Shown here in pieces: positions 1 through 64,000 of a stretch of DNA of 64,000 nt. The stretch comes from Viola odorata. Its lineage: Eukaryota > Streptophyta > Magnoliopsida > Malpighiales > Violaceae. The stretch spans positions 1,688,001 to 1,752,000 of the forward strand of contig OY829540.1 of assembly GCA_963691705.1 (NCBI GenBank), given 5' to 3'. Each line of letters opens with the position of its first letter. Position 1 is the first letter of the stretch. Below the pieces are notes generated by a model. The model made no database searches, was not told the DNA's origin, and was given only the letters and a program-made list of their open reading frames with translations. The translations under genes were made by a program, and so were the position numbers.

Positions 1-344
1 TTAATTTTCAAGGACCAATAGTAATTAATTTTTTTCCTGATAAATTGAGGAAATTTTAATGAAGTGGAAATACACAAGACGTGTTTCTTTAAATACCGTA
101 CTAAAGTCGACTCTTGATGTTTTTCTTTCATTTCCATTGAAGAACTGTTATGCGACCAGTTTAAGCTACCAAGTTCGGCAGCTGTATTTTAAGACTGCTG
201 AAAGTCAAAAACAAAATTGTTGACTAATTGAAGAAAATTCAAAATGATTGGTGTGAATTATTTCACAGTCTTTCCTTAAAGAATCAATGGATTGATCCTT
301 GTAAAAAGATGAGTTAGAAATAAACAGATATAAAAAATAATGGA

Positions 345-427
345 TTAATGATATTTTTCGTCCCCTATACTTAAAAATTATTTAATTTTATTTTTCTGCA
401 TGTATAAGGGGCGAAAAATATCATTAA
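345..427. repeat. short foldback (inverted repeat), MITE-like
   Basis: Positions 345-370 and 402-427 are reverse complements of each other at about 24 of 26 bases, with a 31-base AT-rich loop. The surrounding 1-583 is AT-rich intergenic DNA in which I see no gene. The foldback may be a tiny MITE or a hairpin remnant; no clear target-site duplication was found. Confidence 0.6.
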
Positions 428-581
428 CCAAAAAAATAATAAATTAGAAGATTTTCTTGGGCTACCTATAGCCAGAGGTCAAAAAGTACCAACTTTCTGC
501 ACCTTGATTCATGAGGAGATGACTCTTTATCAAAAATAAATAAATAATTCACAAGGGAGGACACTAAAAGGAAAAAGTAAA

Positions 582-583
<2 letters not shown>

Positions 584-666
<83 letters not shown>
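584..666. repeat. (TA)n microsatellite
   Basis: An uninterrupted run of about 41 TA dinucleotides. The long Tyr-Ile open frame across it on the minus strand is an artefact of the repeat. Confidence 0.97.
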
Positions 667-669
<3 letters not shown>

Positions 670-1068
670 CATCCATGAAAAGCAATGAAAAAAGGTATGA
701 TAAAACAACAAAAATAACCAGTCAGTAGTTAATACATTTGATGTCACCTGATAATTTTTATAGAAATAGGTAATGAAAAAAGGTACTTTTTTTACCAACT
801 AATGTCTTTTTCCATTAGGTCACAAGATGACAGAGGAAGGCTGGGACCATGGTTGTTTGTCTGGGATTGGAAATGGACAAGTTATATATTTGGATAGTTG
901 GAATAAAAGCTGTAGTAGTGCTGAGTTGTAAGAACATAAACATCAATCCTTAAATAATTCAATTGCAAACACAACACAACACACTTGCCTCAAGATTACC
1001 TCCTACAGAAAAAGTTCTCAAGTCAATTTCTTACACCAGCAGATTGTTCAAAGTTCAAAGCTTTCACA

Positions 1069-1079
1069 TTATAAAATAG
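1069..1079 (+). promoter_or_regulatory. TATA box of the AAA-ATPase gene
   Basis: A TTATAAAATAG motif lies about 110 bases upstream of the ATG at 1188, which would leave a plausible 5' UTR of about 80 bases. Inferred from sequence and spacing only. Confidence 0.5.
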
Positions 1080-1187
1080 CCAATTCTGTTCTTATTTGAC
1101 CACACATCCTTCTTTTCTTTATAATCCAAGAAAACCCACATAGAAATTTCAACAATCTATACCAGCAAAAACAGAAATCAATTAAAT

Positions 1188-2636
1188 ATGAGGGCAGGAG
1201 ATATGTTTACTCAGGTGGGATCTGCAGTTGCTAGTTTGATGTTTGTGTGGGCTATGTTTCAGCAATACTTTCCTTATCAACTGAGGAGTTATGTTGAGAA
1301 ATACTCACAAAGGGTGTTCACTTTTGTTTACCCCTACATTCAAATCACATTCAATGAGTTCACCGGTGAACGCCTGATGCGCAGCGAGGCCTACTCCGCC
1401 ATCGAGAACTACCTTACCTCGAGTTCATCCACGCAAGCGCGGAGGCTGAAGGCCGATGTTGGGAAGAGCAACCAATCGCTTGTTCTGAGCATGGATGATT
1501 ATGAAGAAGTTGCTGATGAGTTCAATGGAGTCAAACTTTGGTGGGCTTCAGGGAAAAACATTTCAAAGTCACAAACACTGTCATTCTATCCGGTCACCGA
1601 TGAGAAAAGGTACTACAAGCTAACTTTCCATAAAAAGAACAGGCATCTCATAATCGGGCCATACCTGAATCATGTCCTGAAGGAGGGCAAGGCAATTAAG
1701 GTCAGGAACCGCCAGCGAAAGCTTTACACCAACAATGGAGCATTCTGGAGTCATGTCGTGTTTGAGCATCCTGCGACATTCAACACATTAGCAATGGAGG
1801 CAGAGAAGAAGAAGGAAATCATGGATGATTTGATCACATTCAGCAAAGCAGAGGATTTCTATGCAAGAATTGGGAGAGCTTGGAAAAGGGGTTATCTCCT
1901 TTTCGGTCCTCCAGGGACTGGTAAGTCCACTATGATTGCAGCAATGGCTAATCTTTTAAACTATGACATTTATGATCTTGAATTAACTGCTGTGAAAGAT
2001 AATACTGAGTTGAGGAAGCTATTGATCGAAACATCGAGTAAGTCTATAATTGTGATCGAGGACATTGATTGTTCTCTTGATCTAACCGGTCAAAGGAGGA
2101 AGAAAAAGGAGAAAGAGGAAGGTTTTGGAGATGAAAAGGATCAAAAGGCAAAACCGCCACCACAAGAAAGAGATGGGCAAAGCAGTCAGGTCACTCTTTC
2201 TGGGCTTTTGAACTTCATTGATGGGTTGTGGTCAGCTTGTGGAGGAGAAAGGCTCATTGTGTTCACAACAAATTTTGTGGAGAAACTTGATCCTGCTCTC
2301 ATCAGGAAAGGAAGGATGGATAAGCATATTGAACTGTCATATTGCAGCTATGAAGCATTTAAGGTGTTGGCCAAGAATTACCTACAGATAGAATCGCACA
2401 ATCTGTTTGCACGAATTGCTGAGTTATTAGGAGAAAACAAAATGACTCCTGCAGAAGTAGCAGAGCATTTGATGCCTAAAACACTTCCTGGCAATGCTGA
2501 TATTAGCTTGGAGGGTCTGATAAAATCTCTCGAAATGGTGAAAGAAAAGAAGGAGATGAAAGATGAGGAGGAAACAGAAGAGAAAGAAGCAGCATCAACA
2601 TCAACCAAGGAAGAAGCAACCCAAAAAGAGAAATGA
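1188..2636 (+). CDS. AAA-ATPase, BCS1-like/AATP1 family
   Basis: A 482-residue intronless gene for a membrane-anchored AAA-ATPase of the plant BCS1-like family, the group named for mitochondrial AAA-ATPase 1 and for stress- and senescence-induced members. Residues about 7-29 form a hydrophobic N-terminal anchor. Residues about 30-130 match the AAA-associated N-terminal domain. The ATPase core has Walker A GPPGTGKST at 240-248, Walker B IIVIED at about 287-292, and downstream FTTNF and arginine-finger-type IRKGRMD motifs. A lysine- and glutamate-rich insert follows Walker B, as is usual in this family, and the last 35 residues are a charged tail. Length and single-exon structure are typical. 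The chosen start gives the expected anchor. Exact orthology, and mitochondrial versus ER location, cannot be settled from sequence alone. Confidence 0.95.
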   Translation: MRAGDMFTQVGSAVASLMFVWAMFQQYFPYQLRSYVEKYSQRVFTFVYPYIQITFNEFTGERLMRSEAYSAIENYLTSSSSTQARRLKADVGKSNQSLVLSMDDYEEVADEFNGVKLWWASGKNISKSQTLSFYPVTDEKRYYKLTFHKKNRHLIIGPYLNHVLKEGKAIKVRNRQRKLYTNNGAFWSHVVFEHPATFNTLAMEAEKKKEIMDDLITFSKAEDFYARIGRAWKRGYLLFGPPGTGKSTMIAAMANLLNYDIYDLELTAVKDNTELRKLLIETSSKSIIVIEDIDCSLDLTGQRRKKKEKEEGFGDEKDQKAKPPPQERDGQSSQVTLSGLLNFIDGLWSACGGERLIVFTTNFVEKLDPALIRKGRMDKHIELSYCSYEAFKVLAKNYLQIESHNLFARIAELLGENKMTPAEVAEHLMPKTLPGNADISLEGLIKSLEMVKEKKEMKDEEETEEKEAASTSTKEEATQKEK

Positions 2637-3525
2637 ATCAACTGAGGGATAATAACAGAAAAGAGGCAGAGTTTTGCAGCTACTAAGATTTCAAGATTTT
2701 CAAGACTTAGTAGAACAGAACAAGAAAGGTTTCATGATTTCATAAACAATTAGCATACTGATTTCCTGAATCTAGTTACCATTATTGTAAGCTGATTTTT
2801 TCTAAGTAACAATGGTTGTATTGTACAAAATTACAGTGCAAAGAGTAATATGACTTGATAATTTGAGACATGGGAAGATAAATTCTATGATCTATTTCCA
2901 TAAAGTCGTAACCTTTTTACATTCTAGTAGTTCATAGCAGATGGTGCTTGGTATCTTACCTTGGATGGATTGCTGTGAAAGACGCCACGCCCTGAAACTG
3001 TTCGACCAAATGCCACAAAAAAGAGAACTTGTTGTGTCTCTCCTGTTTTACTCTCTCATGTCATGATGTCATGATGTCAGGGCTCGCGAACAGCACTGGT
3101 ACAACTGAAAACTCACGAATGAGCCCACTCATTTCTGGGCTTATGGGAAAACCCAAGTGTGTGCTGATCTCATGGGCCTACATTTAAGTTTTGGGCTTCA
3201 ACCGTTATGTATATATGCATCATGCATGGATTAGTTGGGCTGATATGTGCTGCTGTTTCGCCCACCACATACAAGTGTTTCTTTTTTTCTCTTTTTTAAT
3301 GGGAAAAAAACATTAGTGTTGAAGAAGAGGCTAACTTTTATGAGTTTTTCTTTTCTTTTCTAAGTGTTGAATGTTCACTTACTGTTGTGGTTGAGTAATA
3401 AGTAATTTATCTGACTCTTAATTTTAAGGTTCGAGATCAAGTGTTATAAGTTAATTAGCCTCTATTTTTGTTTTAAAAAAGAGATTTGTGGCAATATTGA
3501 TTTAATTGAAGAGTGGTATTAGAAA
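2637..3525. other. 3' UTR and intergenic DNA
   Basis: Sequence downstream of the AAA-ATPase stop codon. It contains AT-rich probable 3' UTR and ordinary intergenic DNA up to the transposon cluster. No further gene, RNA gene or repeat boundary was recognised. Confidence 0.6.
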
Positions 3526-4151
3526 CAGTGGCGGAGGCTGGAATTTTTTTAGGGAGGTAAAGTAAAAATAATATAACTTTAAGGACTATTATTAAAGGAT
3601 TTGAAATTTTAGGAAACAAATATGAAGAACTCTAAGGACTTTTATGAGATAATTCAAAATTTTAGGAATCAAAATGAAGGATTAAAGTAAACAATATAAA
3701 AAGACTTTAAGGACTGTTATACCAGATGTCAAGATTTTGAGGGATGCAATATGACAGACTAATGTAAAAAGAACAAAAAAGAATTAAGAATTATTATGGG
3801 AGAAGTAAAAATTTAGCGGCAGTCCGCCAGACCCTTGAAAGTAGGGTTGCCCATTTGTCCCGTGTCCCGAAGTCCCGATATTGCCGACCCGAAAATTTTC
3901 AATTTCGGTTCGGGATGTTCGGGTTCGGAAACTTCGGGTATCGGATATCGATACCCGAAGTTTATTTCGGTTCGGGAACGGGACGCGACTTTGTAAGTTC
4001 GGGTACCCGAAATCCCGAACTTACAAGGGTAACTAGGTAAGTTCCCCAACCCTAGATCCCATTTCCTATTTCCTAATCCTCTCTCGAATCGATCTCCATC
4101 TCTCAATCTCATTCATCCCCAACCAGCCACACTACAGACCAGAGCACCGCA

Positions 4152-4390
4152 CTGTCAAACACCACCACCCACCGCCACCGCGGCATCATCTTCTTCCTCA
4201 CCTCTCACCTCCATCGACCGAGCCATCGTCTTCCACCGCCACCCACCGTCACCGCGGCATCATCTTCTTCCTCACCTCTCACCTCCATCGACCGAGCCAT
4301 CGTCTTCCACCGCCACCCACCGCCACAGCGGCATCATCTTCTTCCCCACCTCTCACCTCCATCGACCGAGCCATCGTCTTCCATCGTCTT
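4152..4390. repeat. 74-bp tandem repeat, three copies
   Basis: A C-rich unit containing CGGCATCATCTTCTTC recurs at 4181, 4255 and 4329, a period of exactly 74 bases. It lies in the 5' non-coding part of the hAT element. Confidence 0.85.
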
Positions 4391-5456
4391 ACCCAGAAAA
4401 AGAAAAATAGAGGGAAATCCTAACACGGTTTGGCTACCCAAAACCTCCATCGTCCTACTGACTTACTGTAAGTAGCTAGTCTCTCTCTGGGATGTGTGTG
4501 CAAAATTACTTTAATCTGGTAGAAAGTTACGTCAGTTGCTTGAATGGTGACTCAAACAAAGTACTTTGTAATTGTATGCTGTTCTAAATAATGAAACTCA
4601 ATATATTTCTTTTAGTTTGAAGTTGCATGCCAAAGGTGAGAATTACCTTATCGAATGAGTTGAACTCTGTTATTCTATCTATATTACGTTATACCAATCA
4701 AGCCTAAACATGTGTGCAGTATATTCATTCGATTTGGTAATGCCTCATGTGACATGATATGGAACTTGCTGTTTTTGTGATCTTAGATATGGACGAGGCT
4801 ATAATATTTTCCCTTTTCTTCTATGATGTTATTGTTTGCTGTCTCTTAATTCACTGAGCTTATTTAAGTTGTTAGGAAAATTGAGTTGGTGGTTTCTGTT
4901 ATTAGTTTGAATTCCTCCTTTGTTATCTAGTGATTCATTTGAAACAAACCAGTATGTATTTGTTGTCAAGTTCTTGTTATTTTAAGTTTGTGACCCCATA
5001 GTGCGATCTTAATTTGATTGAAGGTTTTGAGAAGCCCTCTGCAATTCAGCAGAGAGGTATTGTTCCATTCTGTAAGGGACTTGATGTGATCCAGCAAGTC
5101 ACATTTTTTTGTGAAGATAATATCCATTTAAATGTGTTATATTCGACAGTGGCAGGGTTTAGATGTGAAAGAGACATTTGTTATTTATGTTGTGTTTATT
5201 GCTTTTTGTATAGTGAAGATAATATCCTTAGCTGTCCGAACTGTTTTGAGTTTATCATAAGTCACATTTTTTGTGAAGATAATATCCATTTAAATGTGTT
5301 GGATTAGAGTGGCAGGGTTTAGATGTGAAAGAGACATTTGTTATCATATTTGCCTGTGGCATGAATGATTGTAAATTTGTAATTCTCCAGTCAGGTTCTG
5401 TTTTATTTAAATGTGTTATTCTAATTTGATTTTCTGTTTTATTAATTAGGAAGAAG

Positions 5457-7813
5457 ATGTCTCATAACATAGGAGATGTGGATGTAGTAATGCAAGACAA
5501 ACAACAAGCAGAAGCTGTGGCAAATACAGAAACGCAACCTGTGGCGCCAGCTACTGCTACAGTTAAGATAGAGAAGAAAAGGAAGAAGATTGTTGGAAGA
5601 TCAGTGGTGTGGAAGCAGTTTGTTAAGCAAAAAAATGAGGATGGAGAATGGAAAGGTGCGTGTATATACTGTCAAGCTGTTTTTGCTGCTGATTCTAAGT
5701 TAGATGGTACAACTGGCATGAAAAATCATATGAAAAGGTGTAAGGAGGTACCCCTTTCTAATCAAACTGAATTGACAACTTATGTGAATCCTGATGGTAG
5801 TAAGACTGTAGTTCCTTGGAAGTTTGATCAAGAAGCTTCTAAGAGGGCTTTAGCACTAATGATAATTGAGGATGAACTTCCTTTTAGGCTTGTAGAGGGT
5901 GCTGGGTTTAGAAATTTCATGGAAACTGTGCAACCTAGGTTTATAGTGCCTTCTAGGAACACAATCAGTAGGCTTTGTTATAAGTTGTATGCTGATGAGA
6001 AGCTGAAATTGAAAGGATTTTGATGACTAATTGTGAAAGGCTTTCTATTACCACTGACACATGGACATCCATTCAGAGGATTAACTACATGGTTGTGACT
6101 GCTCACTTTATTGATAATGACTGGAATTTACAAAAAAAGGTGTTGAATTTTTGTCCAATCACTAGTCATAAAGGTGATGCGATAGGAAAATCTATTGAGA
6201 AATGTTTGATTGATTGGGGAATTAATAAGGTGTTTACAATCACAGTAGATAATGCTAGCTCAAATGACTTAGCCGTTGCACATATTAGGAAGAAAATGAA
6301 TCAGTGGGGTACAAGTATTTGTGAGGGGGAGTTTCTTCATGTAAGGTGCATTGCACATATAGTGAATTTGATGGTATTGCATGGGCTGACCACTGTGGGA
6401 ACCTCAATCATTAGGATTAGAGAGGCAGTAAGGTACATTAGACAATCTCCAGCTAGATTGTCTAAGTTCAAGGAGTGTGCAGAAAGAGAGCATGTTGACT
6501 CTAAATCATTGTTGTGCTTAGATGTGTGTACAAGGTGGAACTCCACCTATTTGATGTTAGATTCTGCGTTGAAGTTTGAGAAGACCTTTGAGGCATATGA
6601 GGATGTGGATCCCTTCTACAAGATTGAGCTTCTGATGAGGGAAGAAAAAAGAAAGAACAAGGGAAAGAAAAAATCAAATGATGAGGATTTGGCAGAAATT
6701 TTGGCGTTTGATGATGAGGAATATCCAGAGGAGGATGGTGTTGAATATGTGGATGCAAGAACTGATGGTGGTGGGGGTGGTGTACCAACAGAAGGTGATT
6801 GGGTGAATGTGAGGAGATTGTGTCACACCTTGAGGTATTTTTATGATCTAACTTGCTTTGTGTCAGGCTCTAAGTATGTTACTGCTAATGCTTATTTTGA
6901 TCAAGTATCTAATGTAGCTTCCATGTTGAGAGGGTGGGAGAAGAGTAGTGACATAGAACTTAAGAGATTGGCAGAAAAAATGCATGAAAAGTTTGATAAG
7001 TACTGGGGTAACGTGGCTAAGTTTAATACTCTTCTTTATATTGCTGCTGTGTTTGATCCAAGAAAGAAGATGGATTATGTAGCTTTTTCTCTGTTAGATG
7101 TGCATGGGGAGTTTGTTGGGAAAGAGTTGGCAGAAAAAGTGAAGAGGGATACGGAAAGAATGTATGTAGGGTACTGGGAGTTGTATAAGAAGGGAAAAGA
7201 ACATGGTGTTGTAGGTGATACTGATGTGGAGAAGGGAGGGTGCAGTGGAAGAGAAAGTGTTTGTGAGGGGTCTGTAGACATGTCTGCTGAGTTGATTAGT
7301 GCTAGAGAAGAAAGGTTTAAGAGGTTCAAGGAAGCTACTGGAGGTTCTCTCCAAATCAAGTCAGAACTGGAATCTTACTTGCAAGAGAGTGTTATTGAAG
7401 GAGGAAAATATTTTTCCATCTTGGACTGGTGGAAAAAGCATGCTCCAAGGTTCCCTGTTCTTTCTAAGATGGCAAGGGATGTACTAGCTGTCCAAGTTTC
7501 CATAGTGGCATCTGAATCTGCATTCAGTACTGGAGGACGAGTCCTTGACCCTTTTAGGAGCTCATTGACTCCAATGGTTGTGCAAGCCTTAATATGTGCA
7601 CAAGATTGGTTCAGGACTTCAAGACAATCCATGAAACTTGAAGAGGACCTTGCTGACCTTGAACAATTGGAAAGTGGTAAGTTGTTTTCAACTGAGTTTT
7701 GGCCATTTATTATCTATGTTTAATTACTCATATTTTCTGATTTTTTCTTTCATGTTTTTTGGTTTTTAGAATACTCTCAAATGTCAGTGGAGACCACTGT
7801 TATAGAAATTTAG
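5457..7813 (+). pseudogene. hAT transposase with frameshift and one intron
   Basis: The transposase of the 3842-8717 element. The first part (5457-6023) carries a BED-type zinc finger at about residues 49-96 (two Cys, His, Cys). The second part, from 6020, holds the RNase H-like core: TTDTWTS and TVDNAS supply the first two acidic residues and SESAFSTGG the glutamate. It ends in an hAT C-terminal dimerisation region. The two parts are in different frames and abut near 6020, consistent with loss of one base. The apparent stop at 7723 lies in a 93-base GT-AG intron (7677-7769); splicing gives a short final exon ending at 7813. RICESLEEPER/DAYSLEEPER-like architecture. An intact protein is not encoded as read here. 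Confidence 0.9.
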
Positions 7814-8736
7814 ATGCTTGGAGTCACTTGCTTGGACTATAAGATGGCAGTGGAGGTGTGTGCAAATTCATTCATCTATACCTATTTGTTGCCAGCCCCA
7901 TTTTGATTTTTTCTGTTATTTTTTTCATGTTTGATTGCATCCTTAAGTGTTTTCTAGCTTCACCTATTCATGGACCTGGCTAGCATTTACATTTAGGAAT
8001 GCTTTGATTCCCTATTGCTGAAACGAGGATGTTGAACTTTGCAACAATGGATAATTATGCATTGTATTTGTTGTTGGTATTGGAAATGAAATGTGCATTT
8101 CATTTTTGCCACTAGGGTACATCGAATTGGATTACACAACACTTGCTAATTGGATTTCTTGTCAACTTGATTCTGTTCTTATTTTATGCTACCTCTAATG
8201 TTCTGTTTTATGATTTCAGGTGCAGTATGGTTTTGATGAATCTGATGATATGGTTAATCTGCAGTGAAGATGGGAGTTTGTATGGTTAATTTGTAGGTGA
8301 TGAATCTGATATGTTGTTGTTGTTATTGTTGTTTTTGCCCTCTTCAATACTGCATAGCAAATCAGAATTGTTGTTTTTGTATGGCAAATTGCTGGACAAT
8401 TTGTATGCCAAAAATTGCTGGGCGGTTGGAGCTATTTATTTACCAACCCTCCGTTATATTTTGTATGCCAAAAATTACTGGACAATTTGATGGAAAAATG
8501 CATGAAAAAATGGTTTAAATTGGTGAGTCAGAATCACAATTTCGGGATTTTCGGAAATTTCGGAAATCCGAGATTTCCCGAAATTGTGAATCGGTAATTC
8601 GGGATCGGTACTCAATTTTTTAAGTTCGGGATCGGGACCAAAAAAAACAAATTCGGATTATCCGAAATTTTCCCAGTCGGGATTCGGAAATCCCGAAATA
8701 CCGATTGGGCAGCCCTACTTGAAAGCTCTGCCACTG

Positions 8737-9206
8737 ATTAAAATTACTAACTATTTTACTATTTTTATATTTACTTGATAATTATTGTGTGATTCTCGAT
8801 TTTTAACTTAATACATATAGTTAAATCACCCGAACTAATAAAATAATGACGAAAACACATGCATATAGCCGAATTTGTTCCAAAAATACGGATGCTTCCT
8901 GGTACCTGCAATTATTTATATTTCTATTTATTTTGAACAGCTAATTTCCAAATATGTCTTGTTTCCATGTTTTTTCCTCGTCAAAATAATCAAAGCATGC
9001 ATGGTTCATTTCCCATGCGACCTTTTTCAAAAGGTATATAATTATATATTGCACAGTAAGAAATACAGAAATTTCATTTTGGCATATCAAAGAAAAGGCA
9101 TGTGTTCTTTTTCTCACTGTCACGCACCATCTTCCGAATCTGGAACCATCTTGAGAAATTGTGTCTTAATTATTAGACACGTCAAATATTACATATATGG
9201 GTCATA
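8737..9206. other. intergenic DNA between two transposon clusters
   Basis: AT-rich, no convincing coding frame, RNA gene or repeat. The open frame from 8875 onward runs into the next hAT terminus and shows no domain. Confidence 0.5.
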
Positions 9207-9706
9207 CTTACTTGTAGGGTTGTCAACCAGACCCGAGACTCGAAAGTCCGGCTCAAGATCTGAGATTTTTTCGGGGACCGGGACCAAATTTTCGGTCCCG
9301 AATTGTGTCCGGGTCGGGTCTAGTCCCGACCCGTATAAGGTCGGGTCTAGCCGGGTCAGACCCACCCGGCCAAACCCTAAAAAAAAACCCTAGTAGCTCA
9401 AAATCATCTCTCCCTCTCTGCCAATCCACTCCACCACAGCCGTTCACGGAGTCACGACTCACCATCTGCAAAAATTAATTACAATTCCATGCTCCAGCCA
9501 CTGCAAAATCAATTAAATCAAATTGCCAAAATCAACAAAACAACCATCTCTCATATTAATCCTAATTAACACGGCTCAATCACCTCCCTACAAATTAAAC
9601 CACCCATCGTCGACCACCTTCGGCCGCTCCATCGCCATCCATCCATCGATCCGCCATACAACCCACCAGCCCAACAAACCACCACACTCGATCTCTTCTC
9701 TGTCAC

Positions 9707-10017
9707 TGTTGAATATAACATGTTTCCATAAAAGCAGGAAACATGGTTTCCTTAAAAGCAGGATTGTCCTCCTCCATGTTCTCCTCCATGTTTCCCTCCT
9801 CCATGTTTCCCTACCGTCTCCACTCATGAAAGTAGAACTATTATGTATATAAATAGGTTAATCTAGTTTCTTGTAATCTTAAGCAATCAATTACAATTCT
9901 CTTATCTTAGTCTCTTGTATAATTAAGCCATTCTAGCACGATGTAATCCTTCAAGTTTCACGTATCAATTGCTTCAATATTTTCCTTATTCATTAATTCT
10001 ATTCATAAATTCTAACA
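9707..10017 (+). repeat. 5' LTR of the 2.3-kb element
   Basis: Begins TGTTGAATATAAC and ends TTCTAACA. It is matched by 11715-12025 except for a few substitutions, including the last bases (ACA versus AAA). It contains its own TATA box near 9845. Confidence 0.92.
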
Positions 10018-11084
10018 TGGTAGCGGAGCTAGTCTCCGAAAATCATTTTCAATATTTTTTCGCTCCGGCGAACCTCTTCAGTCTTCCGCTGTAAAAACTA
10101 CAAACTCCCTCTTAGCCTCCTCCTTCATCCTTCATCATCATCACCAACAACAACTACAACATGTCGTCTCCAACGCTCTTCTTTTACGACATCGAGTTCA
10201 AGGAGGCCCAATCCTCCTTCGCACTCTTCGGCGTCATCTCCTTCCCACACATCCGCCTCGTCGGAGCAACTCTCCCAAATCCATTTTTGATTTTTTCGCT
10301 CCGGCGAACTTCATTTTCAGTCTTCCGCTGTAAAACTCCGAAATCCAAACTTCTCTAAATCTCACACGGACCACACCATTAGACTCACAATATTTCTTAT
10401 CACCAATCTGGAAAATTCCAGGCCATTCCGAGGTCCCAGCCGCCGTCCTCGCGCCCCACGCGCTTCCTACTCCTGTGTGAGAATTGCTACTGTGAGAGAG
10501 TTGGTACTGTTTGTACCAATTAATTAGTAATGGCATATTTGTAAATATGATCATTTCTTGTCATTGATGACACATGTCATCTCCCTATTCGCCATACTAT
10601 GACACGTGTCGCCCAACCATTAGCTCCAATGATTCCACATGGCGTCCTTTATCTGTCCACATGTAGCCTTTTTACTGGTCCACATGTCGCCTTCTTATTA
10701 CCTCAAGTGTTACACTCTGGTTAGTCCTTCGAGTTGACCTTGACCGGTTCGGTTCATAACTTTGACCGACCGGTTCATCCATTTTTATTCCGGTTCTTGA
10801 ACATATTTGACCGGCTCCAAGGTTATGGATGATGTTCGTTGCGATTTTGGGGTCCGTTTTGTCCAATTCGGCTTCCATTAAGCCGGTTCAACTCTTTACT
10901 CGTCCGATTCCTTGTCATTTCTACTGGTTTCTATACCGGTCCGACCGGTTCTGACCATTTTTAAGGGTGCTCTTTCCGATTTTTCTATCCAATTTGACCA
11001 ATTCAGCTATGGACGACCCGGTTCAATCCTTTGATCCTTCCGGTTCTAGTGCGGTTTCGTCCGCTTTATGCACGTATCATGTGT

Positions 11085-11425
11085 GCATTTTTCCGGTTCT
11101 TCAGCGGGTTAATTCATATATGCCATTTTCATGTGTGCATCTTTCCGATTCTTCAACGGTTTCGTCCGTTTCTATGCACGCTTTCATGAGTGCATCTTTC
11201 CGGTTCTTCAGCGGGTTAATTCGTAAATGTCACTTTCATGTGTGCATCTTTCCGGTTCTTCAACGGTTTCATCCGTTTCTATGCACGCTTTCATGAGTGC
11301 ATCTTTCCGGTTCTTCAGCGGGTTAATTCGTATATGCCACTTTCATGTGTGCATCTTTCCGGTTCTTCAACGGTTTCGTCCGTTTTTATATGCCACTTTT
11401 ATGTGAGCATCTTTCCGATTTTTCA
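11085..11425. repeat. about 106-bp tandem repeat inside the LTR element
   Basis: The motif GTGCATCTTTCCGGTTCTTC recurs at roughly 50-base steps from 11085 to 11403. Two alternating half-units (one with CAGCGGGTTAATTCG, one with CAACGGTTTCGTCCG) form a unit of about 106 bases in a little over three copies. Confidence 0.8.
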
Positions 11426-11714
11426 AAGAGTTCATCCGTTGTCTCCATTATTATCCGGTCACTACCTCGGGCATCACTTCCATTATATTCCGCTTTGTAA
11501 ACTCAAGTTGTCATCAATTATGCCATCTTGAGTTTAAGGGAGGGATACTATATGGCCCATATTAAGCCCATGAAGGCAGCCCATTCTGACTCACCAATCG
11601 AGGTACCGAGTCACCTACCACACAATCTCTTTACTGAATATGATCCGTATTTTTTTTTTCCAGTTTTGTAAACTCAAGTTGTCATCAATATGACATCTTG
11701 AGTTTATGGGGGGA

Positions 11715-12025
11715 TGTTGAATATAACATGTTTCCATAAAAGCAGGAAACATGGTTTCCTTAAAAGCAGGATTGTCCTCCTCCATGTTCTCCTCCATGTT
11801 TCCCTCCTCCATGTTTCCCTACCGTCTCCACTCATGAAAGTAGAACTATTATATATATAAATAGGTTAATCTAGTTTCTTGTAATCTTAAGCAATCAATT
11901 ACAATTCTCTTATCTTAGTCTCTTGTATAATTAAGCCATTCTAGCACGATGTAATCCTTCAAGTTTCACGTATCAATTGCTTCAATATTTTCCTTATTCA
12001 TTAATTCTATTCATAAATTCTAAAA
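11715..12025 (+). repeat. 3' LTR of the 2.3-kb element
   Basis: Direct copy of 9707-10017, same length of 311 bases, followed immediately by the GTCAC target duplication. Confidence 0.92.
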
Positions 12026-12295
12026 GTCACCAACCAAGAAAATAGAAAGAAGAAAAGAAAGAAAAGGGATATGAGGAAAAAAGAAAAAATAGGAAGAAGG
12101 GAAAAAATAGAAAGAAAGAAAAGAGAAAATGGGTTGCAGATTTGGTTTTGTTGTTTTCATGCCCATAAATTTCTTCAAATATTTGTTGTTAAATGATGGA
12201 AAGATGAGGGTGGGAAGGTGAGATTGGAGTCAGACGCGGTGCTGAGAATCTTGAGATGAGAGAGATGAAGATGTGAGGAGAATAGGGAAAGAGAG

Positions 12296-12326
12296 AAAAT
12301 AATAATAATAATAATATATATATATA
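12296..12326. repeat. (AAT)n/(AT)n microsatellite
   Basis: A short compound run of AAT and then AT units within purine-rich non-coding DNA. Confidence 0.8.
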
Positions 12327-12449
12327 CCAATAAAGAGGGGGTGTCCGGTGAAAGAAAGGGAGTGGTATATACGCAGCGATTTGGTTTGTTTTAAGAGAGG
12401 GAGAGAAAAAGTTTTCTCCGACGAGGGTAATGTACAGTCGCCGGTTCGA

Positions 12450-12452
<3 letters not shown>

Positions 12453-12492
<40 letters not shown>
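12453..12492. repeat. T-run of 40 bases at the edge of the pararetrovirus copy
   Basis: An uninterrupted T-run on the + strand (A-run on the minus strand). It sits exactly where recognisable viral leader sequence on the minus strand ends. Confidence 0.95.
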
Positions 12493-12495
<3 letters not shown>

Positions 12496-12629
12496 TATGG
12501 GCTACTGTTTAGGTACGGGGAACTAAGGAACTATTTGGGAACTGGAAACTAGAGAGAGAGTTTAGAGAGACATAAGTTGAATGAAAGCTCTCGTTGTATT
12601 GATTTTTTCTTATGTTTACAAATGAAGGG

Positions 12630-12890
12630 GAGAGCCCCTTATATAGAAAAACTCAAGGCTAAAGGCCAAAATACAAGTGGCCTAAAAAGCTAATCTAAAA
12701 CGGATATTTCTTTACAAAAGATAAATGGCCGACAAAGGTAAAAAAGATGGCCGACAAAAGTAAAGTAAAAAGAAAAATTATTACATCCTGCCAAAAGGCA
12801 GTTGTCTGTCTTTCTATCTTTAACAGCTGTCTTCTGTGATCGTCATTGCTTACGATTCTTTTCTATAGACGTCATTGCTTACGTCTGCCT
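12630..12890 (-). promoter_or_regulatory. caulimovirid 35S-type promoter, minus strand
   Basis: On the minus strand an as-1-like element reading GACGTAAGCAATGACGT lies at 12869-12885, with a second half-copy at about 12841-12855. A TATA box CTATATAAGG follows at about 12638-12650. This arrangement of TGACG-type motifs upstream of a strong TATA is characteristic of caulimovirus full-length-transcript promoters. The start site would be near 12610, and the leader then runs about 115 bases to the A-run. Confidence 0.75.
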
Positions 12891-12891
12891 T

Positions 12892-13119
12892 CTAGATGTC
12901 TCTGTGTGTATCTGGAATAGTGGGAATAGTGTCATCACTATCGTTTCCAGCTTCTGTCATCTCTCTGTCTTGTAGATCTTCTATGAGATTGATGATATTA
13001 TCTTCCTCAAGAAGTCTTCCATCTCCCGAATGTGGAAGGAACATTTTCCATTCTTTTGTGCTATAGATCTGGATAAAGTATCCTTCTCCTAAGAGATGGT
13101 AACTCATCCAAGTCTCTGG
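12892..13119 (-). pseudogene. viral C-terminal fragment, possibly transactivator tail
   Basis: An open frame on the minus strand ending just before the viral promoter, with acidic C-terminal residues. In caulimovirids the gene before the large intergenic region is the transactivator/inclusion-body gene, and the + strand copy of that gene (15992-17569) is interrupted at its 3' end. This piece could be its missing tail. That is inferred from position; I see no diagnostic motif. Confidence 0.4.
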
Positions 13120-13300
13120 TGTGTAGAGGGCTCTGGGACTGTCTTAGAGTAGTAGATACGGCAGAAACAATAGACTTATTTACCCCAGAAATGATTGATA
13201 AAATACAGAAAACAGGCAAATTATTTGCACATACAGGACTGATAGTAATAGGTATCAAAGGATTAGGAAGAAAAGCATTAGGAACTAAAGTTTTAGTTCT
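13119..13300 (+). pseudogene. movement protein, internal fragment
   Basis: About 50 codons resembling the start of the 30K-superfamily core of caulimovirid movement proteins (TGKLFAHTGLIVIGIKGL region). The frame is cut on the left at about 13119 by the minus-strand fragment and on the right at about 13296, where it meets DNA in the opposite orientation. The continuing part of the domain is found 4.3 kb away at 17557. Confidence 0.6.
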
Positions 13301-13481
13301 TGTCTACATCTATTTCTTCTTCTAATTGGACTACAGTCTGTGAGCTATTACTTCCTGATCCTTTACTAAATACTTTATTTAGAAAGGTATTTCCACTAAT
13401 TTCTTCTCTAGAAGACATACTTCTTCGAGGCTGTTCTTGTATGGTTCTACTACTTCCACTAAAAGGTCTAAAGGTACTCAT
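13293..13481 (-). pseudogene. viral open frame, N-terminal fragment
   Basis: A 62-codon frame on the minus strand, Ser/Arg-rich then acidic, starting with an ATG that overlaps the stop codon of the preceding frame (ATGA arrangement at 13478-13481). Such overlaps are usual between caulimovirid genes. It stops at the inversion boundary near 13296. It may be the N-terminus of the movement-protein gene; there is no diagnostic motif. Confidence 0.45.
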
Positions 13482-13990
13482 TTTCTAGGTGACCAATGAT
13501 TATATTTTATTGGTTTATTAATAATTTTAATAGTTTTTTCTAGGTTTAGCTTTTCTAAAGCTTTGGTTAAACTAGAAATTTCTGGTGAGTCTTCTGTTGG
13601 TTTTATGCTTTTATCTCTTTTATTATCTGTGAGGATATATTCGTTCTGGTGTTTAATAAAATCTAGATTTTCTACTATAAGACTCTTAAAACGACTGTTC
13701 TCTGTTATTGATTCTTTAATACTTTCTATCTGTTTATGAATATTATCTCTTTCTATGTCTAGACGAGTTGCTAAACTTATAATAAGGTCTGTTAGACTGT
13801 TTAAATGAGCGTTAGAACTGTGGAGTCTGTGCTCTGAATTTTTATCTACTCTGCAAGTAATTTCACTTACTTCTGTAGGTACTTTATACTTATCCTTCAA
13901 AATTTCGAGATCTAAGTATTCGATTCTTTTTAGCTTATGATTCGCAATGGTGAAAGCTTTTTGGGAGATGTAGAAAAAAGATTTATCAAT
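13478..13990 (-). pseudogene. virion-associated-protein-like viral frame
   Basis: The minus strand is open from 13990 to the stop at 13478, about 170 codons, with no ATG near its 5' end. The predicted product is mostly alpha-helical with heptad-like Leu/Ile spacing and a Lys/Pro-rich C-terminus. This fits the coiled-coil, DNA-binding virion-associated proteins of caulimovirids. The tail overlaps the next frame by 4 bases. The missing start suggests truncation at the left of the fragment. Confidence 0.5.
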
Positions 13991-14189
13991 TTATGAAAAT
14001 GTTTCCAGTCTTAATAGTATTAGTTCCCTTTAAAAGATAAGCCCGATTATAAGCAATAAAAGGTAATAAAATTAAAATTCTTTAAACATAAACAAGGTAT
14101 TGATAATAAAGCAAGATTGTAACTTAAAGATCTAACTCACCCTGGCGGGTTCGTGGTTATAGCAGGCTTTACTCCTTCTGTGGATACCC

Positions 14190-15995
14190 TTGCCACGCCT
14201 GTCCAAGTCAGCTCAAGGAATACAGTTTATAGATTTTGCAAAGAATTACAGCATAAAATACGAAATACCACAAATTAACATAGCACCAGAAAACACAAAG
14301 AGTAATGATTTTTTATTAGGATTAAATTTTATATGCAGTTTAAATGGTAGTATCACAATAGCTAGAAATTGTATAACAATCAGTAAAAATGTTTATACAT
14401 TTCCAACAAATAAATACATACAGACAGCGGAGTTCGCACGAAAGCGTGGTGGACAACCTACCTTAGAATTCTTAAAACCAGAAACAAAAAGAACAAATTA
14501 CATAGAAAACGAAACATACACTATGATAGGAAGAGAATTGGCCTTAGATTTAGAAAAAGGACCAGATATTAAAATTAGTAAAAACTACCCGATAATACAA
14601 AGATTAGAAAAAATAGGATTAATAGGTGAAGACATTACTAAAAACAAAGTAGAATATAAAGCCAAAATGCAGATTAAGAATCCTGATATAAGGATTGTAA
14701 CAGCAAATATAGATTACAGTCCATTAGATAGAGAGGAATTCAAAAAACAAATTCCTGAAATGATAAACCAGGGATTAATTAGAAGATCAGATAGTCCTCA
14801 TAGAACAGCAGCCTTTATAGTTAGAAATCACAGTGAGATCAAAAGAGGAAAAGCCAGAATAGTCTACAATTATAAAAGATTAAATGATAACACAATAGAT
14901 GATGCTTATAACATCCCAAACAAAGACAGCCTAATAGGGTTAATACAACAGAAAAAGATTTTTAGTAAATTTGATTTAAAATCAGGATACAATCAATTAA
15001 AGTTAGAAGAATGGTTTAAACAATGGACAGCGTTTACATGTTCAGAAGGACATTTCGAATGGAATGTTCTTTCGTTCGGACTAAAGAATGCACCAGCAGT
15101 ATTTCAAAGATTTATGGATTCTATATTCTTAGAATTCGATTTTTGCCTAGTATATATAGACGATATTTTAGTAGCCAGTAATAATATCAAAGAGCATGAA
15201 AATCATTTAAGACAGGTTTTTCAGAAAATAGAAGAACATAACATAGTGGTAAGTAAAAGAAAAATGGAATTATATAAAAGAAAAATATCCTTTCTAGGAT
15301 TAGAAATAGGAAATGGAAAAATAGAATTACAGCCTCATATAGCAGAAACTATTCTAAAATTTCCAGAAAAATTAGAAGGTTTAAAACAGATACAAGCATT
15401 CTTAGGCATACTAAACTATGCTAGAAAGTTTATCCCCAATTTGAGCAAATTGGTAGGACCTCTTTATAGTAAAACAGCAAAAAATGGACAAAGAAATTTT
15501 AACAAAGAAGATATAGAACTAGTAAAACGAATTAAAGATCAGGTTAGAAAAATTAAGCCATTAGAGTTACCCTTAATAACAGATTATATCATCATTGAAT
15601 GTGATGGTAGTAAAGAAGGATGGGGAGCAGTTATGATCTGTAAACCCAATAAATATTCAGAAAAAGAAACAGAAAAGATTGCCGCTTATGCCAGTGGTAA
15701 TTTTAAAACAGGACAAAATTGGACAAGCCTAGATTTTGAAATTCAAGCATTAATAAATGCTCTAGATAAATTTAAGATTCATTTACAGAATGAATTTACA
15801 GTCAGAACAGATTGTGAAGCAATAGTGAAGTTTCTAAAGAACGAAAATAGTAAAAAGATAAACAGAACAAGATGGGTAAATTTACAGAATTTAATACAGG
15901 GAAATGGATATAAAATCTGTTTCGAACATATAAAAGGAAAAAATAACAGTTTGGCAGATTTACTGTCTAGAAATATTGAAAAATTATTTAAATGA
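14190..15995 (+). pseudogene. caulimovirid polymerase: partial protease, RT and RNase H
   Basis: A 601-codon frame. The first about 60 residues resemble the end of a pepsin-like protease (LLGLNFI) but the catalytic DTG/DSG part is missing. The RT domain spans about residues 170-400 with FDLKSGYNQ, SFGLKNAPAVFQ and the catalytic YIDD at 322-325. RNase H follows (about 460-600) with all four acidic positions recognisable: ECDGS, FEIQAL, RTDCEA and ADLLSR. Similarity is to pararetroviral rather than Gypsy RT. The frame is open throughout, so decay since integration is modest, but the gene is 5'-truncated. The stop overlaps the next start (ATGA at 15992-15995). Confidence 0.9.
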
Positions 15996-17569
15996 TACAG
16001 GTAAGAATGAAGAAAAGGGTGATAAAACCCAAAGAACAGATGTTCAAGGAACAGACAGAAAACAAACAGGAGCCAGACACTCAAGAATCAGTTTCAGACA
16101 GAACCATCATGTACAGAAACAATCTGGCTATGCCAGTCACAATTACAGAAAGAGGATCATCATCCTCTAATATACAGAAAATGGTTCCATCCACACAGAG
16201 AGCCTCTCCAGTTAGAGGAGCAAACAGAGATCTTAGATTTGGTACAATGTACCTTACAGAATTTACAGAAGGAGGTAACAAAAAATTCAAACCCTTTGAA
16301 GGATTGAATATAGATAGAGAACAGCAATGTTTGCTAGATAATATCTGGCACATACAGACCCTTCCTGCAGCAACACAGTTCAAAGTACAATGCTTAAATG
16401 CCTTAAGCATGTATTTTTCAGACAAAAATCCTAAGATTCACAGAAAGTCTTTTTCACATTATGTGATATACAGAGGTTTAAAAACAGGAGTTTTCAACAG
16501 TTTTAATACAGTTAAAAATTTCATCATGTGTCAAAATCCCATATACGTGGGATATCACAGTTTCTCTGAGGCCTTAGAAGAAGCAAGGGCCCAATTAGGC
16601 CCAAACTTCTACATAGAACCTGAAACAGTCAGGCCTTACTCAGAAGTAGCTAGAGAAGATACTAGCCAGCTCATAGCAAGGCTAGAAGATAAAAACAGAA
16701 AGTTAGAGGAGCAGTTGGCCCAACTCCAACAACAGACAGCTACACAGATTGCTTTCTTAGAACAAAAGAGAGAAAAAGCAGAGAAACAGACAAAATCCAT
16801 AGAAACACTGGCAACACAAAGGGAAAATATAATGAAAAGTTTAAACAGCAAAGTCCAACAGCTAGACAAATTCCTTAAAAAAGAGAAAACTCCAGTAAAC
16901 AGAAGCAATACACAGCTTAAAGCCAGACTCCTAGACATGCCTGCTAGTAGAGTCCTCCAGCCCCTATTTGAAGAATGGCCTGAAGGAGAAGAAATAATCA
17001 AACAGAAAACAGAAAGTAGTCATTTTGAAGGACTACTTAACGCACAGAAAGAGATAGTAAAAATGCATTTTGGAGAACCAGGATGGAAATTTAGAGGAGT
17101 AAAGGTCATCCAAAAACCCTTTGCCTTAAACAGAGGACCATTCTCCAGATATCTAAAAGACACAGAAACAGCCGGACTATTCAAACTTCAAGTAGATTTA
17201 AATATCACAGATCTTCCTTTTCAAAAAATCCTGTCATTCTTCCATATGGGAATGTTAGAACAGATAACTTTCAGACTAGAAGAAGAAGGAAAAATTGAAC
17301 AATATCTAGAAGAATTTGGAGAGAAATTCTTCCTGATTATAGGAAACATGGCTGTTAGAAAGAAACTAAGATGCATCATAGATTCTACTCTCCCAGCAGC
17401 AATGGGATTCGAAATAGTCCCTGCAAAGAAGAGAATTTTTGTTCTTACAGTAGACACAGACAGAGATCATATAGAAGACATCAAAATGATTGCTTTGGAT
17501 CCATACGATTTCTCAGAACTAGAAAATCCAGAAATATACAAAGCAGCACAGAGTTCTAATTCTAGATAA
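15992..17569 (+). pseudogene. caulimovirid transactivator/inclusion-body protein-like, 3' end broken
   Basis: A 525-codon frame starting 4 bases before the polymerase stop. Around residues 150-195 is a block (VIYRGLKTGVFNSF, then a following HSFSEALEEA) matching the RNase H1 N-terminal-type fold found in caulimovirid transactivators. A coiled coil follows at about 225-305. The C-terminus runs into the movement-protein fragment at about 17557, so the natural end is lost. Position directly downstream of the polymerase gene is as in transactivator-containing genera. Confidence 0.75.
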
Positions 17570-18670
17570 ATCATGGAAAACAGATGTTAAAAAAGCAACC
17601 ATAGCAGGTATGGAAGTAGATCTTAGTCAGAATAGTGCGCTCTTTTACTGTGCACCTGCAATATTAAAAGATATAAAAGATTTAAAAAATTTAAAAATAG
17701 GTCTAGATACCAAAGGATATGAAGATTACAAAGGAAACAATTTGGTAGTTAGTATAGCAATCTTAGGAAAAGCTAGTAACAGATCTGGTATGAATTACAA
17801 TGTCAATATAGAAGGAATAGTAGAAAACCTAGCAAGTCGTGGAATAAAAATGATAGATCCAGTAAAGATAGATCCTGAAGAATTAGCAGGACGAGAATGG
17901 TCACTAAAGAAATTCACAGATACTATTGAAACGATATTAGTACCAGAAAAAAGTGTCATTTATGAAGATAAAGACGGAAACTATAGTATGAGATTTAATA
18001 ACTATGTAGAAAAAGAACCAACAAAAGAAGATGACAGTGATCAAGAAAATAATAGTATGATGAATGCAGAATTAGGAGAACCAATATACGATACAGACAA
18101 TGAAGAAAACCCCCTATATGACACAGAAAATGAAAATATAGAAGAATGCATAGGGTATGGATTATATGAAGAAATGTATGAAGAAACAGAAGAAATAAAT
18201 GAAATAGAAGAAATAGCTGGTTTCAAAACAGAAGAAGTTCATAAAACATTTGACCAAATAATTAACAAGAAGTTTACAGAAATTAATATACAAGAACAAG
18301 TTGATGACATGCTGATAGAATGTATGACAGAGTTAGGATTAGAATATGAGGAAGCCTATAACAGGTTAAATGAAGTTTTTAACCTACCATTAGTAACAGA
18401 CATAGTTAATGGAAAAACAGTAATGAGTGATTTTTTCAAATCAGAAGTTAGCTTTATGGACCAGAACATAGATCCTAGAGGAACTAAGAGACCAAAACCA
18501 GAATTCGTAACACCTGGAGATTCAGGAATAGAAATGTTAGGTAGAGAACCATGGGTACCTGCCACGGCAGTATACCAAGGTGAATCAAATCTTAGAGGAA
18601 GAGGAACAAGAATGCCTATAGGAAAACTTTACAGTTCACATATGTTATTAATAGAACAACAAAGTCCTCA

Positions 18671-18674
<4 letters not shown>
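17557..18674 (+). pseudogene. movement protein C-terminal half plus acidic region
   Basis: The open frame passes through the 30K-type movement-protein C-terminal core (ALFYCAP, TKGYEDYKGNN and a following NRSGMNYNVNIEG region). It then enters a Glu/Asp-rich stretch like the acidic N-termini of caulimovirid coat proteins. It suggests a movement protein fused to, or followed in frame by, coat protein. It ends in the (TA)n tract; the final Tyr-Ile codons are microsatellite. No Cys-His coat-protein zinc knuckle is present, so most coat protein is missing. Confidence 0.65.

Positions 18675-18727
<53 letters not shown>
18675..18727. repeat. (TA)n microsatellite bordering the viral copy
   Basis: About 26 TA units between viral coding sequence on the left and hAT subterminal sequence on the right. 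Confidence 0.97.
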
Positions 18728-18730
<3 letters not shown>

Positions 18731-18742
18731 GGACCAGGACTA

Positions 18743-18818
18743 GGACCAGGACGCAGACCAGACCCACCGGGCCGGGACCAGGACCAGGACGCAGACCAGA
18801 CCCACCGGGCCGGGACCA
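18743..18818. repeat. 38-bp tandem repeat in the hAT right arm
   Basis: Two copies of a unit beginning GGACCAGGACGCAGACCAGA at 18743 and 18781, in the subterminal region of the 9215-18908 hAT. Confidence 0.85.
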
Positions 18819-18916
18819 GGAATCTGGACCCATTTTTAGTCTGGTCCGGTCTAGTCCCGGTCCCGAATTCTTCGGGTCTGGACCCGCAGACCCATTTTGA
18901 CAGCCCTACTTACTTG

Positions 18917-19535
18917 CAGCTATTGCTACTAACATTTTTATATTGACGCTAATTTATTATTTGGCATGATTTCATAATAAAATATATATTGATTACGTAC
19001 CTAGCATTCATTGTGTACCATAAAAATTGACATGTATTATATAATTAATAATTTTATATTATTTGATATTATTTTTCATCAAATTTATTAATTAGATAAG
19101 TTAAAAATCTTTAGGTTGAAATATATTAAATTGAATTGATTTGTATAATTAATTAAAAATTATGATATAAGTTATGGAATTTGAAAGGATTGAATTTCAA
19201 TTATATAAAAAGTCACACAAGTATTCATTGGATGGTGTTCATGAATGCTAACGAAAACTAAAGTTAGTTTCATTTGATTAAATTATATAATTATTTATTT
19301 TATCTACCTTATAATTATATTTAGTTGTGAATAATTATTTATAGTGTAATATCTTTTTTTATTACATATATGAAAATGGATATATTTCCTTTTTGATAAT
19401 TTTATCAATAATTTAATACGGGTATGCAATGTGCGATTTTGAGACTACGATATGAAGTAAAAAAAATAAAAAAGAGGACGATGTAAAAGAAACTAAAGTA
19501 AGAAAAGAAAAGGACAAAGTAGAAGAAATGTATAC
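18917..19535. other. AT-rich intergenic DNA
   Basis: No gene, RNA or repeat boundary recognised. Confidence 0.5.
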
Positions 19536-19543
19536 AACTTAAT

Positions 19544-20186
19544 CAGTGACGGATCCAGGAATTATTTCTTGGGGGGGCGGGGGTTCGGGGGCAGCGCCCC
19601 CGAATTTTTTTTTTGAGTATTTTAAAGAGAAAGCAAGCGAGCTAAATGAAAAATTGAACATACATTAGAATTCATACAATATACATACTTCTTACAATTG
19701 TTCTCTACGAGTTTTCATTTTTTGAAATCCTTATATGATTCTCTCATTCTCTACACAATCAAAAAAGGGAATGTGGTGTTCATACCTGGACTTGATCATA
19801 AGACTAAGAGAATGTGGTGTTCATACCTGGACTTGATCGAGGAGACTCAGGAGAGGAGAAGCTAGGGATTTGGTCTGCAGTGAAAAAAAGGGATTTGATT
19901 TGGTAAAGGAGAAAAAAATAGGCGTAGGGATTTGATTTGGTAAAGGAGAAAAAAAGAGGCGTAGGGATTTGGCAGGGATTTGATTTGGTAAAGGAGAAGG
20001 GATTTGGTAGGGATTTGATTTGGTAAAGGAGAAAAAAAGAGGCGTGCGTAGGGATTTGGCAATTGGCAGAGGTAGGGATTTGATTTGGTAAAGGAGAATG
20101 GGCATTACGGGCTTAGTAAATTTTTTTTTTGGATTGAGCCTGGGTAGGCAATTGCCTACCCTTGTCCCTTAATAGATCCGTCATTG
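19544..20186. mobile_element. Tip100-like hAT MITE
   Basis: Ends CAGTGACGGATC (19544) and GATCCGTCATTG (to 20186) are inverted repeats with one mismatch. The flanking 8-bp duplication AACTTAAT is perfect (19536-19543 and 20187-20194). The 643-bp interior is non-coding. From about 19885 to 20100 it contains several irregular copies of a GGGATTTGATTTGGTAAAGG unit. The ends belong to the same class as the 3526-8736 MITE. Confidence 0.9.
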
Positions 20187-20194
20187 AACTTAAT

Positions 20195-21017
20195 AAAGGT
20201 TGAGGTAGTAAAAGAAAGTGAAAAAGAGCTGTTATATAGGATAGGTAAACCAAATAGTAATTGGACTAGGAATATGTGTGGTTGAAAGGAAAAAGTGTAA
20301 TTACAAAAAAAAAAAAAAACATGTATGGTATGCAATAAAAGTAAAGACATGGGTATGCCACATGACTAGGTACGTATACAATATACGTACATATATATTG
20401 AAAAAAAATTAGAAATTCTTGGGCGGGGGTGGGCCCACCCCTGACTCCGCCTTTGCACCCGCCACTGCACCAATGTGCTAGTTGACTAGGATCATCTTTT
20501 AGAGCCATTCCTTAAGTGATTTGAAAGAGGATGGAAGTAGGAATTCTAAGCGTACTAGATTCTATAGCAACTTTGTAGACTAAGAATGAATATTTGTGCA
20601 CCAATGATCAAATACTTATGAATGATAACTTGCTTCAACCTTTATTAGGAACCTTTTACACTGTTTTCATTGTCTTTCAATTTTACTTAAGTGTTAAACT
20701 CTAGTCTTTATTTTATTTTAAATTTACTCATTTTCTGTGAATTAAACCTCTTACCATTATTTGCAATATTATTGTAGCTAATGATCTATTATATTTATTT
20801 TTTATGTTCTCAACACTCGGTCCAATTTTGGCCTCTGCATTTGACAAAAAATCTCAAATTGTCCTCTACATCAACTAAATCTGGAATTACACTTAATTTG
20901 TCTCAACTAGCAACCTCATTGTTTCTTCCTTCCGGAATTAATAATTTTAAAACTAATTAAGAATTGTTTTTGTATCATACGTGGCACTCTAAGTCTCTAA
21001 CATCCACAATGTCATAT
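20195..21017. other. intergenic DNA with a possible transposon end
   Basis: Mostly AT-rich. At about 20420-20467 a G/C-rich segment ends in CCCGCCACTG, resembling a Tip100-type right terminus. I found no matching left end or target duplication, so it is at best a fragment. Confidence 0.35.
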
Positions 21018-21020
21018 TAA

Positions 21021-21833
21021 TGATATGTTTGGTTACCGGTAAAGGATAAGAATGAAAACTCATTTCTTAGTATTTCAGTCATTTTGTTCCAAGGAATGGA
21101 GACAAGAAATGAAAATGGATCAGGAATGGGAACGAAGCTCAAAACATAATTTTATGGCTAGAACTCCTGCATATACAATATGAGAATTTTTTCTAATTAT
21201 AAATACATTTTTTTTTTTATAAAATTATTATTTATGCCACTATATAAATATCATTTATTTTCCATTTGTACGGTCGTGACTTGAACCGTAACTTCCTTTT
21301 CTTTTTTTTATAATTCAATTAGTTTTTTTTTTAATAATTCAATATAGCCTTTCAAATAAAATGTTTGATGCTTGTTATAGAATGTTACAGATCACTTTAA
21401 TCCATAAGAAGCTTCCTTCTTGATTTTTCTTTAGATAAAGTTCCTTATTTTTTTTTCTTAATTTATAATTAATCGTTAAATAAAATACATTTTATGATTT
21501 TTTAAATAATATTTTATTGACATGTGGAATTTAATATTTATGTTTTATTCAATAAATTTATATATAAAATTATCAAATAATATAATCAATGAATTTTATT
21601 ATTAAATATCCATGAAAATAGAGATAAAATAGAAATTTACACGTTTATTCTCATTTTTTATCATTTATACTAAAAAAAGGTAATGGTCATTCAACTTTTT
21701 TTAATTTTAATTCTTAGTGGTAGAATACCAAACACATTAATGGACATATTCTTTTATTCTCATTCATACTCATTTTCATTCTCTACCTCCATTTTTATTT
21801 CTTATGGTCCATTACGAGTAACCAAACATGCCG
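21021..21833. mobile_element. PIF/Harbinger-like non-autonomous element
   Basis: The left end TGATATGTTTGGTTAC and the right end GTAACCAAACATGCCG are imperfect inverted repeats sharing ATGTTTGGTTAC. TAA flanks both sides (21018-21020 and 21834-21836), the usual 3-bp target of PIF/Harbinger elements. The interior is AT-rich and has no transposase. Confidence 0.6.
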
Positions 21834-21836
21834 TAA

Positions 21837-23648
21837 ATGATTATCTTACAACATATTGTGGTAATTTTTACAGTTGGAAATGGGAATCAACCAAAACTTG
21901 TGAGGATTTTTTCATTTTTGTTCTCTTTAACGTAGTATAATTTTTTTTCATAATTATGTCCCATCTGTTTCTTTTAAGATTTCGATCCAAGTGCTTTGAA
22001 TATTTCTCTTCAAGTAAGTGAGTGAATCAATGTACTTGTCCTTTATTGTACACCAATCTTTAAAAGTTCTTCTTTAGGTACTAGGAATACATACTTGGTA
22101 TTGTAGATAAAATGCTCTCCAAGTAATTATTTACACAAAATAATTAAATTAATGATCTCTTAATTAAAAAGTAAAAGTACTCCTCATTATAAGAGTGTAA
22201 AATTTTATCCACAAATTCGCCAAAATCAACCCCACCTAACCCTTTCAGCTCGCTAATCTGTGAATTTTACCCAGAAAACTGGCCCACTTAGCCGCATATC
22301 GTATACAAGGGGGATCTAATGTTGTTAAACCGGTAATGCAATGAATTTTTTTGGTAAGTTGTTCTTTAAAATTTCAAGGAAAATTGTGATCAACTAACTG
22401 TGATTGCACCCGACCGGACCACTAAAGATTGAACTGCTTTGAGTAGCTTAGTAAACCGTACATGAAAATTAAACCGATAAATTTTGGTGCCAAAATGTCG
22501 AATTATGTACACTAACCACGTACTCGGCTACTGATGACATGAATGTGGGTCGTTTTTTTGTTGAGCTGAAAATCCATCTGGCCACAAATAGCTGAAACTA
22601 AGGCCGGCCAATTTAACTTCCCATTGACTTGTACGTATCGAATTGTCAAATGGATTGTTTTTATTTTTGGAGAAAAATGCTTCAAGTACAATTAAGTCAA
22701 GTCGTACATGAGTCGTGTTTTATCATTTACGGCCCATTTCAAAATTTGGTATGTACAGAAAGTTCAAGTTTTGATTGAAAGTGGTCCACGTAAACACAAG
22801 ATTTCTTTTATCCTTTAAAAAAAATTAAGAAATGGAAAAAAAAAGATATGCTAAGATCGAATACAATGATGATTACACTCGAAACTATATAGCGCAGTTG
22901 GTAAATATATGCCTTCAATATGAGGTAAGTCATAAGTTAATCTAACACGAGGAATGAGTCTGAGCACCATTTTCTGGCCAAGAAACGACACAAAAGTTCC
23001 AATAATTTACTTAAGTTACTTTACCTCTAATTGGGCTGAAAACACCAAAAAAGTAAATTGAAAAATTACGCGAAAACAACAACCTAAATGTCGATCAAAA
23101 ATGTAAAATGCCCAGGCAGAGAGATGCTGTCATAAAACCAGCTTGAGCAACCAGGAATATGAACAAGTAAGGGAACTGATGTTGTTAAACTGTTTTCTTT
23201 CCCTATATACTTCTTTAACTCTTCTACCAAACCATCATCAGAGCATTCCGATACAAGGGATCGTACAACAAAATCCTAAACTGTTCTTTTCTTTTTCAGG
23301 TAACTAACATAGTAGCATGGATGTTGCAAATGTACTTCTACCACACTAATCAGCCTAAGAGAAGATTCAGAGCAAGACGACAGCTGGTTGACAAGCACAG
23401 TAGTAAACAAAATGTTTGGAAAGATTTTGAGCTACCTAGTCACAAGGTTGAATTTGTTAAGGTATATACCGTGCGATGGCGATGACATTGCTGTTCAGGT
23501 ATCTTTCCGCAGAATGCATCAAGCCAAAGTGACCCGTACACTTTCATCATTCAGCCTCCTACTTTAAAAGAATGCAGATTACCAGGTCATACAAACTGAA
23601 TCCTTCAGACTTATAATGGTTCCGAAATTGGTCCTTGCTCACACATTG
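21837..23648. other. intergenic DNA and probable 3' UTR of the GT14 gene
   Basis: No coding region recognised. The right-hand few hundred bases probably include the 3' UTR of the minus-strand gene ending at 23649. Confidence 0.5.
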
Positions 23649-26567
23649 TCACTTGCATTGCCTTGGTCGTAAGTTTTCAGTAGATAGAAGTGAGCCGATC
23701 AAAGTCTCCAGTCTTTTTGCTCCGGGGCCAGGTCTGAGGACTGTTGTATTGCCGATAGCAGAGCACGGGTCAGTTCCATTTTCCCTACTTCCTATGCACC
23801 AACCACCAGGAGTAAACATGCCAGGACCACGAGACAACATCTCAGAATCAATTTTGTCAAGCACTGGATCATCATGCGGGAATTTCCTTGCAAAAGGGGC
23901 ATTACTGTCTACCATCCTTTGCATGTCCGCGAGGTTGAGGTGGTGCGGATGCTGCTTAGGAGGGTTGTCCCACGATATGAAATGGAGGTCGCTATTCACA
24001 GTGGTGTTCTGAAACTCTTGAGCATTGCAAATGACTGTATGGAAGTAACCTTCCGGAGAAGATATAAAGTTTGCATAGTACATGAGTACTGTCCTAGGTA
24101 AATTGTCCCATCCCCATATGGTGTAATCAATAAAAGACCGAGAAAGTACCATCCAAGCAGAACCTATCAAAGGTAGAATTCTGGTTATAACAACATCATC
24201 AAAACAACAGAAGATTTAAAACTGAATTCCTAGAAATAACTATTTGCAAAATGTTGGGCATGTTATGATCAAATACATGCTCATCTAAAACAGAAGAACT
24301 CCGAGGACATTAAGCTGAATGGATAAAGACAAACACAGGCACACAATTTTGCACATTCCAGCAGTTCAGGAGATTTGACATCAGTTATGATCCATCAAAC
24401 AACTACAGGAAAAGGATATGATTATCGGTTATGATCCATCAAACAACTACAGGAAAAGGATATGATTAGGTTTAGTTTCGTTTCATTTCGTTCAACCCAT
24501 GCTTGTCCAACTGAAAGCTTTAGCAACTACTGTATTAGTCTATAGAGAAGCCAAAAAGCAGAGAAACTTTATTTGTGGTTCAGAAAATCCTTCAAATTTT
24601 GGAGAGGCAAGCACCCTTTGGTCACTAAGTTATTTACTAGGAAAAATTCTTGCTTTCCTTCCGAGATTCCTTATTTTGAGTCAACAAAACAGATCTAATC
24701 TACAGGGGATTTGTATTCAACAATCCCTACTTTAACCACAAAACTTAAACCATTCCAGCACTTTTTGTCTTACAAGTTACGGATCTAAGTGATTTCGTAA
24801 ACATTTCCAGCCAGTACTGTGTTGTCATCCATGAACAAATTCTCAGTGTTGGCCAAAATCACATTTTGCAGATACCCAATAGGGATGCAGTTCAGGAAGT
24901 GTTAATGGTCACTCATTTCATCTGAAAAGAAACCGACTTCAATCTCATCAAATCTTACCACGTAAGAAGAAAATCACATAATTAACCATCACAGTCTAAT
25001 ATCCAATCTAGACAAAGCAGCAGGGAACATGTATGGAATCAATGCACAGTCTCAAAAGTCACAATATCAGCAACTTTGATAAATATAACATTCAAATCCT
25101 TTCGACGTATGAATTTAAAGCATTACAACCTTCCAAGGTTTTAAACAGGTCTAAGACACAGTCTTTCATCTGGTGTAATTGCATGTAAATACGGGGAGAA
25201 CAAAAAAGAGAAACCAATTCAGTTTCAGCTCAATTTCTTTTCTTCTGCTGCTGAAACCTAAAGTAAAGTCTTACTGTCTTTTTTCAGCATCATTTATTTT
25301 CTCAATAAACCAAATGTAAACATAAATAATAGGAGAATCAAATCACATTGTAAATCAAACAGCAATTGTCCGTTTCAATACAGGATTGACACATCAACAA
25401 AATTCACCACACAAAATTAGCTACTATACAAGAGGAAATTAGAAAGTCACCACATTTAGCAAGTAAAAGAAGAAATGTAACAAAGTGATAACAACACCAT
25501 TCTTTTTTCAGTAAAAAATATAAAAGAACAATTCAAAATTTCACCTGTATAGAGTTTGAACGCTGTTGGTACACTCCTCCTCTGTGTAACCCAGAAAACA
25601 TCAGCCTTCTTAGTCATATACAACCCAGGATCTACAATTACAGGCTTTGCCCTCTGAAACCTAATCAATTGACATCAAGGACCACCAAATTAATCCCATA
25701 TCTCATTAAACACATCACAAACAACAAATTAAGAAATAACTATCAGAATAAAACCTCCACTCACTCTTTCCATCCAATGTTACTCGTATGATCAATGAAA
25801 TTGAGATCCCGCGCCAGATAAGAAAACGTGTGCAAGAGATCTACCCAAAAAAATACAAGAAAACAGAAGTCATTAAATTGAATGAAAAACCTAAAATGCT
25901 TAGCTGATCCACTGACTTTCAACTTGCTCCATTTCAAAAACTAGATTATCAGACTAAAAAAATTAGAAAGAAGAACACAATGCTCACCATCCTGCGTGAC
26001 CAGCGGATAATCCGAAGCGCTGAGATTGATAAACCAATCCCAATCGCCACCTTCTTTCAACAAAATCGCCGCCGCATGAAGCGTGTTCGCCACCATAGTA
26101 GGCCCTCTATAAGTTACCAGATTTGCTTTGGTGATCATCCTAACATTACCAAACTTTCTAAAAACTTGATGGGTCGTGACAAAATTGCTTAGATCCAGTC
26201 TCTCCTCAGCTGACGATTCCCGGTCCAAATGAACCACATACTGATTGTTCGGATGATACAGAGCTTGTAGCGTTCTCCTCAACATCGACCCATCGCCGGC
26301 GGAGCCGGAGATTAGATAAGCGAAACGAGGAGGAGGAGGGAGAGTTGAAATGGGGATTGGATGAAGCTTGGACTCGACAAATTTAGAGCTGTAAGAAGAG
26401 AAAGATCGATAGAATGGTAGAAACGATGTGCCGTCCGGCGAAGCGAGTGTGGTGAGGAAGAGAAGGAAAAGAGAGACTATAGAACCAATTGCCAATGGAA
26501 AGATCCATTTTTTCTCCATTGTTTGGTGATGCTTCAAGTGCATATAGTAGCTCTTCAGCTTCTTCAT
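23649..26567 (-). CDS. GT14 beta-glucuronosyltransferase (GlcAT14-like)
   Basis: Four exons on the minus strand: 26567-25988, 25840-25765, 25660-25545 and 24163-23649. All three introns obey GT-AG and join in frame to give 428 residues. The product is a type II membrane protein of glycosyltransferase family 14 (Branch domain). Family members GlcAT14A-C add glucuronic acid to the galactan chains of arabinogalactan proteins in the Golgi. Visible: a short cytosolic tail, a signal anchor at about residues 19-42, then the catalytic domain with PRFAYLISG, VVHLDRES, INLSASDYPL, the VIVDPGLY region and a C-terminal cysteine-containing segment. Length is close to the family norm. The second Met at residue 17 is a possible alternative start. 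Subtype assignment needs a phylogeny. Confidence 0.93.
24384..24467. repeat. 44-bp tandem duplication in intron 3
   Basis: A 40-base segment beginning GTTATGATCCATC at 24384 recurs at 24428 with a 4-base spacer, inside the 1.4-kb third intron of the GT14 gene. Confidence 0.9.
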
Positions 26568-28340
26568 TTTCGCCCCTGCTTCTTCTTCTTCTTCTTCTTC
26601 TTCTGGTTTTTCCAGATACCCAATTACTGGGTTGTTGTTGCTGTTGTTGAAATGTGGGTTTTTACAGGTTTTGGTGTGTGATTATTGAAGGGAGAAGATG
26701 GAGGAAGAAGATGGGTAGATGAGCAGATGTGCGGAGGCGACAATGAGAAGGTGGGTGATTAGTAGTAGCAAGTGTGTTGTAAATTTGTTTGCTTGTGTGT
26801 TTTTATTTTTATTATTTGTGTGATTGAAATGTTTATAAAAGGAATTTGAAAGAAAAAGAATCCATGAATTTGGGGGAAAAATATTCATATTTGATTTTGT
26901 TCACATATTTGTAGGTGTGGGTTAGGTACATTTAATCTATCCTATCCTACAAGTATCAAGGCATGTAATATTTGCGTAAACGTTGGATTCTCATTACAAA
27001 TTTTATTTTAAATTACTGGATTAAAACTAATCATATATGAATCACGTGAATCTTAATTTATGCGTACATAATATAAAAATCGAATCACATTTTATTAAAA
27101 ATTGATAGTGTTAAATTACTCATATTAATTTATTATTCATTATAGTTACTCGCAACCGGAAAAGGTTGATAAGTACTGATAACTGAAACTCAAATGATCT
27201 AAACATAAAATTGTTCACCTAAAAAGAGATTTTTTTCTTTAAAAAATAATCAAGAAATAATTAAAACTAGTAGCCGATTCTGTTTGTCAAAAGACGGCAG
27301 CAGCTATCCATGAGAGTTAAATTACAAGAAAATGATGGTACTAAAACGTTAAGTTCCTGCGCAACAATGTTAAGGAAGATGTCTATTGATTGAGGCATAT
27401 TAAATGGGATTAACAAAAAAAGTCTCCACAAAATGTCCCTCATATGTCGTGTCGTTAAGTATTTTTTAGGTATTTTTCATGTGTTAATTCACGCTTTTAT
27501 ACCCTATTTATACAAATAATAGGGTTTATCACTACTATTGATAATGTCGATTATGTAGAGTATAATTTTTAACATAACAATTTAAAATGTGCTAAAATTT
27601 TCTTTTTCATGTCACGATTTAAAACTCCAAATGGAAAAATTATTGGATACTCTCAAAATGTCAACTTTTACGTCACGTGTCTATTACAAACTACTATTAG
27701 AATATCTGATTATATAAGATCTTAACAGTAGACTTCACGATTTACATAAGGGTGTAAAATGTGACTTGCACATAAAGAGAACCCAATGCTATTTTTTTTG
27801 GGTACTATTCTCTCAATTTTCAAAAAAATGTGGTATTTGAGATTTTTTTCTTTCCAATTAGATGTTTTGTTTAAATTTTCAAAGAAGTTAGTTGGAAAAA
27901 TCTCCTAATAAATTACACTCTCTTTTAAAACGAGATTATCTAACATTAATAATACTCTATTTATTGAAATTATTTGGATGTTTATTGGCTAATTAAGAAT
28001 AATAATTACTGGTAAGAGAGAATCAAGAAAAACATGGATTAAAATATTTCAGAGATTGACTAACAACTAATATGTTAAATATATTTAAAACGTCGAATAA
28101 TTGAAAAAGGAGGGCTTAAATTATAAGCCAAAGCCAATAACTTGGCAAGGGTAACAACAGCAACAACATGACATCCTTCCCACTTTCCATTATTAGGGCA
28201 GAAAAGGACAGCCCACCTACTCGATAAATATAGGTTCTGGAAAATGAGCAGAAATACAGGTATTGGAAAATGAACTTCATATGTTGCCCAAAACCTAACT
28301 GCACTGATGCCAAAGTAGGATATGATGATATCCATTTGTC
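26568..28340. other. 5' flank of the GT14 gene and intergenic DNA
   Basis: The first about 120 bases are probable 5' UTR with a (CTT)n run at 26577-26601, read as GAA on the gene strand. Beyond 26900 the DNA is AT-rich intergenic. Short open frames at 28075-28335 show no domain and are not called. Confidence 0.45.
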
Positions 28341-29636
28341 AGATTGAAATTAAGGAAAAAGAAAAGAAAGGATGGCTGCCAAGGAATCTACCTTAGATGC
28401 ATATTGGAAAACCAAACCAAAAGAAAGGTATATCTAATGACAATTTATGCAATAAACAGAAAGTAATTGTAACCTTCACACCAACTGCATCAAGAAAAAA
28501 CAACTAAATTAGACTCATGCATGCTTCAAATATCCATCTCTAATTTGTACAAGGAGATGCAACTTATCGGTAACTTCTTCTATTCATCCTTTTGATAGCA
28601 AGAATATCCGAGACTGAAACACTCAATCACGAAACATGGAAAACTTTTATGGTTGTGCAAAAGTGCTATGAAAATGATGTTGCGTACCGCTTAACATATG
28701 CTTCTTGTTGAAGAGAGATGCAGCCATAGTCATGGAAACTTCAGCTGCTAGAACTTGCTCCGAAAGGAAATCTCTGCTTGACTAGAAATGCTTCCCTGGA
28801 AAGTGAATACAATGAGCAGATAGAAACAAGATGAATCATAACTTAAATGAAGGTATTTCCTTGTCAGCTACCTTCTCATATTCAGAACGAAAACATAAGA
28901 CTAAATGGAAAATTTTCAGTTAGAAGTTTTTCCAAAACACCTTGACTGTCAGAATGCCTGGAGCTACGATGCGATAGAGTCTCTACAACTTTATTAGATG
29001 AAGTTGGTGACCAGATGGGTGGACATTATACAAACCGATATGTATTATTTCCGTCACCAATAGAGTATTCAATCGTAGGTTTGGAAAAACCCTAGCTGAT
29101 CTTTAGGATCAGTCTTCGACTCTGTGAACTAGCAGCTTGAATTTTGACAGTCCACATGCTTCTTCCTCTCAAGATGTAAGCATTAACGCAAGCTATCCAG
29201 AAGGATTTGGATTTCAGAAGCAAACCATGCATAATAAAGACTAAACTTAGGGTTCCTCCCCCCTATTTATGTTTGTGCTCTGATAAAGCTTTCTTGAAAA
29301 TAAATAAACAATTCTCTCAAACGATAAGCTAGATCCATAAATGATCTATTTCGGCATTACTTTTCCATTCAACTATTAAAAGATCTAGCTGAAATATGGT
29401 TAGATAGATAGCAGAGAAGCTATAAGAAATGCACATGAATACATGAAGGCAAAGGTGTTGCTTACAGGTCAGTTGGAACAAAATTCAGTGCCCTGGAAGT
29501 CCAGGTTTAAGAAAGGTTGGTAACAATTGGTCCCAACAAGATACTTACATAAATGATCAGCAGAATAAAGTGAAATCTACAACAATTAGCCGAATCTACA
29601 TGATAAATGGAAGATTCACACTTACAATATATATGG
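28341..29636. other. downstream region of the PPR gene
   Basis: No convincing coding frame. It could contain the 3' UTR (perhaps spliced) of the minus-strand PPR gene, but nothing in the sequence fixes its end. Confidence 0.4.
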
Positions 29637-31625
29637 TCATGATCTCAAACTTCCTACTTTACTCATCTTGTTCATGATTCGTGATGCATCATTCAATCGA
29701 TTTGCTCTTTCATATATGCTGGCAACAACAAGAAGCAATTCCTTTTTGTTAATGTTAGGATCTGAATCCAGCCTCTGAAACAGGGATTCTATCATCATAA
29801 AATCTTTTCTTGAACCATAGAGACTCAGCATCTGGAAGTGAACCTCATCTGGGAAAACGCATCCCTCTTCCTGCATTTCGCAGTACAAATCGTCTGCCTT
29901 CTCAAATTCTCTCAACTTCCCGTAAGCATTCAGGACAAGAGCAATCACATTAGAGTCGGGGAAATATCCAGCTCCTCTCATCTTATCATACACCTCAATG
30001 ACATTTGCATACTTCTTATTCCTTGAGAATAGATCAATCAAGCATCCGAAGACAGATATATCCTTTACCTCCCCAGCATCGAAAGCCTGACGAAAAACCC
30101 ATGTGGCCTCTTCTATCCGACCAGCTCTGGCAAGAATTTTAACAGCTGTTTCCCTATGAATATTGTCTGGTTGTTTGAGCTCATGAAGTAGACGCTTAGC
30201 ATGACCAACTAAACCAACCCTCTCATAAGCCACAATCATCGTTTGATAAAGCACTTGATCAATCTCAATCCCTGAACTCCTCAGCTTTTGAAACAACAAT
30301 GCAGCCCTATCCAATTTCCCTGCCTTACCCCAAATAGAGATGATCGTTGAATATGTAATGGCATTTGGTTCAATCCCCCTGTCCTGCATCTCCTGCACAA
30401 GATTCGTTGCCTTCTCATGCTCGAGTGACTTTCCATAAATTTTAATCATAGTATTATAGGTAACAACATTCTGCTCAATATCCTTCCTTTGCATCAACCT
30501 AAACAAATGAATAGCCTCCCCAAAAAGCTCGGCCTCACCATAAACCTTCAAAAGGGTATTATAACTAACAACATTAGGTTCTATCCCTAACTTCTTCATG
30601 CTCCAAAACAACCTATCTGCTTCCTTAGCCATATCAAGCTGTCCATAAACATCAATCATAATGTTACATGTCGTCAGATCAAGTCCACAGTTAACCTCAT
30701 TCATCTCCGAAAAAACAGATAATGCCTCAACAAACTTCTCATTCTCAACATAAACACGCAAAAGTGTCGAATAGCTAACAGTATCCGGCATAATACCTGC
30801 ATCGCTCATCTCATTAATCAACATCCGTGCTTCTCTAAACAACTTTGCTTTTCCAAACACATTAATCATTGTGTTATACGCAACTAAATCCGGCGCAATC
30901 CCGTTCCTTTTCAACCTCATAAATATTGAAATGGCTTTTGAATAATCACACAACTTCCTGGACAACTCAATCAAATTACTGTACAAAACAAGATCCCCTG
31001 AAACATGGTCTTGTTCCATCTCTTGAAGCCAAAACAACGCCGTATCAAACAAACCCTCTTTCCCGAAACACGTAATAAGCGTCGAATAAGTATATCTGTC
31101 GGGCGCAAGCCCTTTCTTACGCATTTCATCAAACAGGCCATGTGCAAGATCCCATTGCTTAGCCCTCAACACATTGCGCAAAACAACATTATACGCGAAC
31201 ACAGAAGGAGAATACCTAGCAACCTCATTAACCCAATCAAGAATGGCCAGTGACCTTTGCCAGTCAGGCTCACGTGACAGGACTGTCACCATGAAACGAA
31301 TTGAAAGTTGCCTGTCTTTGTAAGGGGATAACAATGCGTATAACTCTTGCTCGTTTTCGGTCTGGCCGATGGAATTCAACAACTGGGCCATGTCTATACT
31401 GTGGTCTAAGTAAATGTGATGTTTTTGTTTTCTTGGATGGGATTGTGTGTACGTTGTATTTCTTGTCCAGACATCCTTTCTGATCGCCGATAAGAGGGCT
31501 TTTCTGGGTTTTAGAGTCGTGGTTGTGGTGTAAATATGGGAACAGAGTAGGGGCACTAATGGGAGAGAAAGGAAGGGACTTTCTAGTAGGAAAATGGAAG
31601 TAAGAGATGATGAGAGGGAAGCCAT
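29637..31625 (-). CDS. pentatricopeptide repeat (PPR) protein, P class, probably plastid-targeted
   Basis: An intronless gene of 662 residues from the ATG at 31625. An in-frame ATG at 31706 would add 27 residues, but the downstream start gives a Ser/Leu-rich, acid-poor presequence like a chloroplast transit peptide. From about residue 125 to the C-terminus, consecutive 35-residue PPR motifs are visible (VFAYNVVLR, YTYSTLIT, VAYNTMINVFG, VSYSTLLR, VVSYNTLLKVYG and others), at least a dozen, with no E, DYW or SMR extension. P-class PPR proteins bind specific organellar RNAs and affect their stability, splicing or translation. The sequence resembles the Arabidopsis At5g39980 group (EMB3140/PDM3), but orthology is from memory of the family and needs checking. 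Confidence 0.92.
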   Translation of the reverse strand: MASLSSSLTSIFLLESPFLSLPLVPLLCSHIYTTTTTLKPRKALLSAIRKDVWTRNTTYTQSHPRKQKHHIYLDHSIDMAQLLNSIGQTENEQELYALLSPYKDRQLSIRFMVTVLSREPDWQRSLAILDWVNEVARYSPSVFAYNVVLRNVLRAKQWDLAHGLFDEMRKKGLAPDRYTYSTLITCFGKEGLFDTALFWLQEMEQDHVSGDLVLYSNLIELSRKLCDYSKAISIFMRLKRNGIAPDLVAYNTMINVFGKAKLFREARMLINEMSDAGIMPDTVSYSTLLRVYVENEKFVEALSVFSEMNEVNCGLDLTTCNIMIDVYGQLDMAKEADRLFWSMKKLGIEPNVVSYNTLLKVYGEAELFGEAIHLFRLMQRKDIEQNVVTYNTMIKIYGKSLEHEKATNLVQEMQDRGIEPNAITYSTIISIWGKAGKLDRAALLFQKLRSSGIEIDQVLYQTMIVAYERVGLVGHAKRLLHELKQPDNIHRETAVKILARAGRIEEATWVFRQAFDAGEVKDISVFGCLIDLFSRNKKYANVIEVYDKMRGAGYFPDSNVIALVLNAYGKLREFEKADDLYCEMQEEGCVFPDEVHFQMLSLYGSRKDFMMIESLFQRLDSDPNINKKELLLVVASIYERANRLNDASRIMNKMSKVGSLRS

Positions 31626-31957
31626 GGATGGTTTTAGACACTTTTTGAGTTTTCGAGCAGTCGACGGTTTGGATTTGAAGAGGTAACCAAGTTCTGCTCT
31701 GGCCACGTCAATAAAATTTAGATAATTTTGGCGGGTTGTGTCTAATGGATGTCAACTCACAAGCATGAGTTGGCTTACTCTTACCAATAAAAGTCAATCA
31801 TGTGATTTTTTTTTTTACACATCACACAATTTAAAATTTATTTTAAATATCTATCGTCTTTTAATTAAAAATTAGAAAAAAATTAATAATTTTTATTTTC
31901 TATTTTCAACTCCTCATCCCTCTTCCACCGATGCCACTACTCCTCTCTACAACCTAC

Positions 31958-32860
31958 TGATACAACCTAAGTCCATGGCCTGACCAAAGCCACACATAAA
32001 CACGCCACGAGGAGCAAGAACGTGATCGGCCTTCTCATCAAGGCGCTTAGGGCTGAAGAAGGCAACATGAAGGCTTCGACCCAATGGAGCCTATGTGTCC
32101 ATACCAACGACTCGACTCGCAGCCACACGCCCGAGTCCGAGTCCGCGCCGAGCGCCAAGGCCGCACCCGCGCCCGACGCCAAGACATCACTCGCGCCTAG
32201 CGCCTCAGCCTTGCTAAAGCCTAGGGCCTCGGCCTCGCCAAAGCCCAGGGCCACGGCCTCACCAAAGCCACGCCCGCGGTCGCGCCTTGTCACACAGCCA
32301 AGCCCGCGACCCGTCACACACTCAAGCGAGCACGCGTATCCTATGAGTGAAGCCCCTTTGTCCAAGGGTGAATAGGGTCTTTTCCCTTGTAAATATCTTT
32401 CCTATAAATTGAAGGACTTAGCCTTCTTTTATAGTTGCTTTTTGATTGTGATTTTTTCCTCGAAAGCCTTAAGCCAATAGTCTACCTCTAGGGTTCTTAG
32501 AACCGTAGCCTATCTTCTTCTTCAAGCTCACTGACTTGATCATCCTCCATTGATGATAAGGTTGGCCTTGATCTAGAACTAGTTAGTAGTTTGTAATAGG
32601 AAGGTTGCTTGGCCTTCGTTTCCAAGAGGGTTTCCTCCAAACTTCTATGTTCGAAACCCATTGTTCATATATAAATCCCTTACCTTTATCCTTCTAAATA
32701 TTCCGCATTCATCCATTAAATATTCCGCTGTAACTCCTTATTCATTTCCTTTCATCCGATCGTCCATCAATCTGTCAACGCCTAAGCCAACCGTGCACGA
32801 GACTAGGTCCGACTCCATCTAAGGGATGCCAAGGCCTTCTAAGGAACTTGGGCCTTATCA
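31958..32860 (+). repeat. 5' LTR of the Gypsy element
   Basis: Begins TGATACAACC and ends GGGCCTTATCA, with a TATA box CCTATAAATT at 32401. GC-rich Ala/Pro-codon-like repeats at 32130-32300 (GCCTCGCCAAAGCC-type units) lie in U3. The second LTR is not in the window, so the left boundary rests on the TG/CA ends and the adjacent primer site. Confidence 0.7.
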
Positions 32861-33979
32861 TGTGGTAGCGGAGGACTAGCTGTCTCTAGGTTGCATTTCC
32901 TTAACTTTCAAGGTATTCCTACGGTCCAAAATCTTCTCCTTGTCATTTCGGTCATTTTGGATCATTTGGGTATTTTTGATGTTCTTGAGCTTTGTGCTTG
33001 TTTGATCCGTCTAAAAACACTCTTGATTGTTTGTGTTGTGTTTGTTGTGAATTAAATCTGATTTTCATCATCTCTTTCATTCAAGAACGTGTTGGTGTTC
33101 TTAGCATTTGGTTGCATTCCATAAAACGTGAGCCAAGTGTCAAGGTGGTCCAAAGAGTATGGTTTGTCCTTTTGTGTGAGTCATTGTGTGAGTCACCCAT
33201 AGCATGTGTTGAGGCCGGCGGCCTTCAACCCTAAACTTGATGCACACCCTAGGAGAATATCTATAACCGTACCTCCTTATCACCAATCATTGATACACAC
33301 ACTCATTATCACTAAAGCTCTTATCACTTATGCAAACACCGCTTATCACTAGCACTTATCATATTGCACTACAAGTCTTGCATCATTAATCAATACTTGT
33401 CACACATCTTGGAGCTCTCTTGCACTAAAAAAAAAAAAAGAATTCAAAAATAAATAAATAAAGAATTCAAAACAAAAGAAAAGAATTCAAAAAAATATAT
33501 AAATACAATTGAATCAAAGCACATGACTTGAGATAGTAAGCAAGACCAAAGCTTGTGTGAAGTTTGCGTTTGAGCTTGAATCATTTTAGCAATTGATCTT
33601 AAGAAACTTTATTGCTTTCCTTCTTTTTATTTTCCTTTCGTTTTCTTGAGCTTTCCTTTGTGTCTTTGGTTTGTCCTTCTTATTTCTCACACTATTTCTA
33701 CTCTAAGTTTATTTGTTGCGCACCATTACAACATTCGCGCACCACACTAGGCTTTCCGTGCCTTCTTTCCTTGCCTTGTTTTCCTTGTGTCTCCCGTGCC
33801 TTCCTTGTCTTAGAGTCGAGTTGGACTAAGGGCTAGGTTTTGAGAGGAAAATAGAGTGGCGTGAGTTGGGGAGAACATTAGAGAGAAGAGTGAAACACGA
33901 GAACAAAACACGAGAGGGAGGGAACTAACCTTTTATATACATCTACTTGCGTTTGTTACTTTTGTAGGTACGATTGAGG

Positions 33980-34099
33980 ATGCGTCCTAGCCACCATTCC
34001 GAAGGAGACTCGACTGAGTTAACAAACATGGGAAGGCTTGAGGGGAAAGAGCCCGAAGGGGGAGCCGAGACTAGCCCGGCCTTGACTGGCCTCGCTGCT
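33980..34099 (+). pseudogene. gag N-terminus of the Gypsy element
   Basis: Forty codons from an ATG at 33980, ended by insertion of the 34100-40276 element. The frame resumes after the second CTGCT copy at 40282. The region 32876-33979 before it is the untranslated leader; I see no gene there. Confidence 0.6.
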
Positions 34100-34257
34100 T
34101 GATCACGTGCTTGTCGAGGGAACGATCAAATAATTACAACTTATCACATGCAACAAAAAAGGATTGAAGACAGTGGCAAGAGGTTCGATCCACAGAGAAT
34201 GGTGAAGACATACACAAGACAAGGCCAGATATAAAATGAAACAATAAAAGAAACAAT

Positions 34258-34676
34258 GGCCTCTTGGTGTCTCTGCTCCTTAATTTCCTCCCAGGTCTCT
34301 TTAGCTTGATTCACTAAATCAGCCAATTCATCTATTTGTCTCTGCATCTTAAGCTCCTACAAGTCTAATTGCATCTCCTCAAGTTGGCTCTTTATGATAA
34401 CTATTGCATCCTGATTTTCTTGAAACCGCCCTTGGTCTTGTGGAGGTTGTGGAGGCGGATAATATTGATAGCTAGGTTCGGCTTGCACTCCATAGTTGAA
34501 ATTTTCTTGATTCCACCACAGGGGGTTAGGAGTAAAATACTGAGGGAAAGAGGTTGAGTGAGAATAAGAATTAAAATAAGACATTGAAGAAAGAAATAAA
34601 TAAAAAAATAAAAAAAATATTTGGAACTATCTAGGGCACGACATAACACTGATTCCCTAGAAAATGCGCCAATTTT
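34258..34676 (-). pseudogene. primer site and gag-like start in the pol-less element
   Basis: Just beyond the LTR tail, the minus strand reads TTGGCGCATTTTCTAGGGAA, a degenerate form of the TGGCGCCGTTGCC-type primer site. A 75-codon frame follows from 34584, Tyr/Pro/Gln-rich, with more helical sequence (MQRQIDELADLV) after a stop. This resembles the N-terminal part of Gypsy gag proteins, but no zinc knuckle is present. Confidence 0.5.
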
Positions 34677-36274
34677 ATGACGTGCTTGTCGAGAGCACGA
34701 TCAAATAATTAAAACTTATCACATGCAATAAAAAAGGATTGAAGACAGTGGCAAGAGGTTCGATCCACAGAGAATGGTGAAGACATACACAAGACAAGGC
34801 CAGATATAAAATGAAACAATAAAAGAAACAATTGGGGGCGGGGGGTTGGTTGGTTGGTTAATCTAGTTAACCAAGATAGAGATGGTTGCTAACAAGACAA
34901 TTAATAAAAATAGAAATCAAGGGCAAGACATGCAAACAGAAATCAAATAAAGAAATAAAGTCAAAAGAGAAGAGATTAAAGAAATAAAACCAGAAGAGAA
35001 GAGATCTTAGCAAAGGACATTCTCGACTTGCGTCGAGGGTAAGATAATCATCGGCGCAAAAATATTCTACTCTCATGCCATAGATATGCTATAGGGGTCA
35101 TGTTTCCACGTAGGCCCCCTACTCACCTTCTTAGGTAGAAGCCATCCCCAGTTTCCACATATGAGGTAGCCTTGACGTTTCGCCGTCCTCCCAGGCACGA
35201 ATGCGGGGAGGCACTATTCAAAACGCCCATGAAGTAGAGGCAAGACAGATCTAGGGCGTGACATCTCAGTGTGTCAAGCTCGTATCATATACCCTAAACG
35301 ACCATTTACCCCTAGACGAAAGACCTCTCGCGATGTCCCCACTAGGTGTCTACTCTAACTCAAGGATTGACGTCAGTTATAACCAAGAGAATGATAGTAA
35401 TCATCTAGGATTAGTCACTAGTTGGCCTGACTACTAATCTTGCCTTAGACGAATTAACAAGAAGCCGACAAACAATCGAATACAACAATAAGAATATATT
35501 AAACACATTTAGGCCTCTTAACTACCCATGCAACCCTCAAAATACCTCTGCTAAGAAGGGAGAATCTAGCTACTCAAACCACAAAACAAATAAATAAAAT
35601 AGGAAAAGAAAGATTGCATAAAAGAAGAACAAGAAGAAGAAAACTAATAAATGTTACCGGCCGGAGCAAAGCTCCGGTTAAGTTCAATGGCTACTGGAAA
35701 TAGAGGTCTCAGCCACCACCCAAAAGGGGAAGGAGAGAAAAGGAGGCGGCTGCCAAAAGAAGAGTGGAAAAATATTTACAAGATGTCTAAAACCCTAAAA
35801 ACTAGAGGTTTATATAGTGTCTAGCCCACAAGAGGACAAAATCCAGCTAAGGGACTACAAAAAGATAAATTCCAGCTAAGGGGAGAGAGTGACAACATAT
35901 GGAGTGTGCTGTAATATTCTGGAATCTTCTAGATGCGCTTGGAATCTTCTAGAAACGCAAGGAATCCCATGCGAATCTTCGGAGATTCCTTTCTTTGGCT
36001 TTCGATCTTGATTTGATGTGGATGCGTCACGGGTATGAGACTACTCACTGGTTTGGCTAGCGTCGAGGGCACGATGACGCTCCGATCTTCTACACCTTGA
36101 AGCTTGAAATCCCAAGAATTCCTTCAAAAATGCATCTTTTCGCTCTTTTTCTCCTGTTGGCGTTGATCTGCAATAAAGATGGAAATAAAGGTCAATTAGC
36201 AGAATCATGCCCCCGAAAAGGCTAAAATAGAGGATAAAATCACGCCTAAGAAACATGCTATCAAACATCCGGAC
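34677..36274 (-). repeat. LTR copy (left) of the pol-less element
   Basis: About 1.4 kb of this region matches 38856-40276 at high identity in the same orientation. It carries a minus-strand TATA box CACTATATAAACC at 35808-35819. Its first about 155 bases (34677-34835) are also repeated at 34100-34257. Confidence 0.8.
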
Positions 36275-38002
36275 ATTGCCCTAATGCTCGTCCTCGAGCA
36301 TTAACAAAATTGAAAACCACCTTATGTAGTGACATACATCCTCAACCTCTTAACACAAGAATAGACAAGTCATTCGACAAACTACACCTAACCAGAACAC
36401 ATCCAGCCCTAGAAAAGCACCTGCATCCGGCTAATATGATAACGACCCTATCAATCAGACTTTTCCAGACCAAGCCTATTCACCAGTAGTCCTCACCTGG
36501 ATATGTGTTTGCACTCACGCTCGCAACAAAATATGTGTTTAGGCTAATCACTCAAAAATGAAAATAATACAACACAAGGCAGAGTTTGCACGTCAATCCA
36601 AGTATGGTAGAACACATGCAAGGGCAATCTAGCGATCAGAGATAACTTTGCAAAAAGAAAAAATGGAAAAAGAAAAAGAGCAATAAGGGGTAGGGGAAGG
36701 TGTGAAGGAAAAGAAAAAAGGAAAGAAAATAAAACAGAAATAAAAGGAGAAAAGAGAAGGAAAAGAAAAATAAATCTGGAGGTGGAGGATTCCTTGGCTA
36801 GAAGGAAGGTGAATCGGTGAGCAACACTCGCTGGAGAGGGCATGAAAGCGAGGGCTAGACGATGGCTTTGGCGTTCTTTTGTGGAGGAGATCTTTGTCTG
36901 CGTTGAGGGCACAAAATGATTGCCTTTTTGTTGCTCTTGCTTTCTGTGCCTGCTGTGCTTTTATTCGAATTCAATTTGATTTTTTTTTTTTATGAAATAT
37001 CTAGCAAGCAGGCACAAATCTTTCTTCCTTTGCTCGCTCTTTGGATAGGAGCTGGAGTTGGCAATTCTTCACATTTCTTTGAGCGATTGACTTCGAGGGC
37101 TTGATACTTGATTCTACTTCCCCACACTTAAGCTTTGTTATGGTGAGGAGGTAATCTGACGTTGCTGTCCTGCCCAAGATACCTGATTTCTGCAGTTGCT
37201 CTATCGTGCCCTTGATCTTTGTATTTCTCCCCACACTTATCTTCTTCGATGTCTAGCCCTTGCCTTTCGAATGAAGAGTGTTACTCACCTGCCAAGGAAA
37301 GATCAAAGAAAAGGCTCAAGTGGTTAGAAGAGAGAATAAGGGTATCAAGGGCATGAAAAAGGAAAGAAAATGGAGAAAGAAGAAAGCAGAAAAATAAAAA
37401 GAATAGAAAGAAAAATTGCAAAGTCTCTTCGTCGTTTCGTTGCTTTCCCTTGTCTAATGGTGCCTATACCCAAGGATATTATGCAAACCTAGTCAGTGCC
37501 TAGTCAAGCATTAAATCACACATGAATAAAAAGGCATGAAGCTTATTGTGCTCACAGGGTACAAATTAAGACTACTGGGTGTCTAGGGCATGACTGGTCA
37601 TAAGGGCAAGCAGGTCAAGATGTGCATGGCAGGGCATAGATGCAATGAATGACAAGTTTCTTCCATGCATAAGAAGTCAAAAATGCATGTCCATTATGAG
37701 GGTTTTAAAACTAGGCAGTGGCAAAATTCCAAGCAAAGTCTAAAAATAAAATCCAAAAAATTTTTAAAAATCCGAAAAATATGCAATTATGCAACAAGCG
37801 AAAAATTAAACATGCAAACAAACACACAAATAAATCCCTCCCCACACTTAGGCAGCGCATCGTCCTCAATGCGAGAAGGGCACACACAGGAAAGTTCTGA
37901 AAAATAAAGAGTGAAGTAGAAATAAAAAGGGAAAGGAACGTGGGTTGCCTCCCACGAAGTGCCTCTGTTATCGTCGAGGGCACGACGTTGGCTATTCGAA
38001 CT

Positions 38003-38656
38003 TCAACCTATTCTACTAAATGCTTTCCATCCTCTTAGTTTGATGTGAATTATGACATGAAGTGGATGGTCTAGTAGCAAAACAACCTGCAGGCAACCAT
38101 AATATGATTCAAGTGTTAATTTGGGTTCCCGCAAAACAATGAGGAAAAAATTGTTATGAGTGAAAGGTGATTCAAGAAAAGGATCAATATAATAAAAAAG
38201 TTTAGAAATCTCCCTATCATATATAAATACTTTAGATCTCAAGTCCTCGATTATCTCTTCCTCAATCTCTCTTAACTCCTCCTTCTCAATCTTCCCCGGC
38301 TTGAATTCTGTGTCTAGGGTAAGACACTCTTCACAAGATTTTATGTGGTGAAAAGCCTCAAAAACCTCATTCCCTTGGCCCACCAAAGTGTCAGAACAGT
38401 TCTGGAGTTGACCTGGCAAATTTGGTTGAACAATGATTTCTGTCTCTAATTCTGCGTCTAAGGCAAGATGCTCGTCGTAAAAATCTGGCAGATTTGTGTC
38501 GCTCAATATTGTGTCTGTACTGGCCTTGAACTCCATGTTGGCTCCTGGCTCTAGAGGAAGACATCCTGGACCGTCCAATTTTAGCTCATTCGTGCGCATG
38601 AAAAGGTCCTCTAACCCATAAGACTCATTATCTTGGTCATGACGCTCAGATGGCAA
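38003..38656 (-). CDS. uncharacterised ORF in the pol-less element
   Basis: A 217-codon open frame on the minus strand, acidic (Glu/Asp-rich), with no domain I recognise. It lies between the right LTR and the purine tracts, where gag-pol would be in a complete element. It may be residual retrotransposon coding sequence. Function unknown. Confidence 0.35.
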   Translation of the reverse strand: MPSERHDQDNESYGLEDLFMRTNELKLDGPGCLPLEPGANMEFKASTDTILSDTNLPDFYDEHLALDAELETEIIVQPNLPGQLQNCSDTLVGQGNEVFEAFHHIKSCEECLTLDTEFKPGKIEKEELREIEEEIIEDLRSKVFIYDREISKLFYYIDPFLESPFTHNNFFLIVLREPKLTLESYYGCLQVVLLLDHPLHVIIHIKLRGWKAFSRIG

Positions 38657-38855
38657 CTCTCATAGAATGGCGGTTGATAAATTCTCTTCACTTAAATAGT
38701 CATCACTATCTAAGTGTTGCAAATGTTGTTCAATGGGGTGATAGGATGATTTGTGGTGTGACTGGGCAGAAGTGTTGGAGCTGCAATTCATCTATTTGTC
38801 TCTGTATTTCATATATTTGTCTCTGCATCTTAAGCTCCTACAAGACAATTACCAA

Positions 38856-40276
38856 GATAGAGATGGTTGCTAACAAGACAATTAATAAAAATAGAAATCA
38901 AGGGCACGACATGCAAACAGAAATCAAGGGCAAGACATGCAAACAAAAATCAAATAAAGAAATAAAGTCAAAAGAGAAGAGATTAAAGAAATAAAACCAG
39001 AAGAGAAGAGATCTTAGCAAAGGACATTCTCAGGTTGCGTTGAGGGCATGATAATCATCGGCGCAAAAATATTCTACTCTCATGTCATAGATATGGTATA
39101 GGGGCCATGTTTCCACGTAGGCCCTCTACTCACCTTCTTAGGTAGAAGCCACCCCCCGTTTCCATATATGAGGTGGCCATGACGTTTCGCCGTCCTCCTA
39201 GGCATGAATGCGGGGAGGCACTATTCAAAACGCCCATGAAGTGGAGGCAAGACAGATCTAGGGCGTGACATCTCAGTGTGTCAAACTCGTATCATATACC
39301 CTAAATGACCATTTACCCCTAGACGAAAGACCTCTCGCGATGTCCCCACTAGCTGTCTACTCTAACTCAAGGATTGATGTCAGTTATAACCAAGAGAATG
39401 ACACTAATCATCTAGGATTAGTCACTAGTTGGCCTGACTACTAATCTTGCCGTAGACGAATTAACAAGAAGCCGACAAACAATCGAATACAACAATAAGA
39501 ATATATTAAACACATTTAGGCCTCTTAACTACCCATGCAACCCTCAAAATACATCTGCTAAGAAGGGAGAATCTAGCTACTCATACCACAAAATAAATAA
39601 ATAAATAAAATAGGAAAAAAAAGATTGCATAAAAGAAGAACAAGAAGAAGAAAACTAATAAATGTTACTGGCCGGAGCGAAGCTCCGGTTAAGTTCAATG
39701 GTTGCTGGAAATAGAGGTCTCAACCACCACCCAAAAGGGGGAGGAGAGAAAAGGAGGTGGCTGCCAAAAGAAGAAAGTGGAAAAATATTTACAAGATGTC
39801 TAAAACCCTAAAAACTAGAGGTTTATATAGTGTCTAGCCCACAAGAGGACAAAATCCAGCTAAGGGACTACAAAAAGATAAATTCCAGCTAAGGGGAGAG
39901 AGTGACAGCACATGGAGCGTGCTGGAATATTCTGGAATCTTCTAGATGCGCATGAAATCTTCTAGAAATGTAAGGAATCCCGTGCGAATCTTCGGAGATT
40001 CCTTTCTTTGGCTTTTGATCTTGATCTGATGTGGATGCGTCACGGGCAGGAGACTGCTCACTGGTCTGGCTAGCGTCGAAGGCACGATGACTCTCCGATC
40101 TTATGGGCCTTGAAGCTTGAAATCCTAAGAATTCCTTCAAAAATGCATCTTTTCGCTCTTTTTCTCCATTTGGCGTTGATCTGCAATAAAGATGGAAATA
40201 AAGGTCAATTAGCAGAATCATGTCCCCGAAAAGGCTAAAATAGAGGATAAAATCACGCCCAAGAAACATGCTATCA
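38856..40276 (-). repeat. LTR copy (right) of the pol-less element, lacking its tail
   Basis: Direct copy of the left LTR from about 34868 onward. The about 190-base U5 tail and the primer site are missing; instead it joins internal gag-like sequence at about 38845-38855. Confidence 0.8.
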
Positions 40277-40281
40277 CTGCT

Positions 40282-40539
40282 CAAATGGTCGAGCAGTGGG
40301 CGCGCCAAGAGCAAACCAACCGAGCCATACTCGATGCGCTCGCGGCGCTCACACCTAAACCTACTCTCACACAAAATCCCCACCAAGAACCCCCACCCCA
40401 ACCATTACCCAAAGGACACACCAAACAACCTTTCACCTACTATCACCAAAGGACCCGACCTAAGAATCCGAATGATGTAGACTACTATGGGTTCAATCGT
40501 CGCACCGAAGATGAGGGAGAGAAAGCCGAAGGGAGCTGC
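40282..40539 (+). pseudogene. gag fragment of the Gypsy element
   Basis: About 86 codons between the two nested insertions, in frame with the 33980-34099 fragment once the insertion and one duplication copy are disregarded. Helical start (MVEQWARQEQTNRAILDAL), then Pro-rich. Confidence 0.6.
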
Positions 40540-41409
40540 TGATACGATCCTAGTTGCGTAGGATGCGTAACGAGTAATTCCCGATCTAGTACTAAGCTTA
40601 GATTTCGATGCGGAAGAATGATAACTCAATACGACTGTTTAACCCTGCTAATATCCGTGTATTAGCCAACCTAAACTTATCGAATGAGGTTCTTGAAATG
40701 ATCTCTAACCCTGCTAATATCCTGTATTAGCCAAACTAGAGCTACGATTCAATGGAGTGGATGTTCGGGTTTTACTTGCTATCCTAATCGAGTATCCGGA
40801 CTCAAAGAGGGACAAGGTTCGCGAAGAATAATTGAGAAAAATCTCTGTTTTTTTATTTATTTCAATATAACGTCCATAATAATGAAGAGGGTGACTCCCT
40901 TTAAATAGGAGAAAACCCTAAATCCTTACAATAGGAAACCTTCTCCTAATAGAACTTCTAATTAAGTAATTAAAATAAATCTAAACTAATTTAGCTAATT
41001 AATAAGGAAACTAATTAAATAAATCCATAACTAATAAAACATAGAAATCACCAAATCAGGAAAAACCATAATAAATCCATAATTCCCTTTTTGGTGCAAT
41101 CTGGAACTACCAGGACGTGATTATATCGAGTGTGTGGCATGATCACATCAGCTGGAGCTCGATGCTACTGGTCTTGACGTAATTACTCCGGGATAGGGCG
41201 TAATCACGTCCATTCTGCACAGGGAAATCTCGACGAGCATAACTTTTGATCCATCCGTCCGATTGATCTGAAACATGCCCCAAAGGGAAGCTAACATCTT
41301 GAAGTTTACATTAAGACTCTGTTCTCTCAAATCGGACTCCATTTGCTTGTTAATCTGCTTGTTACGAACATACAATGTGCCATGCATGATACATCTTGGG
41401 ATCGTATCA
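40540..41409 (-). repeat. 3' LTR of the gag-only element
   Basis: 870 bases, paired with 46315-47183. It contains a minus-strand TATA-like CTATTTAAAGG near 40895. Confidence 0.9.
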
Positions 41410-42377
41410 TTCCCTCCTTCGGAAAGATTCGTCCTCGAATCTTGATCAACATAATCTGTCCAAGAAATCCCAGCAATTCCACACTCAATGTACACTCTCC
41501 ATCTCTTGCGTTTTCTTGGTTGCCAAAGTGTATAATCCACAACACACACATTCTGTGACGCCTTGAATGAGTATTCTCTATGGCTCGCTTCATAAACCTG
41601 TTGTAGCCCTTCTTGGAACGGATTGGCCCAAGCGAGCTCCTCTACAAATGTGCATAAGGCTCCCTTGGATAAGACCCTTATAATTCTTGGTTCGGTCTCC
41701 ACATGAACCTTGCCGCTGTTCATAGTAAAAGCTTGCTGCTTGTGTTCCAATGAACCTTTTATTGCTCTATTTCCCTTCTCTCCCTCTTCAAAATGATTCG
41801 TCCTCGAATTGTGCACAAAGCAAGAGAAAAAAAACACAACCTCCATGGAAAATACATTGATACGAGCAATACTATATGGCACATATGCAATCTCGAATCT
41901 CATCAAAGGAATTCCAAAATCAACATTCATACGAATAGTATATGCTTCTGCAATAAGAAACGTACCATGGCATATTGACTGATCCACACACTCAACTACA
42001 GCAACCGTCGCACCATGACCAACCTTGGCAGATCTGTCGTCAAACCATCCATGAACTTGATCAAAGTATCGATCAATCCCATAGTCTTTCGGCTGAATGA
42101 TGCGCTCATCAATTGCTACCACCACATCTTGCGCACTAGCAATACAACTACTCAAAACGGTCAACTGAATCCCATTGGTGGTAGTCTTGGTCTCACCAAT
42201 CTGACCACTCACAACCACACCACTACTCTTCACAATGTTCTCACACTTAGGCGTCTTGGTCTCACCAATCTGAACACTCAACTCTTCTCTTTTTCTCTCA
42301 ATATCTCTAGTGATCTCATACTCGGCGTAAAACTTCACTGGTACTTTCAACTGTTCGAGAGAATCCTTAAGGGTATC
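41148..42377 (-). pseudogene. gag, C-terminal continuation
   Basis: The continuation of the gag-only frame after the inner insertion. It is open for about 410 codons and runs through the purine tract into the 3' LTR. No protease, RT or integrase motif is visible. Removing the inner element and one GTATC copy would leave the frame open across the junction, so the inner insertion is what broke it. Confidence 0.7.
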
Positions 42378-43343
42378 TGATGCGATCACGACCGAAACTC
42401 GGAAGAGAAATCCGGCCGAGATAACATTCAACCAAAGGAGGATCTAGCTCATGGGTTTGAGCACACAAACAACAATAAAAACAGTAGGAAATATGGATGA
42501 ACGGAGGGAGACACGCAACGGAAAGGATTAACTTACAAATTACCCGATTGAATGGCGGAGGGATTAGAGATGACGATTGAGACACGAGGAGGTAACAACG
42601 GGTTACACATGTGAAGGATTCTTGTTCTTTTTGATTGACTCAAGCCACGGCGATCCAAGACCAAGGCAAGCACCAATTTGATTTCCCAAAGAGAGATCGG
42701 GAGGAGTATTCTCACTCGACGGATCTCTCTCAAGGAGGGGTGAGCAATGGATGAATGAATAAAAGAAGGAGTAAGCTCAACTTAAACATTCATTCATCAT
42801 CCAAAACTAAGTTACAAAATGAGGAGAAAGTCCCTATTTATACTAGGTTACAATAAGCCTACACTATTACAAAAATGACCCTGAAAATGTGCTTGGAAAA
42901 CAAAATTCGGTCACCAAAACAGAAGCTAGCGTGATTCACGTTAAGGTCTAAACGTGATCACGTTAGCCAACTTTTCCTTACCGTGATCACGTTAATCCCT
43001 ATCGTGATCACGCCAAGAACCGCGCGCTAAAATGTCAACGAGCATAACTTTTGATCCACCCGTCCGATTGGCCTGAAACTTGTCCCAAATGAAAGCTAAC
43101 ATCTTGAAGTTTCCATCCAGCCTCTGATCTCTCAAATCGGACTCCATTTGCTTGTCCATATGCTTGTTGCGAACACGCGATGCGATTCTGACTTGTATAG
43201 GGCCTAGGCATGTTGAGGAAATGACACTTGATTCCCGACCTTGGACATGATTGACGCTCATCTGCAAGGCTCGGCGGTCCATAACCGGTCCTCTTGGCTT
43301 CATGCCAAATTGTTCCAACTCGAAGGGAGCCGTGATCGCATCA
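42378..43343 (-). repeat. LTR, flipped copy
   Basis: Begins TGATGCGATCACG and ends CGTGATCGCATCA, 13-bp inverted termini. It reads as an LTR only on the minus strand, with its TATA box at about 42835-42843. Confidence 0.9.
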
Positions 43344-44305
43344 ATTGGTAGCGGAGCTTCTGGGCTTTTGGGTTTGTAGATCTGTGTTTGTTTGTGTTGT
43401 TGCTGTTGATCTTCCGTTTGTGTGTTGTCGAGATGATTTTTTGTCCGAAAATCATCTTGTGTTTTCGTTTCCAAGAGTCGTTCCTCTTGTGCCTGATTTT
43501 CTGTCCGAAAATCAGTTTGTTGTGTCTGTTTCTTTTCTGTTTTGTACGAGTTGTATCACTCAGAACATTCTGAATTTTTGTATGCTTAAAATTCAGTCTG
43601 TGTGGAACAACTTTCGTTTTTGTGTCGACTGCAATCTCGGTGAAATTTATATACTTTTTGGCTTCCAAAGAAACGTGTGCAGATTTTTCCGAGAAAAACA
43701 GTTTCTGTGTTTGAGTCTGTTTCCAGCAATTTTCCCGTGGGAATAATCTTGTCCTTCCTTCGTGAAAGTTGTAGTTCTGTGTCTTAGGAGTCTTTCTGTC
43801 AATTTTCGTAATGTTTAGCCTTCGTTTGCTATTTTTGTTGAGTTTTTTTCGGAAGTCTGTCAAGAGCATCTTGGTGTTCTTGGTGTTCTTCATGTTCTTC
43901 TTGTGTTCTTCATGTGTTCATCTTGTTCTTGAGTCTTTTCTTTTGATCCATCTGAGTTTGGATGATCAAAAAGTTTTTGTTTCCCATTTGTTTATTCTTT
44001 CCTTAGGAATAAACAAATATAAATTGTGCACACAAGTCTTTGTTCTTATCCTTGCATTTAATGCAAGCAAGACTTTTTGACCTAATCCTTAGACTTGTTG
44101 ACGAAGTGCCACTTGTCCCCTCAATAAATGTGAGCGAATTATTTGTGAGCGCAACTTTTGCGAGAGTTTTAAACACCGAGTGTAAACACGTGAGCGAGTG
44201 TTTTTAACTAACGCAAATATCTATATATATATATATATCGTTTGTTATTTTACAGAAAATAAAAAGCAAGGATTCGAGGACGAATCCTTTCGAAGGGGAA
44301 GGAGT
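43344..44305 (+). other. interior of the inverted-LTR element
   Basis: About 960 non-coding bases, T-rich on the + strand, with a primer-binding-like site at 43346 and the purine tract at 44292-44305. A short (AT)n lies near 44224. Open frames here are short and show no domain. Confidence 0.8.
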
Positions 44306-45273
44306 TGATGTGATCACGGCTCCCTTCGAGTTGGAACAATTTGGCATGAAGCCAAGAGGACCGGTTATGGACCGCCGAGCCTTGCAGATGAGCGTCAATC
44401 ATGTCCAAGGTCGGGAATCAAGTGTCATTTCCTCAACATGCCTAGGCCCTATACAAGTCAGAATCGCATTGCGTGTTCGCAACAAGCATATGGACAAGCA
44501 AATGGAGTCCGATTTGAGAGATCAGAGGCTGGATGGAAACTTCAAGATGTTAGCTTTCATTTGGGACAAGTTTCAGGCCAATCGGACGGGTGGATCAAAA
44601 GTTATGCTCGTTGACATTTTAGCGCGCGGTTCTTGGCGTGATCACGATAGGGATTAACGTGATCACGGTAAGGAAAAGTTGGCTAACATGATCACGTTTA
44701 GACCTTAACGTGAATCACGCTAGCTTCTGTTTTGGTGACCGAATTTTGTTTTCCAAGCACATTTTCAGGGTCATTTTTGTAATAGTGTAGGCTTATTGTA
44801 ACCTAGTATAAATAGGGACTTTCTCCTCATTTTGTAACTTAGTTTTGGATGATGAATGAATGTTTAAGTTGAGCTTACTCCTTCTTTTATTCATTCATCC
44901 ATTGCTCACCCCTCCTTGAGAGAGATCCGTCGAGTGAGAATACTCCTCCCGATCTCTCTTTGGGAAATCAAATTGGTGCTTGCCTTGGTCTTGGATCGTC
45001 GTGGCTTGAGTCAATCAAAAAGAACAAGAATCCTTCACATGTGTAACCCGTTGTTACCTCCTCGTGTCTCAATCGTCATCTCTAATCCCTCCGCCATTCA
45101 ATCGGGTAATTTGTAAGTTAATCCTTTCCGTTGCGTGTCTCCCTCCGTTCATCCATATTTCCTACTGTTTTTATTGTTGTTTGTGTGCTCAAACCCATAT
45201 GAGCTAGATCCTCCTTTGGTTGAATGTTATCTCGGCCGGATTTCTCTTCCGAGTTTCGGCCGTGATCGCATCA
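44306..45273 (+). repeat. LTR, normally oriented copy
   Basis: 968 bases following the purine tract. It is the reverse complement of 42378-43343 at very high identity. Confidence 0.9.
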
Positions 45274-45278
45274 GTATC

Positions 45279-45983
45279 AATCTCGTCCGGAGTCACCTCA
45301 TCATTGTCCTCAATGATCACTCTATTGTTGGGACATTGGCTAGAAGTGTGTCCTCGACCTGTGCATATATGGCATAAAATATCTCGCGTTCGCACACGAG
45401 TTGAAGATGGAACATCTCTTGCCAAACATGTGTTGGGGTTGTCTCTCCGCTTGCGCTCGCCGCTGCATAGCCCTGGTGGTGGCCTATGCACACCATAACG
45501 TATTGACCCTTGTGCATCATAGTACTCATCATAATACCTCTGTTGTGATCCTTGCGCTTCATAGTGTTGCTCTTGCCAGTGGGCGGGTAGGAATCGTTGC
45601 CTCATGAATATCTTCATATCATTCCAAGTTGAGATTGGATCGATTCTAAGGCTTCGCATTTGATAATTCAAATCATTCCACCAATGAGTAGCGTCTCCAA
45701 AGAACCCAACCGATGCCATCTTTACTTTCTCCTCCTCCGAGTAGTTGTGATAAACAAAGATCGATTGAATCTTCCTTTCCCACGCTAGATATGTATCCGG
45801 GTTATTTGTTCCTCCAAAGGAAGGGATTTTCATCTTTGTTTTTCCTAGATTGGCATCATCTCTGTTCTCAAATCTAGGTCGCCTTTCACCCATTCTGTCT
45901 CGCCTCATATAGGCATCATCTTCATACCACTGCTTCTCACGCCACTCATGCCAACGCGCCTGATACTCTCGACTTCTCAACAT
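45279..45983 (-). pseudogene. gag, N-terminal part with zinc knuckle
   Basis: Gag of the gag-only element: 235 codons before the nested insertion. The Gypsy retrotransposon-gag region is recognisable (PSFGGTNNPDTYLAWERKI, then THWWNDL and FMRQRFLP). A complete CCHC knuckle CHICTGRGHTSSQC follows. The frame is cut by the GTATC target site of the inner element and continues in phase at 42377 on the far side. Confidence 0.85.
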
Positions 45984-46314
45984 GACTCTTAATAAAAATA
46001 AAAATAAACAAAGACACTTTCGGGGACTATTTTTTTATGACTCTTTTGACACTTTTTGGGGACTGATTTCTGTGACCCTATTTGACACTTCGGGGACTGA
46101 TTTTTTTGTGACTCTTTTTTCGTAAATAAAAGACTCAAACAAACCGCACTTCCGATTTGTTTTTACAAAGACACAAAACTAGATCTAGAAAATTATTTTC
46201 TAAATCGACTCGACTCCAAACGGAAATAACAAGACACAAAATGAAAAGATAACTTGAAAAGTAAAGATAGAGGGATAGATACCAACCATAGAACGCCTTT
46301 GCTCGGCTACCAAC

Positions 46315-47183
46315 TGATACGATCCTAGTTGCGTAGGATGCGTAACGAGTAATTCCCGATCTAGTTCTAAGCTTGGATTTCGATGCGGAAGAATGATAAC
46401 TCAATACGACTATTTAACCCTGCTAATATCCGTGTATTAGCCAACCTAAACTTATCGAATGAGGTTCTTGAAATGATCTCTAACCCTGCTAATATCATGT
46501 ATTAGCCAAACTAGAGCTACGATTCAATGGAGTGGATGTTCGGGTTTTACTTGCTATCCTAATCGAGTATCCGGACTCAAAGAGGGACAAGGTTCGCGAA
46601 GAATAATTGAGAAAACTCTTTGGTTTTTTATTTATTTCAATATAACGTCCATAATAATGAAGAGGGTGGCTCCTTTAAATAGGAGAAAACCCTAAATCCT
46701 TACAATAGGAAACCTTCTCCTAATAGAACTTCTAATTAAGTAATTAAAATAAACCTAAACTAATTTAGCTAATTAATAAGGAAACTAATTAAATAAATCC
46801 ATAACTAATAAAGCATAGAAATCACCAAATCAGGAAAAACCATAATAAATCCATAATTCCCTTTTTGGCGCAATCTGGAACTGCCAGGACGTGATTACAT
46901 CGAGTGTGTGGCGTGATCACATCAGCTGGAGCTCGATGCTACTGGTCTTGATGTAATTACGCCGGGATAGGGCGTAATCACGTCTATTCTGCACAGGGAA
47001 ATCTCGACGAGCATAACTTTTGATCCATTCATCCGATTGATCTGAAACGTGTCCCAAAGGGAAGCTAACATCTTGAAGTTTACAGCAAGACTCTGTTCTC
47101 TCAAATCGGACTCCATTTGCTTGTTCATCTGCTTGTTACGAACATACGATGTGCCATGCATGATACATCCTGGGATCGTATCA
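46315..47183 (-). repeat. 5' LTR of the gag-only element
   Basis: 869 bases, direct copy of 40540-41409 with few differences, indicating recent insertion. Confidence 0.9.
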
Positions 47184-47188
47184 GCTGC

Positions 47189-48305
47189 CCAAGTGAGAGG
47201 GAAGGGATCCCAAGGAGGCCTCCCGCGCCTAGGCCATAACTACACTACTCAGCACAACTACAATACAACCCATACACCACACCCTACACCGCACCCCGCC
47301 GAGAGCCTAGACCCCACCTAAACACCGCACCCCATCCCGAACCTAGACATTACCCAGACACCACACAAAATCTTACCCGAAACACCTATCACCAAGCCGA
47401 CAACTACATCCCTCGTAGGTGAGCACCAATAGGGATTCATGAGAGGACTCCACCAAACCAATCGCCTCTTTTTGACCCACGGAGGATGAGGGGAGTGTGA
47501 GGACACATTCCCGAAGGGCCTCCATATGAGCCACCGGGGCACGATGACTATAAGGAACGGTATGAGGACTGGGCCTATCGGTCATATGAGGAGCAGGTGG
47601 ACAACAAAAACAACATCAAAACGTCCTTGCCTCAATTCGAGGGGAAGGACGACCCCGAGGCCTACTTTGAATGAGAGAACAAGATGGAAAGGGTCTTTGC
47701 TTGCTACAACTACTCTAAAGAGAAGAAGGTCAAGTTGGCCGTAGTTGAGTTCACGGGAATGGCCATTCATTGGTGGGATCGCATAGAGATAAATAGGAGA
47801 TTTGAGAAGAGGGCGCCCATGGCCGATTGGGACGAGCTATTGTTTGAAATAAGCGTCGCTTTGTGCCACCTTACTACTTGAGGGACTTACACCGACGCCT
47901 TCAACGCCTAAGACAAGGATCCAAGAGTGTTATTGAGTACTACCATGAGTTGTTGACTTGCTTGATGAGGGCGGACATTCGCGAGGAAGTAGAGGCCACC
48001 ATGGCTCGATTCTTGGCCAGACTCTACAAGGAGATTGCGAATCCGCTTGACTTCTACACCTATGCGACGTTGGATGAAATGTTCCATTTGGCACTCAAAA
48101 TCGAAAGACAAGTAAGCCATAAACCGAGAAGCCAACACTTGTCTACTATATCTTATACTCCTTCTACTACCTTCAAGCGGCCTTGGCAAAACCCTAGCAA
48201 GACACCCCAAACACCAACCGCTCCTATACACCTAAACCAAACACCCAACCAAGCACCCTACCACCAAGACCATTACCAAACACCAACACACCTAACCTAC
48301 CCGTG
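47189..48305 (+). pseudogene. Gypsy gag, main part, broken
   Basis: Gag of the 31958-51668 element. The first about 400 bases are Pro/Thr/His-rich and no longer open. From about 47600 the retrotransposon-gag region is recognisable: LPQFEG-, ENKMERVFACYNYS, then AIHWWDR and the following VPPYYLRDLHRRLQRLRQGS. A stop at about 47674 and a frameshift near 47870 break the frame. A Pro/Thr-rich linker follows to 48305. Confidence 0.8.
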
Positions 48306-49157
48306 AGGACCCCCACTAGAGACATCACTTGTTTCAAGTATGGAGGGAAAGTCCACATGAGGGCTGAGTGCCCAAATATGACCATAATGGTGATGCGAGA
48401 TAATGAAGAAGTGGTAAGCGAAGAGGAAGGGGAAGAAGAGGGTCGGCCTAAGGAATGTTTGGGGGATGAAGAGGCCATAAGTGAGGATAGTGAGGAATTT
48501 GACCAAGTGGAGGTGCCACAATGCCTAGTTGTGAGGAGGAGCTTGAGCCTAAAAGGGAGGGAGGATGACGCCTCCATTGCCCAATGGGAAAATTTGTTCC
48601 ACACAAGGGGCACGGCTAACGGGATGGTAATGTCTATTATCATCGATAACGGGAGTTGTGCGGATGTGGCTAGTGCTCTCCTAGTGCACTCGCTCGGTCT
48701 TACCACCACTAGGCACCCTCACCCGTATGTCTTGAATTGGTTCAATGATGGGAATACGGTGAAGGTGCAAAAGCAAGTCCACATCTTCTTCAACATTGGC
48801 GGCTACAAGGATAAGCGCCTATGTGATGTGGCCCCCATGCACTCGAGCCACTTGCTATTAGGGCGCCCGTGGCAATATGACCGAAGGGCTATACATGACG
48901 GCTATAGGAACACTTACAAGCTAGAGCATGATGGCCGCAAGTTCTTGATTCCGCCCCTACCACCGAGCCAAGTTTATGAGGACCAAATCAAGCTTGAAAA
49001 GGCTTGCGCCACATTTGAGGTCTCGGCTGCACTTCAAAGGAAGAAAGGGAGTGATTGGAGTGGAGAAAAGAAAGTGAGTGGGGAAAAAAAACAAAGCCTG
49101 AAAAGATTAAGCAAGCTAGTGAGGCCTTTAGAGAGGCGAAGGTGGAGAGAAAAGTGA
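48303..49157 (+). pseudogene. Gypsy zinc knuckle and protease region
   Basis: The zinc knuckle reads CFKYGGKVHMRAEC, with Tyr replacing the second Cys, so it is probably inactive. The aspartic protease follows with IIDNGSCADVAS and a downstream HLLLGRPWQYDR flap/end motif; DNGS in place of DTGA is usual in this group. A frameshift around 49055-49157 separates it from RT. Confidence 0.8.
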
Positions 49158-50802
49158 ACTTGATGGCCAAAGGGAAGGACATTAGGCATGCGCTAATCAT
49201 GCGTAAACCATGCATCTTAATTCACTTTAAGCCTTTTGTTTTGAATGCCACTAATGCTAACCTTTCTTTGCCCGAGATGTTGTCTCCTCTTTTGCCAGAC
49301 TTTAAAGACGTATTCCCGGATGAGATTCCCGAAGGGCTACCACCAACGAGAGGCATTGAGCACAAGATAGACTTTGTGCCTGGCTCTACCTTGCCTAATA
49401 GGTCGGCCTACCGGTGCAACCCTAACGAGACCCAAGAGTTGCAAGATCAAATTGATGGGTTGATGGCCAAGGGGTTCATCCGAGAAAGTCTCTCCCCTTG
49501 TGCCGTACCGGTCATCCTTGTGCCCAAGAAGGATAGAAGTTGGAGAATGTGCATGGATTGCCGCGCCATCAACAAAATAACGGTAAAATATTCTCATCCA
49601 ATCCCTCACTTAGATGACATGTTAGATGATTTGTGTGATGCTAAGATGTTTTCTAAAATTGACCTAGTAAGTGGTTACCATCAAATCAAGATGAATGATG
49701 GTGACCAATGGAAAATGACTTTCAAAACTAAGTTCCAATTATATGAGTCGCATGTGATGCATTTCGGCCTCACTAATACGCCTAGTACTTTCATGCGATT
49801 GATGAACCATATTTTGAGGCCTTTCATAGGTCATTTTGTTGTGGTATACTTTGATGACATTCTAGTCTATAGCACTTCACCACAAGCACACTTAGATCAT
49901 TTGCATCAAGTGTTTCTAACCCTTTGTGAGCACAAGCTATTTGCCAAACTCTCCAAGTGTGAATTTTGCTTGGAAGAGGTCCATTTCCTTGGTTTTATTG
50001 TAGGATCCGAGGGGTTCAAGGTAGATAGCGAGAAGGTGAGAGCCATCGTCGAATGGCCCACGCCCACCACCGTAGGCGAGATCCGCTCCTTCCATGGACT
50101 CGCCGGGTTCTATCTCCGATTCGTCAAGGACTTCTCGACGATTGCGGCGCCCCTTAATAAGCTCACTAAGAAGGAGGTGCCTTTCGTGTGGGGGAAGGAA
50201 CAAGAGCTAGCCTTCAGCACCCTTAAGGCTAGTCTCTCTTCTAGTCCGGTGCACATCCTTCCTAACTTCGAGAAGACCTTTGAAGTAGAATGCGATGCGA
50301 ATAGCTTGGGAATAGGCGTCATGTTAGTGCAAGACAAGCGACCCGTGACCTTCTTTAGCGAGAAGTTGAAGGCGGCCCAACTCAATTACTGTACGACGTA
50401 TGACAAAGAGTTGTATGCGTTGGTAAGGGCCTTGACCGTATGGGAGCACTACTTGGTGCCGAAGGTGTTTGTGGTGCCTACCTTAGTCTAAAATACTTGA
50501 AGGGGCAAGGCAAGCTCAACAAAAGACATGCCGCGTGGATGGAGTTTATTGAGTATCTCAAGGGAAAGGAAAATATGGTGGCAGATGCGCTATCACGAAG
50601 GTACACACTTCTCACATCCTTACACTCACGCCTCTTAGGTTTCACTCATATCACCTCTCTATATGCCAATGATGTGGATTTTCGTGACATGTTCCTTGCT
50701 TGTGGTAATGGTGAATGTGATCACTTTGTATTACGTGATGAATTCCTTTTCCGCAAGGGCAAATATGCATTCCTATGTGTAGTACACGAGAGTTGCTTGT
50801 GA
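49055..50802 (+). pseudogene. Gypsy RT and RNase H, frameshifted
   Basis: The RT is complete: [48 protein letters not shown] and catalytic YFDDIL. RNase H begins [11 protein letters not shown] and includes [13 protein letters not shown]. Near 50475 the frame is lost and resumes with [15 protein letters not shown] and VADALSRR, so the third RNase H acid is damaged. It runs on to the integrase zinc-binding region. Confidence 0.9.
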
Positions 50803-51668
50803 GAGGCACACCGAGGGGGGGGGGATTAATGGGGCACTTTGGTAGGGATAAGACTCTAGCCACGCTTAAAGAACATTTCTATTGGCCCAAAATGAAAAGG
50901 TTAGTGTCTCGCATTGTTAGCACTTGCATTGCATGTAAGCTAGCTAAAACTAGGAGCATTGACCATGGGCGGTACATGCCTCTTCCCGTAGCTTCCCATC
51001 CTTGGTGTGATGTGTCGATGGATTTTGTGTTAGGTCTCCTGCGCACTAAGCATGGTAAGGATGCTCTATTTGTTATGGTTGATAGGTTTTCTAAAATGGC
51101 TCACTTCATCCCATGTCATTCCACTAGTGATGCTTCGCATGTTGCTACTATATTTTTTCGTGAAATTGTGAGACTCCATGGCATGCCACGCACCATAGTA
51201 AGCGATAGGGATAGTAAGTTCCTTGCACATTTTTTGCGTGTGTTGTGGGCCAAATTAGAAACTAAGCTCCTCTTCTCTACCTCTTATCATCCCCAAACGG
51301 ATGGGCAAACCAAGGTAGTCAATAGGACGCTCGGCACCTTGTTGCGCATCATGATTAAACAAAACCCCAAAGCATGGGAGGATTGCATTCCATTCATAGA
51401 ATTTACTTACAACCGCACCATGCATTCTTCTACACATTTCTCTCCGTTTGAGCTTGTCTATGGGTTTAACCCTCTTACCCTCATAGACTTGCTACCCATT
51501 CCTTTGACCACATGTGCTATTCTAGATGGAGAAGCAAAAGCGGATATGGTAAACAAGATGCACACGGTGGCCAAGGACCGCACTGAAGCCCTCAACGCCA
51601 AGCTCATCAAGAAACGAGACTTCGGGCGCCACATCCAATCCTTCGAGGTGAGCGAGTTGGTTTGGGTC
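50775..51668 (+). pseudogene. Gypsy integrase, truncated by insertion
   Basis: The HHCC domain (GHFGRDKTLATL, then CIACKLAKT) and the DDE core (SMDFVLGLL, VSDRDSKFLAHF, TDGQTKVVNRTL) are present. The reading ends at 51668, where TGATAAG of the next element's LTR begins. The last residues FEVSELVWV lead into the usual C-terminal region. A G-run near 50811-50820 marks the frame change from the previous segment. Confidence 0.9.
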
Positions 51669-52044
51669 TGATAAGATTCGATGTCGATCTTGTAAGATTC
51701 AGAGTCGTGCCTGATCGGAACGGTGGCGGTCGGTGCCGGATGTACCTGCAAAGCGCCGGAGGGGGGGCTCCGGCGTAGACACTCCGATGCTTAAGTCAGT
51801 TCGGGTTTTAAAAATAACAGAGGTTCGTCTGAGTGATCTCGATCTTACCTTCAGATTTAGAAAAGTAGGGGTATTTATAGGCCTGTTCGGCGATACCTGG
51901 CGATAACAATCTAGGCGATGTCTGATGGTGACGTCACAAGCGATACCAAGGGGTGACGTCATGAGCGATATCTGACGGGGCTGCCGGGAACGATAACCTC
52001 ATGGGTCCCTAGGATGGGATGGAGCCGTGCGTATAGAGTCGCGT

Positions 52045-52075
<31 letters not shown>

Positions 52076-53046
52076 GCTGATGTCGACCATCCTAGGAATC
52101 CTTCACTGATTATCGGGCGATATGAAGATATCTTACGGGTCTTATGGGAAATTGTCCCGGCGGGAGCCGCAAGTGTGGTAGCACCGTTAGGGCTGTCTTG
52201 ATTGTTATCATAAGCCCAACTGAAAACGAGCCCGAGTGTTTACCAAGGGTTGTCCATGTCTGAAAACTTGTTCTTTCGTGGGGCGGTATGTCTGCAGGAT
52301 CTCTGAGTTTCTCTGACTGCTCGTCGTTAACCGCGTTAAGTGATGAGCTGGAACTTAGTTCTGAAGCTTTCCAGCGAACAATCGGATTCCGTCCTTCATT
52401 CTTATCTAGAGACCTATTTTTCTGAGGCGTTAAGAGGTCCACGAGAGACGCTGCTATTACGCTCGTGATCAGGAGGGCATTTCTTTCGTCCAGCGATGTT
52501 AGTCTGTTTGGCCTCTGGGCAGGGCTTACGGAGTCTCGAATTTATTCATGCCATAGGAGGGCTGCTGACGGGTTACTTGTGATATCGCCACGGACTGCAA
52601 CCAGGTCATGTCGTAGATTTTCAGTCGTTCCAGGTCCTTCATCCTTTCAAGTGTACTACAAACACACGGAGGAGATAGGTATTTATAGAGAAGTTAGTAA
52701 ACTTTGTACTTACAGGGGTTTTAGGTTACGCAGGCCCCGTTCTCCTCTTTCGCTTAAGGAAGCAACGAGATCATCGCGGTTTTACGCCATCAGCTGCCTA
52801 TGATTAGCGCGGCTTTATACCACCAGATGCCTGCGATGTCGACGAGGTTTTACGCATCTAGGGCCACCTGCGACATCAACGCGGCCTTACACTGTGGATA
52901 CCGGTAACCATATGGCTTTTACGTAATGGCTACCCGTGATATCGTGCCTTTTGGCGTTTTTCCACATTTTATCTTGTATCCTTTCGAACATTCATGTCGC
53001 GGATGACATACGAGCATCAACCTTTGACTCCGCTTTAGGCTTATCA
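51669..53046 (-). repeat. 3' LTR of the Tat-type element, right end uncertain
   Basis: Starts TGATAAG directly after the broken integrase. A minus-strand TATA box CCTATAAATACCCC lies at about 51872-51884, so U5 is toward 51669. The right end is placed at a TTATCA (53041-53046) that mirrors the TGATAA start. No clear purine tract supports it and the second LTR is not visible. Degenerate repeats of a TTTTACGCCATCAGATGCCTG type occur at 52770-52900. Confidence 0.45.
52049..52075. repeat. C-run of 27 bases
   Basis: An uninterrupted run of C within the LTR region; its true length may be uncertain because such runs are hard to sequence. Confidence 0.9.
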
Positions 53047-53116
53047 GTCCTTAGGGGTGACGAGACGGCTCGCCTTTTGAGGACCTCTTTGTTCTTTCCA
53101 AGGCCTCTTTCTTGGG

Positions 53117-53130
53117 GCCAATAAATTGGG
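53117..53130 (+). promoter_or_regulatory. possible CCAAT/TATA-like motif upstream of antisense ORF 1
   Basis: GGCCAATAAATTGG lies about 50 bases before the ATG at 53176. Weak, inferred only. Confidence 0.3.
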
Positions 53131-53175
53131 GAACTTTCTCCACCCACGTTCTCCTCATCTCTGGCAATTTATCTC

Positions 53176-53553
53176 ATGGATCATTTGACTAAGAATTTTC
53201 TCCTATCCAAGGGCCATTCTCTCAAGAACCTCAATGATGGGGATGTCGGGTTCTTGGAGAACATATTGGTCAAGACCTCTGAGGACATCCTGGAGCTGCA
53301 AGGAATGTTGACCCCTCTTCATTCCAGGCTGGGAGCTACATCTCTGGAGGATTTCAGCCCTCTGGAAAGCGTGTCAAAGCTGGCTGCCTCCATCGCTCGG
53401 ATTCAAGTGGTGATCGCCATGCTGCAGCAGCGCAAGGATATGCTGGGGTGCTGTCTGAAGGGGATGAGAGCCACCTCCCATGATCTGATTCTGGTCATGG
53501 ATTCTCTGAGGGACCTTCCCGAAGTGCCTGAGGATGCTGGCTCTGACGCCTGA
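53176..53553 (+). CDS. antisense ORF 1 of the Tat-type element, helical protein
   Basis: A 125-codon frame from an ATG, opposite in strand to pol. The product is predicted almost wholly helical, with regular Leu/Ile/Val spacing and an acidic tail; I recognise no domain. A polyadenylation-type AATAAA lies at 53627-53632. It is the first of four + strand frames in the interval between the LTR and the integrase. Its function is unknown and it could be partly within U3. Confidence 0.5.
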   Translation: MDHLTKNFLLSKGHSLKNLNDGDVGFLENILVKTSEDILELQGMLTPLHSRLGATSLEDFSPLESVSKLAASIARIQVVIAMLQQRKDMLGCCLKGMRATSHDLILVMDSLRDLPEVPEDAGSDA

Positions 53554-53942
53554 ATGCGATGGCTCCCTTTGGGCCTTTTCTCTTTTCTTCCTGGCATGTA
53601 AATATACTTTCCGGCCCCTAGGCCGTAATAAATAAACTGGTTTTAGTACGCCGTTTTGCAACTGTTCTTCTTCTTTAATGCGCCCTTTGTCTTTCTTGGA
53701 GATATTCTTAGCCCAACTGAAAACGGTTCAGCCACTGGGTGGTTTTCTGATTGGTTGTTCAACATTAAATCTACTCCGCGGTTGTCCTGGCAACTGATTG
53801 GGCGATTTTGCGATTTTCCTCGATCAGGGGAAAATCTCAACAGGCGTGACTGTAAATCCATATCTGCACTTCAGGTTGTACACGTGTCTTCTTTCAAGAG
53901 TCGGGTTAGAAGATCGAAGATCCTTTCTTCCCAATTTTCTGG

Positions 53943-53952
53943 CTATTTAAGG
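53943..53952 (+). promoter_or_regulatory. TATA-like box of antisense ORF 2
   Basis: CTATTTAAGG, about 70 bases upstream of the ATG at 54020. Confidence 0.4.
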
Positions 53953-54019
53953 GATCTTCTCCCCTTCGTTATTCTTCGTCCCCTTGTTGCTTTTTCCTTT
54001 ATTAGTATTCTGTGATCTC

Positions 54020-54451
54020 ATGGCTGATTCTCATTTTTTAGATACATTCGCCCGAGATTCTCCACCAACTCCTCCGACTTCTCCTGATTCGGATAATTCT
54101 CCTCCGTCGCCTCCCTGGAGGCCACCTGTTCGCCGACGGTGCCGCAAGAGGCGGAGGAAAGATGCTGCGAAGGCATCTAAATCATTCTTCGATTCTCTTG
54201 CTTCTTTCTCTTCGAAGGGGAGAGAAACATCTTTCCCTCCTGACGAGTCACCGCCAAGGGCTCCTTCCACCTATTCAGCTGTTAAAACGGTGTCGCCGTC
54301 TGTCAAGGAGGAGTCGGGTCGATCATCCACTCGCGTGGGAGAGAGGGTTGAGGAACCTTTCCCTTTCGCTGGCGAAGATCCATCGCTTTTAGGTGAGGAC
54401 GATGATGACGTGGTCTACTGCTATGGCATCTCCTGGTCTGATGGCGAATAG
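54020..54451 (+). CDS. antisense ORF 2, basic then acidic low-complexity protein
   Basis: A 143-residue frame. The N-terminal part is Ser/Pro-rich, followed by a strongly basic cluster (RRRCRKRRRKDAAKA, residues about 40-54) that could act as a nuclear localisation signal. The C-terminus is acidic (EDDDDVVYCYG). It is flanked by a TATA-like box upstream and an AATAAA at 54499-54504. No known domain. It could be a separate gene or a remnant of a larger antisense gene. Confidence 0.5.
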   Translation: MADSHFLDTFARDSPPTPPTSPDSDNSPPSPPWRPPVRRRCRKRRRKDAAKASKSFFDSLASFSSKGRETSFPPDESPPRAPSTYSAVKTVSPSVKEESGRSSTRVGERVEEPFPFAGEDPSLLGEDDDDVVYCYGISWSDGE

Positions 54452-54715
54452 TTGGGCATACCATGCCTCTTTGTAGATGTCGTATGGCTTTCCCAAATAA
54501 TAAAATGACGTTTTTATTTCTTTTCGCTCTTCTGCCGCTTTTCTTTCTTCATGTTTTCAGGATTATCGCGGGAGTAGGCCTTTCGCTTGACGCAACCGTC
54601 TTTCGATTTTCAGTCAGTAACTGTCTTCTCCCAAAAGACATTGATGACTGTCCACGCGTCCTTTTCCCTTCTGCACGTGTTTTGTTTTCACAGGTCGTTC
54701 CTTTTTAGGTTTAAC

Positions 54716-54725
54716 CTTTATAAGG
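54716..54725 (+). promoter_or_regulatory. TATA-like box of antisense ORF 3
   Basis: CTTTATAAGG, about 190 bases upstream of the ATG at 54914. Confidence 0.45.
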
Positions 54726-54913
54726 AGTTTACTCTTCTCTTTTAGTATTTTCTGCGAATATTTCAAAATTCTTCGTATTTCCTTTCATCTGTGCTTCTTT
54801 CTTCTTGAGGGATTTTACTGCAATTGCTTCGCCGGTACCGACGGCCGATTCACTGGTTCTCTGCTCCAGGTATTTTGTTTCTCTATTGCCATAGCTTTAC
54901 TTTCCCTTCCATT

Positions 54914-57155
54914 ATGTCTTGCGCTAGGCCTTCTGCAATTATCGAAAATCCTCTAGATCCCGAAGTCAGGAGAGCTTATAGTGTTTTTGATTGTAATGAG
55001 GTTTTGAGGGCTGAGTTGGAGGAGAACGGTATCACTTTTCCCACGGGATATCGCCCCTTTGTCCCATTGAAGGATACTCGGCTTACTGATGCCATGTGGG
55101 GGACGTTCCGGTTGGTTTATTTCAAGATGTTTACCTACGGGTTTCGTCTTCCGCTTCATACTTCTCTGTTGAAACTGCTAGACCACTACGATTTCAATCC
55201 TGTTCAAATAACTCCGCCTTCCTGGTGTGGGTTTTACGCATTTCTTCGCTCGTGTGAGATGAAGCATATTTTCGCTCCATCGCTCCATCTGTTCCGCACA
55301 TTCTTCACCTTGAGGTGCCATAACTGCTTAGTGGATATTACCCTAAGATGGAATGGTGCTCTTGTTCGGTTTTTCTGGCGGAATTTTCAAGGTTTCGAAG
55401 AGAACGTGGACAACTGGAAAAATGGCTTCTTCACCCTTCGCTTGCCCTCTCGGTTTTGGCGCGGTGGTTTCAACCGAAAGATTACTAGTGCCGCTTGGCG
55501 AGAACCAGATGTGTTGTCTAGTATGGATGTATCCAATGTTAACGCCTTATTAGAAATAGAAGGGCCTTTCCGCATTCGGGAATTTGCTCGGTTTAGGCCT
55601 TTGCCAGAGTGTGTCGTAGGTGAGTCTTTTCTTTTATCGCCTTATCGCTTCGACTTACTTGTCATATTAAAATATTTTATGGGCAGGTAACGCTGAGGGT
55701 CAATCCTTTGAGGAGAGTGACACTCCTCTGGACGTGGTGCCGCTTCAGACATTACCTCCTTCTCCTCCACCCGAAGGCTCTAGTCGTCCGCCCATTCCGC
55801 CGCGAGGAAGGAGAAACAAAACCGTCGCGAAACACAACACATCTGCCCGACCTTCTCGTTTCCTTGAGAATTGGCTACCGTCTCACGGTAAGGGAGTGGC
55901 CCCGAGTAATCCCGTGATTGAAGAGGTTGACAGTGATAGCGGAAGCATGGATACTAGTTCCGAGTTGCGTCATGCCACCCTTGCCCAACGAATGAAACTT
56001 AGGTCCAGAAAGGGTGATCCTGCAGCAGAGTCAACCGAAGACGATATCGAAGTGATCGCTACCGAAACGGAGCGTCTCATAAAGAGAGTTCGCAAAGAGA
56101 AATCTGACCCACTAGTTCCTTCCGTGGAGGAAATCAATGGGGTTCCTTCCGAGGGGGTTGACGCCTCGCACGTTACGGGTCCCTTGCTAGTGACGGAAGT
56201 TACCAAGGTGCCCTCTGCCATTCCTCCCAAGGTTAACGAGGCTTCGGCAGCGGTGGGCTCTCCCTTGGCGTCTGGCGGTCCTAGCTCCCCTATTCACTCC
56301 TTTATTCCAGTTGTGAGCTTACCAACTCCGAATCCCCTCTCTCCTTCCCCACGGAAGCCTCAGCCCTTGTTTCTTTCTTCAATTTCGGGCATTGGTGATT
56401 CTGCAAAAAATTGCTCTCCTCCTTATATCGCCAACCTTTCCCCTCAAGGTCTTCAAGGTCCCATTGCTTATCAGCTGGACTTGTCTTCCCTTGGTACCGA
56501 CGGTCTCTGTGCTTTAGGGGTATCGGACCCGTCATCGCGAGAGGAACCAGTGGGCCCGATAGTGGGGCAAATGTTTACTTCTTCGAAGGACAAAGAAGAG
56601 TTCTTGGGGCGTCCTCCCGACGTACGCCATTCACGTCTTCTGACTGACATGCTGGCCTGCTTCCACGAGTTAAACTACTTTTTTGAGGATCGCCCCGACA
56701 AGGTTCAACCTTCTCTTGATTTAAAGGGAGAACTAGATGCTGCTTTAGGGAAGGTAACGGAGCTCTCGCAACTTCAAGAGTGGACCCGGGCGGAGTTGGA
56801 CGACTGTCGCGCTGAGCTTGCTCGAGAAAGATCAAAAGGGAAGGCCAAGATAGACCTTCTGGAGGTGGAATTGGTGGTAGCTGATAGAAAGAATATCTTC
56901 CTTCGCGAAGAGATAGCATCTCGTGATGCGGATTTGGCCAAAGTGTCTTCAAAGATAGCCTAGTGGAAGAACAAGACCATGGATGTTTGTATCGCTGAAT
57001 TTATGAGTCTCTATCGCCAGGGAGTTGTTGACTCGTCAGTGCTGGCCGATTACGCTTCCAAGAGACTAAAGGATTTGGGCGAAGGTGAGAGAGATCTTCC
57101 TTATTCTGGAGAAGAGTGGAGGAATGGTGATCGCGATGCTCGCGAGGGCCCATGA
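54914..57155 (+). pseudogene. antisense ORF 3: 'putative gypsy-type transposon' domain protein with coiled coil
   Basis: Exon 1 is 54914-55619 and exon 2 begins 55687, split by a 67-base GT-AG intron in phase 1. Exon 1 (about 235 residues) carries a conserved domain (FKMFTYGFRLPLH, GFYAFLRSCEM, LPSRFWRGGFNRK) resembling the Pfam 'putative gypsy type transposon' family (Transposase_28). Exon 2 gives a Pro/Ser-rich linker with basic clusters, then a conserved segment and a coiled coil near 56740-56950. An in-frame TAG at 56961 interrupts it, after which the same frame stays open to the TGA at 57155. Its paralogue is the 57772-60181 gene. Role unknown; the strand is opposite to pol. Confidence 0.75.
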
Positions 57156-57595
57156 TTAATCGAGGTTGCTCTATTTAGGAGATTTTTTGCTTATTTGTTT
57201 CTTTGTCTTGTAATAATGCCTCATTGTGCGATAATACTTGTAGTTCATTGCTATTTGATTTTCGTTTCGCCTTTTCGCGCTGACCCAACGCTATTCTTTT
57301 AATCAACGCCCTCTTGCCTTATCTCCTTTCTTACGATACCGCTCTTGTTTTCCCCAAGAGATAGTACCTTCTTTTCAGAGCATTTAATGCTTGCTATCCT
57401 TTCCTTAGAAAAGTCGTGATTGTGCAGGCACACGTGTCTATTTCTTCCAGCGCCACGGGCTAGCGTGCTTGAGAACTCTGCCTAAATCGAGGCGTTGTAG
57501 CGCTTTTCTAGGATTGCACTCATTACCTGAGTCTGTTCTTTATGCCGCTTCCACGCAACGACTGTGGCATTCGTCGTTTCGTTTGATCATTAGGG

Positions 57596-57604
57596 TTATA
57601 AAAC
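57596..57604 (+). promoter_or_regulatory. TATA box of antisense ORF 4
   Basis: TTATAAAAC in GGGTTATAAAACCC, about 170 bases upstream of the ATG at 57772. Confidence 0.5.
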
Positions 57605-57771
57605 CCAATATCTATTCTTTTCACTTTTCTTTTATCATCCCGCTTTCTCATTTTTTTCTTTTAGCCGTCTTATTTTCTCCCCACTATTCAGGCTCTTTGA
57701 AGTGCTTTTCTCTGAAGGTATTTCCTTTCTCCTCCATCGTCTTCTTCATCTTTTAATTCTTTAATTCTGCC

Positions 57772-60181
57772 ATGGCTAAGACTCGCCGTACTGAGTCGAA
57801 ATCTGCCGATGAGAAAAGGATGGATATTACGTCTAGTGTTATCACATATGAGGCCGCTCTCCGTGAGCATTTGGCCGCCCATAATGCTGATATTCCTGAT
57901 GATTATAAAACCACTGTTGCCCCTGAGTCACTACGTCTGAACAACGTTTTGACGGGCAATCGTAGGGTCATGTATGCGCAAATGTTCCGTTATGGCTTTC
58001 GGCTTCCCATTGACTCTTTTGTCAAAGAATTGCTTGTTGCCGGCGATCTAACTCCAGCCCAACTATCCCCAAATGCATATTGTTGTGTTTATGCTTTTCT
58101 GGAACTTTGCAAATACAAAGGGATTACTTCCCCTTCCCTTCTACTGCTTAAGTCACTTTTTAAGCTGATGAAATGCCGGGGGGTGATAACGATATCGCCC
58201 TATTTTGACAATGACTCTCTGAAGTCTTTTACTTGGAAACTCCTCCATATCGAGTCTTCCGTTGATGGCTCGAAAAAGGAGTTTTTTGTGATAGATCTTC
58301 CTGGAGATCTTAGTTCCTGGTGGCGATCTGGTTTTAATCAAAACATGGATGACAACGTCTGGAGCCGACCAGGGACCCTTCCGAAACGTGAGCAAGACTG
58401 GTTAAACACATTGCTCAAACTGGAAATCAGCGTTCACATCCGTCAAGTGGCTTGTAGGATGGACATTCGATCTTGTGTTAAACGTGAGTGTCGCGTCACT
58501 CCTTTCTTTGTTATCACTGATACTAATGCTGAAACTATTTTGTGCTTTCGCAGCGACGGATCCCAACTATAAACCTGAGAGCGTAAGGAGACGCTTGAAA
58601 AGGGCTCAAGAGCGAGAAGAAAAGGAGAGAGCTACTTCCACGGAAGCGACTGACAATCCTACCGATCTTCCGGCTACTTCCGCTACTCTTGTTCAAGTTT
58701 CCTCTTCTTCGGTTGGTGTGAGGGATCCTGACATCCCTTCAGGCGTTCCCCTTGTGACCATCGCTGCTCCTCCTGCCCAGCCTTCTTCTTCTTCTAAAGC
58801 TCCTAAGGCCATTGCCAAAGGAAAAAAGAAGAGAAAAATGAGAAGCGTTGCTGCTCTTACACCTTCTCCAGACGCGGCAGGCTCTTCAGAAGCACCTCTT
58901 CCCCACACTGATACAGTAAGGGTGCCTTTTAGCCATGATATGTTATATTTCGACGTCTGTCGTCGTTTGATTTCTCTTTTCTATATTTCATATTGCGTTC
59001 TTGGCAGGACACTACCGTTGTCGCTACCTCCGTTCCTCCCTCAGGCGATATGAATATAAGATACATGCTGACTGGCTCCAAGAAGAGACAGCGGCCGGAA
59101 GATGAGGGCAGAAATCCATCTTCCTCTACCACCGGGATGGGGAACAGGCCTGCGGACGGATTTGACTCTACGGCTATTCCCTAGGGAGGGAATCAGTCAG
59201 AATTTTTGGAGAACTTGGGCACAGGCGATACCTTCGGGGTTTCGCCCAATTCTTTCGGCGGTCCCGCTCACGCATATTCCTCTAATCCTGGGTATCAAGA
59301 GGTCTTGCAGGATTTTTCAGGCTATCAGCCTCATGGTGCTTATCTTGCTCCAGGGGGTTCGTCCACCCAGGTTTACCTTCCTTCTCCTCTAGCGTTTGCT
59401 CCTTCGAGCATTCCTCTGCGGGATCGCTATGGCGAAGGAGGTACCACCTTCAACTTTGTGGCGGATCTTAGTCCGATAGGTGGGGTTAGCTCTGTAACCC
59501 ATCAAGTTGGACTGTATGATTTCCGTAACACCGGTTTGGCGGCATTGGGGGGTGATGGCTCGGATGAAGTTTCGACTTTATTGGCTTCCCAGGTATTGGC
59601 GTCTGCGGCAGAACGTGACGCTTTTCTTTCTAAAACCGAGTTTGATAGGGAGAACTCCTTACGCACCAACCTTTTCACTAATTTGATGAAATTCCATTAC
59701 TGGGCAGAGGAGGCGCGACGTCAGGCTGCCTCTCTTTCCTCTGCTTTGGAAGAATTAGCGCGAGAGCAGAATGAGAAGAAAAAGTTGCTGGAAGAGCGTA
59801 CAAACTTATTACTGGCTCATCAGAAGCAGAAAGAAAAGCAATCTGTCGCCTTAGCAGCGGAGAGGGCCAAAGTTACTGCCTTGGAGAATGAGAAGTCATC
59901 CCTGGCCAAGGAGAAAGCTGCCCTGGAGGAAGAGTCGGCTGATAGGAGCCTGTGGCATGTCGAGCAGACTGCCTCTATTTTGGTCGCTTGCTTTGAGGAA
60001 GCCCATGGGGTCAACACATACAAACCCGATGAGGTCACTGCCGCCTTCGAATGAAGATCTGGCCACCTTAATGAGGAGGGCTTTCGCCAAGCTAAGGCGG
60101 CAGGTTGGAAATGGAGGCACCCCGAAGGTTGACATGCTTCGAGGCTTTATAGCTCTTTCCTTAGTGATCAAGCGTCACTAA
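57772..60181 (+). pseudogene. antisense ORF 4: paralogue of ORF 3 with long coiled coil
   Basis: Exons 57772-58483, 58554-58915 and 59008 onward are separated by GT-AG introns of 70 and 92 bases. Exon 1 carries the same domain as ORF 3 (AQMFRYGFRLPID, CVYAFLELCKYKG, LSSWWRSGFNQN), and the first intron falls at the same relative place and phase. Then come a Ser/Pro-rich basic linker (KAIAKGKKKRKMR), the shared GLAALG segment and a coiled coil of about 100 residues (59690-59950). An in-frame TAG lies at 59182, and a frame change near 60048 separates the last about 44 codons, which end at 60181. Function unknown. Confidence 0.75.
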
Positions 60182-61196
60182 ATTTTTGTTTATTATTTTG
60201 ACCACCGAAGTCTGTACTTTGTAGCCCCCTTTAAACATTTCGATATGGTCAAGCCACTTTTGTTGCTGACTTTCCTTTATTTAGTTGCTTCCTCGCAAAC
60301 CCTTTTGGCGTTATCTTCGCCATGTTTTCCCAATACGCTTACTTATCCGAACAGATCCTTAGTGCTCCCACCAAAATTACAGAATTTGGTATTAGGTTAA
60401 CTTTCTCGATAAGACTAGCGATATCTCAGTTTACGAGATCCTCACTCCTTCCACTGCCCGAAAAGTATTCTGCGCATTCTCAACTGTAAATCATCAGTAA
60501 CAAAAACATGTTACGAGGGATAGTAATTACCCACGGGAATCGCTTTCGCTATCAGCTCTACACTTCACCAGGGATTACTCATCTGGTTACTAGCCGGGAT
60601 TTCACGATTCTCCGCGTTTCCCTATTTTCACGATCGGCCCTTAAAGTGCCTCGTCTTAGTGAGCTGTCGGATCGGGACGGCTATCACAAGGCTAGGGAAT
60701 TTTCACTTTTGGGCGTTGCCCTCGAGTCTAGAACCGTGTCCTTACTTAATGGCTTAGCCAAAGTAGCCCAGTCGTTAAGATAGGATTCTTATTTCTAGAA
60801 CGGAGTTTCTATTTCTTTGGGGCGTGCCTCATCTTGTTGGGCCGTCTCCACGAGAACGGTCAGTACAAGAAAAGGACTTTTCACTCCCAAAGATACCGGG
60901 TGGTGCCCTCACTTAATGAGCCATCTGATCAAGATCGGTCATCATAAGGATAGGACTTTTCACCCCCGGGGGCGTCCAGGATCTTTCAATCCGACGCTAA
61001 TTCAAGGTATGGTGGGTAGTGCCCTCACTTAATGGGTCATCTGATCAAGACCGGCCATCACAAGGATAGGACTTTTCACTTCCCCGAAATACCCCCTTTT
61101 TTATCTGCACAAAGACAACCACAAACTTCCACGAAAGCTCTCTCATCGAGCGTTAGTCATGGTTAGGGTTGACATAAATCAAAGGTGCAGATAAAA
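60182..61196. repeat. non-coding spacer with degenerate repeats between antisense ORFs and integrase
   Basis: A 64-base segment beginning GTGCCCTCACTTAATGAGCC at about 60902 recurs at about 61018, and more diverged versions (GAGCTGTCGGATCGGGACGG) occur around 60660. The period is about 116 bases. No convincing gene. In minus-strand terms this is just downstream of pol. Confidence 0.65.
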
Positions 61197-62400
61197 TCAA
61201 ATTCTAGAGTAATATAACTTCAAGCGAGCGATATTCCAAGAGTTGGATAAGGGTGTACCATCGAGAGTCTCCAGATGATAGGCTCCTTTCCCGACAACGT
61301 GGGTGACGCGATATGGTCCATCCCAGTTTGGACTGAGTTTTCCCATACGTTGCCCTGCCGCTCGCTTGTCTCTGAGCACCAGGTCTCCGGGTTTCAGCAA
61401 CCGTTCTTTGACGCGCCTGTTATGATAACGGGTCATCTTTCGTTTGTAATGTTGCATTTTCAGAAGGATTTCCTCTCGGACTTCTGGTAACGCGTCCAGG
61501 TTAGCTCGTAACCTTTCCTCATTCATTTCCTCCCGAAAGTGAGCTACCCGCAGGCTCATGGTTCCAATTTCCACCGGTGTAACGACTTCGGTCCCGAAGG
61601 CCAACGCGAAAGGTGTTTCTCCGGTGGTAGTCTTAACGGTCATGCGATAAGCCCACATCACGTATGGTAGCTCATCAGCCCATTTCTTTTTAGACCCTTC
61701 TAGGTTTTTCTTGATGCCACTAAGGATGCTCCGATTGGTTACTTCCCCCTGTCCATTAGTTTGCGGATGAGCCACGGAGGAAAAGCGTTGCTCGATTCCA
61801 AATTCTGAGCACTGGTCTTTGAAGAACTGGCTGGTGAACTGCGTCCCATTATCGCTGACAAGAATACGAGGTACGCCAAACCTCATGATAACTTGACACT
61901 TGAGGAAACGCCAAGTTTTTTCTGCCGTGATTGTGGCGACCGCTTCAGCTTCCGCCCACTTAGTGAAATAGTCTACCGCCACTATCACGAATTTCAGTTG
62001 AGACCTTGCCTTTGGGAATGGGCCTAGGATATCGATCCCCCATTTAGCAAAAGGACAAGGGGCGATAATTTCAGATATTTCAGTGGCGGGCAGCCGAGGA
62101 ATCTTGGCAAACTCCTGGCACTTAGGGCAGGTTTGCACATAGTTGTGGCAATCTCTTCGGATGGTGGGCCAGTAGAATCCGGATCGAAAGACTGTGCTGC
62201 CAGGGTACCGCCTGACACGTGCATCCCACATACCCCTTCATGGATTTCGCGCAAGGTGTGAAGACCCTCTTGCTCAGTTATGCATTTGGCGGCAGGGTGA
62301 GAAAAACACCTTCGGATTAGATCCCCTGTCTCAGTACCTTCTTCTTTTCAGCGGTATCCTCAGGCAGTTCCTCGTGTTTCAAGTATTTGATTACGGGGAT
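61197..62400 (-). pseudogene. integrase of the Tat-type element
   Basis: Minus strand. The zinc-binding HHCC region (HEGVCGMH, then CPKCQEF), the DDE core (GIDILGPF, VSDNGTQFTSQF, NGQGEVTNRS) and a C-terminal region (KPGDLVLR, GKLSPNWDGPYRV) are all present. The frame shifts near 62200 between the two halves of the zinc-binding region, so the protein is not continuous. The stop is at 61197, leaving the usual C-terminus. Confidence 0.9.
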
Positions 62401-62403
62401 TCG

Positions 62404-64000
62404 TCAATCGCTCTCACACTCCTCCACACATAAAGATGCTTGCTCTTCCATGAAGGATGGTACCGATAGCTCACGATAATATACACCTTTAGGTATGGAT
62501 GCCTCCGGATTCGCGGGCATTTTGGCTAGATTGTCAGCTTCAGCGTTTTCCTCCCTAGGGATATGCTCGAAGCTGACCTGCATTCCTTCTTTCTTTATTT
62601 CTAACAATTCTCGCTTTACTTTGGCGAGATATTGAATCATAATGGGTTCCCGGGCCTGAGAGCGCCCCAAGACCTGGTCAATTATTAACTTGGAATCACC
62701 ACAGATCTTTAGACGCAGGTCTCCTGTTCTTCCAGTATCGTGCCTCCCATTAGAGGAAAGTCCTTTCCCTATTCTGAGTCCGGCTAGCAACGCCTCATAT
62801 TTTGCCACGTTATTAGATAACGGCTGTAGGATTCGAATGGCGTATCGTATTTGCATATCGTGCGGCCCATTTATAAAAATTCCAGCCCCAGCCAGCTCTT
62901 GGTTTTTAGCTCCATCCACATGGACAATCCAGAGTTCCGTATAGGTTTCCAGGAACGGGAGATCCATATCGCCCCATTCCGCTTCAGGTACGTCGTCCAA
63001 AGGATCCTCGGTAAAGGTACATTCCGCTATGAAATCAGCCAGGATCTGAGCCTTTACGGACGGTCGAGACTGATACCTCAATCCATATTGTTCTAGTTCA
63101 AGCGCCCAAATCAACATTCTTTCGGAAGATTCAGGCTTTCGAAATATTCTTTTTAGAGGCTGGTCTGTGAGTACGATGATAGAATAAGACTGAAAATATC
63201 GATCCATTTTGCGGGTGGCTTGTATAAGGGCGAACGCTATCTTTTCAATTCGGGCGTATCGCAACTCTGCATCCTTCAGGACGTGGCTCACAAAATAGAC
63301 CGGGCGATAAGAGTGGTTATCATCGCGAACAAGGACGACACTGACCACTTCATCCGCGGCGCCAAGATACAAATACAAAGTATCGCCTACTTCAGGTCTC
63401 GTCAATAATAAGTCAGACGATAGGTAATCTTTTAGGCCGATAAATGCTTCCTCACATTCCGGGGTCCACCCGAACGAGGCTTTCTTGCGTATGATTTTGA
63501 AAAAAGGGAGACACTTTTCTCCTTGTTTGGAAATGAATCGCCCAAGGGCAATGACTCTCCCTGTTAGCCTTTGCACCTCTTTGATGGTTCTTGGCGATAT
63601 CATATCTTGTATGGCCTTAACCTTTGAGGGGTTAGGTAGGATGCCTTTTTGGCTGACCACGTAGCCCAAGAATTTTCCTGTTTGAAATGCAAACATGCAT
63701 TTTCGGGGATTTAACTTCATGCGATACCTTTTCATCACGTCAAAGACTTCCTTTAAGTCTCGTAGGTGATCTTGAAAGCTTACGCTCTTCACTAAAATAT
63801 CGTCAATGTATGCTTCCACATTCCTCCCTCTTTGCTCTTCGAATATCTTATTGGCCATACGTTGGAACGTAGCCCCGACGTTCTTCAGCCCGAACGGCAT
63901 CGCCGTATAACAGTAGGTAGCCTTTGGAGTGAGAAACGCAGTCTTTTCTTCATCTTCCCGGGCCATGGGGATTTGATGGTATCCAGAGTTGGCGTCTAGT
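62404..64000 (-). pseudogene. RT and dual RNase H of the Tat-type element, partial
   Basis: Minus strand, entering from beyond the right edge within the RT domain: YCYTAMPFGLKNVGATFQRM and catalytic YIDDIL are visible. A first, degenerate RNase H follows (LYLGAADEVVSVVLVR; the usual DAS is changed). A second RNase H lies at about 62450-62960 minus (VHVDGAKN, KYEALLAGL, ICGDSKLIIDQV, AEADNLAKM) with all acidic residues. This second, archaeal-type RNase H is a hallmark of the Tat lineage. A stop at 62404 separates it from integrase. Confidence 0.92.

What the first reader, a model, noticed from the sequence alone, without database searches (positions are those of the whole stretch)
42378..45273. 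LTR retroelement inserted with its two LTRs in opposite orientation
The two 966-968-bp LTRs are reverse complements, yet the unit is flanked by a perfect 5-bp duplication (GTATC) and sits at a clean break in a gag frame. The primer site and purine tract of the interior agree with the right LTR; only the left LTR is flipped. Normal reverse transcription makes direct LTRs. Possible explanations are a snap-back or template-switch event during cDNA synthesis, an autointegration-type product that was later inserted, or inversion of one LTR after insertion helped by its 13-bp inverted termini. If more copies exist in this form, it would be a distinct inverted-LTR family.
Basis: partly seen in the sequence, partly recalled or inferred. 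Interest (0 to 1): 0.8.

Follow-up and report, generated by a model that had tools for sequence, protein, structure and literature searches.

The report
Retroelements with a snapped-back terminal repeat
A plant retroelement carries one of its two end repeats backwards, and several relatives in the same genome carry other backward or hairpin versions, which is best read as DNA copies that folded back or switched strands while being made and were still inserted normally.

Summary
Confirmed and extended. The unit at 42378-45273 has a 966-bp left LTR that is the reverse complement of its 968-bp right LTR, a 960-bp non-coding interior with PBS and PPT in the right-LTR sense, and a GTATC duplication. 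It is neither a one-off nor a breeding family. In the window's 699-Mb plant genome the nearest siblings have direct LTRs. Six insertions with perfect 5-bp duplications carry an inverted LTR or LTR piece at the 5' end: this one, a second full inverted LTR of another subfamily, two R-U5 hairpins in place of the 5' LTR, and two composites. A third hairpin has no checked duplication. The three hairpins begin at the same base, and both arms of each carry the same locus-specific variants, so each arose separately by self-copying. Here both ends of the flipped LTR carry the U5-type base; a simple flip would give one U3-type end. Best explanation (0.72): minus-strand cDNA snapped back or switched template, here within the 15-bp terminal inverted repeat, rebuilt a PBS-bearing strong-stop, and integrase used two U5 ends. 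The single steps are known or plausible; I found no report of recurrent integrated products with target duplications in the library searched.

The parts
42373..42377 (.). left target-site duplication GTATC
   Evidence: sequence
42378..43343 (-). left (PBS-side) LTR, inverted, 966 bp; its outer end is a U5 end
43329..43343 (.). hybrid inner junction: GCCGTGATCGCATCA, U5-type C at terminal position 6, joined to U3-rc sequence (GGGAGCC...)
43344..43345 (+). 2-nt spacer AT between LTR end and PBS, as in direct siblings L009 and L010
43346..43357 (+). primer-binding site TGGTAGCGGAGC (tRNA not identified)
   Evidence: sequence; the same or nearly the same at the 5' junction of direct copies
43346..44305 (+). 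960-bp non-coding interior; longest stop-free stretch in six frames is 190 codons, in one antisense frame
   Evidence: 98.6% to L009 and 98.9-99.4% in two pieces to L010
44292..44304 (+). polypurine tract GAAGGGGAAGGAG
   Evidence: sequence
44306..45273 (+). right LTR, 968 bp, normal orientation for the interior
44807..44812 (+). TATA box of the right LTR; inferred start of R at 44841
   Evidence: start of R inferred from spacing and from the hairpins of related LTRs
45274..45278 (.). right target-site duplication GTATC
   Evidence: sequence
40540..47183 (-). host element with direct LTRs 40540-41409 and 46314-47183 and duplication GCTGC; weak gag match

Best explanation
The unit is a non-autonomous LTR retroelement of Ty3/gypsy type whose cDNA was made wrongly and then integrated normally. 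During reverse transcription a minus-strand DNA end lying in the 15-bp terminal inverted repeat of the LTR paired with the opposite end of an LTR strand. Either the U3' end folded onto its own 5' U5' end and copied the last 6 nt of U5, the spacer and the tRNA 3' end (giving the PBS), or the strand that had just copied PBS and U5 end jumped to the U3' end of an LTR strand. Both give the same product: LTR(reversed)-AT-PBS-interior-PPT-LTR, with a U5 end at each outer tip. Integrase accepted the two U5 ends and made the 5-bp duplication. Shown: architecture, duplication, hybrid junction, relatives of the same and neighbouring kinds. Inferred: the strand-level steps, the start of R, the tRNA copy, acceptance of two U5 ends by integrase. 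As it stands both LTR promoters point outwards, so the element should make no genomic RNA of its own (inference).
For: (1) Hybrid junction. At U3 position 6, 36 of 36 LTR starts found by a motif carry T; they lie in 21 of the 25 loci scanned. L027, which the motif missed, carries C, C and T. The U5 end of the window element carries C. Its flipped LTR carries C at both ends, as the model predicts. (2) Recurrence with 5 of 5 duplication bases: window GTATC; L049 CCCCT, a full inverted 5' LTR of another subfamily directly against the PBS; L026 TGCTG and L040/L062 TTAGG, R-U5 hairpins as 5' LTR; L028 GTTGC and L042 GTGAG, composites. (3) The hairpins at L026, L040 and L041 start at the same point, 33 nt after the TATA box of the donor LTR type. 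Variants private to one locus are shared by both arms of its hairpin: 1 column for L026, 4 for L040, 11 for L041. The only columns where the arms differ in the same way across loci (51, 58-60) lie in the segment that would have been the primer. (4) Apart from position 6, the two window LTRs differ by 3 substitutions and a 2-bp insertion in the right and 1 substitution in the left, none shared by both, and they share a T at column 307 where the 6 LTRs of L009-L012 have C (L013a also has T). Both thus date from one insertion. [quoted passage not shown]
Against: The junction argument at this locus rests on one base, a CpG; the related L027 has C there in two LTRs. Predicted folds do not clearly single out the donor LTR type: with RNA parameters the 3' end of its strong-stop DNA is paired and that of the window's type is not, but with DNA parameters the last bases are unpaired in both, although both stems are stronger than shuffles. 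The R start is inferred, not from transcripts. No reads or other accessions were available. L028 and L042 need further template switches, and the filler in L028 has no source in the fetched loci. I know of no direct evidence that the integrase of this group joins two U5 ends.
Confidence: 0.72

Rival explanations
1. Post-insertion inversion: a normal element was inserted, and recombination or end-joining between the terminal inverted repeats of the left LTR flipped that LTR in place.
For: The left LTR is bounded by 15-bp inverted repeats; all flanks stay in place.
Against: One crossover in each repeat gives one U3-type and one U5-type end; both ends are U5-type. It can be rescued if the ancestral U3 base was C, as in two LTRs of L027, and the right LTR then mutated. 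It cannot by itself explain L049, where inverted and normal LTR belong to different subfamilies, or the hairpins.
Confidence: 0.11
2. Replication or repair template switch after insertion copied the right LTR backwards over the left one.
For: Two independent switches can give U5-type bases at both ends.
Against: A late copy would share the private mutations of the right LTR; none of its 3 substitutions and one indel is shared. It does not explain L049 (LTRs of different subfamilies) or the common start point of three hairpins.
Confidence: 0.09
3. Two insertions at the same pentamer, an inverted solo LTR and a complete element, followed by deletion between the 15-bp direct repeats formed by the LTR ends.
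For: Gives the same junctions; the 15-bp copies are present at 43329 and 45259.
Against: Needs two insertions at one pentamer, one precise deletion and two nearly identical LTRs sharing the column-307 variant.
Confidence: 0.02
4. Assembly artefact.
For: No reads were available; 15-bp repeats could in principle mislead a gap closer.
Against: No N in the window, contigs of 56-86 Mb among those fetched from, two LTRs with distinct private mutations, and five further inverted or hairpin cases with their own duplications.
Confidence: 0.05

Closest known systems
Template-switch complexes of LTR retrotransposons (Sabot and Schulman 2007, PMC1950507; section 4 read)
   Same: Abnormal complexes with a single 5-bp duplication and matching outer LTRs, attributed to template switching during reverse transcription with co-packaged RNAs.
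   Different: The section I read describes an additional internal LTR between two core sequences; a term search of that paper found no 'inverted', 'inversion', 'reverse complement' or 'opposite'. Here an end LTR is inverted or a hairpin.
[quoted passage not shown] Guo et al. 1997 seen only as a cited reference)
   Same: Strong-stop DNA primes on itself where R has a large stem-loop; L026, L040 and L041 have the sequence this would leave.
   Different: Described there as heterogeneous aberrant DNA; here integrated chromosomal copies, two with target duplications checked. The window's junction is at the U3/U5 terminal repeats, not at the start of R.
Locust Gypsy-25 (PMC8786324, passages)
   Same: That paper says the classic structure has 'an inverted pair of LTRs'.
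   Different: A statement about a family structure, which I did not test; here the nearest siblings have direct LTRs.
DIRS and Penelope-like elements (recalled)
   Same: Retroelements with inverted or variably oriented terminal repeats.
   Different: They use other integration or priming modes (recalled); this element has TG...CA ends, PBS, PPT and a 5-bp duplication.

Membership tests
Ty3/gypsy-type LTR retrotransposon, non-autonomous | TG...CA LTR ends and 5-bp target duplication | tested here: met
   GTATC on both sides. These features alone do not separate Ty3 from Copia types
Ty3/gypsy-type LTR retrotransposon, non-autonomous | PBS next to the 5' LTR and PPT next to the 3' LTR | tested here: met
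   PBS 43346-43357, PPT 44292-44304; the priming tRNA was not identified
Ty3/gypsy-type LTR retrotransposon, non-autonomous | LTRs in direct orientation | tested here: not met
   inverted here; direct in siblings L009 and L010
Ty3/gypsy-type LTR retrotransposon, non-autonomous | RT-RNaseH-integrase gene order in an autonomous relative | tested here: inconclusive
   the unit itself has no such gene. A long element with related LTRs at C10 (L040/L045/L062) has ORFs matching RVT_1, then RNaseH, H2C2, rve and SH3_Tf2-1, but other LTR-like ends lie inside it and its mobilising role is not tested
Heritable inverted-LTR family | many copies descending from one inverted-LTR ancestor | tested here: not met
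   nearest copies are direct; the three hairpins are independent events
Autointegration product | an LTR end joined inside the element's own body with a short duplication (recalled) | tested here: not met
   the inner LTR end joins AT-PBS exactly
Self-primed minus-strand DNA product | outer end is U5, and the inverted arm is joined to sequence ending in U5-spacer-PBS | tested here: met
   window (only the last 6 or more bases of U5), L026, L040
Self-primed minus-strand DNA product | predicted stem that brings the 3' end of the strand onto its template | tested here: inconclusive
   terminal repeats of the LTR strand pair; the R-start stem forms but its last bases are paired only with RNA parameters
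Self-primed minus-strand DNA product | fold-back molecules seen in particles or cells | not testable with these tools
   needs cDNA sequencing
DIRS element | tyrosine recombinase and no target duplication (recalled) | tested here: not met
   5-bp duplication present; the unit has no long coding frame

The most novel reading that the evidence does not exclude
In this plant Ty3-type group, self-primed or template-switched minus strands are regularly completed and integrated. The terminal inverted repeats of the LTR and a stem at the start of R act as built-in fold-back points, the tRNA-copied PBS lets the fold-back strand stand in for plus-strand strong-stop DNA, and integrase accepts two U5 ends. 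The genome then holds a readable, datable record of the strand-transfer errors of a plant reverse transcriptase, in 5 elements (6 of 39 interiors classified) among the copies nearest to the window's.
Probability: 0.5. Interest if true: 0.75.

Novelty: new variant of a known kind. Interest (0 to 1): 0.63.

Why it matters
LTR annotation generally assumes direct LTRs (recalled), so such copies would be missed or split. If the reading holds, genomes preserve failed strand transfers as integrated copies, with the switch points visible to the base, which makes the frequency and rules of self-priming in plant retroelements measurable from assemblies. It would also mean that integrase of this group can join two U5 ends. 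Units with outward LTR promoters and long inverted repeats are also possible sources of hairpin or antisense RNA at their host locus (inference).

Tried and rejected
Plasmid and phage collections gave no match, which is uninformative for a plant element. A palindromic-LTR family, suggested when the L026 hairpin was found whole at three places (at C7 positions 34-790 of 827), was rejected because private variants are shared by the arms within a locus and not between loci. Autointegration was rejected because the join is exact at LTR end, spacer and PBS. Position 6 of the right LTR was first taken for a CpG mutation; the siblings show T to be the norm. I first took the R-start fold as an explanation for why hairpins come from one LTR type; DNA folding parameters do not bear that out, so it no longer counts as support and the confidence was lowered from 0.75 to 0.72. 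Whether the inner end of the L049 LTR is also a hybrid stayed open because a search with that LTR did not complete. The origin of the filler in L028 was not found in the fetched loci. Organism and priming tRNA were not identified.

Full report
What is there. Between two copies of GTATC lies a 2896-bp unit: an inverted LTR (42378-43343), spacer AT, PBS, a 960-bp non-coding interior, PPT, and an LTR in normal orientation (44306-45273). The two LTRs align as an inverted pair with 5 mismatches and one 2-bp gap over 970 columns. The unit sits in an LTR element on the minus strand that has direct LTRs and its own GCTGC duplication. The gag label of that host is weak: one flanking ORF matches Retrotrans_gag below the cut-off, the other has no match. 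Insert plus duplication is 2901 bp, a multiple of three, and the flanking ORFs share one frame. TATA in the right LTR lies at 44807 and R would start near 44841. Each LTR promoter therefore points out of the unit, and neither reads the interior (inference).

Where it sits. One search placed the window at C4:1688001-1752000 of a 699-Mb genome in 26 contigs. PPR, AAA-ATPase and hAT matches in the window fit a plant, an inference. A search with the right LTR scored 40 of 3139 first-look candidates, one with the interior 40 of 1654, one with the hairpin LTR 40 of 747. All counts are therefore lower bounds and biased to near relatives.

Siblings are direct. L009 (C6) has the same interior at 98.6%, L010 (C3) at 98.9-99.4% in two pieces, each with two direct LTRs of 966 bp. 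L009 has duplication CAATG; L010 shows none (AGTGT and CCTCT). L011 and L012 are solo LTRs. Among 12 direct elements whose two outer ends I compared, 11 have at least 4 of 5 matching flank bases: L009, L015, L016, L017, L019, L020, L022, L027 (three LTRs), L032, L043, L044; the exception is L010. L013 is a complex locus and was left out of that count.

Inverted relatives. Of the 40 interior copies, I classified the PBS side of 39: 21 in long loci or the window, 10 in 401-bp stretches, 8 from the adjacency of coordinates. C8:7363716 lacks its 5' part. The inverted LTR stands directly at the PBS in 2 of 39 (window, L049). A hairpin LTR stands there in 1 of 39 (L026). Three more interiors, in two elements, have a direct LTR at the PBS and an inverted piece outside it (L028; L042 with two interiors). 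The other 33 are direct at the PBS; for the 18 seen only near the PBS an inverted piece further out cannot be excluded. So 5 elements, holding 6 of 39 interiors, are of the inverted kind.

A pattern for the inverted junction (up to 3 mismatches) gave 27 places, and none for its backward-read control. Four are of the inverted type: the window (0 mismatches), C5:59429175 (L049), and two linked rearranged places on C6 (L047, L061). Nine are ordinary direct junctions. Of the other 14, two are flanks of known LTRs (C8:58836351 at L013, C6:63651204 at L034). L048 has no match to my LTR types. L064 is direct at the PBS. L063 has a U3-like LTR start beside a PBS but no match to my LTR types, so it is unclassified. 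Nine were not examined.

Structures and duplications. L049, minus strand: B-type 3' LTR, interior, PBS, spacer AG, full inverted LTR of about 1.22 kb (type C); duplication CCCCT. L026: an 827-bp palindrome of R-U5 arms with U5 ends on both sides, then AG-PBS, interior, 3' LTR of another type; duplication TGCTG. L040 with L045 and L062, minus strand, 12.55 kb: the same kind of hairpin, PBS, a different and longer interior with RVT_1, RNaseH, H2C2, rve and SH3_Tf2-1 matches, and a C-like 3' LTR; duplication TTAGG. L041: a hairpin beside a masked stretch, duplication not checked. L028: an inverted LTR plus 38 bp including the PPT, a 26-bp filler, then PPT, LTR, interior, LTR; duplication GTTGC. 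There the outer inverted LTR and the right LTR agree at 23 sites where the inner LTR differs; the inner agrees with the right against the outer at 4, and with the outer against the right at 1. So the two outer LTRs are of one origin and the inner is not a self-copy. L042: an inverted C-type U5-R piece followed by a fold-back in S-type U3, then LTR-interior-LTR-interior-LTR; duplication GTGAG. Six insertions thus have 5 of 5 duplication bases.

Hairpins are independent. In the arm alignment, 1 column is private to both arms of L026 (229), 4 to both arms of L040 (143, 144, 145, 149) and 11 to both arms of L041. The columns in which the arms differ in the same way across loci are 51 and 58-60 (L041 varies at 51 and 58). 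There the PBS-side arms carry the complement of the start of R, the piece that would have been the primer and so was not copied. In four ordinary B-type LTRs the match to the distal arm stops at hairpin position 445. In the listing the ordinary LTR matches to that arm stop at 445 or 447, apart from two fragments. This is what self-primed strong-stop DNA would leave. Folding helps less than I first thought: a stem forms at the R start of both LTR types and beats shuffles (z -3.9 and -3.6), but with DNA parameters the last bases are unpaired in both; only RNA parameters pair the end of the B type.

The window junction. U3 ends read TGATGT in 36 of 36 motif matches from 21 of 25 scanned loci; one of the 36 is the inverted LTR of L028. 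L027, which the motif missed, has C in two of three LTRs. The window's right LTR has T at its U3 end and C at its U5 end. The flipped LTR has C at both ends. Inversion by one crossover in each terminal repeat would leave one T. Extension of a U3' end on a U5' end, or a jump from a U5 copy to a U3' end, gives C at both. A fold of the single-stranded minus LTR pairs positions 1-15 with 954-968 except the mismatch at 6. This is the strongest evidence at the locus itself, but it is one CpG base.

Age. Without position 6 the LTRs differ by 4 substitutions and one 2-bp indel; 4/966 at 1.3e-8 per site and year (recalled) gives roughly 0.16 million years. All four are C-to-T type on one strand or the other. 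The T at column 695 of the right LTR also occurs in one LTR of L014. None of these changes is shared by the two LTRs, so they separated at or soon after insertion.

Print. Ten literature searches listed no report that I recognised as integrated self-primed LTR cDNA with target duplications; most hits were seen only as listings, and the library lacks most subscription papers. Sabot and Schulman 2007 (section 4) describe template-switch complexes with single duplications. PMC4668388 (passages) mentions self-priming of HIV-1 strong-stop DNA. PMC8786324 (passages) says a locust Gypsy subfamily has an inverted pair of LTRs.

Verdict. It is most likely a recurrent reverse-transcription error in one group of plant Ty3-type elements, caught by integration; a new variant of a known kind.

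Noticed in passing
L026:573-1399, L040:2175-3001, L041:2481-3240: R-U5 hairpin 5' LTRs, three independent events from B-type LTRs, starting at the same base near the inferred start of R.
   Followed up: yes
L028:2065-5852: Inverted LTR plus PPT joined head-to-head to a direct LTR-interior-LTR unit, one duplication GTTGC; 26-bp filler of unknown source.
   Followed up: partly
L042:966-5678: Three-LTR tandem with an extra inverted U5-R piece and a U3 fold-back at its 5' side, duplication GTGAG.
   Followed up: partly
L047 and L061 (C6:37.237 Mb and 37.253 Mb): Two linked copies in which a reversed PBS stands between two same-sense LTR pieces without an interior.
   Followed up: no
L063 (C5:16.12 Mb) and L064 (C1:75.32 Mb): L063: a U3-like LTR start beside a PBS in an unclassified element. 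L064: LTR pieces in opposite orientation on the two sides of an interior piece.
   Followed up: no
L013: Complex locus with several LTR pieces whose outermost ends share GGAAC.
   Followed up: no
L014: A solo LTR with the same GAGCG flanks occurs twice 3.8 kb apart, probably a local duplication.
   Followed up: no
window 44272-44287: A palindrome (GATTCGAGGACGAATC) just before the PPT, present also beside the host element's LTR (about 41426-41441); the fold-back in L028 lies at it.
   Followed up: partly
window 14190-17569: ORF with Peptidase_A3B, RVT_1 and RNaseH matches (14190-15995) and an adjoining ORF, like an endogenous plant pararetrovirus; described only.
   Followed up: no
window 34908-40276: Direct repeats of about 1.36 kb, 94.9% identical (34908-36263 and 38915-40276), probably another LTR element beside the host element.
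   Followed up: no
window 6020-7723: hAT transposase-like ORF.
   Followed up: no
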